64,000 nucleotides of DNA. It comes from Turicibacter bilis. Its GTDB lineage: Bacteria; Bacillota_I; Bacilli_A; MOL361; Turicibacteraceae. A program made the position numbers and the translations under genes. Location: NCBI RefSeq assembly GCF_024499055.1, contig NZ_CP071249.1, positions 682,001-746,000 of the forward strand, in the 5' to 3' direction. Below are positions 1 to 64,000 of the stretch, piece after piece (position 1 is the stretch's first letter; each line of letters begins with the position of its first letter). The notes below the pieces were generated by a model. It saw nothing but the letters and a program-made list of their open reading frames with translations. It made no database searches and was not told the DNA's origin.

Positions 1-369
1 ATCTAATTTTGCATCATGGTTATAACTAAATCCACGCTCTGGTGTATCAAATTGTGGAGATGAAACACCTAAATCAAAAATAATTCCATCAATTTTTTCA
101 ACTCCTCGTGCATTTAACTCGTCCTTCAAATGAACAAAATTACTTTTAATAATCGTGAAATTATTTCCAATCGCTTGTAGACGTTTCGTTGCATTTTCAA
201 TAGCAAATGTATCTTGATCAAATGAATACAAATGCCCAGTCGTTAGTCGTTTTAAAATCTCGCTACTGTGGCCTCCTCCACCTAATGTGCAATCAACGTA
301 AATTCCATCTTCTTTGATGTCTAAATTTTCAATTGATTCATGAAGTAATACTGAGTAGTGATTAAACAT
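1..369 (-). CDS. rsmH: 16S rRNA (cytosine(1402)-N(4))-methyltransferase RsmH, N-terminal part
   Basis: The gene runs off the left edge of the window; 123 codons are visible. The reading frame begins [16 protein letters not shown] and carries the family's SAM-binding glycine loop ([10 protein letters not shown], about residues 31-40). It also has the FDQD acidic motif and the [10 protein letters not shown] motif near residue 105. RsmH methylates N4 of C1402 in 16S rRNA at the ribosomal P site. The ATG at 367-369 follows an AGGAGG-type ribosome binding site. In most Firmicutes the gene follows mraZ at the head of the dcw cell-division cluster; here no mraZ is visible directly upstream. The family call is secure; the 3' part cannot be judged. 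Confidence 0.93.
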
Positions 370-687
370 GGTTGAAACCTCCTATAAATCAACTCTTATA
401 TCAGTGATATATCAAGTTCTGTTTCTTTAATTTATCGATTATAACTAAATGACCTATCTACGATGAATAGGTAACATTCTTTCGTATCATCAGCAAAAAG
501 TGTGTTTATCATGCATCCTCAACAAATATCTATTAATCTAATAATAAAACTATAAATGATGGCTTATATATCCACTTTTCACCACTAATTATACATTATC
601 TCCATTGCATTTGAAATAAATTTGAAATGATTTATACAAAAAAATTCTAATGTTCCATCTTCTTTCATATAATGATCATTTAACTTT
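370..687. other. Gene-free leader upstream of rsmH
   Basis: About 318 bases without a recognisable gene. The stretch holds the predicted rsmH promoter and short direct repeats. It also holds a possible 26-codon minus-strand frame (432-512) with a GAGG four bases before its ATG; that frame resembles nothing I know and may be noise. mraZ, the usual first gene before rsmH, is not found here. Confidence 0.6.
572..615 (-). promoter_or_regulatory. Predicted rsmH promoter with MraZ-like direct repeats
   Basis: On the minus strand a TATAAT (588-593) lies 16 bases after TTCAAA (610-615). Just downstream, AGTGG occurs twice with a 10-base period (572-586). Evenly spaced TGG-type repeats with a 10-base step are the known form of MraZ operators in front of mraZ-rsmH operons. 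The promoter is a fair match; the operator is inference from two repeats only. Confidence 0.4.
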
Positions 688-722
688 AAAAAAAGCTCCC
701 CAAAAATTGGGAAGCTTTTTTC
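688..722 (-). terminator. Terminator of the lon-yihA unit
   Basis: AAAGCTTCCC pairs with GGGAGCTTT across a short AT loop and is followed on the minus strand by a T run, directly after the yihA stop codon. The hairpin is near-symmetric and could act in both directions. Confidence 0.8.
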
Positions 723-1348
723 TATTCCTCTTCAAGCGCCATTTCAGCTAGTACTTCATGATATTGTTTGATTAAATCTTCAAAAATCTCTAATACTTCT
801 TCACGTCCTTCATGTGTTTCAGAAGAATAAGCAACAAACACATCATTTTCATCAAAATCAAGGGTTTCCTTAATTAATTTTTCTTGTTTTTTATGTTGGC
901 TGCGATTAACTTTATCTTTTTTTGTTCCAATCACTAAAGTTGGAATCTCATAGTATTTATATAAACTATACATCGCAATATCTTCTTGAGTCGGTTTATG
1001 ACGGTAATCTACTAGCAAAACACCTAAGATTAGCTCATCACGTTCGACTAGATACTCTTCAATCATACGTCCAAATGACTCTTTTAATGAACGATTAACT
1101 TTTGCATATCCATAACCAGGAACATCAACTAAATACATCATATCATTAATGTTATAGAAATTTAATGTCTGAGTTTTCCCTGGACGACTTGATACACGCG
1201 CTAATTGTTTGCGATTTGTTAATGAGTTAATGAAAGAGGACTTTCCTACATTCGAACGCCCTGCGAAAATCATCTCTGGTAATCCGTCCGTTGGATAGTG
1301 TTCCGCACGAACACAACTTTTTACATATTCTGCTTTATTAATTTGCAT
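722..1348 (-). CDS. yihA: Ribosome biogenesis GTPase YihA/YsxC (EngB)
   Basis: An essential GTPase of the TrmE-Era-EngA-YihA-Septin class that takes part in late assembly of the large ribosomal subunit in the cytoplasm. All G motifs are visible in 208 residues: G1 GRSNVGKSS (30-38), G3 DVPGYG (75-80), G4 TKKD (142-145) and a G5-like YSS further on. Length is normal for the family. It starts 12 bases after the lon stop codon and has the lon-yihA order known from Bacillus (lonA-ysxC), so the two are probably co-transcribed. A terminator follows immediately. Confidence 0.95.
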   Translation of the reverse strand: MQINKAEYVKSCVRAEHYPTDGLPEMIFAGRSNVGKSSFINSLTNRKQLARVSSRPGKTQTLNFYNINDMMYLVDVPGYGYAKVNRSLKESFGRMIEEYLVERDELILGVLLVDYRHKPTQEDIAMYSLYKYYEIPTLVIGTKKDKVNRSQHKKQEKLIKETLDFDENDVFVAYSSETHEGREEVLEIFEDLIKQYHEVLAEMALEEE

Positions 1349-1360
1349 ATAATCAACACC

Positions 1361-3685
1361 TTATCGTAATGCCTGCTGTAATACTTCATCAATTGTTGAA
1401 ACTGGGATAAATGTGATATCTTCTTTCACACTTTGTGGGATATCATCTAGATCTTTTTCGTTATCTTTTGGCATAATAACAACTTTTAATCCCGCACGAT
1501 GAGCCGAAATTGATTTTTCTTTTAATCCACCAATTGGTAACACGCGGCCACGTAATGTTACTTCACCTGTCATCCCAACTTCACGCTTAACAGATTTTTT
1601 CGCTAATGCTGAGACAAGAGCTGTTGTCATCGTTACCCCAGCAGATGGGCCATCTTTTGGAGTTGCTCCTTCTGGAACATGGATATGAATATCATGATCT
1701 TTAAACATTAATGGATCAATTCCGAAACGTTCTGCATTCGCACGAACATAACTAATCGCTGTTTGTGCAGATTCTTTCATCACATCTCCCAATTTACCTG
1801 TTAAAACCATTTTCCCAGTTCCTTTATAATACGTCACTTCGACTGGTAAAATATCACCACCAAATTGTGTATAAGCTAATCCAGTTACCACTCCAATTTG
1901 GTCTTCTTGTTCCACTAATCCATGAGTAAACTTATGTTTACCAAGTAATGAAACAAGCACTTCTGAGTTGACATGAACAGTTTCTAACTTTTCAGTCAAT
2001 AATTTTCTAGCTACTTTACGACAAATTGATCCAACTAATCGTTCAAGCTGTCGAACTCCCGCTTCACGTGTGTAATATTGAATCATTTCCATAACAACAC
2101 CATCAGCTACTGTTAATTGCTCAGTTGTTAATCCATGTGCCTCTAATTGACGTGGAATTAAATAACGCGTTGCAATTTCAGCTTTCTCTTGCTCTGTATA
2201 ACTATCTACATGAATGATATCCATACGATCGCGAAGTGGTGCTGGAATATTTTCTAAATAGTTAGCTGTTGCAACAAATAAAACTTGTGATAAATCATAC
2301 TCTTCTTCTAAGTAATGATCACTGAAATGACTGTTTTGTTCAGGGTCTAAAACTTCTAACATCGCAGAAGCTGGATCGCCTTTATGATCACTTGCCATTT
2401 TATCGATTTCATCTAATAAGAAAACCGGATTTGTTGTTCCAGCTTTTTTCATCGCTTGAATCATACGCCCTGGTAATGCGCCTAGATAAGTACGACGATG
2501 GCCTCGAATCTCAGATTCATCTTTGACACCACCTAGGGAAACTTTCACAAACTTACGTCCTAAAGCATCAGCAATTGAACGCGCTAATGATGTCTTTCCT
2601 ACACCTGGAGGACCAACTAAACATAAAATTGTTGATGGATTTTTCCCTGTCATTGTTTTAACCGCTAAATACTCTAAAATACGTTCTTTTACTTTTTCTA
2701 AACCGAAATGTTGATCATTTAATGTTTGTTCAGCAAATAAAATATCTTTATTATCTTCTGTTTGTACGTTCCATGGTATTGCTACTAACCATTCTAAATA
2801 AGTACGTACAACCCCTGCCTCACTTGAATTAGCCGGTAACATCTCAAAACGCTTAATTTCTTCGAGTGCCTTCTGTTTCACTGCTTCCGGCATTTGTAAC
2901 GACTGCACTTTCTCTCGGAACTCTTGGCTCACCGATTCTTTCGAATAGTCATCACCTAGTTCCTTTTGAATAGCTTTCATTTTTTCACGTAAATAAAACT
3001 CTTTTTGATGTTCATCAAGCGAACGCTTAACCTCTTGATTAATCTTCATTTCTAATTGTGCAATATGCTTTTCTTTTTCAATTTCTTTTAAAAGAGCCGT
3101 TAAACGTTCCTCAACTGAAGTCATTTGTAAATACTTCATTTTATCTTCTTCAGAAATTCTTAAATAAAAAGCGATAATATCTGAAATCTTTTCTGCTGTT
3201 TCTGCCCCATCAATTAACGCTGTGACATCAGCTGGATGTGCAAATAATAAACTTCCATGTTCAGATACTTCCTCCATTAATAAACGAAGCATCGCCTCTT
3301 CTTGATCAGAATCCATTAAAACGGATGGCATGGTTTTAACCACTGCTTCAAAGTACGGTTCAAGCTGCGTATACTCTTCAACTTCAATACGAGCAATCGA
3401 ATTAAACTTAACTTTATAATGCCCATTTGGAAGTTTAATTTTCATTGTAATTTTAGCAATCGTCCCGTATTGGAATAAATCATCACTTTGAGGCGTTTCT
3501 ACATTTGGATCCACTTGAGAAACTAATACCACATAATTTCCATTAGCTTCACATGCTTCTAATGCCTCAATCGATTGTGGACGACCGATTTCTAAGCGAA
3601 CTTCTGTATTTGGTAATGAGATGACGCCGCGAACTGGTAAAACAGGCAACGTATGCATCTCGACACTGTTTACATCTATTCTCAT
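1361..3685 (-). CDS. lon: Endopeptidase La (Lon), ATP-dependent serine protease
   Basis: Cytoplasmic AAA+ protease for damaged and regulatory proteins. Domains run in the usual order: the LON substrate-binding N domain (LPVLPVRGV at the start), a coiled-coil middle, an ATPase with Walker A GPPGVGKT (about 358-365) and Walker B FLLDEID (about 422-428). The protease domain has the catalytic serine in PKDGPSAG (about residue 675) and the catalytic lysine in GGLKEK. I start at the ATG at 3683-3685, six bases after GAGGTGA; a GTG two codons upstream would overlap that site. Length (774 residues) is typical of LonA. It sits between clpX and yihA, as in Bacillus. Confidence 0.96.
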   Translation of the reverse strand: MRIDVNSVEMHTLPVLPVRGVISLPNTEVRLEIGRPQSIEALEACEANGNYVVLVSQVDPNVETPQSDDLFQYGTIAKITMKIKLPNGHYKVKFNSIARIEVEEYTQLEPYFEAVVKTMPSVLMDSDQEEAMLRLLMEEVSEHGSLLFAHPADVTALIDGAETAEKISDIIAFYLRISEEDKMKYLQMTSVEERLTALLKEIEKEKHIAQLEMKINQEVKRSLDEHQKEFYLREKMKAIQKELGDDYSKESVSQEFREKVQSLQMPEAVKQKALEEIKRFEMLPANSSEAGVVRTYLEWLVAIPWNVQTEDNKDILFAEQTLNDQHFGLEKVKERILEYLAVKTMTGKNPSTILCLVGPPGVGKTSLARSIADALGRKFVKVSLGGVKDESEIRGHRRTYLGALPGRMIQAMKKAGTTNPVFLLDEIDKMASDHKGDPASAMLEVLDPEQNSHFSDHYLEEEYDLSQVLFVATANYLENIPAPLRDRMDIIHVDSYTEQEKAEIATRYLIPRQLEAHGLTTEQLTVADGVVMEMIQYYTREAGVRQLERLVGSICRKVARKLLTEKLETVHVNSEVLVSLLGKHKFTHGLVEQEDQIGVVTGLAYTQFGGDILPVEVTYYKGTGKMVLTGKLGDVMKESAQTAISYVRANAERFGIDPLMFKDHDIHIHVPEGATPKDGPSAGVTMTTALVSALAKKSVKREVGMTGEVTLRGRVLPIGGLKEKSISAHRAGLKVVIMPKDNEKDLDDIPQSVKEDITFIPVSTIDEVLQQALR

Positions 3686-3820
3686 TTCCACTCACCTCAC
3701 TAGTACTTTTAACACCACATATTTTGGTCGATAACAGGAATTTCATGTTGACATTCACTGTTGTACGGTTAATTTTCGATCAACAACTTCAAGTTATATC
3801 ATAAGCGGACACTTCAGATG

Positions 3821-3849
3821 ATATAGAAAAGGAAGCTATTCGCTTCCTT
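3821..3849 (-). terminator. Terminator after clpX
   Basis: AAGGAAGC (3829-3836) pairs with GCTTCCTT (3842-3849), followed on the minus strand by TTTTCTAT. It lies about 50 bases past the clpX stop codon, so lon probably has its own promoter in 3700-3820. Confidence 0.7.
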
Positions 3850-3902
3850 ACTCTATCTTCTATTATAGCACAAAAAACTTTAAAAATATTAGTAAATACT
3901 AA

Positions 3903-5129
3903 TTATGCTACATCATTTTTAAAAACTAATGTTGGTTTTTCATTATGCACAATCACATCACGTGTGATAATACATTTTTCAATATTATCTGTTGATGGGA
4001 TTTCAAACATAACATCTGTCATGATTGACTCAATGATAGAACGTAATCCACGAGCTCCGGTTTTACGTTCAACTGCTTTTTCAGCAATAGCTGAAATCGC
4101 TCCTTCATCAAACTCTAATACAACATTATCCATTTGGAAGATTTTTTTATATTGTTTCGTCAATGCATTTTTTGGTTCTGTTAAAATACGTACTAAATCC
4201 TCTACCTCTAATGGGTTTAATGCTCCAATAATCGGGAAACGTCCAATAAACTCTGGAATTAATCCAAACTTTAAAAGATCATCCGGTTGGATATGACTGT
4301 AGATTTCTTTTTTACTCATGTTATTAGCTTTTGAATCCGCTCCAAATCCAATGACTTTCTTACCGATACGACGTTTAACCACTTCTTCAATTCCAGCAAA
4401 AGCTCCACCAGCCATGAATAAGATGTTTGTTGTATCAATTTGAATGAATTCTTGATTTGGATGCTTACGTCCACCTTGTGGTGGGACATTGGCAACAACA
4501 CCCTCTAAAATTTTTAATAAGGCTTGTTGAACCCCTTCACCCGAAACATCACGAGTAATTGACGGATTATCTGAGCGACGAGCAATCTTATCAATTTCAT
4601 CAATGTAGATAATTCCACGTTGAGCTTTTTCAACATTAAAATCAGCAGCTTGTAACAAGCGAAGTAAAATGTTTTCAACATCTTCTCCAACATATCCCGC
4701 TTCTGTTAATGATGTTGCATCGGCAATCGCAAATGGGACATCTAACACTTTGGCTAAAGTTTGTGCTAATAACGTTTTTCCACTACCTGTTGATCCTAGT
4801 AATAAGATATTACTTTTTGAAATTTCAACATCGTCGTTAGCTTCACTATTTGAAGTTAGGCGCTTATAGTGATTATATACCGCTACAGCTAATACTTTTT
4901 TAACATCCTCTTGACCAATGACATACTCATTTAATAGTTCATAAATTTCTTTTGGTTTTGGTAAAGTTTTAAATTCTTCACTTAACTCATCAGACTGTTC
5001 ATTTTCAATAATTTCCGAACACATTTGGATACATTCATCACAAATATACACCCCAGGTCCAGCAATTATTTTATTGACTTCATCATGACTTTTCCCACAA
5101 AATGAGCAGGTAATATCAATATTATTCAT
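3903..5129 (-). CDS. clpX: ATP-dependent Clp protease ATP-binding subunit ClpX
   Basis: AAA+ unfoldase that feeds tagged proteins to ClpP. The N-terminal zinc-binding domain has cysteines 8, 11, 30 and 33. Walker A is GSTGSGKT (112-119), the pore loop GYVG is at 145-148 and Walker B IIYIDEID at 173-180. The RKH loop is at 221-223 and the ClpP-docking IGF loop at 260-262, so the protein should work with ClpP; clpP is not in this window. The ATG follows GGAGGTG. It lies downstream of tig, the order seen in Bacillus (tig-clpX-lon), with a weak hairpin between them. Confidence 0.97.
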
Positions 5130-5251
5130 CCTTTACACCTCCATACAGTGACAAATCTCATTATTGAGTAACTACTATCAATATATTCAGCTACCCTCCA
5201 AATTATTAATGTCCATTTTAGACATTTTTTGCAACCTCTTATATTGCACAA

Positions 5252-5280
5252 AATGAGGCACGAATGCTACGCGCCTCATT
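5252..5280 (-). terminator. Hairpin between tig and clpX
   Basis: AATGAGGC (5252-5259) pairs with GCCTCATT (5273-5280). On the minus strand it is followed by TTTTGTG, a weak T run, so it may terminate only part of tig transcription or mark a processing site. Confidence 0.5.
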
Positions 5281-5308
5281 AAAAATAATGATCAAATAAA
5301 TCAATTAA

Positions 5309-6592
5309 TTATTTACGAACTGCTTTTTCAACGATGAAGTCAACAGCTTTTTGAACTTTTAAGTCTTCTTTTAACATTGCTAAGCTTGGTAATTGAGCTT
5401 TTAACTCTTCTAATTCACGTCCGTATGCTTGAGCAATTTCAGATAATTTTGCGTTCACTTCTTCTTCAGTTACGTCGATGTTTTCAGCTTTAACGATTGC
5501 TTCTAATGTTAAGTTGTAGCTTAAACGTTTTTCTGCTTCAGGGCGTAATTGAGCTTTGAATTTATCCATATCCATTCCTGTGAATTGGAAGTATAAATCT
5601 AAGTTAAATCCTTGCATTTGGAAACGTTGGTCAGCTTCACGAACCATTTGAGCAACTTCTCCCTCGATCATTTCAGCTGGGATTTCGAATTTAGCATTTT
5701 CAGTTGCTTTTTCAACTACTGTATCGATGACATGGTTACGAGCAGCAGTTTCTTTTTGAGCTTTGATTGATTTTTCTAAATCTGCTTTTAAGTCAGCAAC
5801 TGTTTCGATTCCTTCACGATCTAAATCTTTAACAAATTCATCGTCTAATTGTGGTAATTCGCGAGTTTTTACTTCGTGTAATGTTACTTTGAATACTGCT
5901 TCAGCTCCTGCTAAATCAGCTGAATGATATTGTTCTGGGAAAGTTACTGTGATTTCTTTAGTTTCTCCAGCATTCATTCCTACTAATTGCTCTTCGAATC
6001 CTGGAATGAATGAGTTAGATCCGATTACTAATGGATGGTTTTCACCTTTTCCACCTTCGAATGCTACACCATCTTTAAATCCTTCGTAATCGATAACTGC
6101 AGTATCACCATTTTCAACTGCACCTTCTTTTACTACGATTTCAGCATGGTTTTGTAATAATTTTTCTAATTCAGCTTCTACATCTGCTTCTGTTACTTCA
6201 GTTGATAATTCTTCAACTTCGATTCCAGTATATTGTCCTAATTCTACCTCTGGTTTAACAACAACTGTTGCTTCAGCAACTAATTCTTGTCCTTTTCCAA
6301 TTTGTTTGATATCCCAAGATGGTGCTGCAACTGGAGCAATGTTTGTTTCAGCAACTGCATCCATGTATGCTTTTGGTAATAATGCATCTAATGCATCTTC
6401 GTATAATGCTTCAACACCAAATTTTTGTTCAAACATTGGACGAGGCATTTTTCCTTTACGGAATCCTGGTGCTTGTAAATTTTTTGATACTTTTTTAAAT
6501 GCAGCATCTAATGCTTTATCGAATGATTCTGCTGAAAGAGTGATTGTTAATTTTACTTTATTAGTTTCTACTGTTTCAACTTTAACTGACAT
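5309..6592 (-). CDS. tig: Trigger factor, ribosome-associated chaperone and peptidyl-prolyl isomerase
   Basis: Binds near the ribosomal exit tunnel and holds nascent chains. The ribosome-docking signature GFRKGKMPR is at about residues 43-51. An FKBP-type isomerase domain follows at about 155-240 (GDTAVIDYEGF to the FIPGFEEQLVG segment), then a long helical C-terminal chaperone domain. I start at the ATG at 6590-6592 (MSVKVETVE), which follows GGAGG by nine bases. An upstream in-frame ATG would add 16 residues with no family resemblance. The resulting 427 residues are close to the family norm of about 430. It is followed by clpX. Confidence 0.96.
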   Translation of the reverse strand: MSVKVETVETNKVKLTITLSAESFDKALDAAFKKVSKNLQAPGFRKGKMPRPMFEQKFGVEALYEDALDALLPKAYMDAVAETNIAPVAAPSWDIKQIGKGQELVAEATVVVKPEVELGQYTGIEVEELSTEVTEADVEAELEKLLQNHAEIVVKEGAVENGDTAVIDYEGFKDGVAFEGGKGENHPLVIGSNSFIPGFEEQLVGMNAGETKEITVTFPEQYHSADLAGAEAVFKVTLHEVKTRELPQLDDEFVKDLDREGIETVADLKADLEKSIKAQKETAARNHVIDTVVEKATENAKFEIPAEMIEGEVAQMVREADQRFQMQGFNLDLYFQFTGMDMDKFKAQLRPEAEKRLSYNLTLEAIVKAENIDVTEEEVNAKLSEIAQAYGRELEELKAQLPSLAMLKEDLKVQKAVDFIVEKAVRK

Positions 6593-6673
6593 GTCTAATA
6601 ACCTCCATCTATTAACGTTGCGTTTACATCTTTGTAACAACTTTTAAATTATAACATAGGCTTTTCCTAATTT

Positions 6674-7645
6674 CTACATTAATGATGATAAACTTAGGAT
6701 ATACTGACTCATTTTGTATGTGATGTCAGTCATTGTATTTAATTTATCATCAAGCCCCTTTTGCTGCCTAACTAACTCCAGTTCAATCCCTAAGAGCATA
6801 CGAGCTAATTCTTGGACGACTTCCCCTGGATTAACTTCATCTACAAACGGAAAGAGACACTGGTAAAAGAAGATTAGATGTTGTTTGAGTAATTGCCTTG
6901 TGTCCTCATCCACCTCAATTTCAAAGAGAAGGTGAATGGCCTGATTGAGTTGCTCATAAAATTCATCTAAACTATCTGCAGTTGTTTTAAGTTGTCTACT
7001 CATCATTTCACTATCAAAATTCACTTCACATTCAATTCCCTTTTGTACTAATAATTCAAATAACATGGTTTTGATAATAGGCTGAGAACAATTATTTAAA
7101 ATAGACTCAAATTCCTCTTGAAATAACGTTAATTGAATCGGGTCAATTGCCTGCAAATCAGATAACACCATCAATCGGGTCTCAAAGCTAGATTCATTTT
7201 TTAACACTTGAATTTTTTTATCAATCGTTTCATACCAATAACTTTCATAGTATGTTTTTAATTGATAAACCAATTCAATGAGGTTCTTATTCGTTAAAAC
7301 GTTTAACCCTAACTCTCGACCATATTCTAACTGCTTGGTCTCTACTACATCACCTGGAAGTTGAAACATCGTGACTAATATATCATGGGCCGCTACAATT
7401 AAGTCTAAACAATTTGCCGCTTTTATTTCTAAAATAAGTGCCTCACACATTTCAAATTCGCCTTTTAACATATAGGCCGTAATCAACTGCTTTTTCACTT
7501 CGAACTCAATCTTTTGATCTTTAACAACTTCTAAAAAATCTTCTAATAAACAAATTGCTTGGTCAATATAACCCTTTTCCATTAATTTAGTTGCTTGATC
7601 GATCTTTTCTTCATAATTTGTCGGGAAGTCATAAATCATTGCCAT
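6674..7645 (-). CDS. Tetratricopeptide-like helical protein upstream of tig
   Basis: A 323-residue soluble protein, strongly helical and acidic, with no signal peptide. Its first 120 residues read as degenerate TPR helices (a repeating pattern such as ATKLMEKGYIDQAICLLEDFL). A TPR-like gene (ysoA) sits just before tig in Bacillus, so position supports a TPR protein rather than revealing a function. The ATG follows GAGGTGA. The gene is 81 bases from tig and likely co-transcribed with it. An ISL3 element has inserted only about 60 bases before its start and may have displaced or replaced its promoter. Confidence 0.7.
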   Translation of the reverse strand: MAMIYDFPTNYEEKIDQATKLMEKGYIDQAICLLEDFLEVVKDQKIEFEVKKQLITAYMLKGEFEMCEALILEIKAANCLDLIVAAHDILVTMFQLPGDVVETKQLEYGRELGLNVLTNKNLIELVYQLKTYYESYWYETIDKKIQVLKNESSFETRLMVLSDLQAIDPIQLTLFQEEFESILNNCSQPIIKTMLFELLVQKGIECEVNFDSEMMSRQLKTTADSLDEFYEQLNQAIHLLFEIEVDEDTRQLLKQHLIFFYQCLFPFVDEVNPGEVVQELARMLLGIELELVRQQKGLDDKLNTMTDITYKMSQYILSLSSLM

Positions 7646-7670
7646 CTTTTCACCTCATGCGTTTATCTTG

Positions 7671-7687
7671 TAAACAACCCTTGTTTA
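7671..7687. promoter_or_regulatory. Perfect palindrome before the TPR gene
   Basis: TAAACAA and TTGTTTA flank a three-base centre, 26 bases upstream of the TPR-gene start and between it and the ISL3 element. The stem is short for a terminator and has no T run, so an operator is possible. Confidence 0.35.
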
Positions 7688-7704
7688 ATATTCACTTGAG
7701 TTTA

Positions 7705-7712
7705 GTTTTTTT
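7705..7712. repeat. Left 8-bp target duplication of the ISL3 element
   Basis: GTTTTTTT directly abuts the left inverted repeat and recurs exactly at 9209-9216. ISL3-family elements are known to make 8-bp duplications. Confidence 0.85.
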
Positions 7713-9208
7713 GGTTCTATAATATTTGGTGTGGGTGATTCCCACACTTCTTTTATTTGGAATAAAAAATAAGTATAAAAAAAGAGACATCACGTCCCAA
7801 ATTCTATACCATGTAATTGACCAAAAAAAACACGAAAGGATTGGGTTTATGTCTCACAATAATTGTATCTTAACTTTACTCGATTTAAAAGATAAAAATA
7901 TTACTTTTTCAGAAAATTGGATGGAAGATGTTCAGATTAACGGGATCCGCTCTAAGGTCATTTCTGGTATCCTCTCTTTTCAACCGACCCATTGTTACAA
8001 CTGTGGTCATCTCTTTGACTCACAAATCATTAAACACGGCTTCAAAACCTCTCGTATTAAGATGATGAAACTCTCTGGCTTTGATACCTATCTCGATTTA
8101 AAAAAGCAACGCTATAAATGCCGTCATTGTGATCGTACCTTTACGCTTAAAACCTCTCTCGTAGAATCTAATTGTTACCTTTCTAATCCCCTTAAACAAG
8201 CCATTTTCCTAGAGGCTAGCCATAAAAAATCCGAGTCAGATATTGCCCGTGAACTCAACGTATCCCATTCAACGGTCAATCGGATCATTCATACATCGTA
8301 CGAGGAACAACCCCTTCATTTTAACTCTCTTCCAAAGGTGCTTTGTTTTGATGAGTTTAAGTCGGTCAAATCAGCGGAAGGGGCTATGTCATTCATTTTT
8401 TGTGATGCTTCTAATGGGAAGTTAATTGATATCGTTGAAGACCGTCGTCTAAGCACTTTAAAACCTTATTTCATGCGATTTTCTAAGGAGGCCCGTGAAG
8501 GTGTAACTCACGTTGTTATTGATATGTATGCTCCGTATATGACACTCATTAAAGAGGTGTTTCCCAACGCTAAAATTGTTTTAGATAAGTTCCACGTCGT
8601 TCAACTTTTATCTCGTGCCCTCAATAAAACTCGTATTCGCTTCATGAACCAAAACAAAGAATTCTACAATAAATTCAAACATTATTGGCGCCTTTTATTA
8701 AAAGCCCAAGAGGATATCCATTCTACCCACTACTTCTATTCTAACTGTTTCAAAAAGCAGATTTCTCAACAAGAAATCATCGACTTTTTACTCGCTTTAG
8801 ATCCGGAATTAAAAGCCACTTATGACTTCTATCAAACCATCAAACAGGCCATCAAACTTCGCAACTTTGATGCTTTTCATCATGCCATTCAAAACCCCTC
8901 TGACTTACTTTCACCTGAAATGAAAACAGCTTTAAAAACATTAACTAACTACCAAGATTATATCAAAAATACGATTGAAACATCTTATACCAATGGAGTG
9001 CTTGAAGGGATTAATAACAAGATTAAAGTGATTAAACGCATGGCCTTTGGATACCGTAGTTTCTATCATTTCAAAGCTAGAATTTTGATTATCCATAAGT
9101 ACACCTTTGAACAAAAAAATAAAAGGAATCAAACTGCTCAATGAGCAGCTTAATCCCTCACGATTACAGGTATAAAATTTCTTCACCCACACCAGTTGAC
9201 AAAGAGCC
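7713..9208 (+). mobile_element. Intact ISL3-family insertion sequence (1496 bp)
   Basis: The element is bounded by 26-bp imperfect inverted repeats (7713-7738 and 9183-9208; 18 of 26 positions agree, with the inner 12 bases identical: TGGTGTGGGTGA). Identical 8-bp target duplications lie outside them. It carries one intact transposase gene. The intact ends and exact duplication indicate a fairly recent insertion between the tRNA-Arg genes and the TPR-tig operon. Just inside the left end, GTGTGGG and CCCACAC form a hairpin (7730-7748) that could block outside transcription. Confidence 0.93.
7849..9144 (+). CDS. ISL3-family transposase
   Basis: Cut-and-paste DDE transposase of 431 residues. 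Order of parts: an N-terminal zinc ribbon (CYNCGH and CRHCDRTF pairs), a helix-turn-helix (SESDIARELNVSHSTVNRII), then the catalytic acids in LCFDEFKS, VVIDMYAPY and the late GVLEGINNKIK glutamate, as in the IS204/IS1001/IS1096/IS1165 group. I start at the ATG opening MSHNNCILT. The frame stays open upstream to a TTG at 7726, but that lies inside the inverted repeat and lacks a ribosome binding site. No frameshift or stop is visible, so the gene is probably active. Confidence 0.93.
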   Translation: MSHNNCILTLLDLKDKNITFSENWMEDVQINGIRSKVISGILSFQPTHCYNCGHLFDSQIIKHGFKTSRIKMMKLSGFDTYLDLKKQRYKCRHCDRTFTLKTSLVESNCYLSNPLKQAIFLEASHKKSESDIARELNVSHSTVNRIIHTSYEEQPLHFNSLPKVLCFDEFKSVKSAEGAMSFIFCDASNGKLIDIVEDRRLSTLKPYFMRFSKEAREGVTHVVIDMYAPYMTLIKEVFPNAKIVLDKFHVVQLLSRALNKTRIRFMNQNKEFYNKFKHYWRLLLKAQEDIHSTHYFYSNCFKKQISQQEIIDFLLALDPELKATYDFYQTIKQAIKLRNFDAFHHAIQNPSDLLSPEMKTALKTLTNYQDYIKNTIETSYTNGVLEGINNKIKVIKRMAFGYRSFYHFKARILIIHKYTFEQKNKRNQTAQ

Positions 9209-9216
9209 GTTTTTTT
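9209..9216. repeat. Right 8-bp target duplication of the ISL3 element
   Basis: GTTTTTTT, identical to the left copy at 7705-7712. Confidence 0.85.
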
Positions 9217-9239
9217 CCGTTTCATCTTCCTTTTTAAAC

Positions 9240-9269
9240 AACAAAAAAAGAACTACAATTATGTAGTTC
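9240..9269 (-). terminator. Terminator after the promoter-distal tRNA-Arg
   Basis: GAACTACA and TGTAGTTC (9250-9269) form a perfect stem, followed on the minus strand by seven T bases. Confidence 0.8.
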
Positions 9270-9285
9270 ATTATCTTCTATCAAA

Positions 9286-9362
<77 letters not shown>

Positions 9363-9431
9363 ATTTTTTATTCAAAAACATTAAACAAACGACCAACATC
9401 GGACGTTAATATACACCTAACGCTTAGACAT

Positions 9432-9454
9432 TAAAAAAACTACACCGTTGTAGT
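9432..9454 (-). terminator. Terminator between the two tRNA-Arg genes
   Basis: ACTACA (9439-9444) and TGTAGT (9449-9454), followed on the minus strand by seven T bases (9439-9433). It resembles the terminator of the other tRNA copy, suggesting that the duplicated unit included it. Confidence 0.65.
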
Positions 9455-9471
9455 CATTTAGTTCAATTAAG

Positions 9472-9548
<77 letters not shown>

Positions 9549-9576
9549 ATTTTTTGTTTTGTTTTCCACATTGATT

Positions 9577-9605
9577 ATTTTAAACCATTTACTGACGTTT
9601 GTAAA
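9577..9605 (-). promoter_or_regulatory. Promoter of the tRNA-Arg genes
   Basis: On the minus strand TTTACA (9600-9605) and TAAAAT (9577-9582) are separated by exactly 17 bases. The predicted start falls about 20 bases before the tRNA. Confidence 0.75.
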
Positions 9606-10020
9606 CAATTTTTTACTCATTTATTCATGAATTTTTTTCCAATTAAAAGAGTTAGATAAATGATCAAAAGGTTTATCTAACCCTATCCCTTATTAAATGA
9701 AAATATTCTTTTATTAGTCAACTCTGCCTCAATAGCTGTTTATCGATGAATTAAAATAAAGTCTAATTCTGATAATGACTTTAACTAGTTTGAAAAAGAG
9801 GGGAATTTTAGAAATCCCCCCCTCTTTTTATTTTAGATATATTAGAGAACTATATAATTATGAAAACAGAAGTGTATTTCATCCCTGGATATCAGTCTTA
9901 GTTGCTCAATTGTTTTAATACTAAAACTGACGATAGTCCAACTAAAAGTTTTCCAATATAAAAAACTTATCTGACTTATATTTATTTTCCTTTGATATTG
10001 ACAAACTCATCTATACTAAC
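9606..10020. other. Gene-free stretch with two strong hairpins
   Basis: No gene is seen. A perfect 10-bp stem lies at 9651-9660/9672-9681 (GTTAGATAAA). A perfect 11-bp stem lies at 9793-9803/9819-9829 (AAAAAGAGGGG with CCCCTCTTTTT). The second works as a terminator in either direction and probably ends transcription of the 10021-10410 gene, with a long 3' tail. Confidence 0.6.
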
Positions 10021-10410
10021 TTAACCTAATGGGAATTCTTTATGATCTAGCACTTGGCTAGGAACATGAACACACTGAATATCATAAGGCCCATATTGTA
10101 TCACTTCTAGTTTTTTAACCCATACCCAACGGTCATAAGGAAATAATTTAATAACTTCAGCATATTCATGATAAAAATCATCTAAATAAGCTTGACACTC
10201 TGCTTCTGTATGAAACGGCATTTCAATTTGAATAAACGAACGTTTATATTCCTCTACTTTTTGTTCAACAAATGAAGCTAATAAGAAACCACTTAATGCT
10301 AACTCACGTTGACCCCAAGCTGAAATCTTACATTCAACCTCTTGTAGTGATTGATTAAAAACATCTTCACTCATCATTTGATTCACTGTAGGTTTCCAAT
10401 ATACGTTCAT
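10021..10410 (-). CDS. Uncharacterised 129-residue protein
   Basis: I do not recognise this protein. It is soluble, mixed alpha/beta in appearance, rich in aromatic residues (MNVYWKPTV, FPYDRWVWVKK) and has no signal peptide or membrane segment. I start at the ATG at 10408-10410, seven bases after GGAGGG; an in-frame start five codons upstream lies before that site. It stands alone between the tRNA-Arg and tRNA-Leu genes with a terminator-like hairpin about 190 bases downstream. The good ribosome binding site argues for a real gene. Confidence 0.7.
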   Translation of the reverse strand: MNVYWKPTVNQMMSEDVFNQSLQEVECKISAWGQRELALSGFLLASFVEQKVEEYKRSFIQIEMPFHTEAECQAYLDDFYHEYAEVIKLFPYDRWVWVKKLEVIQYGPYDIQCVHVPSQVLDHKEFPLG

Positions 10411-10695
10411 AATTGATCCCTCCAAATGGTTTCATTAGACGCCTTTTCTTTTCTGCTAATCTCACTCATTCATCGGATCACCACACTGATTTTTTTATTA
10501 TCTGTTGTTAATGAGATTACCCCCCAAAAAAGAAAGCGTTTTATATTTATAATATACGCATCTTTTTTAAAAAAATGAGTATTATTTGTTGATTTTTTTG
10601 TATTTTTCTATTTTTTTCTAATTAAAATTTACATTAGGAATTCATTCACAATGATATACTACCGTTCACAATTGGAATTTTTTTGAAAAAAACAC

Positions 10696-10723
10696 TTGCA
10701 ACTGCTATAAGATATGATATAAT
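10696..10723 (+). promoter_or_regulatory. Promoter of tRNA-Leu
   Basis: TTGCAA (10696-10701) and TATAAT (10718-10723) are separated by 16 bases, ending 12 bases before the tRNA. Confidence 0.8.
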
Positions 10724-10735
10724 AAATTTGTAAAT

Positions 10736-10822
10736 GCCAGTGTGGCGGAATTGGTAGACGCAGTGGACTCAAAATCCACCGAAGCTTACTTCATGCCGGT
10801 TCGAGTCCGGCCATTGGTACCA
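10736..10822 (+). tRNA. tRNA-Leu (anticodon CAA)
   Basis: An 87-base class II tRNA with a long variable arm. The acceptor GCCAGTG pairs with CATTGGT, the anticodon stem TGGA/TCCA encloses CTCAAAA with anticodon CAA, the T loop is GTTCGAG and CCA is encoded. It reads TTG codons. Confidence 0.97.
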
Positions 10823-10833
10823 AACCGAACAAT

Positions 10834-10853
10834 AAACACCGATTAAGGTGTTT
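10834..10853 (+). terminator. Terminator of tRNA-Leu
   Basis: AAACACC (10834-10840) and GGTGTTT (10847-10853), continuing into further T bases. Confidence 0.85.
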
Positions 10854-10859
10854 TTTTTA

Positions 10860-11297
10860 TTTTTGATGACATAAACACAGACAACTCTTCTTTATTTTCA
10901 TATGGTATATTGAGGATACCAAATCACTCATACATCCTAAAAACATTCCTAATTCAGTCTAATATCCAACTTTCCTACAACACTTTAACAAAATCTATTT
11001 ACTTAATCACTTCCGGTATCCTCAGTCGATTAAGGACAGTAGACACAATCAAACAATTGATTAAATTTTTCTAAACATAAACATTCATACATTACCTATC
11101 ATTCTCCTATATCCTTACTAAATTTTTATTTAAACTTCTATCTTTTAAACACTTTTAATCCATTGTTATAGCCATTATACTTCATACATTATTTATTTCT
11201 TTACCTTTTACTAACAAATAATCCTTTTATCACTTTATAAAACTACCAACATCTCATACACCATCACACTATTTACTCCACCATACTGTCACTTAAG
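10860..11297. other. Gene-free, strongly G-poor stretch
   Basis: No gene is seen. From about 11060 to 11290 the plus strand contains almost no G. A 10-bp inverted repeat (TGAGGATACC at 10911-10920, GGTATCCTCA at 11015-11024) encloses 94 bases. It could be the relic of a gene or mobile element, or specify an untranslated RNA. Confidence 0.5.
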
Positions 11298-11328
11298 AAG
11301 AAGCTATCTCATCGATAGCTTCTTTTTT
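11298..11328 (+). terminator. Terminator upstream of the broken membrane-protein gene
   Basis: AAGAAGCTATC (11298-11308) and GATAGCTTCTT (11314-11324) form a perfect stem with a five-base loop, followed by four T bases. No gene feeding into it from the left is visible. Confidence 0.8.
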
Positions 11329-11338
11329 ATGGAAATAT

Positions 11339-11367
11339 TTCGCATAAATACATCTACATGCTACAAT
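11339..11367 (+). promoter_or_regulatory. Promoter of the broken membrane-protein gene
   Basis: TTCGCA (11339-11344) and TACAAT (11362-11367) are separated by 17 bases. An 11-base element at 11372-11382 (ACAGTATGGTG) repeats in inverted form at 11279-11289, on the other side of the terminator. Confidence 0.45.
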
Positions 11368-11396
11368 TAACACAGTATGGTGTAGGAGGGCTTTCT

Positions 11397-11959
11397 ATGA
11401 TGTATCTAAAAAATACAGGCTATTACTATTACTTAGCTTCATTTGTTGATTTCATCCAATACTTGAAACACAAGCACAAGCCAATGTAAAACTTAAGGCT
11501 CATTTACCTACTTTTAGCGAAGAAATATTTAGTGAGCGTCATATTCAAATTTAAACTTTTGCTCGAGAAGCATGCCCTTATGGTGAGTTATTTAACTATT
11601 GAAGCCCCTCAAGTAAGCCCATATCTCTTAGTAAGAAAACAATGTGATTACATGGGGCTGTTCCTGCAACCATTAGAAATGAAACTTATCTCACCTTAGG
11701 TTAGAATGACCAATCACCTGACTTTTAGTTAGACTTAATCCAACGAATTCAATGTAAAAAAGCCATCAACCCAAACTTAAATCATTACCTCTATGTCATT
11801 AATAAAATATCCTCCCCTGATGCTAATCTTCAATTTTTCCAATTGGCTAACTTATCAAATCTATTTCCATTATTCATTGGAATGCTAATTTTAGCTTTAC
11901 TAACGTATTCCTTATCCTATCAACCTACTAATGATGAAAAAAACATCATTCTTAGTTAA
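11397..11959 (+). pseudogene. Decayed gene for a membrane-anchored surface protein
   Basis: A perfect AGGAGGG site precedes ATGATG at 11397. The first frame reads a hydrophobic, signal-like start and stops after 30 codons. A different frame then makes sense from 11465 to the TAA at 11957, so a frameshift lies near 11450. That second frame is broken by stops at 11552, 11600, 11645, 11702 and 11726, yet reads as ordinary protein between them. It ends in a membrane segment (FPLFIGMLILALLTYSL) and a charged tail. Promoter, ribosome binding site and terminator are still intact, so the gene died fairly recently. The family is not recognisable to me. The clustering of five stops argues against sequencing error. 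Confidence 0.7.
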
Positions 11960-11976
11960 GATGATGTTTTTTTCAT
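11934..11976 (+). terminator. Terminator overlapping the end of the pseudogene
   Basis: ATGAAAAAAACATCAT (11934-11949) pairs fully with ATGATGTTTTTTTCAT (11961-11976). The T run lies within the stem. The hairpin overlaps the last codons of the pseudogene. Confidence 0.85.
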
Positions 11977-11993
11977 GACTTAATGTTTCATAT

Positions 11994-12074
11994 CTAAAAA
12001 AATAATTCACATAAAATTAAATAAGTAATACACATTTCAAAAATAGCTCCAAATACAAAGGCTTCAATTGTCAT
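11994..12074 (-). CDS. Possible 26-residue hydrophobic peptide
   Basis: An ATG at 12072-12074 follows GGGAGTG by six bases and opens a 26-codon frame ending in TAG. The product starts MTIEAFVFGAIF and is one continuous hydrophobic helix with an acid near each end. Length and pattern resemble holin-like or type I toxin peptides of Firmicutes, but no antisense RNA gene can be shown. It could also be chance in AT-rich DNA. No family is claimed. Confidence 0.35.
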   Translation of the reverse strand: MTIEAFVFGAIFEMCITYLILCELFF

Positions 12075-12163
12075 CTATATCACTCCCATATAAAATACAG
12101 TTTCTGACCTTTAGTATTTGATTTTTTTTAACTTTTAATCATGATTTTTAGTTAAATCGCCTA

Positions 12164-12895
12164 TTATTGTGAAATTAGCGTACGATAGACATAATATTTT
12201 CCTTCATCAAACCCTATGTATGATTGAACATAACCTAACGTATCATTATGTGAACGGCCTAATATTCGTTGGGTTAAAATCAGATCATGACCTTGAGAGT
12301 AATGTTTACTATTGATTGGATTTGAATCACTGACAGGAGCGACAACCCCTAATAATGGATTTTTTAAATTCCCTTGCGTATCGTAAATCGCCTCTAAATA
12401 ATCTGAACTCCGTCTTGATAAATCTAAAATAGTTGTCTCATTTGTATTCAAATTTTTAATTTCGACTTGATACTTAGGTAAGTAGGTGACTTGAAATTTA
12501 AGTTTTTCTTCTAATAATTTATTACTAAATCCAAGTTGTACTGCCTTACCTTGATTAAAGAAAATATAATAATCGACTTGACTTCCGGTTCCACCACTAA
12601 AAATATAGACCCCCACGTCTAACAAACCATCATGCGTAAAATCTACAAGATCTATCCCGCCCCCCATTCCTTTTGAAGTTGGAATTGTGTAAAACTTTTT
12701 TTCTCCAGTTGCTCCATTTTCAACAACCAATGCAATATCGCTATAAATTAAATTATCATCCTCTTTAGTTCCTAATAAATAAATTTGATCGACTTGTTCA
12801 GTTCCCGTTAACGGAACCGTTTCATGAGCAAGTTGAATCACCTCTTTTTTCATAAATCGGTAATCAGTTTGATAACCACTAATACCATATTCCAT
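12164..12895 (-). CDS. FG-GAP/VCBS-like repeat protein, paralogue 1
   Basis: A 243-residue protein without signal peptide or membrane segment. It contains calcium-binding-like FG-GAP loops such as VDFTHDGLLDVGVY (about residues 87-100) followed by a glycine turn (SGGTGS). The protein at 39055-39807 has the same layout and similar end (SLVASQRIVG there, LILTQRILG here), so the two are paralogues. Such proteins are common in spore-forming Firmicutes, but their role is not known to me. The ATG follows GAGG by seven bases. It stands alone in an accessory stretch. Confidence 0.75.
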   Translation of the reverse strand: MEYGISGYQTDYRFMKKEVIQLAHETVPLTGTEQVDQIYLLGTKEDDNLIYSDIALVVENGATGEKKFYTIPTSKGMGGGIDLVDFTHDGLLDVGVYIFSGGTGSQVDYYIFFNQGKAVQLGFSNKLLEEKLKFQVTYLPKYQVEIKNLNTNETTILDLSRRSSDYLEAIYDTQGNLKNPLLGVVAPVSDSNPINSKHYSQGHDLILTQRILGRSHNDTLGYVQSYIGFDEGKYYVYRTLISQ

Positions 12896-12984
12896 TGTAT
12901 CGCCTCACTTTAACTGTCTACTTTACTATATGCGTTTAAATGTTAGGCGAAACTCAAAGATAGATTAAATTACAAAATTATCAT

Positions 12985-13479
12985 CTACCCAATGATCTGA
13001 CTTCGACGCTCAAAAAAGATAACATCTCGAAAAGTACCATCCTCGCTTTCTCCCATTTTCTCACGATAACCAATTTCTCGAAAACCACATCGTTGATGAA
13101 GTGCAATACTTGCTTTATTTTCTGGAAAAATTCCAGAAAATAAACTCCAAATCCCCGCTTCTTCTGATTGAGTAATCATTTCATTCATTAAGGTTCTTCC
13201 AATCCCTTGTCCTGTATAAGCTCGATCTAAATAAATACTAATCTCGGCAACTCCTCGAAAGCATCGTCTTGAACTCATTAAACTCAAGACGATAAATCCA
13301 CAGACCTGTCCTTGTTCATCAACTGCTACTAATCGCGGATACTGAAGATGTCCTTGATCAAAACTCTCCCAGGTTGGTACTTCTGTCTCAAATGTACATT
13401 GTTTAGAATCAATTCCCTGTTGATAGATGTTAGCAACCTTCTCATAATCAATTGCATCCATTGGGCGGATACTTATCAT
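12985..13479 (-). CDS. GNAT-family N-acetyltransferase, phosphinothricin-acetyltransferase-like
   Basis: A 164-residue acetyl-CoA-dependent transferase. The N-terminal IRPMDAIDYEKVANIYQQGI and CTFETEVPTWE motifs are typical of the PAT/bar branch. The acetyl-CoA loop GQGIGRTLM lies at about residues 91-99, and a late NKASIALHQRCGF motif follows. The true substrate cannot be read from sequence; PAT-like proteins acetylate diverse amines, including methionine analogues. The ATG follows a GAGGGAGAGG site. It stands alone. Confidence 0.88.
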   Translation of the reverse strand: MISIRPMDAIDYEKVANIYQQGIDSKQCTFETEVPTWESFDQGHLQYPRLVAVDEQGQVCGFIVLSLMSSRRCFRGVAEISIYLDRAYTGQGIGRTLMNEMITQSEEAGIWSLFSGIFPENKASIALHQRCGFREIGYREKMGESEDGTFRDVIFFERRSQIIG

Positions 13480-13551
13480 ATTTACCTCTCCCTCATTTAA
13501 TTAATATGGATAATTAAACCATAATTTCTTAAAGCTTACAATGGCGAAGAG

Positions 13552-14256
13552 TTATGAGTCATGTAAAATGACAAAGGGTTCTTTGCGGTCTAAGTGCGAG
13601 AATTGAAATCCTTCAGAAAAAGTTAGCACTTCCTCATTGAAGCTCATAAATTCAAGATCAGGATGGGCTAGCGCCCACCTTTCTAATTCATGAAATAATT
13701 TTGTTTGCAGTTGATGTATTCGTTGAGCTGGAACTTCTAAATATCTGTGTTTAAACTGCTGTATCTTTTGAATTGTCAAAGAATTAGGACTGACAAAAAA
13801 TGCAAGTAACTCCTTTGAACATCGGCTTAAGGTAGACGATAAGTGCACCTTATCAACTAAACTCAGCTCATTGTAAAACCCTCTTAAATATTCAACATAA
13901 CGCATTGAAATCACAAAAGAAAAAATACGTTGAAGCTGATCATCATTCAAAGTTGTTTTTGAAGTTGCTTTTGTTGAGAGTTGTTTAAAAAAACATTGAA
14001 GCTCTTGTTCTTTGATAAAATTTAACTTTTGCGATACCGGGCTTAATTGTAAACAAAGCTGTTGTTCATCATAAACATAATACCCTTCAACCATTAAATT
14101 TATCTCATAAAGCTTCAGTAATTCTTTTAAAAGTGAAATCTTTGACTCTAAAACAGGAATTGGATTTTTGATTGTTTTCTCGATAGATGAGGTTGGAGAT
14201 AGGAACTTTAAACACCAATCCTCTACCTTTCCACTCAATATTCCCTGACCTTTCAA
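13552..14256 (-). CDS. Uncharacterised 234-residue helical protein, start uncertain
   Basis: I do not recognise this protein. It is mainly helical, without signal peptide or membrane segment, with many leucines and lysines. The open frame begins with TTG directly after an in-frame TAA, and no ribosome binding site precedes it on this strand. A second TTG at 14236-14238 has a weak AAGG 10 bases upstream. Either the gene uses a weak TTG start or its 5' end has been lost. On the opposite strand a strong terminator lies just beyond the start. Confidence 0.5.
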   Translation of the reverse strand: MKGQGILSGKVEDWCLKFLSPTSSIEKTIKNPIPVLESKISLLKELLKLYEINLMVEGYYVYDEQQLCLQLSPVSQKLNFIKEQELQCFFKQLSTKATSKTTLNDDQLQRIFSFVISMRYVEYLRGFYNELSLVDKVHLSSTLSRCSKELLAFFVSPNSLTIQKIQQFKHRYLEVPAQRIHQLQTKLFHELERWALAHPDLEFMSFNEEVLTFSEGFQFSHLDRKEPFVILHDS

Positions 14257-14299
14257 TTAAGGATGGAGGAAGCAAAAGATAACGTTCTAAGGTTCATTC

Positions 14300-14342
14300 A
14301 AGTCATTTAGGAATAAGGAATTATTCTTAAATGACTTTTTTT
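14300..14342 (+). terminator. Orphan plus-strand terminator
   Basis: A 17-bp stem with one G-T pair (14300-14316 with 14321-14337), a GGAA loop and a following T run. It is oriented for plus-strand transcripts, but the nearest plus-strand gene to the left is more than 2 kb away. Confidence 0.75.
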
Positions 14343-14459
14343 AATTGCATTAAACAATCATATTGATAATAAACAACCTCATATCAAAAGTTATTTCTAA
14401 CCGAATTAGATTATAAAGGCTAAAAACAACATTTTTATCTAACAGTACTTGTCTATTTA

Positions 14460-14500
14460 ATAAAAAAGAGTTAGTAGAACCACTTTTCTACTAACTCTTT
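14460..14500 (-). terminator. Terminator of the 14505-15068 gene
   Basis: AAAGAGTTAGTAGAA (14465-14479) pairs with TTCTACTAACTCTTT (14486-14500); on the minus strand the stem is followed by a T run. Confidence 0.85.
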
Positions 14501-14504
14501 CACG

Positions 14505-15068
14505 TTATTGACCTTTGACCATTCGTTCAAATGTTGTTTGATCACTATAGTCAATGTCATCAATTTCCCACTCATATAAAAAGGCCAACAGCGAATAATC
14601 TGTTTCTTTAATCATATTAAAACGAATATATTGTTGATCCATCGTTTTAATAATAATGGATGCTTTATTAAAGGTTTGTTCACCAATAGCTAATTTAATT
14701 TTCATACGATGATATTGATTCGTTTTAGCACAACAGTCTTCATAATAGAAAAATTTATAATTAGAGCTTTCTATAAAACGTTCAGATAAATATAACTTAT
14801 TACGCGCATCATACTCCTCATCTTCACCTTGATCAATAGGATGACGCATAATAAGATTGACATGATAAGCGACAATCTCAAGTGGTGTCGGATGACAAAA
14901 CGTCACATAATTTAACAATGATAATACTAACACCATCGCAACTAGAACCATCCAATAACACCAAACTTGATTAAATAGGATAGGCCCAACCATCACATAA
15001 CGCAATAAGAACGCTAAAGCAACTAATAAATTATAAACAAATAAAAAGGTTCGATTGACTCTAAGCAT
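14505..15068 (-). CDS. Uncharacterised two-helix membrane protein
   Basis: A 187-residue protein with two membrane segments near the N terminus (about residues 8-27 and 35-55) followed by a cytoplasmic domain of about 125 residues rich in charged and aromatic residues. The layout resembles small membrane proteins with a YcxB-like soluble domain, but I cannot confirm a family. I start at the ATG at 15066-15068 after GAGGGGGG; 11 upstream in-frame codons lie before that site. It follows dcuC at a distance of about 110 bases in reverse order and has its own terminator. Confidence 0.7.
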   Translation of the reverse strand: MLRVNRTFLFVYNLLVALAFLLRYVMVGPILFNQVWCYWMVLVAMVLVLSLLNYVTFCHPTPLEIVAYHVNLIMRHPIDQGEDEEYDARNKLYLSERFIESSNYKFFYYEDCCAKTNQYHRMKIKLAIGEQTFNKASIIIKTMDQQYIRFNMIKETDYSLLAFLYEWEIDDIDYSDQTTFERMVKGQ

Positions 15069-15180
15069 CGGATTCCCCCCTCTATCTTGTACAGCCTTCA
15101 TTCGTTTCTTTACTGCATTATATGAAAACGGGTGAAATATGTAACTGATTGTCCTTAATTACTAAGCATTTCACGGTGTA

Positions 15181-16542
15181 CTAAAATAAGAGATACGGTA
15201 GGATAATTGATAATAGCATTCCAATAAGTACAGGTACAATAGTACGTTTAATTAATCCAACAGGCGAGACATTCATCATGGATGAAATAATAATAACAGT
15301 TGGCGATACAGGTGAAATACTTTTTACTAAATGAGAGACAAACTGCATCGGAATAGCAAGTAACATCGCATTCATCCCAGCAGACGCTGCAAAGCTCGGC
15401 ATTAATTCTACGCATGCATAAAAGAGAGCCAATCCACTTCCGCTTAATAATCCGACACAAAGAGCCAATCCACAGAAGAATAACGTTAAAATTAATCCTG
15501 CTCCACTAAGTTGATTAATACTATTAGTTAACAAATCAATAACACCAATAATTTTTAATCCTTCCACAAACGTTAATGCTGCTACGACTTGAATCACAAC
15601 TGTCGTTAACCCTACTCCCATTCCATCAAAGAAAACTTGAATCGATTGAACTCCTTTTTGCACTGATTTCAATCGAAGCATCTCAAAGAAGATACTAATG
15701 AGGAAAGAACAGAGCGTAACTTCAACCATCCCGACATTATCTTTCTTTAAAAAGACATTAAAAATAACCATTAATAATAGAGGTAACATGGGTAAGATTG
15801 AATATAGACGTGGAGTATTTAACGTGATTCTTTCCTCTTCATTCAATAACATCTCCTGATTAATTTCTAACGCTACCTCTTTTTTATCCATATAACGTTG
15901 CCAGACATAATGAACAATCGCTAAAACTAAAATGATTGGAATAGAAGCTTTGGCATGATAATTAAAAACATAATCTGTCACTGTCATGTCTAAAGCCTGA
16001 GAGGCTAATAAATTATCGGCTCCTAATGGGGTGGGAGCAATCGTTGCTGACATCGCAATAACAGCTGCTACCCCAAGCGGCGAAATCCCAGCTGAGACTA
16101 AAATTGGATAAGCCGTGGCCATTAATAAAACAGATAAACTTGAGGCACTTGGAATAATTAATCCGAGTACATTTCCGATCAGATAAAATAACGGTAATAA
16201 TAACGCCTTATATTTTAAATGTAATAAGGGGCGACTCAACATCTGAACCGTCATTTGATTCGCTCCAATTTGTTTCATAAACGCTGTATATCCAAACAGA
16301 AGCATCAAAATAAAACTGGCTCCTGTTAACTGTTTCGTAAATAATGTCCCAATGACTTTAAAGATATCAAAAAAAGCAATGCCACTACTACTTTCCTCAG
16401 GTAAAAGAGGTACTTTAAGTAAAATAGCACTTCCCATCAAGGCAATCCCGCTTCCAAACATCACCCATTTAATATCGAAATTCTTTTTAATGAAGTACCC
16501 TGCGACGATCAATATAATCAACGTGATACTAATAATCACCAT
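15181..16542 (-). CDS. dcuC: DcuC-type C4-dicarboxylate transporter
   Basis: A 453-residue inner-membrane carrier with about 12 hydrophobic segments, no signal peptide, and the DcuC-family core: the GNVLGLIIPSASSLSVLLMA motif (about 123-142) and the SATIAPTPLGADN motif (about 164-176). Relatives exchange or export succinate, fumarate, malate and related acids in anaerobes. The exact substrate is not visible. The ATG follows GGAGGAG. A promoter with TATAAT lies at 16586-16591, and a TGTCGAA-type element lies between its -10 and -35 regions. Confidence 0.85.
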   Translation of the reverse strand: MVIISITLIILIVAGYFIKKNFDIKWVMFGSGIALMGSAILLKVPLLPEESSSGIAFFDIFKVIGTLFTKQLTGASFILMLLFGYTAFMKQIGANQMTVQMLSRPLLHLKYKALLLPLFYLIGNVLGLIIPSASSLSVLLMATAYPILVSAGISPLGVAAVIAMSATIAPTPLGADNLLASQALDMTVTDYVFNYHAKASIPIILVLAIVHYVWQRYMDKKEVALEINQEMLLNEEERITLNTPRLYSILPMLPLLLMVIFNVFLKKDNVGMVEVTLCSFLISIFFEMLRLKSVQKGVQSIQVFFDGMGVGLTTVVIQVVAALTFVEGLKIIGVIDLLTNSINQLSGAGLILTLFFCGLALCVGLLSGSGLALFYACVELMPSFAASAGMNAMLLAIPMQFVSHLVKSISPVSPTVIIISSMMNVSPVGLIKRTIVPVLIGMLLSIILPYLLF

Positions 16543-16585
16543 CTAATCTCCTCCTCTGACTATTTTTTCTCCATAAGCAACCCTC

Positions 16586-16614
16586 ATTATACTTGATTTC
16601 GACAAATCGTTCCA
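16586..16614 (-). promoter_or_regulatory. Predicted dcuC promoter with a TGTCGAA element
   Basis: TATAAT (16586-16591 on the minus strand) lies 17 bases after a poor -35 (TGGAAC). Between them is TTTGTCGAAA with core 16598-16604, the consensus form of a Spo0A box. Site identity is inference. Confidence 0.4.
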
Positions 16615-16628
16615 CCTCTATCGATCTA

Positions 16629-16670
16629 AAAAACCCTTCTTAAGATTTATTTCTCTTTAGAAGGGCTTTT
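16629..16670 (-). terminator. Terminator after the zinc-ribbon gene
   Basis: CCCTTCT (16634-16640) and AGAAGGG (16660-16666), with T runs on both sides; likely works for the 16673 gene and possibly both directions. Confidence 0.7.
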
Positions 16671-16672
16671 AT

Positions 16673-17053
16673 TTATAAATGCCAATCAATTTGATCTGAT
16701 TGAGGCGCACGACATTGAGGGCAATATTTTGCATTTTCATCCAATTCCGCCCCACAATTTTCACACGCTCGAATTTGTTTGACTTGATTGATTTGCATTT
16801 GTATTTTTCTAATTTTTGACTTTTGAAGAGAGACTTGATGAAAGAGTTCTTGAACAGTATCTGAATGTGTGATATCACTCACCTTATTTACATATATATA
16901 CTCTCCAAGTTGCTCAAACAACTCATTTAACTCTAACTTTGCCGCATTCAACGACATCGTTAGCTTCCCAATTTCCAACCACTTATTTGTATGCTTAATT
17001 CCTGTTTCTGCTGTTTTACTAACTGTTTTCTGAAAATCATTCCAAAAAGCCAT
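16673..17053 (-). CDS. Small coiled-coil protein with C-terminal zinc ribbon
   Basis: A 126-residue protein. The first 95 residues form amphipathic helices (SLNAAKLELNELFEQLGEYI) and the C terminus is a zinc ribbon with CENCG at about 97-101 and CPQC at about 111-114. Such ribbon proteins are common in Firmicutes and usually of unknown role. The ATG follows GGTGAGG. It stands alone, divergent from the helicase gene. Confidence 0.8.
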   Translation of the reverse strand: MAFWNDFQKTVSKTAETGIKHTNKWLEIGKLTMSLNAAKLELNELFEQLGEYIYVNKVSDITHSDTVQELFHQVSLQKSKIRKIQMQINQVKQIRACENCGAELDENAKYCPQCRAPQSDQIDWHL

Positions 17054-17141
17054 ATCCTCACCTTCTTTCCTACTTTATCATATTATAAGAACAATCGACT
17101 GGGACCTCTTTTTGAGTGATTAAATTTCTTTACGCCGTGAT

Positions 17142-17170
17142 TAGTCAAATCTTGAAACTTCTTGTATAAT
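17142..17170 (+). promoter_or_regulatory. Promoter of the UvrD-like helicase gene
   Basis: TATAAT (17165-17170) lies 17 bases after TAGTCA (17142-17147). The predicted start is about 30 bases before the start codon; AAAGGAGG follows. Confidence 0.6.
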
Positions 17171-17207
17171 GAAAGAAGTTTAACACTTTTAAAAGGAGGC
17201 GCGTCTT

Positions 17208-19397
17208 ATGGCCGATGAACTTACATCTTATTTATACGATCATTTTAAAATGACCTTAACCCCCTCTCAAAAAGACGCCGTGGAAGCTTTACATGGTCCA
17301 ATCTGTGTGATTAGTTGTCCAGGTAGCGGGAAAACAACTGTTACAGTGATTCGCTTAGCAAATCTAATGGTTAAAGGAGGCGTTTCCCCTCAACAAATTT
17401 TGGCTCTAACCTTTTCAAAAGCCTCTGCGAAAGACATGAATGACCGATTTAAATCTCTATTTCCATCATTAGCAAATCACGTCAAATTCGCAACCATTCA
17501 TAGTTTTGCTTTTCATATCATCCGACATTTTGAACAGATTAGTGGGACGCGATATGAATTTATTGATACCCCTAATCAAATGACACATAGTAAACGACAA
17601 CTGCTTGCTTCTATTTATCTTGAGAAATCCGAGCGCTATTTAAGTGATGACGAGTATGAGATGATAACAGGGCAAATTAGTTTATTAAAAAACTTAATGA
17701 TTGAACCCCATCAGACAAAGGAGATTAAAAAGTACGTCGAAAATGAAGTGGAATTATTTATTCAAGTTTATAAAGCTTATGAACAAAAAAAAGAAGCTAA
17801 CTTTTTCCTTGATTATGACGATTTATTAACAACCGCCTATCAAATTTTAATTCATCAGGATGAGCTTCGTACCTTTTATCAACAACGCTATACCCACATT
17901 CAAATTGATGAAGCACAAGATACATCTAAAATTCAATACGAACTCATTAAATTAGTGGCGACTCCTAGAAACAACCTCTTTTTAGTCGGTGATGATGATC
18001 AAAGTATTTATGCCTTCCGCGGGGCTTACCCTAAGCAATTACTTGACTTTAAACAAACCTTCAAAGACGCACAAATTATTTATTTAACGGAAAATTTTCG
18101 TTCAAGCCAAAATATTGTTGAGATGTCATCAACCTTTATTAGTCACAATCATGATCGTTATCCAAAAGAAATTAAAACTCCCAATCCCCCTTCTTCTGTG
18201 CCGGTTCTTCATCATTTTCAAACTGAAAAAGAACAGTTTACATATTTAATTGAACAATTAAAAGCAATCGATGATTTAAATGAGGTCGCCATTTTATATC
18301 GTCAAAATGTTTCAGCGATTTCGTTGATTGAAATGCTTGAGCGTCACCAACTTCCATTTAAACTCCAAGAGGGGAAACTTACCTTCTTTACTCATCCGAT
18401 TGTCAAAGATGTCGTCGCTTTCTTTCATCTCACACTAAATCCAAGAGATGCTGAAGCCTTTAAACGTATCGCTAAAATTCTATATTTGTCTGCTTCTGTC
18501 ATTCAACAAACCTTAGCTCAAAGCGAAAGTCCTTATTTAGATTATTTGACACGTCAGGTCGCTTTCAAAACCGCCTTTCAGCGTGATAAAATCAGACAAT
18601 TCAAATTAAATCTTCCAAAACTTAAAGACCTTCCTCCTAAACGAGGCATTCACTTTATCTTAGATACGCTCGATTATGAAAGCTATTTAACGAAACGAGG
18701 ATTTATTAAAGACGAGAAAGAACGAGTTTATACCCAAGGTCTTGCCGTCATTGAAACATTAAAAAGTATTGCCTCAGAAACTGGTGACATTCATGAGTTT
18801 TTAAATCGCTTGTCCCATCTGTATCAGCTGAGTCATCAAAGTTCTCAGCAAATGATGCCTGCTATTAACTTATTAACCTTTCATGCATCTAAAGGTTTAG
18901 AATTTAATACCGTCTTCTTAGTCGATTGTATGGATGGAATTACCCCCTCATCAAGTGCCTTGAATCAGCATCTCTTACACGAGGAAGAAGAATTTGAAGA
19001 AGAACGCCGTCTCTTTTATGTCGCCATGACACGTGCTCGCCATCAGCTTCAAATTCTGAGCGTTGCCAATAAGCACAACATTCTTTTTAACCGTTCCGTT
19101 TTTGTAAAAGATGTTCATCAAATTCTTTATCCAAAGTCAGCAACTGAATCATTACCACAGCCTAAACGAACGGCTAGTGGACGCTCGATTTCAGAACTGA
19201 AATCCATGAACCTAACCACCTCTGTTGATTTAAAAGCTTATCAAATTGGAGTCTTGATTCATCATCAACGATTCGGTGATGGAACCATTATTGATTTAGA
19301 CGGTGAAACAGCAACTATTCAATTTGAGCACGAACAAAAGCGAATCAGTTTAAGAATTACGGTTGAAAACGGGAATGTCTCGTTAAAATCATCATAA
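17208..19397 (+). CDS. UvrD/Rep-family ATP-dependent DNA helicase
   Basis: A superfamily 1A 3'-5' helicase of 729 residues. Visible motifs: Walker A CPGSGKTT (37-44), motif Ia (LALTFSKASA), motif II DEAQD (about 235), motif III GDDDQSIYAFRGA, motif V (TFHASKGLEF) and motif VI (FYVAMTRARHQL). The C-terminal 45 residues (VLIHHQRFGDGTIIDLDG) form a Tudor-like domain as in PcrA, which there contacts RNA polymerase. It is shorter than PcrA/UvrD (about 740-760) and may be a second paralogue such as YjcD; pcrA proper is not in the window. Roles would be repair and conflict resolution. AAAAGGAGG precedes the ATG. Confidence 0.93.
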   Translation: MADELTSYLYDHFKMTLTPSQKDAVEALHGPICVISCPGSGKTTVTVIRLANLMVKGGVSPQQILALTFSKASAKDMNDRFKSLFPSLANHVKFATIHSFAFHIIRHFEQISGTRYEFIDTPNQMTHSKRQLLASIYLEKSERYLSDDEYEMITGQISLLKNLMIEPHQTKEIKKYVENEVELFIQVYKAYEQKKEANFFLDYDDLLTTAYQILIHQDELRTFYQQRYTHIQIDEAQDTSKIQYELIKLVATPRNNLFLVGDDDQSIYAFRGAYPKQLLDFKQTFKDAQIIYLTENFRSSQNIVEMSSTFISHNHDRYPKEIKTPNPPSSVPVLHHFQTEKEQFTYLIEQLKAIDDLNEVAILYRQNVSAISLIEMLERHQLPFKLQEGKLTFFTHPIVKDVVAFFHLTLNPRDAEAFKRIAKILYLSASVIQQTLAQSESPYLDYLTRQVAFKTAFQRDKIRQFKLNLPKLKDLPPKRGIHFILDTLDYESYLTKRGFIKDEKERVYTQGLAVIETLKSIASETGDIHEFLNRLSHLYQLSHQSSQQMMPAINLLTFHASKGLEFNTVFLVDCMDGITPSSSALNQHLLHEEEEFEEERRLFYVAMTRARHQLQILSVANKHNILFNRSVFVKDVHQILYPKSATESLPQPKRTASGRSISELKSMNLTTSVDLKAYQIGVLIHHQRFGDGTIIDLDGETATIQFEHEQKRISLRITVENGNVSLKSS

Positions 19398-19434
19398 AAA
19401 AATGTCTATCCGATTATCGGATAGACATTTTTTT
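19396..19434 (+). terminator. Bidirectional terminator between converging genes
   Basis: An 18-bp stem (19396-19413 with 19417-19434) with A and T tracts on the two sides serves both the helicase gene and the small gene at 19434-19586, whose stop codon touches it. Confidence 0.9.
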
Positions 19435-19586
19435 TAAACACGTCCAGCTTTAACATGCCCATGTTTTGCTTTTCCTTGAATCTCAGGAACAGGGGGCATA
19501 TCATTTTTAGGATGTTTATTTTTTTTGTTGCTCTCTGTTCCATGTGGCTCACTTGGATCAGGACGTCGCATTCCTTTTTTAGCCAT
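19434..19586 (-). CDS. Small basic hydrophilic protein (50 residues)
   Basis: An ATG at 19584-19586 follows AAGGTGAT. The product (MAKKGMRRPDPSEPHGT at the start, VPEIQGKAKHGH near the end) is rich in lysine, histidine and proline, with no membrane segment. Composition and size recall minor small acid-soluble spore proteins, but I cannot name a family. An in-frame upstream extension of 32 codons lies before the ribosome binding site and is not believed. A TGTCGAA-type element lies at 19612-19618, just upstream. Confidence 0.65.
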   Translation of the reverse strand: MAKKGMRRPDPSEPHGTESNKKNKHPKNDMPPVPEIQGKAKHGHVKAGRV

Positions 19587-19682
19587 AATTATCACCTTTC
19601 TTTCGACAATATTATGAGCATTTCCCCATCTATCATACGTTATTTTAAACAGTGAAGTTTTACCTTTTATTTTTGTTTGCAA

Positions 19683-19929
19683 TCCTGTTATATGTTATAT
19701 ATTTATATAAGGCTAAAAGGTTTTAACATAATTTCAACGGGAATCTTAACATAGAAAATAGTTTAATATCAGTTATTTTTAGATTTTTTGTTATAGATTA
19801 CATATAGAAAAAATATGAATTATATTTCGCCATATATATTTACACTTTTTTCCGGTTTTTAAATTCTATTTAAATTATGATAAACATAGCAAAAAGAATG
19901 GGGAAATCTTAACGATTCATTCAATACTT
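19683..19929. other. Gene-free AT-rich stretch before the IS256 region
   Basis: No gene, terminator or convincing promoter is seen. Together with the remnant at 19930-20076, about 400 bases separate the small basic gene from the IS256 element. Confidence 0.5.
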
Positions 19930-20076
19930 TTGGAAGTTCAAATCATAAAAAGAGTCATTTTTTCACCAACGAAGTATATTCAAGGACCAAATAAATTAGT
20001 CTATTTAGTAACGATCTATCTGTCCACTACATCGAAGATGCTCAATTTCATTATTATTTATTTTTAAATAGTAATC
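19930..20076 (+). pseudogene. Possible glycerol-dehydrogenase N-terminal remnant
   Basis: One frame reads VQIIKRVIFSPTKYIQGPNKL, with SPxKYIQG being the conserved start of GldA-type iron-containing alcohol dehydrogenases. The frame loses resemblance about 15 codons later and stops. On the far side of the IS256 element (21436-21540), another short frame reads SLDEFDMT and YYYVMLLPIN, weakly like a later GldA segment. The reading is suggestive, not secure; most of the gene would be missing. Confidence 0.35.
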
Positions 20077-20085
20077 TCCGGGATA
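20077..20085. repeat. Left 9-bp target duplication of the IS256 element
   Basis: TCCGGGATA abuts the left inverted repeat and recurs at 21427-21435. IS256-family elements make 8- to 9-bp duplications. Confidence 0.88.
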
Positions 20086-21426
20086 GAGGGTGTAAGATAA
20101 AGTGTGTAAACTCTTAGAACAGTTACCATAATAAGTTAACTATTTCAAAGGAGTTTATTATTTATGACAAGAAAAGCTACGATGAACCAATTATTTAATC
20201 TCCTCCAAGATGAATACAACATTAAATCTGCTAGTGATATTGAAGCTGTTTTATTAGACATGTTTGGAGGCTTTATTGAACAAGCATTAGAAGCTGAATT
20301 AGATCAACATCTAGGATATAGCCGATATGATTTTCGTAATAAATCAACTTCAAATGCACGAAATGGACGTCAATCTAAAACCATTCAAACGCGTCTTGGT
20401 GAAACAACGATTCAGACTCCCAGAGATCGGCAAGGTTCATTTGAACCTCAAATCGTGCCTAAACGTCAAACCAATGTCATCGGAATTGAAGAAAAGATTC
20501 TATCGCTTTATGCTAAAGGTTTATCAACGCGTGATATTTCTAAAACATTAGCAGAGATTTATGGCTTTGAAACGTCACATGAAACGATCTCTGCTGTAAC
20601 TGATAAAGTGATTCCACTGATTCAAGATTGGCAACAACGGCCTTTAGAGCCTGTTTATCCTATCATTTATTTAGATGCGCTTCATGTCAAAGTGCGTGAT
20701 GGAATGAGTGCCTCAAACAAAGCAGTTTACTGTATCATAGGTGTGTCTTTAGATGGTCGCAAAGATGTTTTAAGCCTCTCTATCGGAGAAGCAGAAAGTG
20801 CCTCTTATTGGATGAGTTTATTAGATGAATTAAAGGCTCGTGGAGTGCAAGATATTTGTATTGCCTGTGTGGATGGTTTAAGTGGCTTTAAACAGGCCAT
20901 TCAAGCTGTTTTTCCTCATGCCCTCGTTCAACGTTGTTTAGTTCATTTAATCCGACAATCAACGAAATTTGTTTCTTATCAAGATAGAAAATCATTCTGT
21001 TATGATTTAAAACAAATCTATCAAGCGATTAATCGATCAGTAGCAGAACAAGCCTTTGAGACCTTTAAAAATAAATGGAGTCCCCTGGTACCTTTAGCCG
21101 TTAGAGTGTGGGAAAATAACATCGAAGAAGTTTATCAACTCTTTAATTTTCCTAAAGAAATTCGAAAAATGATTTATACGACAAACGCCATTGAAAGCTA
21201 CAATAGCCAATTAAGAAAAGTTCTAAAAGGAAAAGGAGCTTTTCCAAATGAAACATCGGTGATGAAATTAATCTATCTTCAAACCATGGAAGTTACTAAG
21301 AAGTGGCGACGTCAACTTTCAAATTGGAGTCAAATATTAAATCAATTATTAATCTTATACCCAGATCGTTTAACACCCTATCTATAATTTTTAAAAATTA
21401 GTTTACACACTTAACTTGACAGGCTC
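20086..21426 (+). mobile_element. Intact IS256-family insertion sequence (1341 bp)
   Basis: Bounded by 27-bp imperfect inverted repeats (20086-20112 and 21400-21426; 21 of 27 positions agree, the inner AAGTGTGTAAACT identical) and flanked by exact 9-bp target duplications. One intact transposase gene fills it. Its target appears to be debris of a degraded gene. Confidence 0.95.
20164..21387 (+). CDS. IS256-family (mutator-type) transposase
   Basis: A 407-residue DDE transposase. The N-terminal region carries EAELDQHLGYSRYD and the SNARNGRQSKTI motif typical of the family. The catalytic acids lie in IYLDALHVKVRDG (first Asp), CVDGLSGF (second Asp) and NAIESYNSQLRK (Glu). The DGRKDVL motif is present. 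The ATG follows AAAGGAG. The frame is full length and undamaged, so the element may be mobile. Confidence 0.96.
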   Translation: MTRKATMNQLFNLLQDEYNIKSASDIEAVLLDMFGGFIEQALEAELDQHLGYSRYDFRNKSTSNARNGRQSKTIQTRLGETTIQTPRDRQGSFEPQIVPKRQTNVIGIEEKILSLYAKGLSTRDISKTLAEIYGFETSHETISAVTDKVIPLIQDWQQRPLEPVYPIIYLDALHVKVRDGMSASNKAVYCIIGVSLDGRKDVLSLSIGEAESASYWMSLLDELKARGVQDICIACVDGLSGFKQAIQAVFPHALVQRCLVHLIRQSTKFVSYQDRKSFCYDLKQIYQAINRSVAEQAFETFKNKWSPLVPLAVRVWENNIEEVYQLFNFPKEIRKMIYTTNAIESYNSQLRKVLKGKGAFPNETSVMKLIYLQTMEVTKKWRRQLSNWSQILNQLLILYPDRLTPYL

Positions 21427-21435
21427 TCCGGGATA
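21427..21435. repeat. Right 9-bp target duplication of the IS256 element
   Basis: TCCGGGATA, identical to 20077-20085. Confidence 0.88.
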
Positions 21436-21558
21436 GTTACTAAGACAAGTTGCTGCTAAAAACGATACTATTCATTAGATGAATTTGATATGACACGACA
21501 CGATGTTTATTATTATGTGATGCTTCTGCCGATTAATTAAGACAAGAAACTTAATATA

Positions 21559-21598
21559 AAAAAACTGAAGGGAGACGCATAACTCCCTTCAGTTTTTT
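21559..21598 (-). terminator. Terminator after hcp
   Basis: A 16-bp perfect stem (21559-21574 with 21583-21598), with A and T runs on either side. It can act in both directions. Confidence 0.85.
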
Positions 21599-21600
21599 AA

Positions 21601-23253
21601 TTATTCATTGATTAATAAAAACTTTTTTAAATCTTCATCAACACTTGAGATACCACCAATTTCGAATGTTTCAACTAAGAAGTTGACGATATTTGGTGAT
21701 AAGAATGCAGGTAATGTTGGCCCTAAGTGAATTTTTTTCACACCAAGTGATAATAACGCTAATAAAACAATCACTGCCTTTTGTTCATACCAAGCGATAT
21801 TATAAACAATCGGTAAGTCATTAATATCTTCAAGTCCAAACGCTTCTTTTAATTTTAAGGCAATGACAGCTAATGAATATGAATCATTACATTGCCCTGC
21901 ATCTAAAACACGTGGAATTCCATTGATATCTCCTAATTCTAATTTATTATAGCGATATTTGGCACATCCAGCCGTTAAAATCACAGAGTCATTCGGTAAT
22001 GCTTGGGCAAAATCTGTATAGTATTGACGCTCTTTATGACGTCCATCACATCCTGCCATTACGACAAAGTGTTTAATCGCCCCACCTTTTACTGCTTCAA
22101 TAATTGAATCTGCTAAACTTAAGACTTGATGATGAGCAAATCCACCCACTAATTGTCCCGCTTCAATCGCTGTTGGAGCTACACATTGTTTAGCTTGCTC
22201 AATCACAGCTGTGAAATCTTTTGTTCCATCTTCTAATACAGGAATCACTTTAAATCCTGGATATCCTGTATTTCCTGTTGTATACACACGATCCATATAA
22301 GTTGAATTAGAACGTGGTGGCACTAAACAGTTCGTTGTAAATACAATTGGTCCATTAAATGTTTCAAATTCTTTCATTTGTAAATGCCAAGCATTCCCAT
22401 AGTTTCCTTTTAAATGCTCATACTTTTTAAGTTCAGGATAATAATGAGCTGGTAACATTTCACTATGTGTATAAATATCGATTCCTTGATCTTTTGTTTG
22501 TTCAAGTAATTGTTTTAAATCGTGTAAATCATGTCCTGTGATTAAAATTCCTGGACGTGTCCCTACTCCAATATTGACAGTTGAAATTTCTGGATTTCCA
22601 AATGTCGTTGTATTAGCTTCGTCTAATAATGCCATCGCCTGAACTCCAACTTCACCAAGTGCTAATGTCATTGGAACATATTGCTCAAGTGTTAATTCAT
22701 CATTTACTAATGAAGCCATAAATTCATGGGCTGCACTAAATAAAGCTTCATTTTTATAGTTTAATTTTTCAGCATGCGATAAGTAAGCAGCTAATCCCTT
22801 TAATCCGAATAACATTAACTCACGAATCGAACGAATATCTTCATCTGCTGTTTGATGAATTGCTAAATGAAGTGCTTTGTGAATCATTTCTTCTTTTGTT
22901 TTCACGTCTAGTTCATAGATAGCTGCTGATGGTAAGACGATTCCTTTCTGTTGAAGTAATGCTTTATATTGTTCACGATAATTGATACTTGCTTGAATAC
23001 GTGAGACAAATTCTTCTTCATCAAAGTTTGCATTTGTAATCGTTGCAAATAATCCTTCAATCACAAATAAATCAATTTCTTCAGTATTAATTTCTAATTT
23101 TTTGGCTTCCACCGCAAGTGATGATAATCCAATTAACGAGTAAATAAATGTATCCATTAAGGCACTTAATTCTGGTGATTTCCCACAAACACCAAAGACC
23201 GTACATCCGATCCCTTTTGCCGCTTCTTGACATTGATTACAGTTCATTTCCAT
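21601..23253 (-). CDS. hcp: Hydroxylamine reductase / hybrid-cluster protein
   Basis: An oxygen-sensitive cytoplasmic Fe-S enzyme that handles nitric oxide or hydroxylamine in anaerobes. The N-terminal cubane ligands are cysteines 5, 8, 17 and 23 ([13 protein letters not shown] spacing, the class I pattern). Hybrid-cluster ligands follow in [31 protein letters not shown] and [11 protein letters not shown] start at the ATG at 23251-23253, six bases after GAGGTG; a GTG three codons earlier overlaps that site. Length (550) is normal. It lies just downstream of a Crp/Fnr-family regulator but has its own promoter with a well-placed operator. Confidence 0.96.
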
Positions 23254-23285
23254 AACTCTCACCTCTTAATCTAAATGACTGCTTC

Positions 23286-23329
23286 ATTATAACGCCAGCT
23301 TTTTTAAAAAGATGTGAGGTACATCACAT
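23286..23329 (-). promoter_or_regulatory. hcp promoter with CRP/FNR-type operator at -41.5
   Basis: On the minus strand TATAAT occupies 23286-23291, giving a predicted start near 23279. A perfect ATGTGA-N6-TCACAT palindrome lies at 23312-23329, centred at 23320.5, which is -41.5. That is the class II activator position, and it covers the -35 region, which is otherwise poor. The regulator encoded just upstream is the obvious ligand. Confidence 0.75.
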
Positions 23330-23341
23330 TCAGGGAAAAAA

Positions 23342-23373
23342 TAAAAAAAAGTAGTTCGAATTTTCGAACTACT
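23342..23373 (-). terminator. Terminator overlapping the Crp/Fnr-gene stop codon
   Basis: AGTAGTTCGAA (23350-23360) pairs with TTCGAACTACT (23363-23373), followed on the minus strand by eight T bases. The TAG stop codon lies in the stem. Confidence 0.85.
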
Positions 23374-24034
23374 CTTCACCACTTAACCATTGACGATTGA
23401 TTTTAAAGGTTTTCCCCTTGACTTCACATAATCCCTCTTCTTTTAGTTCCCCTAACAGGCGACTAAATGTTTCTCTGCGAATACTGAGTAAATCAGCAAT
23501 CTCTTGTTTAGTTACAGGAATTTTTACAAAGACATCGTCTGAAGAAGACATATGGGCAGTAGCAAAACGTTGTAACCATTTTCTAAATCGCTCTTTCGCA
23601 TCAATGAATACTTGGTCCGTTAATAATTGTTGAACCCCTTCTAATCGACGATTGAGTTGTTTAAACCATTCTCGCGTTGCTAATTCAGTCGATAAAATCC
23701 CCGCTTCTAACGCCTCACGTGGAACTTTAACCACAATCGTTTCTTCAACAGCCATGGCTGTAGCAGGATAACGGTGAGGAGGATTAAATAACGTACTTAA
23801 GGCAACAAACTGCCCACCTTGATATAGAGAAAAGATTTTTTCTTGTCCCATCGATGACGTCTTTAATATTTTTAATGTTCCTTCACGAACAAAATAAATC
23901 GAATGTGCGATCTCTTCTTGTCGAAATAAAGTTTCACCCTTTTTTAAAGTTATCGCTTGGGATACTCGCTCTAACTGTTGTAAATTGGTTGGATGAATAT
24001 AGGCGAGTAAAGAATGTTGCTTCAGTTTTATCAC
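23369..24034 (-). CDS. Crp/Fnr-family transcriptional regulator (HcpR-like)
   Basis: A 221-residue protein with an N-terminal cyclic-nucleotide-type sensor barrel (LFRQEEIAHSIYFVREGTL at about 37-55) and a C-terminal winged helix (KQEIADLLSIRRETFSRLLGEL at about 175-196). It lacks the N-terminal cysteine cluster of FNR, so it would not bind Fe-S in the FNR manner. Position before hcp and the TGTGA-N6-TCACA site suggest an HcpR or NnrR-like nitrosative-stress regulator; this is inference. The start is unclear: a GTG at 24032-24034 overlaps AGAGGTG, and a CTG three codons later is an alternative. Its start lies four bases past the stop codon of the oxidoreductase gene. Confidence 0.88.
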   Translation of the reverse strand: MIKLKQHSLLAYIHPTNLQQLERVSQAITLKKGETLFRQEEIAHSIYFVREGTLKILKTSSMGQEKIFSLYQGGQFVALSTLFNPPHRYPATAMAVEETIVVKVPREALEAGILSTELATREWFKQLNRRLEGVQQLLTDQVFIDAKERFRKWLQRFATAHMSSSDDVFVKIPVTKQEIADLLSIRRETFSRLLGELKEEGLCEVKGKTFKINRQWLSGEE

Positions 24035-24037
24035 CTC

Positions 24038-25042
24038 TTAATCAATTTCCTTTAAATCAGCTGGATAGACGAGCCCAATTTGAGAGCGAACTTCATCTAA
24101 TACTCGCATGACTTCATACGAAAATTTAAATGAATTCACTGCTGATTCATGTTTTTGATTTAAAATGAGCTGAATAAATTCTTCGGCTTCATAAACCATA
24201 TTGTGCTCCACTTGGGGTAATGTTATTTCTTCCACTTCACCATTTCGATAATGAATCGTAACCTGATCCATTTGGTTAATTCGATCAATGATAATACTTC
24301 CCTCTTCACCTTGGATTTCGGCTGGAAGAGATGAGTTTGAAATTTTGGAGTACATAACAGTCCCTTGCATTTGTGGATATTCAAAAATTACTGACCCTTC
24401 TCCATCAACACCAGATTCTAACAGATGAGCACTTGCTTTAATCGCTAAAGGAGCGCCAAATAACGCAATCATAGGAGCAATAGTATACACACCGATATCG
24501 ACTAATGCACCATTCGATAACTCAGGATTGAAGGCATTTAAAACTGTTCCAGCGCGATAGGCATCATAGCGTGATGAATACTGACAAAAGCTTGCAAAGT
24601 AACGGCGCACGGTTCCAATCTTAGACAACTGTTCTTGAATCACTTTAAAGTTTGGCAGTAACGTTGTCTTCATCGCTTCCATCAACAAAACATGATTTGC
24701 TTTTGCAGCTGCAATCATAGCTTCAACCTCTTTTAAGTTTGATGCTAATGGCTTTTCACACAATACATGCTTTTGATAATTTAAACACATAATCGCTTGC
24801 TTCGCATGTAAGGCATTAGGAGACGCAATATACATGGCATCGACTACATCACTTCTTAAAAGCTCTTCAAGATCTGTGAATATATGTTTCACCCCATATT
24901 TGGCAGCGAACGCTTGACCACTTGCTTCTGTACGTGAATAAACGGCACTTAATTCAAAGGCTTCACAATGAGATGCTGCTTGAATAAATTGATCGGTAAT
25001 AATGTTAGTTCCAATAATTCCAAATCTAACTTTTTGTTTCAT
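24038..25042 (-). CDS. Gfo/Idh/MocA-family NAD(P)-dependent oxidoreductase
   Basis: A 334-residue sugar or cyclitol dehydrogenase-type enzyme. The Rossmann loop GIIGTN is at about residues 7-12. The conserved LCEKPLASN motif follows at about 93-101. The C-terminal substrate domain includes GALVDIGVYTI with the conserved aspartate. The substrate cannot be told. I start at the ATG at 25040-25042 after GGAGGAAATAAGT; five upstream codons are not needed. It is immediately followed by the Crp/Fnr gene with a four-base gap, so the two may be co-translated. Confidence 0.88.
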   Translation of the reverse strand: MKQKVRFGIIGTNIITDQFIQAASHCEAFELSAVYSRTEASGQAFAAKYGVKHIFTDLEELLRSDVVDAMYIASPNALHAKQAIMCLNYQKHVLCEKPLASNLKEVEAMIAAAKANHVLLMEAMKTTLLPNFKVIQEQLSKIGTVRRYFASFCQYSSRYDAYRAGTVLNAFNPELSNGALVDIGVYTIAPMIALFGAPLAIKASAHLLESGVDGEGSVIFEYPQMQGTVMYSKISNSSLPAEIQGEEGSIIIDRINQMDQVTIHYRNGEVEEITLPQVEHNMVYEAEEFIQLILNQKHESAVNSFKFSYEVMRVLDEVRSQIGLVYPADLKEID

Positions 25043-25203
25043 ACTTATTTCCTCCACCTCTTCCTCATCTCTATCTATAACCTATATTGATTACATCAGA
25101 CTTAAAATCATAAAACACCCTAATAAAGACTGACTATAGAGGCAGTAAAATCTTTTTATGATGTACAAAAATCACGGCTTCTTACTTATTTAGCATAAAA
25201 AAT

Positions 25204-25241
25204 AAAAGTCCCTCTGTCAAGTTGTTTGACAGGAGGGACTT
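25204..25241 (-). terminator. Terminator after brnQ
   Basis: AAAGTCCCTC and GAGGGACTTT close an extended stem that continues through TGTCAA/TTGACA. Confidence 0.8.
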
Positions 25242-25245
25242 TAAA

Positions 25246-26526
25246 CTATTTCGTTGATTTCGTTAAAACGGTTGCCAGAATAAACGTGAAAATAGCTGGA
25301 ATCATCCATCCAAGTCCTGCAGCATGAAGTGGTAAATATGTCATTAAGGCTGTTAGGCTTGAGATATTCATCATTGGCACTAGCGTTGTTAAAAGACTAA
25401 CCACTAATGTGACATAAACCGTCCACGCGACCACGCGATCCGATTTCACCAAGCGTCCCATTAAAGTTAAGACGATTAAGACGATAACCAGTGGATAAAT
25501 AACATCTAATGCCGGTCCAGCTAACGCTACAATAGAATCGACATCATTCGTTGCCATTAACACACTGATAACCGTTAAAATAATAGCATTGGCTACATAA
25601 GGCACACGCCCCTTAAAGAGCTTAGTAAAGAACTCTGCACTAGCACTTAATAAGGCAATTGCTGTCGTCAAACAAGCGAGTATGGCTGAAATACTTAAGA
25701 AGATAGTTCCGAATGATCCAAATACTTCTTTTACAATATACATGACTAATTGAGTACGGGTAAATGATACATGCTCAAGACCTGAAGTTTGTGCACCTAA
25801 ATACATTAAACCACCATAGATGATGGCTAATCCTAAAACGGCAATCATTCCCGCCATCATAATCACTTTCGAGATATCCTTATGATCCTTATATCCTTTT
25901 GATTGTACTGAGGCTAAGACAATCGATCCAAAAATCATAGCTGCAATCGCATCCATCGTTTGATAGCCTTCTTTAAACGATGAAACAAACGTCCCTTCTA
26001 TCCCAAGCGGAGCAATGTCACCAATTGGCATAAAGATTCCTTTTACAACAATCGAAATTAAGACGATTAATAAAACAGGGGTTAAAAATTTTCCAATTGC
26101 ATCAACAATTGAGGTTGGTTTTAAAACAAAGAATAAGCAAACAGCAAAAAACACAACTGTTGTGATCAATGAATTAGCCGATGGGAATAACGTTACAATT
26201 CCTAATTCATACGTTGTTGAAGCCGTACGTGGAATAGCAATCACTGGACCAAGTGCTAAAATTAAGATGGCCGTTGACACCATCGCAAATCGTGGTCCAA
26301 CACGAGAAGCTATTTTTTCAAACGATCCTTCGGCACGTGAACAGGCTAAAATCCCCAAAAGAGGAAGACCCACTCCTGTTAATAAAAATCCAAATAAGGC
26401 TGGGACGAATTGATCCCCTACTGAATTCCCTAAAAACGGTGGGAAAATTAAATTTCCTGCACCAAAAAACATGGCGAATAATGCAAACCCAATGACTATT
26501 GAGTCTTTAAATAACTTACTTGTCAT
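25246..26526 (-). CDS. brnQ: Branched-chain amino acid transport protein BrnQ
   Basis: A 426-residue LIVCS-family cation-coupled importer for leucine, isoleucine and valine. It has about 12 hydrophobic segments and the family's opening motif GFALFAMFFGAGNLIFPP (about 13-30) and PRTASTTYE (about 98-106). The ATG follows a CCTCC-complement ribosome site. It lies 46 bases after the methyltransferase gene and may share its transcript. Confidence 0.93.
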   Translation of the reverse strand: MTSKLFKDSIVIGFALFAMFFGAGNLIFPPFLGNSVGDQFVPALFGFLLTGVGLPLLGILACSRAEGSFEKIASRVGPRFAMVSTAILILALGPVIAIPRTASTTYELGIVTLFPSANSLITTVVFFAVCLFFVLKPTSIVDAIGKFLTPVLLIVLISIVVKGIFMPIGDIAPLGIEGTFVSSFKEGYQTMDAIAAMIFGSIVLASVQSKGYKDHKDISKVIMMAGMIAVLGLAIIYGGLMYLGAQTSGLEHVSFTRTQLVMYIVKEVFGSFGTIFLSISAILACLTTAIALLSASAEFFTKLFKGRVPYVANAIILTVISVLMATNDVDSIVALAGPALDVIYPLVIVLIVLTLMGRLVKSDRVVAWTVYVTLVVSLLTTLVPMMNISSLTALMTYLPLHAAGLGWMIPAIFTFILATVLTKSTK

Positions 26527-26572
26527 ACTTTCCTCCTAGTTGCTAATCTACGCTGTTCTGATCCATTTTTAT

Positions 26573-27517
26573 TTAACAACACATCGTGATATAACGAACA
26601 AATTTCCCCTTCACAGCTTCGCATTGCTCCACAATTTCAAACCCTGCTTCTTTTAATTGTTCATCCATCTTTACTTGCGTCACAATAATTAATTGATCAG
26701 CAATGCGACGCGCCTCATTCATAATCATTTGTTGGATTTCCGGTGCAATGGGATTAAAATGTCCATATGGCAAATCAACGATTGCTAAATCATAATGTTC
26801 TTGAATCTCTTGAATATCTCCGATTTGAATCACATTTTCATAACCATAATGTTTTAAGTTCTCTTCCGCTTTCCATGCGACTTTAGGATTTAATTCATTC
26901 CCTACAATGTTTCCACCAACGGTTAACACTTCAAGCACGACCGTTCCTGCACCACAGCATGGATCAATGATTCGTTTCGTCAAATCACACCCTACTGCTA
27001 GATTGGCCACGGCACGTGAAACACGGACACTTAATGAAAATGAATAAGAATGCGGTTTATTTTCATGAGTGACCCATTCATTGGAATTAGGCTCTAACGT
27101 TCCAAAGAACCATTCCCCATTTAATTCCGTCAATCCAAGAAGTTGTTTAGGTTGATACATGTCCGCTTCTCCACCAATTAAAAAGCCAACACGTTTTAAA
27201 CGTTCTAAACGTTCCTTATACTCTACCGTTTGCCCTTTAAATCGTAAGAATAGACACTTAAACGTTTCATAACTTAATGGATTCGCCTTTACTTGCTCAT
27301 AAAGACCTTCATACGTTTCATGACGATATAAAATCGTTAAACGTTCTTTAATAAAGACACTACGAGAAGGATCAATATCAATTGGAGAAAAGAGATACTT
27401 ATCCGTTAACTCTTGTCCAAATAAAACTTTCATTTCAAGCTTACATAACGATTCTTCACCTTCTGCATAATTAATTACATATAAATAACCTTGAATCGGT
27501 ACTTCGTTTATCACCAT
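26573..27517 (-). CDS. TRM11/RlmL-like nucleic-acid methyltransferase
   Basis: A 314-residue SAM-dependent enzyme. The C-terminal Rossmann domain carries DPCCGAGTVVLE (about 187-198) as motif I and DLPYG (about 245-249) as the catalytic motif IV, a variant of the D/N-P-P-Y signature for exocyclic-nitrogen methylation. The N-terminal 120 residues are divergent and may correspond to a THUMP-type or other RNA-binding part. RNA is the more likely substrate by resemblance to TRM11-type enzymes. It lies upstream of brnQ. Confidence 0.78.
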   Translation of the reverse strand: MVINEVPIQGYLYVINYAEGEESLCKLEMKVLFGQELTDKYLFSPIDIDPSRSVFIKERLTILYRHETYEGLYEQVKANPLSYETFKCLFLRFKGQTVEYKERLERLKRVGFLIGGEADMYQPKQLLGLTELNGEWFFGTLEPNSNEWVTHENKPHSYSFSLSVRVSRAVANLAVGCDLTKRIIDPCCGAGTVVLEVLTVGGNIVGNELNPKVAWKAEENLKHYGYENVIQIGDIQEIQEHYDLAIVDLPYGHFNPIAPEIQQMIMNEARRIADQLIIVTQVKMDEQLKEAGFEIVEQCEAVKGKFVRYITMCC

Positions 27518-27716
27518 TTAGTCGTCCTCTTCTTTTTAATCTCGTTGCATAAATGCTATGTTTCATTATAAAATACTCCCTTTGTAAATTGCAACAAAAA
27601 AAAACACGAAACGACATTCCCTTTTTCCGTTCCTAATCTCAAAAGGATTATCCCTTTTATATCATATCCTTTTATAGTAAAATAAAACGAAGTATTTTTT
27701 AAGGAGGACTTTTTTT

Positions 27717-29708
27717 ATGATCCCACGATTAGTTCAAATAAGTTTTTTATTCTTATTCACCTTACTGGCTGGTTGTGAAGCTACATCTATCACTATTGAG
27801 TCAACGTCACCCCCTCTAGAAGTTCAACATCAACTTGAACAAGATTGGTTAAATGAATTTGATGCGGGCAATTATACCATAGAAAATCCTTATCTGTTAA
27901 AGGATCCTTATCAAAATTCGCCCCTTTCTTATTTACTAATGTTTAAGACAGAAGAAGAGGCCATCGTCAGCTATGAAGTGGTCGGTCACACCCCACAACT
28001 ATCATTTACTTACACCTCCCCCAATCCAACAAAAGAGCACTTTCTTATTTTAACGGGACTCTATGCAAATGAAATGAATACGATTCACTTACAGGCTACC
28101 TTAGAAACGGGAGAAGTACTAACACATACGCTTCACCTTAAAACCGATCCTTTACCAAGTCAGGCCATCCATCCAAAGGTGACCCAGTTTAAAACGAATT
28201 CAGAGCAAACGAAACTTTATTTAGTATCGGATGATCACTATCACTATCTCATCGATGAAGCGGGAGACATTCGTTGGATTCAAAAAGCTTCATCCGGTTC
28301 CGTTACACCTCTAAAGGATGGTACGTTATTAACCTATGATGTCCCTGCTTTTTACTACTATCATCAAGCATTAATTGAGCGTAATTATTTAGGTCAGATT
28401 TTAAAACAAATGTATATTCCTGGCGCTGGTCATCATTCATTAGTTGAAACAGATGGTGGTGATTATTTAATCAATTCATCTGATAAATCAAATAACCGCT
28501 ACATCGAAGATATCATCTATCTGCTCGACTCCAATACTGGAGATGTGTTAGAGACTATTAATTTGCGAGATTATCTCGATGTTTCCCGCTTTGAACAAAC
28601 ACTACCACAAGCCATTAAAGGGGATTACAATGATTGGTTCCATCTCAATTATGCCATGATAGATTCAAGTGACCAGTCGGTCATTGCTTCAGGGCGTTCA
28701 CAAAGTATGGTCGTGAAAATCAATCCTGAGAAAAAAGAGATTAAATGGATTTTAGGAGCACCTGATGAGGTCAATGAAAGCTTACAACCTTATTTATTAA
28801 CACCTGTGAATGAACCATTTTCTTGGCCATTTGCCCAACATTCTGCCAAAGTCTTACCCGACCTTGATCAAAATCCAGAAACAACGGATTTGATCCTTTT
28901 TGACAATCATGTCGATATCGGTGTTTTTCCTAGAAAATTGTATCCAGATTTAAATCAATATAGTCGTGCCGTCCACTATCGAATTCATGAATCTGATTTG
29001 ACCATTGAACAACTTTGGTCATTTGGAGAAGAGTTGAACCCGCCTCTCTTTTCAAGCATTATTAGTGAAGTCGATTACTTGCCAATGAATGAGTCGATGC
29101 TTGTTTTATTTGGATTCATTCAACAAGGAAATCAAACAGGGGGGAAACTCTTTGAGGTCGATGCCCATGATGCGTCATCGATTGTATTTGAAATGGAACT
29201 TTTAGCTGAAGGTATTAATCATATCTATACGAGTGAAGCCTTAGACATGAATGATTTAAATTTAACAATCGAATTTACTCCAATCTCAAGTTTGAGTTCA
29301 GTTAATTTAAACGTTCAAAAAGAAACGCCGCTTTTACCTGAGTCATTCACTAAAAAAAGATTGGATTCATCACTTATTCAAACAATGACCTTAACTGATT
29401 CGGTGCTATTTTTCGATGCCTATCTCATGAAAGAGCAAATCACAGATGAATTAACACTGGTCCTAACGAATGTGAATGAAGAGCGCTATACTTATAGTAT
29501 TTCTCCAACAGATTGCTTCTTGGTAACGAAGGATGATTCCGTTCCTCGCCTTCCTTCCGCTTATAAACGAGCACTGAAAAAAGGGAACCTTTATCGGGTG
29601 ATCGATCGAACGGATTTAAGTCTATTACCCTCTGATACCTATACCGTCTCCTTTTTCACGAATCAAACCCTTTACGAAACCTCTTATAAACTTCATCTTC
29701 AACATTAA
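27717..29708 (+). CDS. Aryl-sulfate sulfotransferase-like lipoprotein
   Basis: A 663-residue AssT-family enzyme, which moves sulfate between phenolic compounds without PAPS. A lipoprotein signal peptide ends in LLAGC (about 16-20), so it should be anchored outside the membrane. A beta-rich N-terminal domain (about 60-145) is followed by a propeller. His309 (DWFHLNY) and His375 (AQHSAKVLPD, before LILFDNH) match the conserved histidines around the sulfurylated one in AssT. Only two cysteines are present, the lipid-modified one and one near residue 605, so the disulfide of the E. coli enzyme is absent. AAGGAGG precedes the ATG. It is a single-gene unit with its own terminator. Confidence 0.87.
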   Translation: MIPRLVQISFLFLFTLLAGCEATSITIESTSPPLEVQHQLEQDWLNEFDAGNYTIENPYLLKDPYQNSPLSYLLMFKTEEEAIVSYEVVGHTPQLSFTYTSPNPTKEHFLILTGLYANEMNTIHLQATLETGEVLTHTLHLKTDPLPSQAIHPKVTQFKTNSEQTKLYLVSDDHYHYLIDEAGDIRWIQKASSGSVTPLKDGTLLTYDVPAFYYYHQALIERNYLGQILKQMYIPGAGHHSLVETDGGDYLINSSDKSNNRYIEDIIYLLDSNTGDVLETINLRDYLDVSRFEQTLPQAIKGDYNDWFHLNYAMIDSSDQSVIASGRSQSMVVKINPEKKEIKWILGAPDEVNESLQPYLLTPVNEPFSWPFAQHSAKVLPDLDQNPETTDLILFDNHVDIGVFPRKLYPDLNQYSRAVHYRIHESDLTIEQLWSFGEELNPPLFSSIISEVDYLPMNESMLVLFGFIQQGNQTGGKLFEVDAHDASSIVFEMELLAEGINHIYTSEALDMNDLNLTIEFTPISSLSSVNLNVQKETPLLPESFTKKRLDSSLIQTMTLTDSVLFFDAYLMKEQITDELTLVLTNVNEERYTYSISPTDCFLVTKDDSVPRLPSAYKRALKKGNLYRVIDRTDLSLLPSDTYTVSFFTNQTLYETSYKLHLQH

Positions 29709-29739
29709 AAAAGTGGTGCTACTGAGTAGCACCACTTTT
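29709..29739 (+). terminator. Terminator between converging genes
   Basis: AAAAGTGGTGCTAC pairs with GTAGCACCACTTTT right after the sulfotransferase stop codon. The same hairpin serves the antiporter gene on the other strand. Confidence 0.85.
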
Positions 29740-30958
29740 ATGATTGAATTAACTTTGATTTTTTATGAAGCTCAGAATCAGATTCTTTATTAGAACTAAA
29801 AACTAATTTTAATAAAATCGGAGTCAGAATAGTGGTCACAACGACCATGATAACCACCGGTCCAAAAAAGGTTGCACCCATCAATCCTAACGCTGCTCCC
29901 TTACTGGCAACAATCAATGCGACTTCACCGCGCGAGATCATTCCAACTCCGATTTGTACACATTCTCGATTCGAATATTGACAAAGTTTAGCCCCTATCC
30001 CACAACCAATAATTTTAGATATAATAGCAATAATCACTAATATAACTGTAAATATTAATAATTCACTACTCATCTCACTTAAATCTACTTGAATTCCAAT
30101 ACTGGCAAAGAAAATGGGCGAAAGTAACATATAAGAAATCGTTTCAAATCGAGAATTAATATACTGAGCACATGGTGTATTCGATAAAATCAAGCCTGCA
30201 ATAAAGGCTCCCGTTATGTCTGCAACACCAAAAAATTCTTCTGCACAAAATGAAAGTAACAAACAAAAAACAAAAGCAATAATCACAAAGCGTCTCATAT
30301 CTTTTTGATAAGCTCTGACCCAATGATTATAAAACTGATAAAATAAAACGCCCGCACCAATCGCAAAAACAAAAAATAAGGCAACCTTGCCTAATACAAG
30401 GGCAATATTAACCGAATCATCCGCACAGCTTGTGACAATCGTCAAAGCTACAATTCCTAAAATATCATCAATAATCGCTGCTCCTAAAATGGCATTACCA
30501 GCACGTGTATTTAATTTTCCTAACTCTTTTAACGTTTCAACCGTAATACTAACAGAGGTCGCCGTTAAAATAACCCCAATAAAAATATTTTGTAATAAAT
30601 GACTAACCTCTTCTGGTGAACTTTCTTGATTAAAAATAGAAGCAATGCCCAGTCCCCCGACTAAAGGAACTAATACTCCAAGTAATGCAATAATAAATGA
30701 TGCTTTTCCTGTCTTTTTTAACTCTGTTAGATCTGTTTCAAGTCCCGCTGTGAACATCAAGACAATGACACCTAGTTCCGCAACTTGCTTGATAAAATCT
30801 GTTTCGTGTAACACATTTAACATCGCAGGCCCTAATACTAGCCCTGCTAATAAGGCTCCAACCACTTGTGGCATCGAAAACTTTTTCGTTACTAAACCAA
30901 AAACTTTTGTACTCAACAGAATTAATGCCATATCAAATAAATACTTATATGATAGCAT
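29738..30958 (-). CDS. Monovalent cation:proton antiporter (CPA2 family)
   Basis: A membrane protein of about 406 residues with 12 or so hydrophobic segments, the motif GALLAGLVLGPAMLN (about 34-48), the MFTAGLETDL segment and the AIIDDILGIV double-aspartate motif (about residue 160) of NapA/GerN-like Na+(K+)/H+ antiporters. The KefB/TrkA-N C-terminal nucleotide domain is absent. I start at the ATG at 30956-30958; a GTG two codons upstream is nearly as good. An inverted repeat lies about 145 bases upstream. Confidence 0.88.
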   Translation of the reverse strand: MLSYKYLFDMALILLSTKVFGLVTKKFSMPQVVGALLAGLVLGPAMLNVLHETDFIKQVAELGVIVLMFTAGLETDLTELKKTGKASFIIALLGVLVPLVGGLGIASIFNQESSPEEVSHLLQNIFIGVILTATSVSITVETLKELGKLNTRAGNAILGAAIIDDILGIVALTIVTSCADDSVNIALVLGKVALFFVFAIGAGVLFYQFYNHWVRAYQKDMRRFVIIAFVFCLLLSFCAEEFFGVADITGAFIAGLILSNTPCAQYINSRFETISYMLLSPIFFASIGIQVDLSEMSSELLIFTVILVIIAIISKIIGCGIGAKLCQYSNRECVQIGVGMISRGEVALIVASKGAALGLMGATFFGPVVIMVVVTTILTPILLKLVFSSNKESDSELHKKSKLIQS

Positions 30959-31102
30959 ACCCACTCATCTCCATTACTTAGATTTTACTCATTTTCCCTA
31001 TTGAATTTTGATTGACTTCGTCTTTTCTAATCAAACTTTCCCCCTTTATATCCGAATGGTTATTAACCCTAGTAATATAACATGTCGTTCACGTAAATTC
31101 GC

Positions 31103-31136
31103 TCACGATTTGTCGAAACATCGATTAAAATCGTGA
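31103..31136. promoter_or_regulatory. Inverted repeat upstream of the antiporter gene
   Basis: TCACGATTT (31103-31111) and AAATCGTGA (31128-31136) flank 16 bases. A TGTCGAA core (31111-31117) sits at the edge of the left arm. No T run follows, so an operator or RNA structure is more likely than a terminator. Confidence 0.4.
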
Positions 31137-31161
31137 ATACGCCTTCATTTATATCCATCAA

Positions 31162-31192
31162 AAAAGCATGATCTGGTTATGATCATGCTTTT
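31162..31192 (-). terminator. Terminator of the repeat-containing membrane-protein gene
   Basis: AAAAGCATGATC (31162-31173) pairs with GATCATGCTTTT (31181-31192), followed on the minus strand by TT. Confidence 0.8.
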
Positions 31193-31195
31193 CGT

Positions 31196-32176
31196 TTATT
31201 TAACTAAGCGATTATATAATTCAACAATCTGTGCTTCTAACTGTGCTAAAACAGCAATTGATGTAAACTGAACACGACTCGTATAAGCCTCGCTCTTAGC
31301 CGGCGTATCAAAGACTAATCCTAAAGCTTCAACCTCAGCTTGAGATAAATAAGTTAGAACATAATGTTTACGTCCGGTTAATTTCAAACGCATCATCACA
31401 CGACTCTTTAAATAAATCGTTAAATACTTTCCAACCGTCTTGAAAGATAGGTTCTCGACCTCACAATGATTCATTCTTAAAATCATTTTAATAGTCTCAA
31501 ATACCTGTTCCTCTAAAGAAAGTGTCTGCTGGGCCGATTCTTCTTGAACATCGTCTAATTTTTCTGCTTCTGTCTCTTCTTGAGTTTCTTCTACTTCAGT
31601 CACTTCTGTTTCTTCTTGAGTTTCTTCTAATTCAGTCGCTTCTGTTTCTTCTTGAGTTTCTTCTAATTTAGTCGCTTCTGTTTCTTCTTGAGTTTCTTCT
31701 AATTCAGTCGCTTCTGTTTCTTCTTGAATTTCTTCTAATTCAGTCACTTCTACGTCCTCAATTTGACTAGACTCATTGATGACCACTATTTCTTCGATTT
31801 GTGTTAATTGCTGTCCTTCTTCTACTAAAGCTTCAAGTGCTGCTTCAACCTCAGCAACTGAGACATCTTTACTTAACATCAACTCTTCATTTTCTGCTAA
31901 AGACCTTCCTTCTTTAAAGTCTTTCTCAGGATTAATCATCGGAACAGTATTGACGTATAATGATTTAAACTCATCCATTTTACCTAAGCCAATTCGGATT
32001 CCTAAAACAGACAGGAAACTAATAATTAAACAAGCTGTACTAATAAATGCAGACGATAACGTCAAGAAAAAGCCGATGACACTACTAATTAAAATGACTA
32101 AAAAACAAACCGTCATTTTTCGGAACCATGTATATTTTTGGCTCCATTTATCAACTTCACTTAACAATGAATTCAC
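31196..32176 (-). CDS. Membrane protein with acidic 12-residue repeats
   Basis: A 326-residue protein of unknown function. Two adjacent membrane segments lie at about residues 21-41 and 44-62. An acidic linker follows, with about six imperfect copies of a 12-residue unit (EATELEETQEET) at about 140-210. A folded C-terminal domain of about 110 residues (FKTVGKYLTIYLKSRVMMRLKL) comes last, possibly DNA- or protein-binding. The acidic tract would form a long, charged cytoplasmic spacer. The gene stands alone, with a terminator after it. Confidence 0.78.
   Translation of the reverse strand: MNSLLSEVDKWSQKYTWFRKMTVCFLVILISSVIGFFLTLSSAFISTACLIISFLSVLGIRIGLGKMDEFKSLYVNTVPMINPEKDFKEGRSLAENEELMLSKDVSVAEVEAALEALVEEGQQLTQIEEIVVINESSQIEDVEVTELEEIQEETEATELEETQEETEATKLEETQEETEATELEETQEETEVTEVEETQEETEAEKLDDVQEESAQQTLSLEEQVFETIKMILRMNHCEVENLSFKTVGKYLTIYLKSRVMMRLKLTGRKHYVLTYLSQAEVEALGLVFDTPAKSEAYTSRVQFTSIAVLAQLEAQIVELYNRLVK
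31549..31764. repeat. 36-bp tandem repeat tract within a gene
   Basis: Four good 36-bp units (31585-31620, 31621-31656, 31657-31692, 31693-31728) with degenerate units on each side. They stay in frame and encode the acidic 12-residue repeat. Units differ by one to three bases. Confidence 0.93.
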
Positions 32177-32354
32177 CTCTTATCAAATTACAAATGGCAC
32201 ATATGCCTTTCTCTTCTAAATATATCGTATTTTTACATATTTTCATATACAATTTTCTCATAAATCGACAAAAAATATAACTTTTAGCTCAATTAGAAAT
32301 GAATAACTAGATAATATAGGATAATACTGGTTTGTAATCCTTTTTATTAGAAAT

Positions 32355-32384
32355 AAAAAAGATAGAAGGTTTTCTCCTTCTATC
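32355..32384 (-). terminator. Terminator of the chromate-type transporter pair
   Basis: GATAGAAGG (32361-32369) and CCTTCTATC (32376-32384), followed on the minus strand by six T bases. Confidence 0.85.
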
Positions 32385-32391
32385 CAAATGG

Positions 32392-32955
32392 TTATAATCC
32401 AATAATAACTCCAACCAGAGCTCCAGCTGCAATAAAGAGAATTGGATGTTTATTAATTTTATTCGTAATAACGTATAAAACAATAAATAAAAGAGCTGCT
32501 TTGAAATCTAAAAAATCCGCCCAATGATGCGTCACATTAAATTTATCAAGTGTTAAAACTGAAATCTTAAACACACCAAATCCCGCAACAGCAATTAGTC
32601 CGGTAACAGCTGGTCGTAAGGCATAAAACACAGATTGTACAGCTTTACTCTCTTTAAATTTATTTAAAACATGGGCCACAATAATAATGATAATAACGGA
32701 TGGCATAACTAATCCAATGGTTGCAATTAATCCACCTAAAATTCCACCCGCATTAAAGCCAGCATAAGTTGCCATATTAATCCCAATTGGACCAGGTGTT
32801 GATTGAGAAACGGCAATCATGTTTCCAAGCATCGCTTCATCAAACCAAGTATATTTTTCTGCTAGTTCATATAAGAAAGGTAAGGTCGCAAGTCCGCCAC
32901 CGACGGCAAATAATCCAATCTTAAAAAATTCCAAAAATAAAATGAAATACGTCAT
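32392..32955 (-). CDS. Chromate-transporter family protein, second half-size subunit
   Basis: A 187-residue CHR-family membrane protein with five or six hydrophobic segments and the family motif FFKIGLFAVGGGLATLP (about 9-25), then SQSTPGPIGINMATYAG. Its ATG overlaps the stop codon of the preceding gene in TAATG, so the two are translationally coupled and probably form a heterodimer, as known for short CHR pairs. A longer upstream reading runs inside the other gene and is rejected. Chromate itself need not be the natural substrate; sulfate or other oxyanions are possible. Confidence 0.88.
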   Translation of the reverse strand: MTYFILFLEFFKIGLFAVGGGLATLPFLYELAEKYTWFDEAMLGNMIAVSQSTPGPIGINMATYAGFNAGGILGGLIATIGLVMPSVIIIIIVAHVLNKFKESKAVQSVFYALRPAVTGLIAVAGFGVFKISVLTLDKFNVTHHWADFLDFKAALLFIVLYVITNKINKHPILFIAAGALVGVIIGL

Positions 32956-33497
32956 TATGCTCTCTCTCCCTTTCTCCCTTTGACTAACAATCCCACGATA
33001 GCGGCTGAAATCACAATAAATACCGGTGAGATATTCGTTAAGATTCCAATGGCAATCGTAACTAGTACGATTCCTAGACACACTTTATCAATAACAGATC
33101 CTTTCCATAACTTAATCACCGCATTTAAAACAAGCACACAAACAGCCACACGAATTCCATTAAAAGCATGTTGAACTATCTCAAATTCTGCAAACGTCTG
33201 TAAAAAAGCAGCTAAAATCATAATAATCACTAAAGATGGAAACACAACACCTGCTGTTGCAACAATCGCCCCCAAAATTCCATGATGTTTATAACCAATA
33301 AAAGTGGCTGTATTAACAGCGATGACACCTGGCGTACATTGTCCAACAGCATAGTAATCCATCACTTCTTCTTCAGTCGCCCACTTTTTCGTTTCTACCA
33401 CTTCTTTTTGTAACATTGGTAACATGGCATAACCACCACCAAATGTTAAACCACCAATGCGACAAAATGTCCAAAACAAATCGATATAATCGTTCAT
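32955..33497 (-). CDS. Chromate-transporter family protein, first half-size subunit
   Basis: A 180-residue CHR-family membrane protein with FCRIGGLTFGGGYAMLPMLQ (about 8-27) and GQCTPGVIAVNTATFIGY. I start at the ATG at 33495-33497, seven bases after GGGAGG; nine earlier codons are rejected. The two half-size genes together equal one full-length ChrA-type transporter. Confidence 0.88.
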   Translation of the reverse strand: MNDYIDLFWTFCRIGGLTFGGGYAMLPMLQKEVVETKKWATEEEVMDYYAVGQCTPGVIAVNTATFIGYKHHGILGAIVATAGVVFPSLVIIMILAAFLQTFAEFEIVQHAFNGIRVAVCVLVLNAVIKLWKGSVIDKVCLGIVLVTIAIGILTNISPVFIVISAAIVGLLVKGRKGERA

Positions 33498-33598
33498 AAA
33501 TGAACCTCCCAAAAATAATTTCATTCAATATTATATCTCAAATTTTATATTTTAAAAGAAATTTTAACCATTCCTTGTGGATAAAATAGTTTTCAATA

Positions 33599-33624
33599 AA
33601 AAAAGAGGACTTTTAAAAGTCCTC
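33599..33624 (-). terminator. Terminator of ppaC
   Basis: GAGGACTTTTAAAAGTCCTC is a perfect palindrome (33605-33624), followed on the minus strand by TTTTTTTATT. Confidence 0.85.
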
Positions 33625-33639
33625 CCTAATACTTATTAA

Positions 33640-34557
33640 TTAAGCAATACGATCCATCACTGGAACGATTTGTTTTTTACGAGAAACAACACCTTCAAGT
33701 AAAGCTGTGTTTTCTGTTAATTCAACATTAAATGCTTTTTCAACGATATCCGTACGTTCACCTAATGCGATTACTTGTGAATTACTATTTAAGATATCTG
33801 TGATGACAGCGACGAATAAGTTTAATCCTTTTTCTGCAATAATGGCTTGCATTTGCTCTTCTAACTCAGCTTTACGAGTCATCATATCTTCAATGCTAAC
33901 CACGTTGATTTGTGCAATTTCAACCGTTGATGATCCCATTGGGAATACTTTAGCATCAATCCCTAATAATTGACCTGCTGTTAAATCAGAAAGATCAGTT
34001 CCTGCTTTTAACATTTCTAATCCGTAAGTCTCAACATCTAATCCTGCGATTTGCGCTAACTCACGGCACGCTTTTTCATCTTGTGGTGTACAAGTTGGTG
34101 ATTTGAATAATAATGAGTCTGAAATGATCGCACTTGCCATTAATCCTGCGATTTTAGGCTCGATTTCGATTCCATTTTCTTTATACATTTTATATAAAAT
34201 TGTTCCTGTACATCCAACTGGCTCTGCACGATAGAATAATGGTTCAGATGTTTGGAAGTTTGCAATACGGTGATGATCAACAACCATTTTGATTGTTGCT
34301 TTTTCAATTCCGTTTGCACTTTGGTTAAATTCGTTGTGGTCCACTAAAATAACTTCATCATTTTCAGTAACTTCTTCAATTAACGTTGGAGCTTCCACTT
34401 GGAAATGATTTAAAATGTATTGAGTTTCTTTATTAACATCACCTAAACGGCAAGCTTTCACGTCCATACCTAATTTTGTTTGTAAGTCAGTCATGACTAA
34501 AGTAGATGTAATTGAATCCGTATCTGGATTTTTATGTCCGAATACTAATGTAGCCAT
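33640..34557 (-). CDS. ppaC: Manganese-dependent inorganic pyrophosphatase (family II)
   Basis: A DHH-family enzyme that hydrolyses pyrophosphate to drive biosynthesis. Metal ligands are visible: His8, Asp12 and Asp14 in GHKNPDTDS, Asp73 in LVDHNE, and the DHH motif at 94-96. The C-terminal DHHA2 domain closes with the SRKKQIVP signature near the end. Length (305) is typical. The ATG follows GGAGG. It stands alone and divergent from pepF. Confidence 0.96.
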
Positions 34558-34710
34558 TGATTCATTCCTCCTTCTGAATTTTCACTTCTCTTATTTTACA
34601 CTATATTGCTAAAAAACTCATCGCCTTTTACTCCAAATTTACAATTTTTCAATCATATTTTACCTCAAATCGGTTTAGACTACTAAGAGAATGAATAAAG
34701 GAGGCGTTTT

Positions 34711-36492
34711 ATGGAAACGACTTGGAGCTTAAAAGAATTATATGAATCATTTGAAAGTGAAGACTTCTTAAATGACTTAAATACCGTTGATGACCTCATC
34801 AAGCGCTATGAAACGTATGCACAATCTCTATCTAATATAGATAAAAATGAAGTCAAAAAGCTAGAAGAGTATCTAGAATTTCAAATTGAAATGGCCAGCT
34901 TATTTCAACGACTCTTCTCATTTTGTTCCTTAACTTTAAGCACTAATACAAGTGATGAAAAAGCATTAAAATACTCAGATATTTTAAATGAAAAAAGTAG
35001 TGCTTTAGCTTCAAGTGAAGCAAAAGTTAATCATTGGATTGGGTCTTTAAAAAATATCGATTCCTTTTTATCTCAATCAGAGGCATTAAAAGACCATTCC
35101 TTTTTATTCCATGAGATTCAACAATTCAGCGCTCATTTATTAAGTGATAAAGAAGAAGCTATTGTGGCTAAATTACAAAATACAGGTTCCATTGCGTGGT
35201 CAAAGTTAAAAGATATGTTGACATCTAAGCTCATGGTTGATGTCCCGCTCCAGGATGAGGTTAAATCCATGCCACTCACCATGGCACGAAATCTCGCACA
35301 CGATAAAAATCCTGATATCCGTAAAGCGGCGTATGAAGCTGAATTAAAAGCCTATGAAAAAGTGGATGATAGTTTAGCTGCTTGTTTGAGCAACATTAAA
35401 GGCGAAGTCATTACATTATGTAAATGGCGTGGCTATGAATCTGCCCTTGAAGAAACACTTTTAAAATCTCGCATCACAAAAAAAACATTAGATGCGATGC
35501 TCGCTGCCATCGTAGAAGCCCTACCTCATTTTCGTGACTTTCTAAAAACAAAAGCAAAATGTCTAGGTCATAAAAACGGTCTTCCATTTTATGATTTATT
35601 TGCTCCACTTGGAACTCACACTCAAACCTTTGACTATGAACAAGGAACACAATATGTTCTAAAATTATTTAAAACCTTTTCTGACGAACTGGCTGAGTAT
35701 GCCAAAGAGGCGATGGAAGGGGCTTGGATTGATGTTTATCCCAAACAAGGAAAAGTAGGTGGTGCCTTCTGCTCAAACTTACACATCATTAAACAAAGTC
35801 GTTTCTTATTAAATTATGGCGATCAATTTAGTGATGTCATTACGATGGCTCATGAGCTCGGACACGGATTTCATGGCTATTGCTTAAATGAAGAAAGTAT
35901 CTTAAACTCTGGTTATCCTATGCCTTTAGCTGAAACAGCGTCAACCTTCTGTGAAACCATCGTTAAAAAGGCTGCGATTAAAGGTGGTGACGAGGAACAA
36001 GCGTTTGCTGTTTTAGAACAAGAATTAACAGACGCCACTCAAATCATCGTCGACATTTATAGCCGTTATTTATTTGAAACTGAACTCTTCAAACGCCGAG
36101 AAGAAAGTTCAGTTGGGGTTAAAGAATTAAATGAGATGATGATTAAAGCTCAAAAAGAATCCTATGGTGATGGCCTTGATCCCAATTATTTACACCCTTA
36201 TATGTGGGCATGTAAACCTCACTATTACGATGCTTCTTCTAACTTCTATAACTTTCCTTATGCCTTTGGGTTATTATTTGCAAAAGGTCTATATGCCAAA
36301 TATGAAGAACAGGGCGAAGACTTCCCTAAAGCTTATAAAAACCTTTTGGCAGTAACGGGTAAACTATCGGCTAAAGAAGTCGCTCAAACAATGGATATTG
36401 ATATTGAAGATCAAGCCTTTTGGAAAAAATCACTCGATTTAATCATCGAAGATATTGAATATTTTAAACAATTAGCTCAAAAACGATTTTAA
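34711..36492 (+). CDS. pepF: Oligoendopeptidase F family protease
   Basis: A cytoplasmic M3B zinc peptidase of 593 residues that cuts short peptides. The zinc site HELGH is at 381-385, with the third ligand glutamate in the downstream ETASTF motif. The N-terminal helical part and the late HPYMWACKPHYYDA segment fit the family. AAAGGAGG precedes the ATG. A single-gene unit with its own terminator. Confidence 0.94.
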   Translation: METTWSLKELYESFESEDFLNDLNTVDDLIKRYETYAQSLSNIDKNEVKKLEEYLEFQIEMASLFQRLFSFCSLTLSTNTSDEKALKYSDILNEKSSALASSEAKVNHWIGSLKNIDSFLSQSEALKDHSFLFHEIQQFSAHLLSDKEEAIVAKLQNTGSIAWSKLKDMLTSKLMVDVPLQDEVKSMPLTMARNLAHDKNPDIRKAAYEAELKAYEKVDDSLAACLSNIKGEVITLCKWRGYESALEETLLKSRITKKTLDAMLAAIVEALPHFRDFLKTKAKCLGHKNGLPFYDLFAPLGTHTQTFDYEQGTQYVLKLFKTFSDELAEYAKEAMEGAWIDVYPKQGKVGGAFCSNLHIIKQSRFLLNYGDQFSDVITMAHELGHGFHGYCLNEESILNSGYPMPLAETASTFCETIVKKAAIKGGDEEQAFAVLEQELTDATQIIVDIYSRYLFETELFKRREESSVGVKELNEMMIKAQKESYGDGLDPNYLHPYMWACKPHYYDASSNFYNFPYAFGLLFAKGLYAKYEEQGEDFPKAYKNLLAVTGKLSAKEVAQTMDIDIEDQAFWKKSLDLIIEDIEYFKQLAQKRF

Positions 36493-36504
36493 TTAAGTCT
36501 ATTC

Positions 36505-36534
36505 AACAGCAACCACGATGAGTTGCTGTTTTTT
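36505..36534 (+). terminator. Terminator of pepF
   Basis: AACAGCAAC (36505-36513) pairs with GTTGCTGTT (36522-36530), followed by TTTT. Confidence 0.85.
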
Positions 36535-36689
36535 ATTCGCTAAATCAGTGAAACTCCCTCCCACTAAATTGAGATGAACCTATCAGCAACCTTAAAATAA
36601 TTAATAGAAAAAATGGTTTTTATTGCCTTTTTTCTCTTTATCATCCATAATAAGTGGTAAATGAATTTTAATTTCAAAGGAGAATCATT

Positions 36690-37985
36690 ATGAAAAGTTA
36701 TAACTTTTATAAATGGAGAATTTGGATTATTTTAACCTTTTCATTTGTCCTTTCTCTCTTCCATCGCGGATCCATGGGTGTCATTTCATCCCCTATGAGT
36801 GCGGACTTAAATGCAACTGCTACACAAGTTAGTAATATTGCCTCGGTAACCTTTTATACATATGCTTTAATGCAAATTCCTGCTGGATTGTTACTAGATC
36901 TTTACGGATATCGTAAAATAAGTGGTTTGGGTGTCTTACTAACAGGAATCGGATCAATTTTACTCGGAATAACTCCATCCATATCTCTCGCGTATATGGG
37001 ACGACTACTTGTTGGACTTGGAACGTCCGTTATTTTTATTTCTGTCTTAAAAGCCCAAAGTATTTGGTTTAACCAGCGTGAATTTACGCGTGCTTCAGGA
37101 CTCCTTTCATTTATTGGGAATATGGGGGGGATGCTTGCTACATTTCCACTTGCCATTTTAGTGGCTTACATGGGGTGGCGTGGTTCAATGACTTGGATGG
37201 GATTCCTTTGTGTCATTATCTCACTGTTAATCTTTATCTATGTTAAAAATCATCCTAACGATTATGGATTCGAAGCAAAAGGAAAAACAGGTATTTCACA
37301 AAAGATTAATTTGAAACAAGCATTGAAAACGGTCCTCTTAAATCGTTCCATTTGGCGTAATTTCTTTGCCCTGTTCACATTAGTCGGTTGTACGACTGCT
37401 TTTTCTGGTGTTTGGGGGGTCAACTATTTATCAACTGTCTATCACCTAACTGAAACAAAAGCTTCATTTTATATTTCCTTTATTCTTATTGGGTTAATTG
37501 TTGGTTCATTATGTATTAATAAAATTCTAAGCTGGTTTAAATATCAAATCTCACTTTGCCAGCGCATTGCTTCGACTCTAATGACACTTTGTTGGATCTA
37601 CTTTTTAATCATAGCCAATGGACAACCACCTCTTTCCATCCTACCGATTTTACTATTTATGATAGGATTTTTCGCCACCGCACACATCCTATCCTTTACT
37701 GATATTACAAATTACTGTACACCTGATAACAATGGGCTGGCTAGCAGTTTTATTAATGCTGGGGAGTTTATCGCAAGCTCACTCATCACCTTATTAATTG
37801 GTACTTTTCTTGATTTAACTTATGTCGGAAGCAGCACAGACGCTGTCCGTTACTACAGTGCTAGTCAATATAAACTATGTTTCTTTATTTTCCTATTTAT
37901 TTCAGCTTTAGGGATTTTAACTAGTTTTATTAGTTGTAAACAAGAACAGGAAAAATCCTCCTCAACGCTGACAACCACTCATTAA
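36690..37985 (+). CDS. Major facilitator superfamily transporter
   Basis: A 431-residue carrier with 12 predicted membrane segments. The motif A-like loop LLLDLYGYRKISGLG (about 70-84) follows segment 2, and GRLLVGLGTSVIF begins segment 4. Closest in style to anion:cation symporter or sugar-phosphate type MFS members, but the substrate cannot be told. AAAGGAG precedes the ATG. Single-gene unit. Confidence 0.87.
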   Translation: MKSYNFYKWRIWIILTFSFVLSLFHRGSMGVISSPMSADLNATATQVSNIASVTFYTYALMQIPAGLLLDLYGYRKISGLGVLLTGIGSILLGITPSISLAYMGRLLVGLGTSVIFISVLKAQSIWFNQREFTRASGLLSFIGNMGGMLATFPLAILVAYMGWRGSMTWMGFLCVIISLLIFIYVKNHPNDYGFEAKGKTGISQKINLKQALKTVLLNRSIWRNFFALFTLVGCTTAFSGVWGVNYLSTVYHLTETKASFYISFILIGLIVGSLCINKILSWFKYQISLCQRIASTLMTLCWIYFLIIANGQPPLSILPILLFMIGFFATAHILSFTDITNYCTPDNNGLASSFINAGEFIASSLITLLIGTFLDLTYVGSSTDAVRYYSASQYKLCFFIFLFISALGILTSFISCKQEQEKSSSTLTTTH

Positions 37986-37989
37986 TAAA

Positions 37990-38021
37990 ATAAAAACCAG
38001 AGATCGAATCTCTGGTTTTTA
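37990..38021 (+). terminator. Terminator between converging genes
   Basis: AAAAACCAGAGAT (37992-38004) pairs with ATCTCTGGTTTTT (38008-38020); usable in both directions. Confidence 0.88.
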
Positions 38022-38023
38022 TT

Positions 38024-38938
38024 TTATATCGCTTCTTCTAGCCATTGATGAATTTCTTCATAAACGATGTTTTTTTCTTTTTCATTTAAAATTTCATGAC
38101 GCATTTTCTGATATAATTTATAATTAATATCAACTAATCCAGCGTCTTTCATAACTTCATAAGCTTTGATAACCATTTGACCATATCCACCAACGGGATC
38201 ATCTTCACCTGATAATAATAAAACAGGCAAATCATATGGCATTTTTTTTATATTCTTCTCATTTGTTATATACAATAAGCCAGTAAATAAATCTTCAAAT
38301 CCTGCAGTAGTAAAAACAAACCCACAACTTGAATCAGCACAAAATTGTTTCACTATACTTTCATCATAACAAATCCAATCACTTGGCGTTTTAGCATTTT
38401 CAATGTGTTGATTAAAGGTTCCATATGATAATCGGTGAAGCAAAGGACTACGATATCTTGAACCTTTGATACGTTTGATTATTTTAGCAGCTATTTTTCC
38501 TGCGACTAATTGATATTTTGGTTCATGTGCCGTTCCAGTTAAAATCAAGCCATTAATCGTCTCTCCATAATCAATCGCATAATGTCTTGCTAAAAATGAT
38601 CCCATACTATGACCTAACATAACAATTGGTAAATCTGGATGTTTGGCATGAATTAAATCATTAATCGATTTTAAATCATCCACCATTTTACTCCATCCGT
38701 TAGTTTCACCAAAATATCCATAATCATCTGCACTCTTCACAGATGCTCCATGTCCACGATGATCATTCGCATAAACAACATAGCCTTGGCTGATTAAATA
38801 AGCAATAAACTGCTCGTAACGCATCGTATGTTCACAAGAACCATGAACTAATTGAATCACTCCACGTGTTCGAATTTCTGCTTGTGGCTCATAGACATAA
38901 AGTTCTATGTCATAACCATCTACCATTTGAACTTTCAA
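38024..38938 (-). CDS. Alpha/beta hydrolase, monoacylglycerol-lipase or lysophospholipase type
   Basis: A serine hydrolase of about 304 residues. The oxyanion motif is HGSCEH (about 32-37) and the nucleophile elbow is GHSMGS (about 109-114). The acid lies in LSGEDDPVGGYG, and the base in MRHEILNE. No signal peptide is seen, so a cytoplasmic or peripheral enzyme is expected. I start at a TTG at 38936-38938, eight bases after AAGGGGG; an ATG six codons upstream has no ribosome binding site, and an internal ATG follows at 38926. Confidence 0.85.
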   Translation of the reverse strand: MKVQMVDGYDIELYVYEPQAEIRTRGVIQLVHGSCEHTMRYEQFIAYLISQGYVVYANDHRGHGASVKSADDYGYFGETNGWSKMVDDLKSINDLIHAKHPDLPIVMLGHSMGSFLARHYAIDYGETINGLILTGTAHEPKYQLVAGKIAAKIIKRIKGSRYRSPLLHRLSYGTFNQHIENAKTPSDWICYDESIVKQFCADSSCGFVFTTAGFEDLFTGLLYITNEKNIKKMPYDLPVLLLSGEDDPVGGYGQMVIKAYEVMKDAGLVDINYKLYQKMRHEILNEKEKNIVYEEIHQWLEEAI

Positions 38939-39054
38939 GAATGTGGCCCCCTTCATATTACATATGTATACTGTACCATAATTTCAAAGGGAAGCCAACT
39001 CTTTCACTAGACTGGGCCATTGTTTTTTAATCTTTTATACTGTTTTCTCATCAA

Positions 39055-39807
39055 TTATTCGAAATCCGTTTCATTTCCTACAACAATTTGATAAGGAACA
39101 AACTTCCCGTCTTGATACGTTAAATAAACTTCAACAATACCTAAATTATCTACCGTTGCAATTCCAACAATTCGTTGTGAGGCTACTAAGCTATAAGCAT
39201 CTTGTCCCCTTGGAGTCATAATTGGATATAATCCACCTAACGGCAACACATCTCCTCTTAAATTTTCTTTAACTTTTCCTTCAGGAGTATAGTACTTATC
39301 TAATAGCTCTTTATCTTTTGTTGAAAGATCCAGTTTATAGGTTTGATTAATGGTGTTATTTTTAACGATGACTCCATAGTTATTCGTAAAACTAATACTC
39401 CAATCATATAAATCATTCAAATCATTATAATCGAGTAACTGGACTGGCTTTTTATCTTTAAAACTATAAATGTAATAATAATGAATATTTCCACTTCCAC
39501 CAGAACTAATTGAGACATAAATATCATTAATATCGTCTTGATTAAAATCACCTAAAAAAAGTGTACTACCATAACCACCATTTAAATCAAGAGTTTTTTC
39601 CGTGACTTCGCTCGTCACACCATCAACGACAAAAATTGTAATATCCTCTTGGTAAATCGCATCTGAACTTTTTTTATTTCCTGCAAGATAAATAAAGTCA
39701 TCCACTTGATCTCCTGTCACATCCGCTATTTTACGATCAAAAATATAAGGAGCATCAACCTCGACGGCTAATTCAATCTGAGGAGGAATATAAGCTTCTA
39801 AAAACAT
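39055..39807 (-). CDS. FG-GAP/VCBS-like repeat protein, paralogue 2
   Basis: A 250-residue soluble protein with two clear calcium-binding-like FG-GAP loops: IADVTGDQVDDFIYLAG (about 27-43) and LGDFNQDDINDIYVS (about 85-99), then a glycine turn (SGGSGN). It shares layout and several segments with the protein at 12164-12895. No signal peptide. The ATG follows AAGGAG by nine bases. Function is unknown. Confidence 0.78.
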   Translation of the reverse strand: MFLEAYIPPQIELAVEVDAPYIFDRKIADVTGDQVDDFIYLAGNKKSSDAIYQEDITIFVVDGVTSEVTEKTLDLNGGYGSTLFLGDFNQDDINDIYVSISSGGSGNIHYYYIYSFKDKKPVQLLDYNDLNDLYDWSISFTNNYGVIVKNNTINQTYKLDLSTKDKELLDKYYTPEGKVKENLRGDVLPLGGLYPIMTPRGQDAYSLVASQRIVGIATVDNLGIVEVYLTYQDGKFVPYQIVVGNETDFE

Positions 39808-39908
39808 CTCAACAATCTCCTTTCCAATCTAAACTAACCTTAGTATGAGTGATTAACGGGAATCTATGAATTTTTTTGTATATATTAACAATTTAATTTT
39901 ATGATTAT

Positions 39909-39940
39909 TAAAAAAGAGGTCCCCCAAAAGTGGACCTCTT
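39909..39940 (-). terminator. Terminator of polC
   Basis: AAGAGGTCC (39914-39922) pairs with GGACCTCTT (39932-39940), followed on the minus strand by a T run. Confidence 0.85.
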
Positions 39941-39944
39941 AAGA

Positions 39945-42900
39945 TTAGAATAATGTCATTTGGTTACTTGGTGGTTGAACCGATGCTTTAGCTGGCTTAT
40001 CATTCCCTAATTCCATGTCTCCAAAGACATTCATTAATTGTAATTTTTCGATTAATGTTTTTGAAACTTTTCCACGTGTTTGAACGTCTTTAATCGTTTT
40101 AAAGGGTTCTTCTTCACGAGCAGCTACGATTTGACGCGCTACGTTCTCCCCTAATCCGTCTAAAGCGGTAAATGGTGGAATTAATGATTTTTTATCTTCT
40201 GAAATTTTGAAATCAACCGCTTGTGATTCCTCAATATTAAAGTTTTGGAAATAGAAGCCACGCTCTGTCATTTCAAGCGCAATTTCTAAAATCGTGACTA
40301 AGTTTTTCTCTTTTGGTGTCGCTTCAAATCCTTTTTCTTCAATTTCATCTAGACGTTTACGAATCGCATCTGGCCCCTTAATCATGGTTTCCATTTCAAA
40401 CACATCTGCACGTTTTGAGAAGTATGCACAGTAATAATAAATTGGATGATGAACTTTAAACCAAGCAATACGTATTGCCATTAAAACGTAAGCTGTCGCA
40501 TGGGCTTTTGGGAACATGTACTTAATCTGACCACATGACCAAATATACCATTCTGGAATATTATGCTTACGCATTTCTTCTTCAAATTCTTTCCATCCAT
40601 CTGGCACTTTACTTGCCATTCCTTTACGAACAAACTCCATAATTTTGAAGGCTAAGGCTGGTTCTAACCCACCATACATTAAGTAAACCATGATATCATC
40701 ACGACATCCGATAACATTCTTAAATTCAATCTTACCAAATTTATCGTACTTACCTGCTACTAAATCAGCCGCATTATTTAGCCAAACATCTGTTCCATGT
40801 GATAGACCCGAAATTTTAACTAACTCAGCAAATGTTTTTGGTTTTGTATCTTCAAGCATGTTACGAACGAATGGGGTTCCAAACTCAGGTACTCCATATG
40901 ATCCCGTCGTTGAACGAATTTGCTCTGGCGTCACACCTAATGATTCCGTTGAATAAAACAGTTTGTAAACCTCGGGATCATCTGTTGGAATATCTTTTGG
41001 ATCAATACCAGAAATATCTTGTAAATAACGAATGACCGTCGGATCATCGTGCCCAAGAATATCAAGTTTTAATAAGTTATCATGAATTGAGTGGAAGTCG
41101 AAATGTGTGGTACGCCATTCTGCTGTTGGATCATCTGCTGGATATTGAATGGGTGTGACATCATAAATATCCATGTAGTTTGGTACAACGATAATTCCAC
41201 CCGGGTGCTGTCCTGATGTACGACGAACCCCTTCACATCCTTTGGCTAAACGTTCAATTTCAGCGGTACGCATCTCTTTATGTGTATCCTCAATAAATCC
41301 TTTAACATACCCAAAAGCTGTCTTTTCAGCAACCGTACCAATCGTTCCGGCACGGAAAGCAAAATCATCACCGAAGACTTCACGGCAATATAAATGAGCG
41401 ACGGGTTGGTATTCACCTGAGAAGTTTAAATCGATATCGGGAACTTTATCTCCTTTAAATCCAAGGAAGGTCTCGAACGGAATATCATGTCCATCTTTAC
41501 GCATTTTCGTTCCGCAATGTGGACAATTCGCATCTGGTAAGTCAAATCCAGATTCCGCATTGGCTAAAATATCTTGGAATGGTTCTTCTTCTTTACGAAT
41601 CCCATAACGCCCTTTTTCATCTTCATTCATCTTAAAGGCAGAGAATAGACAATTCGGACATCGATAATGCGGTGATAAAGGGTTAACTTCAGTAATATCC
41701 ATTAATGTGGCTACGAAAGACGATCCAACTGAACCACGAGAACCTACTAAGTACCCATCGTCGAGTGATTTCTTAACTAACATGTGTGAAATATAGTAAA
41801 TAACAGCGAATCCATTACCAATGATACTATTTAATTCTTTAATGAGGCGGTCTAATACATACTGTGGTAATTCTGATCCATACCATTCATACGCACGCTC
41901 ATAACACATCTCACTTAAACGATCTTTGATACTTGGAATCCCTTTATCTTTTAAGAAATCATCTGCAGGCGTAAATAACTCATCTTTAATCGCTTTAATC
42001 ATCTCACATTGATCGGCAATCATATTTGGATTTGTTACAATGATTTCTTTTTGTTTTTCTTCACTCAAGAAGTGGAAATCATTAAACATCTCATCCGTTG
42101 TTCTAAAATGCATACTTGGAATCGATTTAATATCTGGATGATTTAATGGATGACGTCCACCTCCGATTGATGGTGTTCGTGTATAAATCTGACGATATAT
42201 TTTATCTTCACGATTTAAGTGATGAACATCTCCTGTGGCGCAGACTGGAATATTTAACTCTTCACCGACTTTGATAATACGTTCAATCGTTTGAATAATA
42301 TACCCTGCCATCTCTTTTGAATTTAAATCAATTAAATGTGAATAAACTTCTGGGGGTTGAACTTCTAAGTAGTCGTAAAACTTAGCTTTTTCTTTTAACT
42401 CCTCGTATGATTTATTGATTGCTGTTTCAAAGACCTCACCATTGACACAACTACTTCCAATTAATAACCCTTCACGATGAGCTTCTAAGTAGCTACGACG
42501 AATACGTGGCTGACCATATAAGTCGTTTGTCATCGATTGAGAAACGACTTTAAATAAGTTTTTAAATCCAACTTCATTTTTTGCTAAAACTGTCACATGC
42601 GTAGAATAATCGAGCTTAAACGATGTATCTTTATCCACTAGGTTATTAATTTCATCATGCGTCTTAATACCTAGCTTCATCATATCTTTAAGTAATAAGA
42701 TAAAGGCTTGACCTGTGGCACGTGCATCGTAAATGGCACGGTGATGTTGAGTTAATTCTACCTTAAAGAATTTCGATAACGCCTTTAAATTAAATCGTTT
42801 CATCTTACGCTTAAATTTTTCATCAATGGTTGCATCTGTCGCATAATTCCAATACACCCCAAATTGGTGGTGATACATCACACGAGCTGCAGCCAGTGTA

Positions 42901-44534
42901 TCAATGACAGGATTTGTACATGGACCTAAATTAAAGCGTTTATAGGTAGCATGTAAATGCCCCATATCAAAGGCTGCATTATGAGCAACTAAAATACAGT
43001 CTTCTGACCAAGCTTTAAAGCGGCGCATCACGTCCTCAAGTTCAGGTGCATGATCAACATCACTTTGTAAAATATGAGTTAACTCAATTGTTTTTAACGA
43101 AAGTTTACGATGAGGGTTTGCAAAATCTGAAAACTCATCAATAATCGCACCATTTTTAATTTTTACCGCTGCAATCTCAATAATCACATCATAATTTGTC
43201 GAAAAACCAGTGGTTTCGACGTCATAAACGACATAGGTAGCATCATTTAAATTTAACGGTTGTTCATCCCAAGCAATTTTCGGTTCATCTTCAACTAGAT
43301 AACCTTCAACGCCATAAATCACTTTAATATCATTTTTCTTTGCAGCATGATAAGCATCAGGAATTGCCTGAACGACACCATGATCCGTTAAAGCAATCGC
43401 TTTATGTCCCCACTGTGCCGCTTGCTTAATGTAATCTGAAATATCGGTTACACCATCCATTGCACTCATTTTCGTATGGACATGAAGCTCCACACGCTTC
43501 TCACCTTCTGGTGCTAGATCTTTACGAGGTTCTGTTTTAGCATCAATCACGTTTGCTGCATTTACCATCATACTTAACTCTTTTGAGAATGAGTCAAATT
43601 GAATACGTCCACTCACACGAACCCAATTACCTTTTTTCAAAATTTTAGGAACCATTTTTTTCATTTCTGCTGATTTAGCAAACATTTTAATATAAATCGA
43701 ATCCGTATAATCTGTAAATTTAGCTGTAATTAACATCATCTCACCATTTCGGATATCGCGTGTTTCTGCATCAAAGATATATCCTTCTAAAATACAGCGA
43801 CTCATTTCATCATCAATATCTTTACAGTTCATCGGAGTTCCATTAATCGGTCCTCCAATTGATGTCTCTGTCACTTCTGGCTCTTTTCGCGAATATCCTC
43901 CGCGACTTCCACCATAACCTCCACCTTCACCACGATAAACCGGTTTTTGTGGCTCCGCCTCTGGTTCAATAGGCTTTGGAATTTCTACAATTGGTGGTAA
44001 TGACGTTTCTCGCTCTGTTAAAATATCTGCATCTGAAAGAGCATCTTCTGAATAAATTGGTCGAACCTGTTTAATTGGGAACCCAAAGCGTTCATAACTT
44101 TGCTGAATCTTAGTCGCATACTTTTGTTGAATTTCATTATAATATTGCTCATCCTTAACAGCGATTTGTAACTCATCACCTACAACAGAAGCTTTAAAGC
44201 TCTCAAGACAGCGAATTAATAAATCTTGACGGCTTAAATATTCAATCATCAGCGGCCAATATTCTAAAATTTGCTCGTCACTTGGTCGACTTAAATAACG
44301 AATCGTAAATGTTGCTTGATTCACTGTTTGAATACGACCAAATGTGTGATCAAATCGTGAATAAAACTCATAAAAAGCTGCTGAAATAAGCGGTGTATCA
44401 AACGTTAAATGAAAAAGTAATGCTTGACGCTTACGAAAAACATCTACTTTCTCAATCGTTTTTTCTTCAAATAAAAAAAGTTGATGCTCCGGATATTGAA
44501 TTTGTTCCAATAAAATTTGCATCTGTTTTTGCAT
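39945..44534 (-). CDS. polC: DNA polymerase III subunit alpha, Gram-positive PolC type
   Basis: The replicative polymerase with built-in proofreading. Parts in order (1529 residues): N-terminal domain; a linker with a glycine/arginine-rich patch (about 201-216); an OB fold (about 245-335); a PHP domain from ELHVHTKMSAMDG (about 349); an inserted DEDD exonuclease with YDVETTGFS (about 437-445); then PHP, palm, fingers and helix-hairpin-helix regions. A zinc finger (CPNC with CPHCG) and the ASKVPDGW segment lie in the polymerase part. It is about 90 residues longer than the Bacillus protein, much of that in the N-terminal linker. The ATG follows AGGGGGAG. proS lies upstream behind a terminator. 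Confidence 0.97.
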   Translation of the reverse strand: MQKQMQILLEQIQYPEHQLFLFEEKTIEKVDVFRKRQALLFHLTFDTPLISAAFYEFYSRFDHTFGRIQTVNQATFTIRYLSRPSDEQILEYWPLMIEYLSRQDLLIRCLESFKASVVGDELQIAVKDEQYYNEIQQKYATKIQQSYERFGFPIKQVRPIYSEDALSDADILTERETSLPPIVEIPKPIEPEAEPQKPVYRGEGGGYGGSRGGYSRKEPEVTETSIGGPINGTPMNCKDIDDEMSRCILEGYIFDAETRDIRNGEMMLITAKFTDYTDSIYIKMFAKSAEMKKMVPKILKKGNWVRVSGRIQFDSFSKELSMMVNAANVIDAKTEPRKDLAPEGEKRVELHVHTKMSAMDGVTDISDYIKQAAQWGHKAIALTDHGVVQAIPDAYHAAKKNDIKVIYGVEGYLVEDEPKIAWDEQPLNLNDATYVVYDVETTGFSTNYDVIIEIAAVKIKNGAIIDEFSDFANPHRKLSLKTIELTHILQSDVDHAPELEDVMRRFKAWSEDCILVAHNAAFDMGHLHATYKRFNLGPCTNPVIDTLAAARVMYHHQFGVYWNYATDATIDEKFKRKMKRFNLKALSKFFKVELTQHHRAIYDARATGQAFILLLKDMMKLGIKTHDEINNLVDKDTSFKLDYSTHVTVLAKNEVGFKNLFKVVSQSMTNDLYGQPRIRRSYLEAHREGLLIGSSCVNGEVFETAINKSYEELKEKAKFYDYLEVQPPEVYSHLIDLNSKEMAGYIIQTIERIIKVGEELNIPVCATGDVHHLNREDKIYRQIYTRTPSIGGGRHPLNHPDIKSIPSMHFRTTDEMFNDFHFLSEEKQKEIIVTNPNMIADQCEMIKAIKDELFTPADDFLKDKGIPSIKDRLSEMCYERAYEWYGSELPQYVLDRLIKELNSIIGNGFAVIYYISHMLVKKSLDDGYLVGSRGSVGSSFVATLMDITEVNPLSPHYRCPNCLFSAFKMNEDEKGRYGIRKEEEPFQDILANAESGFDLPDANCPHCGTKMRKDGHDIPFETFLGFKGDKVPDIDLNFSGEYQPVAHLYCREVFGDDFAFRAGTIGTVAEKTAFGYVKGFIEDTHKEMRTAEIERLAKGCEGVRRTSGQHPGGIIVVPNYMDIYDVTPIQYPADDPTAEWRTTHFDFHSIHDNLLKLDILGHDDPTVIRYLQDISGIDPKDIPTDDPEVYKLFYSTESLGVTPEQIRSTTGSYGVPEFGTPFVRNMLEDTKPKTFAELVKISGLSHGTDVWLNNAADLVAGKYDKFGKIEFKNVIGCRDDIMVYLMYGGLEPALAFKIMEFVRKGMASKVPDGWKEFEEEMRKHNIPEWYIWSCGQIKYMFPKAHATAYVLMAIRIAWFKVHHPIYYYCAYFSKRADVFEMETMIKGPDAIRKRLDEIEEKGFEATPKEKNLVTILEIALEMTERGFYFQNFNIEESQAVDFKISEDKKSLIPPFTALDGLGENVARQIVAAREEEPFKTIKDVQTRGKVSKTLIEKLQLMNVFGDMELGNDKPAKASVQPPSNQMTLF

Positions 44535-44669
44535 ACGGGGCTCCCCCTTTTCTATATAAAAGACTAGTTAGTCATAACTAATACATTTTATCATTATTTG
44601 ACGATTATTTCATCATTAAAATTTAACCAACCATGACTCTAAGTTATTATGGATTTTTTTAATTGATAT

Positions 44670-44703
44670 AAAAAAAGTTCCCTCAAAAAGAGAGAACTTT
44701 TCA
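44670..44703 (-). terminator. Terminator of proS
   Basis: AAAGTTC (44674-44680) and GAACTTT (44694-44700) with added CTC/GAG pairing, followed on the minus strand by TTTTTTT-rich sequence. Confidence 0.8.
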
Positions 44704-44705
44704 AA

Positions 44706-45986
<1,281 letters not shown>

Positions 45987-46073
45987 TTACTACGACTATT
46001 ATTCAATTAGTCTCGACATTTTACCGTCTCTAATTGTTCATTATCGCATCTTTTTAATCCCTTTTCAATCTTT

Positions 46074-47327
46074 TTATGCACTAATTAAACGAATGATATC
46101 GTTAAATGTGACATAAATAAATAATCCAAAGAATAAAAGTAATCCCGTCATATGAATATAACCTTCAATTCGACGATCAACTGGACGTCCAATAATCGCT
46201 TCAATTAATACGAATAAAATACGTCCGCCATCTAAAGCTGGGAATGGAAGTAAATTCATAATTCCAATATTCACACTTAAGAACCCAACCCAGATTAGTA
46301 ATGATGTTAATCCATAAGTCGCAATTGTTGACGTCATTTTATAAATGCCAACTGGTCCTGATAAATCATTAATTCCCGCCTCTTTTGTCACAAATAACAT
46401 TCTAAAGGTCTCAAAAATTGAAACAAAAGCTTCTTTTGTTTTAAAAATGGAGTACTTGAAACCAGTTAATAATGATTTTTCATATTCAGGACCCACACCT
46501 ATTGAAGAAACTAACGTTCCCTCACGATCATTGACTTGTGGTGCAATTTCTACCGTGTTTGTTTGGCCATTACGAATATAAGTTAGTGTCGTCGGTTCTG
46601 TCGTACTTTGAATAGCCGCTGTTAAGTCTTCCCAATTACTCACCACTTGATTATTATAAGAAACAATCGTATCCCCTTCTTCTAATCCAGCAACTTGAGC
46701 TGGAGAATCTTGAATAATTTGACCAAGCGTATTCGAATAGGTTGGCATACCTACTGATAAACCCACAATAAAGAATAAGACAAGGGCTAAAACAAAGTTC
46801 ATCGTTGCTCCAGCTACCATAGTCGCAAAACGTGCCCATTTTGATTTTGATTCTAAACAACGATCATAAGGAGCAATTTGTTGAGTTCCTTTTTCAAGGA
46901 TATAATACGCCTCATGTTCAACATTAAACTCACGAAGTATTCCATCTTCTGTTTCAAGGGATATCGTTAATTGTTTATATAAGTCAACCGATTTAATCGT
47001 TCCAATGACTTCTGGCTTTTGATCTTCTGGCTTTAAGTAAATTCGATCAACAAGTCCTTGTCGTGAAAAACTGACACCGACTACTTGATCAACCTTAACC
47101 ATTTCTTTTTCAGCTTCTTCGCCTGCCATCGCAACAAATCCACCGAATGGAATAGCACGAATAGAGTAAGTTGTTTCCCCCTTCTTTTTACTCCAGACCG
47201 TTGGCCCCATTCCAATTGAAAACTCATGACATAAAATTCCATAATGTTTTGCTACAAGAAAATGCCCTAATTCATGAACTAAGATAATGATACCTAGTGC
47301 TAAAATAAAACTTATAATTCCTATCAT
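46074..47327 (-). CDS. rseP: RIP metalloprotease RseP (site-2 protease)
   Basis: An intramembrane zinc protease that cuts anti-sigma factors and leftover signal peptides. HELGH is at about residues 18-22 in the first membrane segment; a PDZ domain (GLEEGDTIVSYNNQVV) lies in the middle; the third ligand is in the NLLPFPALDGG motif (LDG) near residue 365. I start at the ATG at 47325-47327 after GGAGGAAGG; five earlier codons are rejected. It follows dxr by 14 bases. Confidence 0.94.
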   Translation of the reverse strand: MIGIISFILALGIIILVHELGHFLVAKHYGILCHEFSIGMGPTVWSKKKGETTYSIRAIPFGGFVAMAGEEAEKEMVKVDQVVGVSFSRQGLVDRIYLKPEDQKPEVIGTIKSVDLYKQLTISLETEDGILREFNVEHEAYYILEKGTQQIAPYDRCLESKSKWARFATMVAGATMNFVLALVLFFIVGLSVGMPTYSNTLGQIIQDSPAQVAGLEEGDTIVSYNNQVVSNWEDLTAAIQSTTEPTTLTYIRNGQTNTVEIAPQVNDREGTLVSSIGVGPEYEKSLLTGFKYSIFKTKEAFVSIFETFRMLFVTKEAGINDLSGPVGIYKMTSTIATYGLTSLLIWVGFLSVNIGIMNLLPFPALDGGRILFVLIEAIIGRPVDRRIEGYIHMTGLLLFFGLFIYVTFNDIIRLISA

Positions 47328-47341
47328 CTGTCCTTCCTCCA

Positions 47342-48499
47342 TTATTCATACTTTGTCATGATATTTTTTCGAACGTCACAATCAATTTCTAAAATTTCAT
47401 CTAAGGTTGGGTTAGTAATCGTTTGATGGGCCGATAATGCTTCATAAACAACCTCTTCGATTCCTAGGAAACTGATCTTATTTCGTAAAAACAAATCTAC
47501 CGCTGCTTCATTAGCTGCATTTAATACTGTCGGGCAACTTCCGCCCATACGTCCCGCATCATAAGCCATCTTTAAACATGGGAAGCGCTCAAAATCCATT
47601 GGTTTAAATTCTAATGTTCCTACTTCAGCTAAATTCAATGATTTCGCCTGCTTTAAATCAATACGCTCTGGATAACTCATTGCAAATTGAATCGGAATAC
47701 GCATATCCGGTGTTCCTAAATGAGCAATAATACTCGTATCTTCAAACTCAACCATCGAATGAATAATACTTTGGCGATGTAAAATCGTTTCAATACGATC
47801 GTAGGGCATATCAAATAACCAATGTGCTTCAATGACTTCTAGTCCTTTATTCATCATTGAAGCTGAGTCAATAGTAATCTTAGCCCCCATCGACCAATTG
47901 GGGTGATTTAACGCTTGCTCACGTGTAACATTTTGTAGCATCTCTCGTGTATAATCACGGAATGATCCACCACTTGCTGTGATAATCAATTTCTTTACCG
48001 CTTTTGAATCTTCACCTTGTAAGCATTGATAAATTGCCGAATGCTCACTATCAACAGGTAATAACTTAACCCCATATTGCTTTGCTTTTTCCATGACTAA
48101 ATGTCCAGCTGTCACGAGTGTTTCCTTATTTGCAATTCCAATGGTACGACGCATTTCAATCGCCTTTAGTGTTGGTAATAATCCAACTGATCCCATCACC
48201 GCTGATAATACAAAGTGTTCATCTCCTGGTACTTCGTCATAAGTTGCAACCGTGATTAATCCTTCACTTCCAAATCCAAAATGAATGGCTGGATATAAGT
48301 GAGATAACTTTTTCGCATCTTCTTCACTGATAACTGATACATATGACGGCTGAAACTCTTCAATAATTACTTGTGTTAGTTGGATATTACGTCCCGCTGA
48401 AAAAGCGACTAATCGAAACTTATCTGGATGCTGTCGAATCACATCTAGTGTTTGCGTTCCGATTGAACCTGTTGCCCCTAATAAATAAATATTTTTCAT
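47342..48499 (-). CDS. dxr: 1-deoxy-D-xylulose 5-phosphate reductoisomerase
   Basis: The second enzyme of the MEP isoprenoid pathway (DXP to MEP, NADPH). The Rossmann loop GATGSIGTQ is at 8-16; the metal-binding [10 protein letters not shown] segment is near 150; the flexible-loop HPNWSMG motif is near 202. Length 385 is normal. Its ATG directly abuts the cdsA stop codon. It feeds isoprenoid precursors to uppS, encoded two genes upstream. Confidence 0.97.
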
Positions 48500-49312
48500 C
48501 TAAATCACCACATTCAATACATTAATTAAAATATAAAGTGCCAATGAAGCATATAAGTGACTGTCAAAACGATCGAGAACGCCACCGTGACCTGGGAATA
48601 ACTTTCCAAAATCTTTAATTCCATATTCTCGCTTCATTGAAGAAGCCACTAAATCACCAAATTGTGCTACAGCTGCTACGACTAAACTCATGATAATCAG
48701 CATTAAAATCTGAGTTGATAATCCCGTGAACACGCCGAAAACAGTTCCAATAATAATTCCTAATAATGTTCCACCGATTGATCCTTCTACCGTCTTATTT
48801 GGACTAATACGTGGAGCTAATTTACGTTTCCCTAACTTACGTCCAACAAAATAAGCACCGGAATCTGTCACTGCTACGACAATAATCATAAATAAGAATA
48901 ATTTTAACCCTAAAAATCGAATAAATATCATTGAGTGAAAGGTTGATCCGACATAAAAAATGGTTAGTAGATAGTAACCCGCATCCTTAATTGAAAAGTC
49001 CTTACGAACCACAACCGCTAATAATAAAATAAATAAAAATAATGCCATTGTACCTAACCCAAAGGTTAACGTCCCAGTAAATGATAAAGTTTTAAAGTTA
49101 AACGAACTAAACATAATCATCAAAGTAGCTAACATTGTAAATAGCTTCACTTCAATTGGTGTTTTAGCAACTGTCTCTTTCATATCAATCATTTCCTGTG
49201 TGGCTACAAGGGCTAATAACACGCCTAAAATGATAAACGGTAACTTTCCATAAATTAAAATCGGTAACCCTACCACAATCATAATAATAGCTGTGATAAC
49301 ACGCTGCTTCAT
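48500..49312 (-). CDS. cdsA: Phosphatidate cytidylyltransferase
   Basis: An integral membrane enzyme (270 residues, about eight membrane segments) making CDP-diacylglycerol for phospholipids. The C-terminal signature is complete: SMKREYGIKDFGKLFPGHGG followed by VLDRFDS. It lies between uppS (15 bases) and dxr (abutting) in the standard order. Confidence 0.96.
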   Translation of the reverse strand: MKQRVITAIIMIVVGLPILIYGKLPFIILGVLLALVATQEMIDMKETVAKTPIEVKLFTMLATLMIMFSSFNFKTLSFTGTLTFGLGTMALFLFILLLAVVVRKDFSIKDAGYYLLTIFYVGSTFHSMIFIRFLGLKLFLFMIIVVAVTDSGAYFVGRKLGKRKLAPRISPNKTVEGSIGGTLLGIIIGTVFGVFTGLSTQILMLIIMSLVVAAVAQFGDLVASSMKREYGIKDFGKLFPGHGGVLDRFDSHLYASLALYILINVLNVVI

Positions 49313-49327
49313 GATTTAAACACTCCT

Positions 49328-50092
49328 TTAGTTTGCTTCATTTAAAGCACCAAATCGTCGATTACGCTTTTGATAATCTAATAATGCTTCATATAACTGC
49401 TCTTCTTTAAAGTCTGGCCAAGCAATCGAAGTAAAGTACAACTCTGCATAAGCTAATTGCCATAATAAATAGTTACTGATACGCAATTCTCCACTTGTTC
49501 GAATCATTAAATCAAGTGGGGGTAAATCTGAAGTCATTAAGTGTTGATTAATCACGTCTTCATTAATGTCTTCCACATTTAACTGACCATTTTTAACCTC
49601 TGTTGCAATGGCTTGGACCGCTTGTTTAATTTCATCTTGTGAACCGTAATTTAATGCAATCGTTAACGTCATCTTCGTATTATTCTTGGTTAATTCACTA
49701 ATTTCTAATACTTTTTGTTGCAAGTCTATTGGTAATTCTTCTACATTTCCAATTACTTTTAACCTAATATTATTTTCAACTAACTCTGGAGCAAATTCAT
49801 TAAAAAATTTAATCGGTAACTTCATTAAAAACTTCACTTCTTCATCTGGGCGTTTCCAGTTTTCTGTTGAAAAAGCATACACCGTTAAAGCTTTAATTCC
49901 AATATTCGCACATAGCTTTGTTATTTCTCGAACATTCATTGCTCCTTCTTGATGTCCAGCTGTTCTTGGAAGCCCACGTTTTTTAGCCCATCTTCCATTT
50001 CCATCTAAAATAATCGCAATATGTTGAGGCAATGGAGCGTTTAAAACTTGCTCTTTATTTACCTGTATCTTTCTCCTCTTTCTAAAGAACAT
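49328..50092 (-). CDS. uppS: Undecaprenyl pyrophosphate synthase (cis-prenyltransferase)
   Basis: Builds the C55 lipid carrier for cell-wall synthesis. The pyrophosphate-binding HIAIILDGNGRWAKKRG motif is at about 24-40, and the C-terminal DLMIRTSGELRISNYL motif at about 196-211. Length is normal (254). The ribosome binding site is modest (GGCGG nine bases before the ATG). First gene of the uppS-cdsA-dxr-rseP block; a terminator lies 120 bases upstream. Confidence 0.95.
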   Translation of the reverse strand: MFFRKRRKIQVNKEQVLNAPLPQHIAIILDGNGRWAKKRGLPRTAGHQEGAMNVREITKLCANIGIKALTVYAFSTENWKRPDEEVKFLMKLPIKFFNEFAPELVENNIRLKVIGNVEELPIDLQQKVLEISELTKNNTKMTLTIALNYGSQDEIKQAVQAIATEVKNGQLNVEDINEDVINQHLMTSDLPPLDLMIRTSGELRISNYLLWQLAYAELYFTSIAWPDFKEEQLYEALLDYQKRNRRFGALNEAN

Positions 50093-50215
50093 TCAAGAAA
50101 CCGCCTTTCATAAATTTAACCTATCTTGTATATTTTAATACACTTAACATCTTTTTTCCACTGACATTCAAGATTTATACAAATAAAATATACTTCCTCT
50201 CCTCTACAATAGAAA

Positions 50216-50246
50216 AAAGCTACTAAGAAAATTTCCTAGTAGCTTT
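50216..50246 (-). terminator. Terminator after the two small genes
   Basis: AAAGCTACTA (50216-50225) pairs with TAGTAGCTTT (50237-50246), followed on the minus strand by TTTTCT. Confidence 0.8.
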
Positions 50247-50310
50247 ATCTATATCAAGTCATCGTTTTACATCGTATAAAATCATGACATTCATTCATAC
50301 TAAATACAGG

Positions 50311-50463
50311 TTAGTGTCTATTTAATCTTTTTTGAGCTTTTATCTTAATTCGATGAACCTCTTCTTTTGTTAATGGAGGAATCTCGCGACTCAACTCGAC
50401 TTCTTGTTTCTTCATGTGTTTATGAAAAGATAATTTTACAAACTTATCATCTTTCTCACTCAT
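50311..50463 (-). CDS. Small charged protein of 50 residues
   Basis: An ATG at 50461-50463 opens a 50-codon frame (MSEKDDKFVKLSF at the start, KKQEVELSREIPPLTKEEV in the middle) ending in TAA. The product is soluble and rich in lysine and glutamate, likely helical. AGGT precedes the ATG. It lies 23 bases after the SASP-like gene and before a shared terminator, so it is probably the second gene of that unit. Family unknown to me. Confidence 0.65.
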   Translation of the reverse strand: MSEKDDKFVKLSFHKHMKKQEVELSREIPPLTKEEVHRIKIKAQKRLNRH

Positions 50464-50486
50464 CACATTTTACCTGCCAGATTAAA

Positions 50487-50663
50487 TTAATCTTCTCGTT
50501 TAAAATATCCGTAGCGCTGTGCATTCGTTTTGACGCGCGTTTCTACTTTATGCGTCACACGTTTGGCATCACCAACAAATTCCGTACCAAACTCCGTTTC
50601 CATTTTCGATGCATCTGGAATTAATGCGTTACGAGCTAATCGTTTTGTTTGTTTTGTTGCCAT
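50487..50663 (-). CDS. Possible gamma-type small acid-soluble spore protein
   Basis: An ATG at 50661-50663 follows AAGGAGG by seven bases. The 58-residue product carries METEFGTEFVGD at about 21-32. EFGTEF recalls the germination-protease site of gamma-type SASPs (SspE, QFGTEFASE). The rest (VKTNAQRYG) is also SASP-like. That would be a spore core storage protein. The resemblance is short; a different small protein cannot be excluded. A TGTCGAA element lies at 50715-50721 upstream. Confidence 0.65.
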   Translation of the reverse strand: MATKQTKRLARNALIPDASKMETEFGTEFVGDAKRVTHKVETRVKTNAQRYGYFKRED

Positions 50664-50757
50664 GTAACTGCCTCCTTATGATGTAAAACGATGACATTTT
50701 TATTTTGCATTTTTTGTCGAAATATATGCATGAATCCTCATTAAGTCTAATAATTAT

Positions 50758-51216
50758 TTAATCTAAAGTGAGATTCCATTCATAAACATTAATCTCTCGA
50801 ACGCCCATCATATACATTTCAAGATGAAAAGGAACGACGTAGTTCCCTAACCATCGAGCTCCTAAACGTTGACACGTCTTATTTGATGGAAGATTATCTG
50901 GAAGACAGCTAATATACAGATAATTCATCCCATGTAATTGGGCCACTCGTTTAATAATTTGACAAGCTTTAGCTGCATAATGATGACCACGATAAGGGGG
51001 ATATATTTCATACCCTATATTTCCTCCATAAAATGTATTTTCATTATATCCAACTCGAATATCAATTTTTCCAATCTCATAAGGCATTAAATGCTGTTTA
51101 ATTTGAAAATGGTAGGATGGTGCGGCGAATTTTTCAAGATGAGCTGGAACTTTTTTTTCAATGATTAAATCAATTTCTCCATCTGTTAAATAACCCACAT
51201 CTTTAAATCTAAACAT
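50758..51216 (-). CDS. GNAT-family acetyltransferase
   Basis: A 152-residue acetyl-CoA-dependent N-acetyltransferase of the RimJ/RimL-like group. It has the GNIGYEIYPPYRGHHYAAKA loop (about 66-85) and the SNKTCQRLGARWLG motif near 110. AAGGAG precedes the ATG. Substrate unknown; placed between the small spore-like genes and mntR in the accessory insert of the rpsB-polC block. Confidence 0.82.
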   Translation of the reverse strand: MFRFKDVGYLTDGEIDLIIEKKVPAHLEKFAAPSYHFQIKQHLMPYEIGKIDIRVGYNENTFYGGNIGYEIYPPYRGHHYAAKACQIIKRVAQLHGMNYLYISCLPDNLPSNKTCQRLGARWLGNYVVPFHLEMYMMGVREINVYEWNLTLD

Positions 51217-51283
51217 GATATTAACACTCCTTCGTGTCCTTTACATTATTCCTTATCATCATACGTGACAATTCTAAAAAAAT

Positions 51284-51317
51284 GAAAAAAAAGACAATAT
51301 TCATTGTCTTTTTTTAA
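51284..51317 (-). terminator. Terminator overlapping the mntR stop codon
   Basis: AAAAGACAAT and ATTGTCTTTT form a short-loop stem (around 51289-51312), with T runs. Confidence 0.8.
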
Positions 51318-51762
51318 ACTGATGAAACTGTTCTCGAATCTGAGGAAAACGAATAAAGAAATCTATTAATTTATTCAAACACTGAAGGGTTTCTTGCCCC
51401 ACTGTATGTTCCATTTTTTCTGTCTCATCTAATAAATCTTGTTGAACACCAATCTCTTGTAAAAATTGATAGATTAGATGATGCCGTTGATATAAATACT
51501 GAGCGACTTTCCATCCCTCATTTGTTAAACGAATTTTCCCATAACGTTCATATATAATTAAATTCTTTTCATTCAATTTTTTTATCATCTTGGTCACAGA
51601 AGATGATTTTATATTTAATGAAGTTGCTAATTCATTTACTCTGATTTCTATTTTATTAGGCTGTGCTAATCGATAAATCATTTCAATATAATCCTCTTCG
51701 CTGGCAGTTAAGTTAGCCTGTTTCATGTAATCATAAAAGGTATGATACTCTTGAATTCCCAC
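51301..51762 (-). CDS. DtxR/MntR-family metal-dependent transcriptional regulator
   Basis: A 153-residue regulator with an N-terminal winged helix (RVNELATSLNIKSSSVTKMIKKL at about 41-63) and the MntR-type metal-binding and dimer domain (ETEKMEHTVGQET at about 113-125). It lacks the SH3-like third domain of iron-type DtxR, which fits manganese-sensing MntR. The start is GTG at 51760-51762, seven bases after GGGAGG. No manganese transporter is adjacent. Confidence 0.85.
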   Translation of the reverse strand: MGIQEYHTFYDYMKQANLTASEEDYIEMIYRLAQPNKIEIRVNELATSLNIKSSSVTKMIKKLNEKNLIIYERYGKIRLTNEGWKVAQYLYQRHHLIYQFLQEIGVQQDLLDETEKMEHTVGQETLQCLNKLIDFFIRFPQIREQFHQFKKRQ

Positions 51763-51848
51763 CTCAATTCCTCCCTATCCCGCTTTAATTACAATTCAAT
51801 TTATTCTAGTTTTTAACCATCTATACCTAATTTAACTTTTTAAAAATA

Positions 51849-51874
51849 AAAAAGACTACCAAATAGGTAGTCTT
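51849..51874 (-). terminator. Terminator of frr
   Basis: AAGACTACC (51852-51860) and GGTAGTCTT (51866-51874), followed on the minus strand by TTTTTATTTTTA. Confidence 0.88.
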
Positions 51875-51880
51875 CTAAAA

Positions 51881-52438
51881 CTAGATTGACATGATATCTT
51901 TTTCTTTTTCGTCCGCTGCAGCGTCTACTTCTTTGATTTTCTTGTCAGTTAATTTTTGTACATCTTCTGTGTAACCTTTTAATGCATCTTCTGTGATCTC
52001 ACCATTTTTTTGTAATTTTTTAAGATCATCGTTTGCATCACGACGTACGTTACGGATTGCTACTTTTGCATCTTCAGCAAATCCTTTAACTTTTTTAGCT
52101 AATTCACGACGACGCTCTTCTGTTAAAGCAGGTACGTTTAAACGAATAACTTCTCCATCGTTGTTTGGAGTTAATCCGATGTTAGCCTCGTTGATGGCAC
52201 GTTCGATAGAAGATAATGTTGATTTATCATATGGCTTAATCACTAATTGACGAGCTTCAGGAACTGTCACTTGTGCCATTTGATTAATTGGAGTTGGCAT
52301 TCCGTAGTAATCCACTTGGATGTTTTCTAATAAAGCAGCGCTAGCACGACCTGTACGTAAAACTGCGAATTCACGTTTTAATGAGTCGATTGCTTTGCTC
52401 ATACGAGTTTCAGCATTTGTTAATACATTTTTAGGCAT
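51881..52438 (-). CDS. frr: Ribosome recycling factor
   Basis: A two-domain protein of 185 residues that splits post-termination ribosomes with EF-G. The family segments [19 protein letters not shown] (about 29-47) and the [18 protein letters not shown] region are intact. GGGGAG precedes the ATG. It follows pyrH by two bases, in the rpsB-tsf-pyrH-frr order. Confidence 0.97.
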
Positions 52439-52440
52439 GA

Positions 52441-53181
<741 letters not shown>

Positions 53182-53194
53182 TTATATCCAAAGC

Positions 53195-53218
53195 AAGGGA
53201 CACAGTGCTGTGTCCCTT
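53195..53218 (-). terminator. Hairpin between tsf and pyrH
   Basis: AAGGGACACAG (53195-53205) and CTGTGTCCCTT (53208-53218) with a two-base loop. No T run follows on the minus strand, so it may be an attenuating or RNA-processing structure. Confidence 0.5.
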
Positions 53219-53233
53219 AAATATGAATCGTAA

Positions 53234-54106
53234 TTATGCGCGAACTTGGCTCATTACTTCTTCAGCGAAGTTTGCAACAACTTTCTCAATTCCTTCTCCA
53301 ACTTCTAAGCGGATGAATGATTTGATAGTTGATCCGTTGTTTGCAGCAAATTTAGCAACTGTTACATCACCATCTTTAACGAATGGTTGTTCTAACATAC
53401 ATACATCTGCTAAGAATTTGCGGATACGTCCTTCAACCATTTTTTCAACGATGTTAGCTGGTTTTCCTTCGTTTAATGCTTCTTGAGTTAAGATTTCACG
53501 TTCTTTAGCTACAACTTCTGCAGGAACTTGTTCTACAGTTAAGTATTGAGGGTTGATTGCAGCAGCGTGCATTGCAGCATCTTTAGCTACTTCTTCTTTA
53601 CCTTCAACAACAGTTAACGCAGCAATACGTCCACCCATGTGTAAGTAAGATCCGAAGAATTCGTTGTCAGCTTTCTCAACAACAGTTAAACGACGTAAAG
53701 TAATTTTTTCTCCGATTGTTGAAGTTGCTTCGATTAACATTCCATCTACAGTAGTTCCTTCAACTTCGATTGCTAAAGCTTCTTCTACTGTTGCAGGTTT
53801 GTTAGCTACTAAGATTTTTCCTAATTTATCTAATAAAGTTAAGAATTGTTCGTTTTTAGCAACGAAATCAGTTTCTGAGTTTAATTCGAAGATAACTGCA
53901 GTGTTTCCTTCGATTGCTACTGAACATAATCCTTCAGCTGCTACACGATCAGATTTTTTAGCCGCTTTAGCGATTCCACGCTCACGTAACCAATCGATTG
54001 CAGCAGACATATCTCCATTTGTTTCTACTAATGCTTTTTTACAGTCCATCATACCTGCACTAGTTTTTTCACGTAATTCTTTAACCATAGCCGCTGTAAT
54101 TGCCAT
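53234..54106 (-). CDS. tsf: Elongation factor Ts
   Basis: Nucleotide exchange factor for EF-Tu. The N-terminal UBA-like region ([20 protein letters not shown], given as [16 protein letters not shown]) and the core [11 protein letters not shown] motif (about 79-89) are clear. Length 290 is normal. AGGAGG precedes the ATG. It lies downstream of rpsB with a terminator between them. Confidence 0.97.
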
Positions 54107-54333
54107 TATGATTCCTCCTAATGTTTTTATAAAAATTTAGAGTTTGCTTATAGTTGCATCTTCTTGATAATAACAAAAAAACACAAATATTGCAAGTCAT
54201 TGAATACCTCAATCACTTATTTAAACGAATTCAGTCTTAAATACTCCCTATCTATTGTAACAGGTTTCTAAAAGCTTTATTCACTTAATTTTAAATTATC
54301 ATTCTGAACGTTATTAATGATTAAGTAGTTTTC

Positions 54334-54372
54334 AAAAAAAATACCTTTAACTCATATTGAGAAAAAGGTATT
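54334..54372 (-). terminator. Terminator between rpsB and tsf
   Basis: AATACCTTT (54340-54348) pairs with AAAGGTATT (54364-54372), followed on the minus strand by a run of T. It may set the S2 to EF-Ts ratio by partial read-through. Confidence 0.8.
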
Positions 54373-54382
54373 CATTATCAAA

Positions 54383-55123
54383 TTACTCAGCTGCTACTAC
54401 TTCTTCAGCAACTACTTCTTCAGTAGCTACTTCTTCAGCAGAACCTTGGTTAACTTCGATGATTGCATCAACCATTTTACCAACGATTAAACGTACCGCA
54501 CGGATAGCGTCATCGTTAGCTGGGATTACGTAATCAACATCTTCAGGATCACAGTTAGTATCTACGATACCGAATACTGGGATGTTTAATTTACGAGCTT
54601 CAGCGATTGCAATACGCTCTTTACGAGGATCGATTACGAAGATTGCGCTTGGTAATTCTTTCATATCGCGGATTCCGCCTAAGAATTTATTTAAACGATC
54701 CATTTCTTTACGTAATGTGATAACTTCTTTTTTAGGTAATACTTCGAAAGTACCATCTTGCTCCATAGTTTCTAACTCTTCTAAACGAGCGATACGAGCT
54801 TGGATAGTTTTGAAGTTAGTTAAAGTTCCACCTAACCAACGTTGGTTAACCCAGAATTGTCCACCACGGATAGCTTCTTCTTTAACAGCTTCTTGAGCTT
54901 GTTTTTTAGTTCCTACGAATAAAACACGTCCACCATCTTTAGCAACTTCTTGTAAAGCGTAGTATGCTTCATCTAATTTCTTAGCTGTTTTTTGTAAGTC
55001 GATGATGTAGATTCCGTTACGATCTGTGTAGATGTATTTTTTCATTTTTGGGTTCCAACGACGAGTTTGGTGTCCGAAGTGTACCCCTGCTTCTAACAAT
55101 TGCTTCATTGAGATAATAGCCAT
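54383..55123 (-). CDS. rpsB: 30S ribosomal protein S2
   Basis: Small-subunit protein of 246 residues. [20 protein letters not shown], visible as [15 protein letters not shown], opens the protein; the [12 protein letters not shown] and [12 protein letters not shown] segments follow. The tail is an acidic, alanine-rich extension ([12 protein letters not shown]). AGGAGG precedes the ATG. The gene has a long leader of about 115 bases after a good promoter. Confidence 0.97.
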
Positions 55124-55244
55124 TGTAAGTTCCTCCTAAATTTAAATTTGTTCGGCCGCCACATACTTCATCACTAATTGCCACTATAATTCATAGCACT
55201 CGACAATTCGCTCCATATGTGTGTGTATTTTTATGCCATGAATA

Positions 55245-55273
55245 AATGTATCATACTTCGCCTTTTTTTTCAA
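55245..55273 (-). promoter_or_regulatory. Promoter of rpsB
   Basis: On the minus strand TTGAAA (55268-55273) and TACATT (55245-55250) are separated by 17 bases, with a TG at the extended -10 position. Predicted start near 55238. Confidence 0.72.
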
Positions 55274-55300
55274 TCGAATCTTCAATTTTTTTAGCTTTAT

Positions 55301-55331
55301 ATAAAAAAAACTTTCTCAACGAGAAAGTTTT
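55301..55331 (-). terminator. Terminator of the 55357-55752 gene
   Basis: AAAACTTTCTC (55307-55317) and GAGAAAGTTTT (55321-55331), with a T run on the minus strand. Confidence 0.85.
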
Positions 55332-55356
55332 AGTGAGGTTATCATCTTCTATTTAC

Positions 55357-55752
55357 CTAATTATAGTATTCTAAGTCTGCCTCATCTGCTACACAAATAA
55401 TGGTTTGTAATAAAAATGGTGGAAATGAAAGTTGATTAGTCTCAATACTTTTTGGATCCGTAATTACTTTTGCACAACGAATTCCATCCTGTGTTAAAAC
55501 TAATACATATTGTCCCTTTCTAATTTCTTGTTGCATCACTGCATATGTAAATTTTCCATTATATCCTTTAAATTGCACATCGACAACAGTCACTCGCTCA
55601 TTTGAATACTGCTCATCAGTTACGAAGTGTTCCTCAATTTCATCCTTAACTTGCTGTTGTTCACCTTGTTTTGGAATCAAGAAATAGATTAACATTCCTA
55701 ATCCAATTAATAATATGATTATGATGACACTAACCAACAAAATTGTTTGCAC
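55357..55752 (-). CDS. Membrane-anchored protein of unknown function
   Basis: A 131-residue protein with one N-terminal membrane segment (about 4-27) and a soluble domain of about 100 residues predicted to be beta-rich (VVDVQFKGYNGKFTYAV). The start is GTG at 55750-55752 after GAGGTGATATT. I recognise no family. It lies between rpsB and nrdF, each separated by a terminator. Confidence 0.72.
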   Translation of the reverse strand: MQTILLVSVIIIILLIGLGMLIYFLIPKQGEQQQVKDEIEEHFVTDEQYSNERVTVVDVQFKGYNGKFTYAVMQQEIRKGQYVLVLTQDGIRCAKVITDPKSIETNQLSFPPFLLQTIICVADEADLEYYN

Positions 55753-55944
55753 AATATCACCTCGTTACCTGTTTTCTCCCTATGACTATAAACAAATTTT
55801 ATCCAATGTAACAGTCAAAATCAACAGTATTATGTATTTTTTTCCATGATTTTGACGCCATTCGTAATGTTTTTTCGAATCCCTCAAAATTCGACAAAAT
55901 TCTTCTGGTAAATGACGCGCTTTCACGTCGAAATCGACTGGTTA

Positions 55945-55986
55945 TACAAAGAAAATAAGCTACTTTTTTATAAAATAGCTTATTTT
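55945..55986 (-). terminator. Terminator of nrdEF
   Basis: AAAATAAGCTA (55952-55962) and TAGCTTATTTT (55976-55986), followed on the minus strand by CTTTG; moderate. Confidence 0.65.
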
Positions 55987-56035
55987 GTAGAAAAAACAGG
56001 TTTTATGTTGTAATCATTATTACGCGTGCTTCACA

Positions 56036-57001
56036 TTAAAACTCAAAATCTGAATCTTGTAATGGTTCTACCTTCGTCGTTTTAATATAACCATTCCCTT
56101 TTGTTGAGAAGAAATCATGATTCTTTGTTTCAACTGAAACTCCATTCATTACGATTGGATTAATATCTTGTTCAGTTGTTTCAAATAGCGGATCAAAGTT
56201 CAGGCATTGTAATGCATAGTTCACATTATACTGAATGTACGTCTGCACATCATCTAGCATTCCAATTTCTTTATATAACAATTTTGAGTAATCACACTCA
56301 ATTTCATAAATATCCTGAATCATTGAATAAGTTTTTGCTTTAAGTTCTTGCTGCTTATCGGCATCAAATGTTGCAAATAATTCCTGCGCAAAAAAGCCAA
56401 CACCAACGGTATGAAGTTTTTCATCACGTAAAATTAGATTAATAATTTCTCCACTATTCACCATTTTCCCTTGTCCCGCTAACCATAACGGTAAAAAGAA
56501 TCCACTATAAAAGCAAACTCCTTCTAAACATAAACAACCTACCATCGACATAAAAAGAGACTCTTCATTTTCAATGCTGTAATAAGTCTTCATAATCCGA
56601 TCAACCTTTTGTTGAAGGGATTTTGTTTCTTCGATCCAGTCAAATAATTCGTCAATTCGTTCTGTCGTACACAAGGTTTGAAAAATAGTTGAATACGACC
56701 TCGCATGAATACTCTCAAATCCTGCAAATAACGCTAAAATACTTTTCACAAAAAGACTTGGTGATTTTTCAGCAATTTTTTGAATTCCTGTCGATTGTTC
56801 TGTATCTAATAACGTTAATCCTGCAAGGATTCGCTCATACGTAACTTTAACTTCAGGAGCTAATGTTTCCCATGTTGATTTATCTTCTGAGACTGGGATT
56901 TCCTCAGGTAGCCAAAACTGTTCGGTTTGCTTTAAATATAAATCATCATAAAATTGATGATCTGGTGCGTTCCAATTCACTGCTTGATATCGTTGTTTCA
57001 C
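56036..57001 (-). CDS. nrdF: Class Ib ribonucleoside-diphosphate reductase beta subunit
   Basis: Holds the metal-tyrosyl radical for deoxyribonucleotide synthesis. The NWNAPDHQFYDDLYLKQTEQFWLPEEIP region (in parts: NWNAPDH, QFWLPEEIP), LTLLDTEQS, FESIHARSYS with the radical-adjacent tyrosine, and the later LRDEKLHT carry the conserved acids and histidines. The start is uncertain: the open frame reaches 57040 inside nrdE, but I prefer the GTG at 56999-57001, with purine-rich SD upstream and 17 bases after the nrdE stop codon. nrdI, the flavodoxin needed for manganese loading, is not adjacent. Confidence 0.93.
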   Translation of the reverse strand: MKQRYQAVNWNAPDHQFYDDLYLKQTEQFWLPEEIPVSEDKSTWETLAPEVKVTYERILAGLTLLDTEQSTGIQKIAEKSPSLFVKSILALFAGFESIHARSYSTIFQTLCTTERIDELFDWIEETKSLQQKVDRIMKTYYSIENEESLFMSMVGCLCLEGVCFYSGFFLPLWLAGQGKMVNSGEIINLILRDEKLHTVGVGFFAQELFATFDADKQQELKAKTYSMIQDIYEIECDYSKLLYKEIGMLDDVQTYIQYNVNYALQCLNFDPLFETTEQDINPIVMNGVSVETKNHDFFSTKGNGYIKTTKVEPLQDSDFEF

Positions 57002-57018
57002 CTTTCTCACCCTTCCCC

Positions 57019-59103
57019 TTAAACTGAACATGTTGTACATTCTTCAAATGCTAGATTTTTTGTACGCGTATAATATAAACTTTTTAATCCTAAATGATGG
57101 GCATATAAATAGTAACGAACTAACTCACGTGTACTCGTATTACTATCGACATAAAGTGTCGTACTAATTCCTTGATCAATATGAGGTTGAATTTCAGCCA
57201 CTAACTCTAATACCTTCATCATATTCATATGGTACGCTGATTTATAAAAGAAAATATTATCTTCTCCTAAATACGGCATTGGATAGTAAGTCGTTGCATT
57301 ACCGTATGTACGGCGCTCCACTAAATCAACGATCGGTAAAATACTTGCCGTTGCATTTTGGACATAACCAATACTTTGTGTTGGAGCAATCGCTAAGCGA
57401 TAGGCATGATACATTCCACTTTCTTTTACAGCCGTCGCAAGTTTAGCCCAATCTTCTGTTGTAGGAATCATCATATCTCCAAACAATGCTTTAATACGAT
57501 CAGTAGTTGGCGTATAATCTATTTCTTGATAATTCTTGAAATAGTTACCATTCGCATATTCAGATTGCTCAAAGCCGGTAAAACTTTGGCCTTTTTCAAT
57601 CGCGATTTGCATACTACGCTCAATTGAATAATAATTCACCATCATAAAGAATGTTCGTGCAAATTCTTTCGCAAGATCACTTTCATAAGCAATTTTATTT
57701 TTGGCGAAAAAGCCATGTAAATTCATACACCCTAATCCAACAGCATGTAATTCATGATTCGCTTTATTAATGCCTGGTGCATTGGAAATAGCTGAAAGCT
57801 CACTAACACTCGTTAAAGCGTCCATTCCACTATAGACACTTTCTCGAATCGATTGCTTCTCCATCACATTGACAATATTTAATGATCCTAAATTACAACT
57901 AATGTCTCGGCGAATGATATCCTCTTGTCCATAATCATTAATCGTTGAAGTTTCTTGTAATTGGAAGATTTCTGTACAAAGATTAGACATTTTAATTTGC
58001 CCAATCTCTTTCAGTGCGTGAGCATCATTTGAATTTGATTTAAAAACCATATACGGATAGCCCGATTCAAATTGCATCTTTGCAATATGTGTTAATAGAC
58101 GTCTTGCATCTAACGCTCGTTTTTTAATTGATTCATTTTGTACAAGTTCTTCATACATCACATCTAAATCTAAATCATCTAAATGTTTTCCAAGCGCTTG
58201 ATAAACAGTATGTGGAGCAAAGACATACATCGGTTCATTCTTTTTGGCCAATTCAAAGAATTTACTTGGGACTACTACTCCAATCGATAAGGTCTGAATT
58301 CGACTTTTCTCATCTGCATTAATCTTCTTTGTATCTAAAAACTCTTCAATATCCCAGTGAAAAATATTTAAATAAGCTGCTCCTGCTCCTGGACGTTGAC
58401 CAAGTTGATTGACATAGCTGAATGAGTCTTCTAACAATTTCATAACCGGTAACACACCGCTCGCTGCATTCTCAATTCCTTTAATCGACTCATTACGCGC
58501 ACGAAGTTTTGATAAATTCAATGCCACTCCACCACCAATTTTTGATAGTTGCATCGACGTATTAATATTATATGTAATTGAATTGAGTGAATCATCCATC
58601 TCTAGTAAGAAGCACGACACCATTTCACCACGGCGAGCCTTTCCCGCATTTAAAAATGTAGGTGTTGCTGGTTGATAGCGCTGCTCAATCATTGCAACGG
58701 CATAATCCATTGCTTTCTTTGCATCCCCTTGCGCTAAGTATAATGCAACGGCTACAATTCGATCTTCATAATACTCTAAATATTGCTGATGATCATTTGT
58801 TTTTAAAGCATAATCTTTATAAAACTTTGAAACCGCCATGAACGATTGAAATTTAAACTCATAAGAAAAGACAGTCTCACGAATACTTAAAATATCGTCT
58901 AATTCATATAATCTAAAGAAATCTTCATAATAATTCTCATCAATTAGCCAGCGTAAACGTGCCGCTTCTGTCTCAAATCGCTTCATTTTCGATTCTACTT
59001 CTTCTAAAAAGGCTTGAACTGCTTCACGATCTTTTTGTAACTGATAAAATCCATCTTTCTTTTGCATTAATTCATTATTTAACTGAATATATTTCTGTTC
59101 CAT
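57019..59103 (-). CDS. nrdE: Class Ib ribonucleoside-diphosphate reductase alpha subunit
   Basis: The catalytic subunit, 694 residues, without the ATP-cone activity domain, as expected for class Ib. The PATPTFLNAGKARRG region with the first redox cysteine in SCFLLEMDDSL is at about 145-175; the active-site SNLCTEI is near residue 387; the C-terminal CTTCSV redox pair ends the protein. AAAAGGAG precedes the ATG. It heads the nrdE-nrdF operon. Confidence 0.95.
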   Translation of the reverse strand: MEQKYIQLNNELMQKKDGFYQLQKDREAVQAFLEEVESKMKRFETEAARLRWLIDENYYEDFFRLYELDDILSIRETVFSYEFKFQSFMAVSKFYKDYALKTNDHQQYLEYYEDRIVAVALYLAQGDAKKAMDYAVAMIEQRYQPATPTFLNAGKARRGEMVSCFLLEMDDSLNSITYNINTSMQLSKIGGGVALNLSKLRARNESIKGIENAASGVLPVMKLLEDSFSYVNQLGQRPGAGAAYLNIFHWDIEEFLDTKKINADEKSRIQTLSIGVVVPSKFFELAKKNEPMYVFAPHTVYQALGKHLDDLDLDVMYEELVQNESIKKRALDARRLLTHIAKMQFESGYPYMVFKSNSNDAHALKEIGQIKMSNLCTEIFQLQETSTINDYGQEDIIRRDISCNLGSLNIVNVMEKQSIRESVYSGMDALTSVSELSAISNAPGINKANHELHAVGLGCMNLHGFFAKNKIAYESDLAKEFARTFFMMVNYYSIERSMQIAIEKGQSFTGFEQSEYANGNYFKNYQEIDYTPTTDRIKALFGDMMIPTTEDWAKLATAVKESGMYHAYRLAIAPTQSIGYVQNATASILPIVDLVERRTYGNATTYYPMPYLGEDNIFFYKSAYHMNMMKVLELVAEIQPHIDQGISTTLYVDSNTSTRELVRYYLYAHHLGLKSLYYTRTKNLAFEECTTCSV

Positions 59104-59521
59104 ATGCTCACTCCTTTTAGAGACTCTCTTTCAATACGGTAATTTATAATAACATATTTTTTTCGACTTTTTCTACTAAAACGAACTGTTTTTTTTGTAT
59201 ATAAAAATGCAAAAAATACCCTTTATTTTTATTCTTTTTTCATGGAGTGCCGACCTTTGTATTATTCACATTAAAAACACCCTCATACCTCACCAAACAA
59301 AAAGAAGTAACCCATATGGTTAGGTTACTTTAGCTCCAATGATACATACTTAAATTATCAGCTTTACCATGAATGATACAAATAAAAGTTTAAATTCTTA
59401 CTACAGATCTTTACCTCTTATCACTTCCCAAGTCCCCTCTAGTCTTCCTGCTTATCTTTAGACCCTGTCTATTAAAGACATCTATTATTAATAAGTGATA
59501 GTAGGAAGTTTCCTGTTATAC
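59104..59521. other. Gene-free stretch upstream of nrdE
   Basis: No gene is seen. A hairpin AAGTAACC/GGTTACTT lies at about 59304-59330 with TTTTTG on the minus strand, a terminator-like form. No convincing NrdR-box pair (tandem 16-bp palindromes) was found by eye. A purine-rich minus-strand patch lies around 59400-59460. Confidence 0.55.
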
Positions 59522-59523
59522 TA

Positions 59524-59552
59524 AAAAAAAGACCTTATTAAAAGGTCTTTTT
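59524..59552 (-). terminator. Terminator of the NfeD-SPFH unit
   Basis: AAAAAGACCTT (59526-59536) and AAGGTCTTTTT (59542-59552), with T bases on the minus strand. Confidence 0.88.
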
Positions 59553-59561
59553 CTGTATCAA

Positions 59562-60491
59562 TTAGTCTTCTTTAACCACTTGTGACGTTTCAGCAAGTGA
59601 AGCAATTAACCCACTAACATTTTGAATTTCAGATGGGATAATTAATTTTGTTGCTTTTCCATCTGCTACTTGTGCTAAAGCTTCAAATGATTTAAGTGTT
59701 AAAACTTCTGTTGTTGGGTGAGATTCATTTAGCATACGAAGCCCTTCAGCTGTTGCTTCTTGAACTTTTAAAATGGCTTCTGCTTCCCCTTCTGCACGGC
59801 GAATCGCAGCTTCTTTATCTGCTTCTGCCGATAAAATCATGGCTTGTTTACGAGCTTCTGCCTCAAGAATTTGTGATTCTTTTAATCCTTCCGCTTTTAA
59901 AATTGCAGATGTTTTTTCTCCTTCTGCTTGTAAGATTTTTTCACGACGTTCACGTTCTGCACGCATTTGTTTTTCCATGGCCGCTTGAATATCTTGTGGC
60001 GGAATAATATTTTTAACTTCTACACGGTTAATTTTAATTCCCCATGGATCAGTGGCTTCATCTAACACTGAACGCATACGAGAGTTAATAATATCACGTG
60101 AAGTTAACGTTTCATCTAACTCTAATTCCCCGATGATATTACGTAATGTTGTTGCTGTTAAATTCTCAATAGCAGCAAATGGATTACTTACCCCATACGT
60201 AAATAATTTAGGATCTGTAATTTGGAAGAAGACAACTGTATCGATTTGCATTGTCACGTTATCTTTTGTAATAACGGGTTGTGGTCTAAAATCAATAACT
60301 TGTTCTTTTAATAACACTTTATTTGCAACGCGATCCATAATTGGAATTTTAACATGAAGCCCAACGGTCCAAGTTGCAGCATAAGCACCGAAGCGCTCAA
60401 TAACATAGGCATTTGCCTGAGGTACCACTTTAATGTTAGCTGCTACTAAAATAATAATAACAACCACAATAGCAATGATAAAATAAGCCAT
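59562..60491 (-). CDS. SPFH/Band 7 membrane protein (QmcA/stomatin-like)
   Basis: A 309-residue protein with one N-terminal membrane segment (about 4-20), then an SPFH domain (VIERFGAYAATWTVGLH at about 30-46; VDTVVFFQITDP region), and a long alanine/glutamate-rich coiled coil (EGEKTSAILKAEGLKES). Such proteins scaffold membrane microdomains and membrane protease complexes. It is encoded 14 bases after an NfeD-family gene, the usual pairing. Confidence 0.92.
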   Translation of the reverse strand: MAYFIIAIVVVIIILVAANIKVVPQANAYVIERFGAYAATWTVGLHVKIPIMDRVANKVLLKEQVIDFRPQPVITKDNVTMQIDTVVFFQITDPKLFTYGVSNPFAAIENLTATTLRNIIGELELDETLTSRDIINSRMRSVLDEATDPWGIKINRVEVKNIIPPQDIQAAMEKQMRAERERREKILQAEGEKTSAILKAEGLKESQILEAEARKQAMILSAEADKEAAIRRAEGEAEAILKVQEATAEGLRMLNESHPTTEVLTLKSFEALAQVADGKATKLIIPSEIQNVSGLIASLAETSQVVKED

Positions 60492-60505
60492 TTTTCCATC
60501 TCCCT

Positions 60506-60955
60506 TTATTTAATGATAATTGTGACTCCTTCAATACGTAACACAGTCACAATTTCATCTACTTTATATACTTGTTTACTTTCTGACATCGCACGCCATA
60601 CTTTACCATCAAGCTTTACTTCACCGGTCGTATAAGGCCTAATCTCTTTTACTACCACAGCTTCTTTTCCAATCAACTCATCAACATTTGTTTTGACTTG
60701 ACCGATTTTTAACTTTTCAACAGCTACTTTTCGAGTGGTCGCCACTAAGACTAATGAGACTCCCAAAAAGATAAGGAGTTGAACTATAAATGAATCAATA
60801 ACAAAGGCAAATAACATGGCAACTAAAGCTCCGATTGCAAACCAAATTGAAACAATCCCTAAAGTCAATGCTTCAATAACAGCAAAGGCAATAGCAATCC
60901 AAAACCATAGCCATGTGAAAGGAATCCCCAAAACCAAACTCGTTAAACTGACCAT
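60506..60955 (-). CDS. NfeD-family membrane protein
   Basis: A 149-residue protein with three hydrophobic segments (about 10-75) and a C-terminal OB-fold domain (ELIGKEAVVVKEIRPYTTGEVKLDG at 88-112, in parts). It is the short NfeD type without serine protease domain, which partners stomatin/QmcA-like SPFH proteins. GGAG precedes the ATG by nine bases. Confidence 0.92.
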   Translation of the reverse strand: MVSLTSLVLGIPFTWLWFWIAIAFAVIEALTLGIVSIWFAIGALVAMLFAFVIDSFIVQLLIFLGVSLVLVATTRKVAVEKLKIGQVKTNVDELIGKEAVVVKEIRPYTTGEVKLDGKVWRAMSESKQVYKVDEIVTVLRIEGVTIIIK

Positions 60956-61002
60956 CTTCTCTCACTCCATTCTAATTGTTACTCTTACACTGTTACTTTT
61001 AC

Positions 61003-61008
61003 ATTATA
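61003..61008 (-). promoter_or_regulatory. Extended -10 promoter of the NfeD-SPFH unit
   Basis: TGCTATAAT on the minus strand, about 48 bases before the NfeD start codon. No strong -35, which is common with an extended -10. Confidence 0.5.
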
Positions 61009-61049
61009 GCAAATTTATTCCTCATTTGATACATCTAGCAAATTTGTTT

Positions 61050-61958
61050 TCATTTATTTTCCATCTTTTTAGCGCGCGGGTGTGCTAACGCATAGGCTTG
61101 CTTTAAATGTTCTTTCGAAACATGCGTATAAATTTGAGTGCTCGATAAATGCTCATGACCTAACAGTTCTTGCACAGCCCGCAAATCTGCTCCATGATTT
61201 AATAAATGTGTCGCAAACGTATGGCGAATCATATGTGGAGCCAACTTAATATGATTTGCCGTTTGTTTCGTTAATCGATTTAAAATATCTCTTACCCCTC
61301 GTTCTGTTAATGGCAGTCCATAATGATTCAAAAATAAATAATCGGTTTCAATCTTTGATTTTTTTAGTAACCTAGGTCGACTCTGTTGTAAATATGCTTG
61401 GATTGATTCCACTGCAAATTCCCCTAATGGAATATATCGATCTTTCCCACCCTTACCGTGTACTAACATCATCCCTGTTTCAAAATCTAATTGTTTTAAG
61501 GTTAAGCCACAGCACTCTGAAACACGGATACCTGTGGCATATAGGATTTCCAATAATGCATAATTTCGACATCCTAGTACCGTTGATTGATCAATACTTT
61601 CAAATAAGGCAACCATTTCTTCCTCATATAAAAACTTTGGTAAAACTTGTCCTCCTTTAGGTGCCTTAATCATCGAAAAAGGATTATGAGAAATGACACC
61701 CTCCTTTAATAAGAACTGATAATACGAACGTAAAGATGAAAGTTTACGACTCACTGTACTTCGATTCAATTGATGCGTGTAGCAATAATTTAAATACGCA
61801 CGGACTTCGCTATACTCCACATCTAACGGCTCAATCAGCTCCTGCTTACAAAAAGATTGCCATTCCTCTAAGTCTTTTTTGTAATTTAAAATCGTATGAG
61901 TTGAATAACGCTTCTCGTACGTTAAATACTCTAGATAACGATTAACCAGTTCTCTCAT
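61050..61958 (-). CDS. xerC: Tyrosine recombinase XerC
   Basis: A 302-residue site-specific recombinase for chromosome-dimer resolution. All catalytic residues are visible: Arg145 (GIRVSE), Lys169 (HGKGGKDR), His242 and Arg245 (HMIRHTF), His268 (LGHEHL) and Tyr277 (QIYTH). The N-terminal SAM-like core-binding domain is complete. The topA-trmFO-xerC order matches topA-gid-codV of Bacillus, so this is the housekeeping XerC rather than a phage integrase. hslVU and codY, which follow in Bacillus, are absent here and replaced by NfeD-SPFH. Confidence 0.94.
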   Translation of the reverse strand: MRELVNRYLEYLTYEKRYSTHTILNYKKDLEEWQSFCKQELIEPLDVEYSEVRAYLNYCYTHQLNRSTVSRKLSSLRSYYQFLLKEGVISHNPFSMIKAPKGGQVLPKFLYEEEMVALFESIDQSTVLGCRNYALLEILYATGIRVSECCGLTLKQLDFETGMMLVHGKGGKDRYIPLGEFAVESIQAYLQQSRPRLLKKSKIETDYLFLNHYGLPLTERGVRDILNRLTKQTANHIKLAPHMIRHTFATHLLNHGADLRAVQELLGHEHLSSTQIYTHVSKEHLKQAYALAHPRAKKMENK

Positions 61959-61984
61959 TATTCCTCACTCCCTCTACGTATAAA

Positions 61985-62011
61985 GAAAACAGTACTTATT
62001 GTACTGTTTTC
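61985..62011 (-). terminator. Hairpin between trmFO and xerC
   Basis: GAAAACAGTAC (61985-61995) and GTACTGTTTTC (62001-62011). The following T run is short on either strand; a partial terminator is likely. Confidence 0.55.
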
Positions 62012-62125
62012 CTTCATCGTTTATTTAATTGCCTGAAGCTATTTTTCTTCTTCATTTAGCAGATAAAGAGGCTGAAAGTCTTCAGATTCACCAAAGAACA
62101 AATTCTCCCTCACACTGATCAATGA

Positions 62126-63424
62126 TTAGATTAATTCTTTACATTCATTGATTTTTTCAATGGCGCGTGCAGCATAAAGAGCTTTTTTCTCTTTTTTCTT
62201 AACACGTCCTGGTAAGTCTAAGAATAATCCGAAGTTCGCATTCATTGGTTGGAAACCATCTTGAGACGTATGAGTAATATAGTAAGCCATTGATCCCATA
62301 GCTGTTTCACGTGGGAATTCAATTAATTCTTCACCTAACATGTATTTCGCCATGTTAATTCCAGCTACCATTCCTGATGCTGCCGATTCAACGTATCCTT
62401 CAACCCCTGTTAATTGCCCCGCAAAGAATAAATCTTCACGTGTTTTAAATTGGTATGTTGGGCGAAGTAATACTGGTGAGTTAATGAATGAATTACGATG
62501 CATAACTCCATAGCGTACGATTTCAGCATTTTCTAATCCCGGAATCATTTGAACAATACGTTTTTGTTCTCCCCATTTTAAATGCGTTTGGAATCCTACT
62601 AAGTTGTATAAAGTTCCCGCTGCATTATCTTGACGTAACTGAACAACAGCATAAGGTGTCTCTCCTGTTTTTGGATCTTCAAGCCCTACCGGTTTCATTG
62701 GTCCAAATAAAACCGTTTGGCGACCACGTTTCGCCATTACTTCGATTGGCATACATCCTTCAAAGAAGACTTCTTTTTCAAATTCTTTAACTGGAACGAC
62801 TTCTGCATTGATTAAAGCTTCATGCCAAGCATTAAACTCTTCTTCTGACATTGGACAGTTTAAATAAGCGGCTTCTCCTTTGTCATAACGAGATTTTAAA
62901 TAAACTTTATCAAAATTAATTGAATCTTTTTCAATAATTGGAGCTGCTGCATCATAGAAGTAGAATGAGTTATGTCCTGTCATTTCACGAATATATGCAC
63001 TTAAAGCATCACTCGTTAATGGTCCTGTTGCAACAATCGTTGGTCCCTCAGGAATTTCAGTTAACTCTTCACGAATGACTTCAATATTTGGATGATTACT
63101 TAAGAATTCTGTAATTTGTCCTGAAAATCCTTCACGGTCAACTGCTAATGCTCCACCTGCAGGAACCGCATTCGCATCGGCTGCCTTCATGATTAATGAA
63201 TCTAAAATACGCATCTCTTCTTTTAATACTCCAACAGCGTTTGCTAACCCATCTGCACGAAGTGAATTTGAACAAACTAACTCTGCGAAGTTTTGTGTGT
63301 GATGCGCAGGTGTATTTTTCACTGGGCGCATTTCATATAACTTAACTTGAATTCCACGTTTAGCTAATTGATAAGCGGCTTCCGAACCAGCTAAACCTGC
63401 TCCAATAACATTTACAAATTTCAT
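62126..63424 (-). CDS. trmFO: Folate/FAD-dependent tRNA (uracil-54-C5)-methyltransferase TrmFO
   Basis: Makes ribothymidine at tRNA position 54 using methylenetetrahydrofolate. The FAD-binding [19 protein letters not shown] (about 5-23) opens the protein, and the CSNSLR motif follows at about 51-56. [13 protein letters not shown] lies near residue 345. Length 432 is typical. AGGAGG precedes the ATG. It lies downstream of topA, as in Bacillus. Confidence 0.97.
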
Positions 63425-63472
63425 TTTAACTTGCCTCCTAAGTTGCGAATTAACACATGGTTACAAATGAGA

Positions 63473-63501
63473 ATTATATCATAAATTACGGATTCTGCTA
63501 A
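63473..63501 (-). promoter_or_regulatory. Promoter of trmFO
   Basis: On the minus strand TTAGCA (63496-63501) and TATAAT (63473-63478) are separated by 17 bases, with a TG before the -10. A topA terminator further upstream supports an independent unit. Confidence 0.65.
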
Positions 63502-63673
63502 TACATTTTGCAATAAGCCCGGCGCTAATACGACAAATCTCAAATCAAGGCGATGAAGCGGGAGAATTCCTTGAACTTTTCTTCATCTGCTTAAGCCAAT
63601 CTCTTTTGCCTATTAACTTAAGATCCTGAATGACTTTATTATAACATAAACTTTTACCCTCTGTCTGTTTGCT

Positions 63674-63704
63674 TTAAAAACCCACCTTCTAAAAGGTGGG
63701 CTTT
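63674..63704 (-). terminator. Terminator of topA
   Basis: CCCACCTT (63681-63688) pairs with AAGGTGGG (63693-63700), followed on the minus strand by TTTTTAAAG. Confidence 0.85.
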
Positions 63705-63707
63705 TGA

Positions 63708-64000
63708 TTATTCTTCTTTATAGTCACATTCCTTATTCGGACATTGAATTTCATTTTTCTTCCCTTTAACGACTAACAAGCTATCGCATTTTGGACATTT
63801 CTTATCAACTGGTTTATGCCAAAGTGCATAATCACAGCTTGGATATTGATTACATCCATAGAAGACTTTTCCACGGCGTGTTTTCTTTTCAACGATTTCA
63901 CCTTTTTCACATTTCGGACATTTAACTCCTGTCGAAACGGGTGCAGCCTCTTCTTTTGTTTCCTTTTTAATATACTTACATGTCGGATAGCCACTACATG
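63708..64000 (-). CDS. topA: DNA topoisomerase I, C-terminal zinc-finger part
   Basis: The last 96 codons of topA; the rest lies beyond the right edge. Three or so C4 zinc-ribbon units are visible (CSGYPTC; CPKCEKGEIVEKKTRRG then FYGCNQYPSCDY; CPKCD then CPNKECDY), the standard tail of bacterial topoisomerase I, which relaxes negative supercoils. The stop codon is TAA at 63708-63710. Position upstream of trmFO and xerC supports the call. Confidence 0.93.
   Translation of the reverse strand, partial: CSGYPTCKYIKKETKEEAAPVSTGVKCPKCEKGEIVEKKTRRGKVFYGCNQYPSCDYALWHKPVDKKCPKCDSLLVVKGKKNEIQCPNKECDYKEE

Follow-up and report, generated by a model that had tools for sequence, protein, structure and literature searches.

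The window, that is, the entire 64-kb stretch of DNA that was analysed (35 % G+C), carries on its minus strand a gene for a hybrid cluster protein, preceded by a Crp/Fnr-family gene and an oxidoreductase gene. The features of this locus are as follows:

21601-23253, minus strand: hcp, encoding hybrid cluster protein (hydroxylamine reductase) of 550 aa; the best start is the ATG at 23253, and the mechanical ORF starts at GTG 23262
23279, minus strand: predicted hcp transcript start, derived from the position of the -10 element
23286-23291, minus strand: TATAAT, the hcp -10 element; it follows the operator after 20 nt, a gap that is conserved
23309-23314, minus strand: CATCTT at the -35 hexamer position of hcp, 0/6 matches to TTGACA, overlapped by the operator
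23312-23329, no strand assigned: Crp/Fnr-type operator ATGTGA-N6-TCACAT, with perfect 6+6 arms, centred at -41.5
23346-23377, minus strand: intrinsic terminator with a 14-pair stem, 3′ of the regulator gene, splitting the regulator transcript from hcp
23369-24034, minus strand: Crp/Fnr-family regulator of 221 aa, with recognition helix SIRRETFSRLL and no FNR cysteine cluster
24038-25057, minus strand: gene for a Gfo/Idh/MocA oxidoreductase, 3 nt before the start of the regulator gene
25192-25220, minus strand: candidate promoter of the oxidoreductase-regulator operon, TTGACA-17-TATGCT, with no TGTGA-type site there

The hcp product scores 556.9 bits against the Prismane family and 806.6 bits against the hydroxylamine reductase equivalog, and the regulator contains PF00027 (cNMP-binding; 70.6 bits) and PF13545 (Crp-type HTH; 49.2 bits) domains, placing it within the Crp/Fnr superfamily. 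Due to the terminator that lies between these two genes, hcp should have a promoter of its own. The palindrome was also considered as a terminator and rejected, as that of the regulator is formed by the separate 14-pair stem. The oxidoreductase and regulator genes probably constitute a single operon, although their linkage is not preserved in relatives of Haloplasma. Autoregulation was likewise rejected, since the best sites ahead of the oxidoreductase gene and of the regulator gene, at 6-7 of 10, are not convincing. Just downstream of hcp is a gene for an IS256-type (mutator family) transposase (window 20164-21387), which was not seen at that spot in the congeners G001 and G004.

Read along the minus strand, the hcp promoter consists of ATGTGATGTACCTCACAT, 20 nt, TATAAT, 6 nt, the predicted +1 at 23279 and the ATG at 23253, with AGAGGTG as the ribosome site. 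Matches to TTGACA in the -35 hexamers number 1/6, 0/6 and 1/6 at spacings of 16, 17 and 18 nt from the -10 element, respectively. The sequence-only reading had described a perfect ATGTGA-N6-TCACAT palindrome, whose centre precedes the TATAAT-derived start by 41.5 bases and which is accompanied by a poor -35 region, and each of these elements holds: a site at -41.5 with a poor -35, relative to a predicted start, is the arrangement of class II Crp/Fnr promoters. With no mismatches, the palindrome has a single match in the 64-kb window and none in 100 window shuffles, whilst at two mismatches the six matches within the window are at the level of chance (4.65 expected). Across the 2.79-Mb genome, TGTGA-N6-TCACA occurs three times, with the two examples besides the hcp site falling within coding ORFs, and the complete layout (palindrome, 20-nt gap, TANNNT; 0 mismatches) is found at hcp only. 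As relaxed palindrome counts are close to control levels in both window and genome, mismatched sites were not taken as a regulon without cross-species conservation.

Such conservation is apparent for the hcp site. In G001 and G004 the order oxidoreductase-regulator-operator-hcp is preserved, with an identical 20-nt gap and TATAAT, and among the congeners the operator stays at the same place even though the flanks have diverged. The arrangement regulator-operator-hcp is preserved within the genus, in three species, and beyond it in two Haloplasma-related genomes, G064 and G072, which belong to a second family that also includes Haloplasma G047; the promoters of this pair read ATTTGATATATATCACAT-20-TACAAT and ATGTGATGTAAATCACAT-20-TAATAT. 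The sequence-only reading had suggested searching for the same palindrome before hcp in related genomes, and it is indeed present, with 26 of 95 hcp upstream regions harbouring TGTGA-N6-TCACA with at most one mismatch (per-region shuffles: mean 0.95, maximum 4). In fourteen of these 26 promoters, a -10 element scoring 5/6 or more sits exactly 20 nt from the site, compared to no more than two at every other spacing; they span several Bacillota families (e.g. Caldanaerobacter L075, Caloramator L084, Epulonipiscium L118), but are not 14 independent events, as related species were counted apart. Retention of the exact gap across many hcp promoters supports the class II activator geometry proposed from the window alone. 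For the GTAAC-type sites of HcpR2 promoters, the distance from centre to -10 peaks at the same value as for TGTGA sites. In some TGTGA cases, among them Desulfosporosinus and relatives, where the site lies at ~-120 relative to the start codon, a good -10 was not seen at that spacing. In G003 the orthologue of the window regulator resides away from hcp, at another place (L023, L123), and the hcp site is degenerate (TTTGA half); hcp in this genome adjoins an Fnr-like regulator with N-terminal cysteines (L023, L123). Haloplasma G047 has the hcp operator, and the clade of the window regulator was not found among the Crp/Fnr proteins examined.

With regard to DNA reading, all seven of the seven orthologues of the window regulator carry R180, E181 and R185 (CRP numbering), of which R180 and E181 have been tied to G3 and A6 of the half-site by Rodionov and colleagues (PMC1274295). 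Across the hcp loci, helix type and site type go together, R/P with GTAAC and R/E with TGTGA; L031 and L033 have an R/S helix, yet possess TGTGA-type sites. In a tree of 46 proteins, with CRP, FNR, DNR, Crp2 and HcpR2 for comparison, the window regulator and six orthologues form a clade at 100/99, and a 29-row clade of HcpR2 and Porphyromonas gingivalis HcpR is split from the side of the window regulator, also at 100/99. The references in this analysis included E. coli CRP and FNR, and those for DNR and HcpR were fragments from printed alignments; several reference branches are long, and the tree gives the window-regulator clade no firm place among CRP, FNR, DNR and Crp2. Membership of HcpR2 was rejected on the basis of the tree split and the helix residues (R180/E181 with a TGTGA operator).

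Several described systems nevertheless resemble the locus. Desulfovibrio HcpR (HcpR1; PMC545781, PMC1274295) has an adjacent Crp/Fnr gene, wTGTGAnnnnnnTCACAw before hcp and an R180-type helix, a likeness of features, whilst there is no ferredoxin gene frdX beside hcp in the window. HcpR2 of Clostridia, Bacteroidetes and Thermotoga, the type to which both the heme/NO sensor HcpR of P. gingivalis (PMC12750200) and hcpR of Clostridioides difficile (PMC12915319) belong, similarly targets hcp, frequently from an adjacent regulator gene, and its operator is centred at the same position relative to the -10; however, it uses an R180/P181 helix on GTAAC-n4-GTTAC, whereas the window protein has R180/E181, a TGTGA site and no Met68. 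The crp2 gene beside hcp in Thermoanaerobacter tengcongensis (PMC1274295; Caldanaerobacter L075 herein) offers a CRP-like site, a 20-nt gap, TATCAT, R180/E181 and an adjacent regulator, but this regulator, described as an orthologue of Bacillus subtilis Fnr, comes from another Crp/Fnr lineage with a long branch.

The residues by which known members of the superfamily sense their signals are largely missing from the regulator. In alignment there is no counterpart of the FNR cluster cysteines (Cys20/23/29/122), the single cysteine being Cys203, in agreement with the earlier description of a Crp/Fnr protein without this cluster upstream of hcp. The positions of the CRP cAMP pocket (E72, R82, S83, T127 and S128) are occupied by Leu, Tyr, Pro, Val and Gln, respectively. 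By sequence, the best match among solved structures is Pseudomonas DNR (E 3.8e-21), an NO-responsive protein with which the regulator has FRQxExAH, GQEKI and ETFSR in common; they differ in that DNR has P180, compared to R180 here, and His187, which we take to be the DNR heme ligand and which is Leu in the regulator. His7, kept in six of seven orthologues, aligns with DNR His14 and is the sole DNR counterpart histidine, serving as a lead only. Met68, the heme ligand of P. gingivalis HcpR (PMC12750200), aligns with a Lys. Ferrochelatase was found in 0/8 genomes of the group versus 8/14 control genomes, and cytochrome bd subunit I is absent in five genomes; these organisms could scavenge heme. 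Judged by residue content, sensing by the regulator is neither via an FNR Fe-S cluster nor via cAMP in the CRP pocket, and is probably not by HcpR2- or DNR-style heme. The previous label of an HcpR/NnrR-like NO sensor is accordingly unsupported, as the protein lies outside the HcpR2 clade, lacks both heme ligands and comes from genomes in which ferrochelatase was not found; it is best treated as hypothetical, because it was drawn from the target gene and not from the protein.

The best model for this locus, to which we assign a probability of roughly 0.75, is class II activation of hcp by the neighbouring Crp/Fnr protein, which would bind the -41.5 site upon a signal. The hcp promoter would thus carry an activator site in place of a -35 element; some signal would switch on a dimer of the 23369-24034 protein, and this dimer would bind ATGTGA-N6-TCACAT and recruit RNA polymerase as a class II activator. 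In this way hcp, which serves in protection against NO/hydroxylamine-type stress, would be made only on need. The site, its spacing, the poor -35, the separate terminator, the conservation and the synteny are read directly from sequence; we infer both the activating role of the neighbour and that the signal would be nitrosative or related redox stress.

That the palindrome is a functionless product of chance would fit the background frequency of two-mismatch matches, but is scarcely credible for a perfect palindrome never matched in shuffled sequence, which remains in place between diverged flanks in congeners and recurs before hcp far above the shuffled level. Repression is a more serious proposition, albeit an improbable one: the operator overlaps the -35 position, and so a bound protein could block polymerase until a signal relieves the block. 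With 0-1 of 6 matches, however, the -35 is so poor that repression would be superfluous, and a 20-nt gap kept exactly across taxa is the signature of class II contact. Furthermore, in C. difficile (PMC12915319) and P. gingivalis (PMC12750200), where HcpR was put to the test in later work, hcp expression is dependent upon it.

Somewhat more plausible than either, but still unlikely, is that the class II site is used by another Crp/Fnr paralogue, acting either by itself or against competition from the neighbour. Two more Crp/Fnr proteins are encoded in the genome, and these too have RE..SR helices and compatible DNA-reading residues. One, at genome 167657-168271, has a QRETVSR helix and adjoins asrA (sulfite reductase), the promoter of which (L007/L132; G000:C1:168336-168399) contains tandem sites of the TGTGA type that lie 21 bp apart, and one of these precedes TACAAT by the same gap; Haloplasma G047, where the operator is present and the Crp/Fnr proteins examined included no window-type regulator, is also consistent with such an actor. 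Conversely, a close orthologue of this asr-linked protein is missing in G003 and G072 (the latter 85 % complete), both of which keep hcp and its site, and in G004 its gene is frameshifted within a run of A, possibly through sequencing error. Moreover, linkage to hcp, seen for the window regulator in two families, is lacking for the paralogue. As the helices of two paralogues are compatible with the site, it is from the adjacency of the window regulator, together with the missing close orthologue of the asr-linked protein in G003 and G072, that we infer the neighbouring protein, not the paralogue, to be the binder. The sequence-only reading, in naming the neighbour as the likely regulator, is thus supported by synteny out to the Haloplasma relatives and by R180/E181/R185.

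Beyond hcp, class II activation by a Crp/Fnr protein may have a second target. One gene (G000:C1:1672259-1672507; L142, from ~1575; in relatives L134, L156, L160) encodes a Cys-rich protein of 83 aa, with CxC, CxC and CxxC motifs and no Pfam family above cut-off. A TGTGA-type site lies 20 nt before TATAAT upstream of this gene in G000, G001 and G004, with a weaker version (TAAACT) in G002, a result limited to the genus, as the upstream scan of homologues covered 3/20 loci; on the strength of this layout, the gene is a possible candidate. Separately, at L126 (G029; site at 2075) a Crp/Fnr gene with CxxC motifs is directly upstream of the next gene, with TGTGATTTGAGTCACA between them; the second of these genes is presumably DUF438/hemerythrin-like.

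The Crp/Fnr proteins found beside hcp vary by lineage: members of the Cys-less clade in Haloplasma relatives and the window genus, proteins bearing cysteines in G003 and G040, and a Crp2 in Caldanaerobacter. A tentative and rather doubtful reading is that the promoter layout is the conserved unit, read by sensor proteins that have been exchanged from lineage to lineage, and that the Cys-less clade, in genomes where ferrochelatase went undetected, might sense nitrosative or redox stress by neither Fe-S nor known heme ligation.

Judged from sequence, the hcp operator is functionally meaningful as part of a probable class II activator promoter, one that is ordinary in kind, because HcpR-type control of hcp with this TGTGA consensus was predicted in 2004 (PMC545781). 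The window locus is thus a clear and testable hcp promoter with a type of wiring already published in 2004/2005, and with it the HcpR-type control predicted for hcp now also covers a gut-type lineage of Bacilli (Turicibacter) together with its Haloplasma relatives. It is the sensing chemistry that would be new information, as a nitrosative-stress enzyme is here paired with a Cys-poor regulator that has none of the heme ligands known so far, in organisms where ferrochelatase was not detected.
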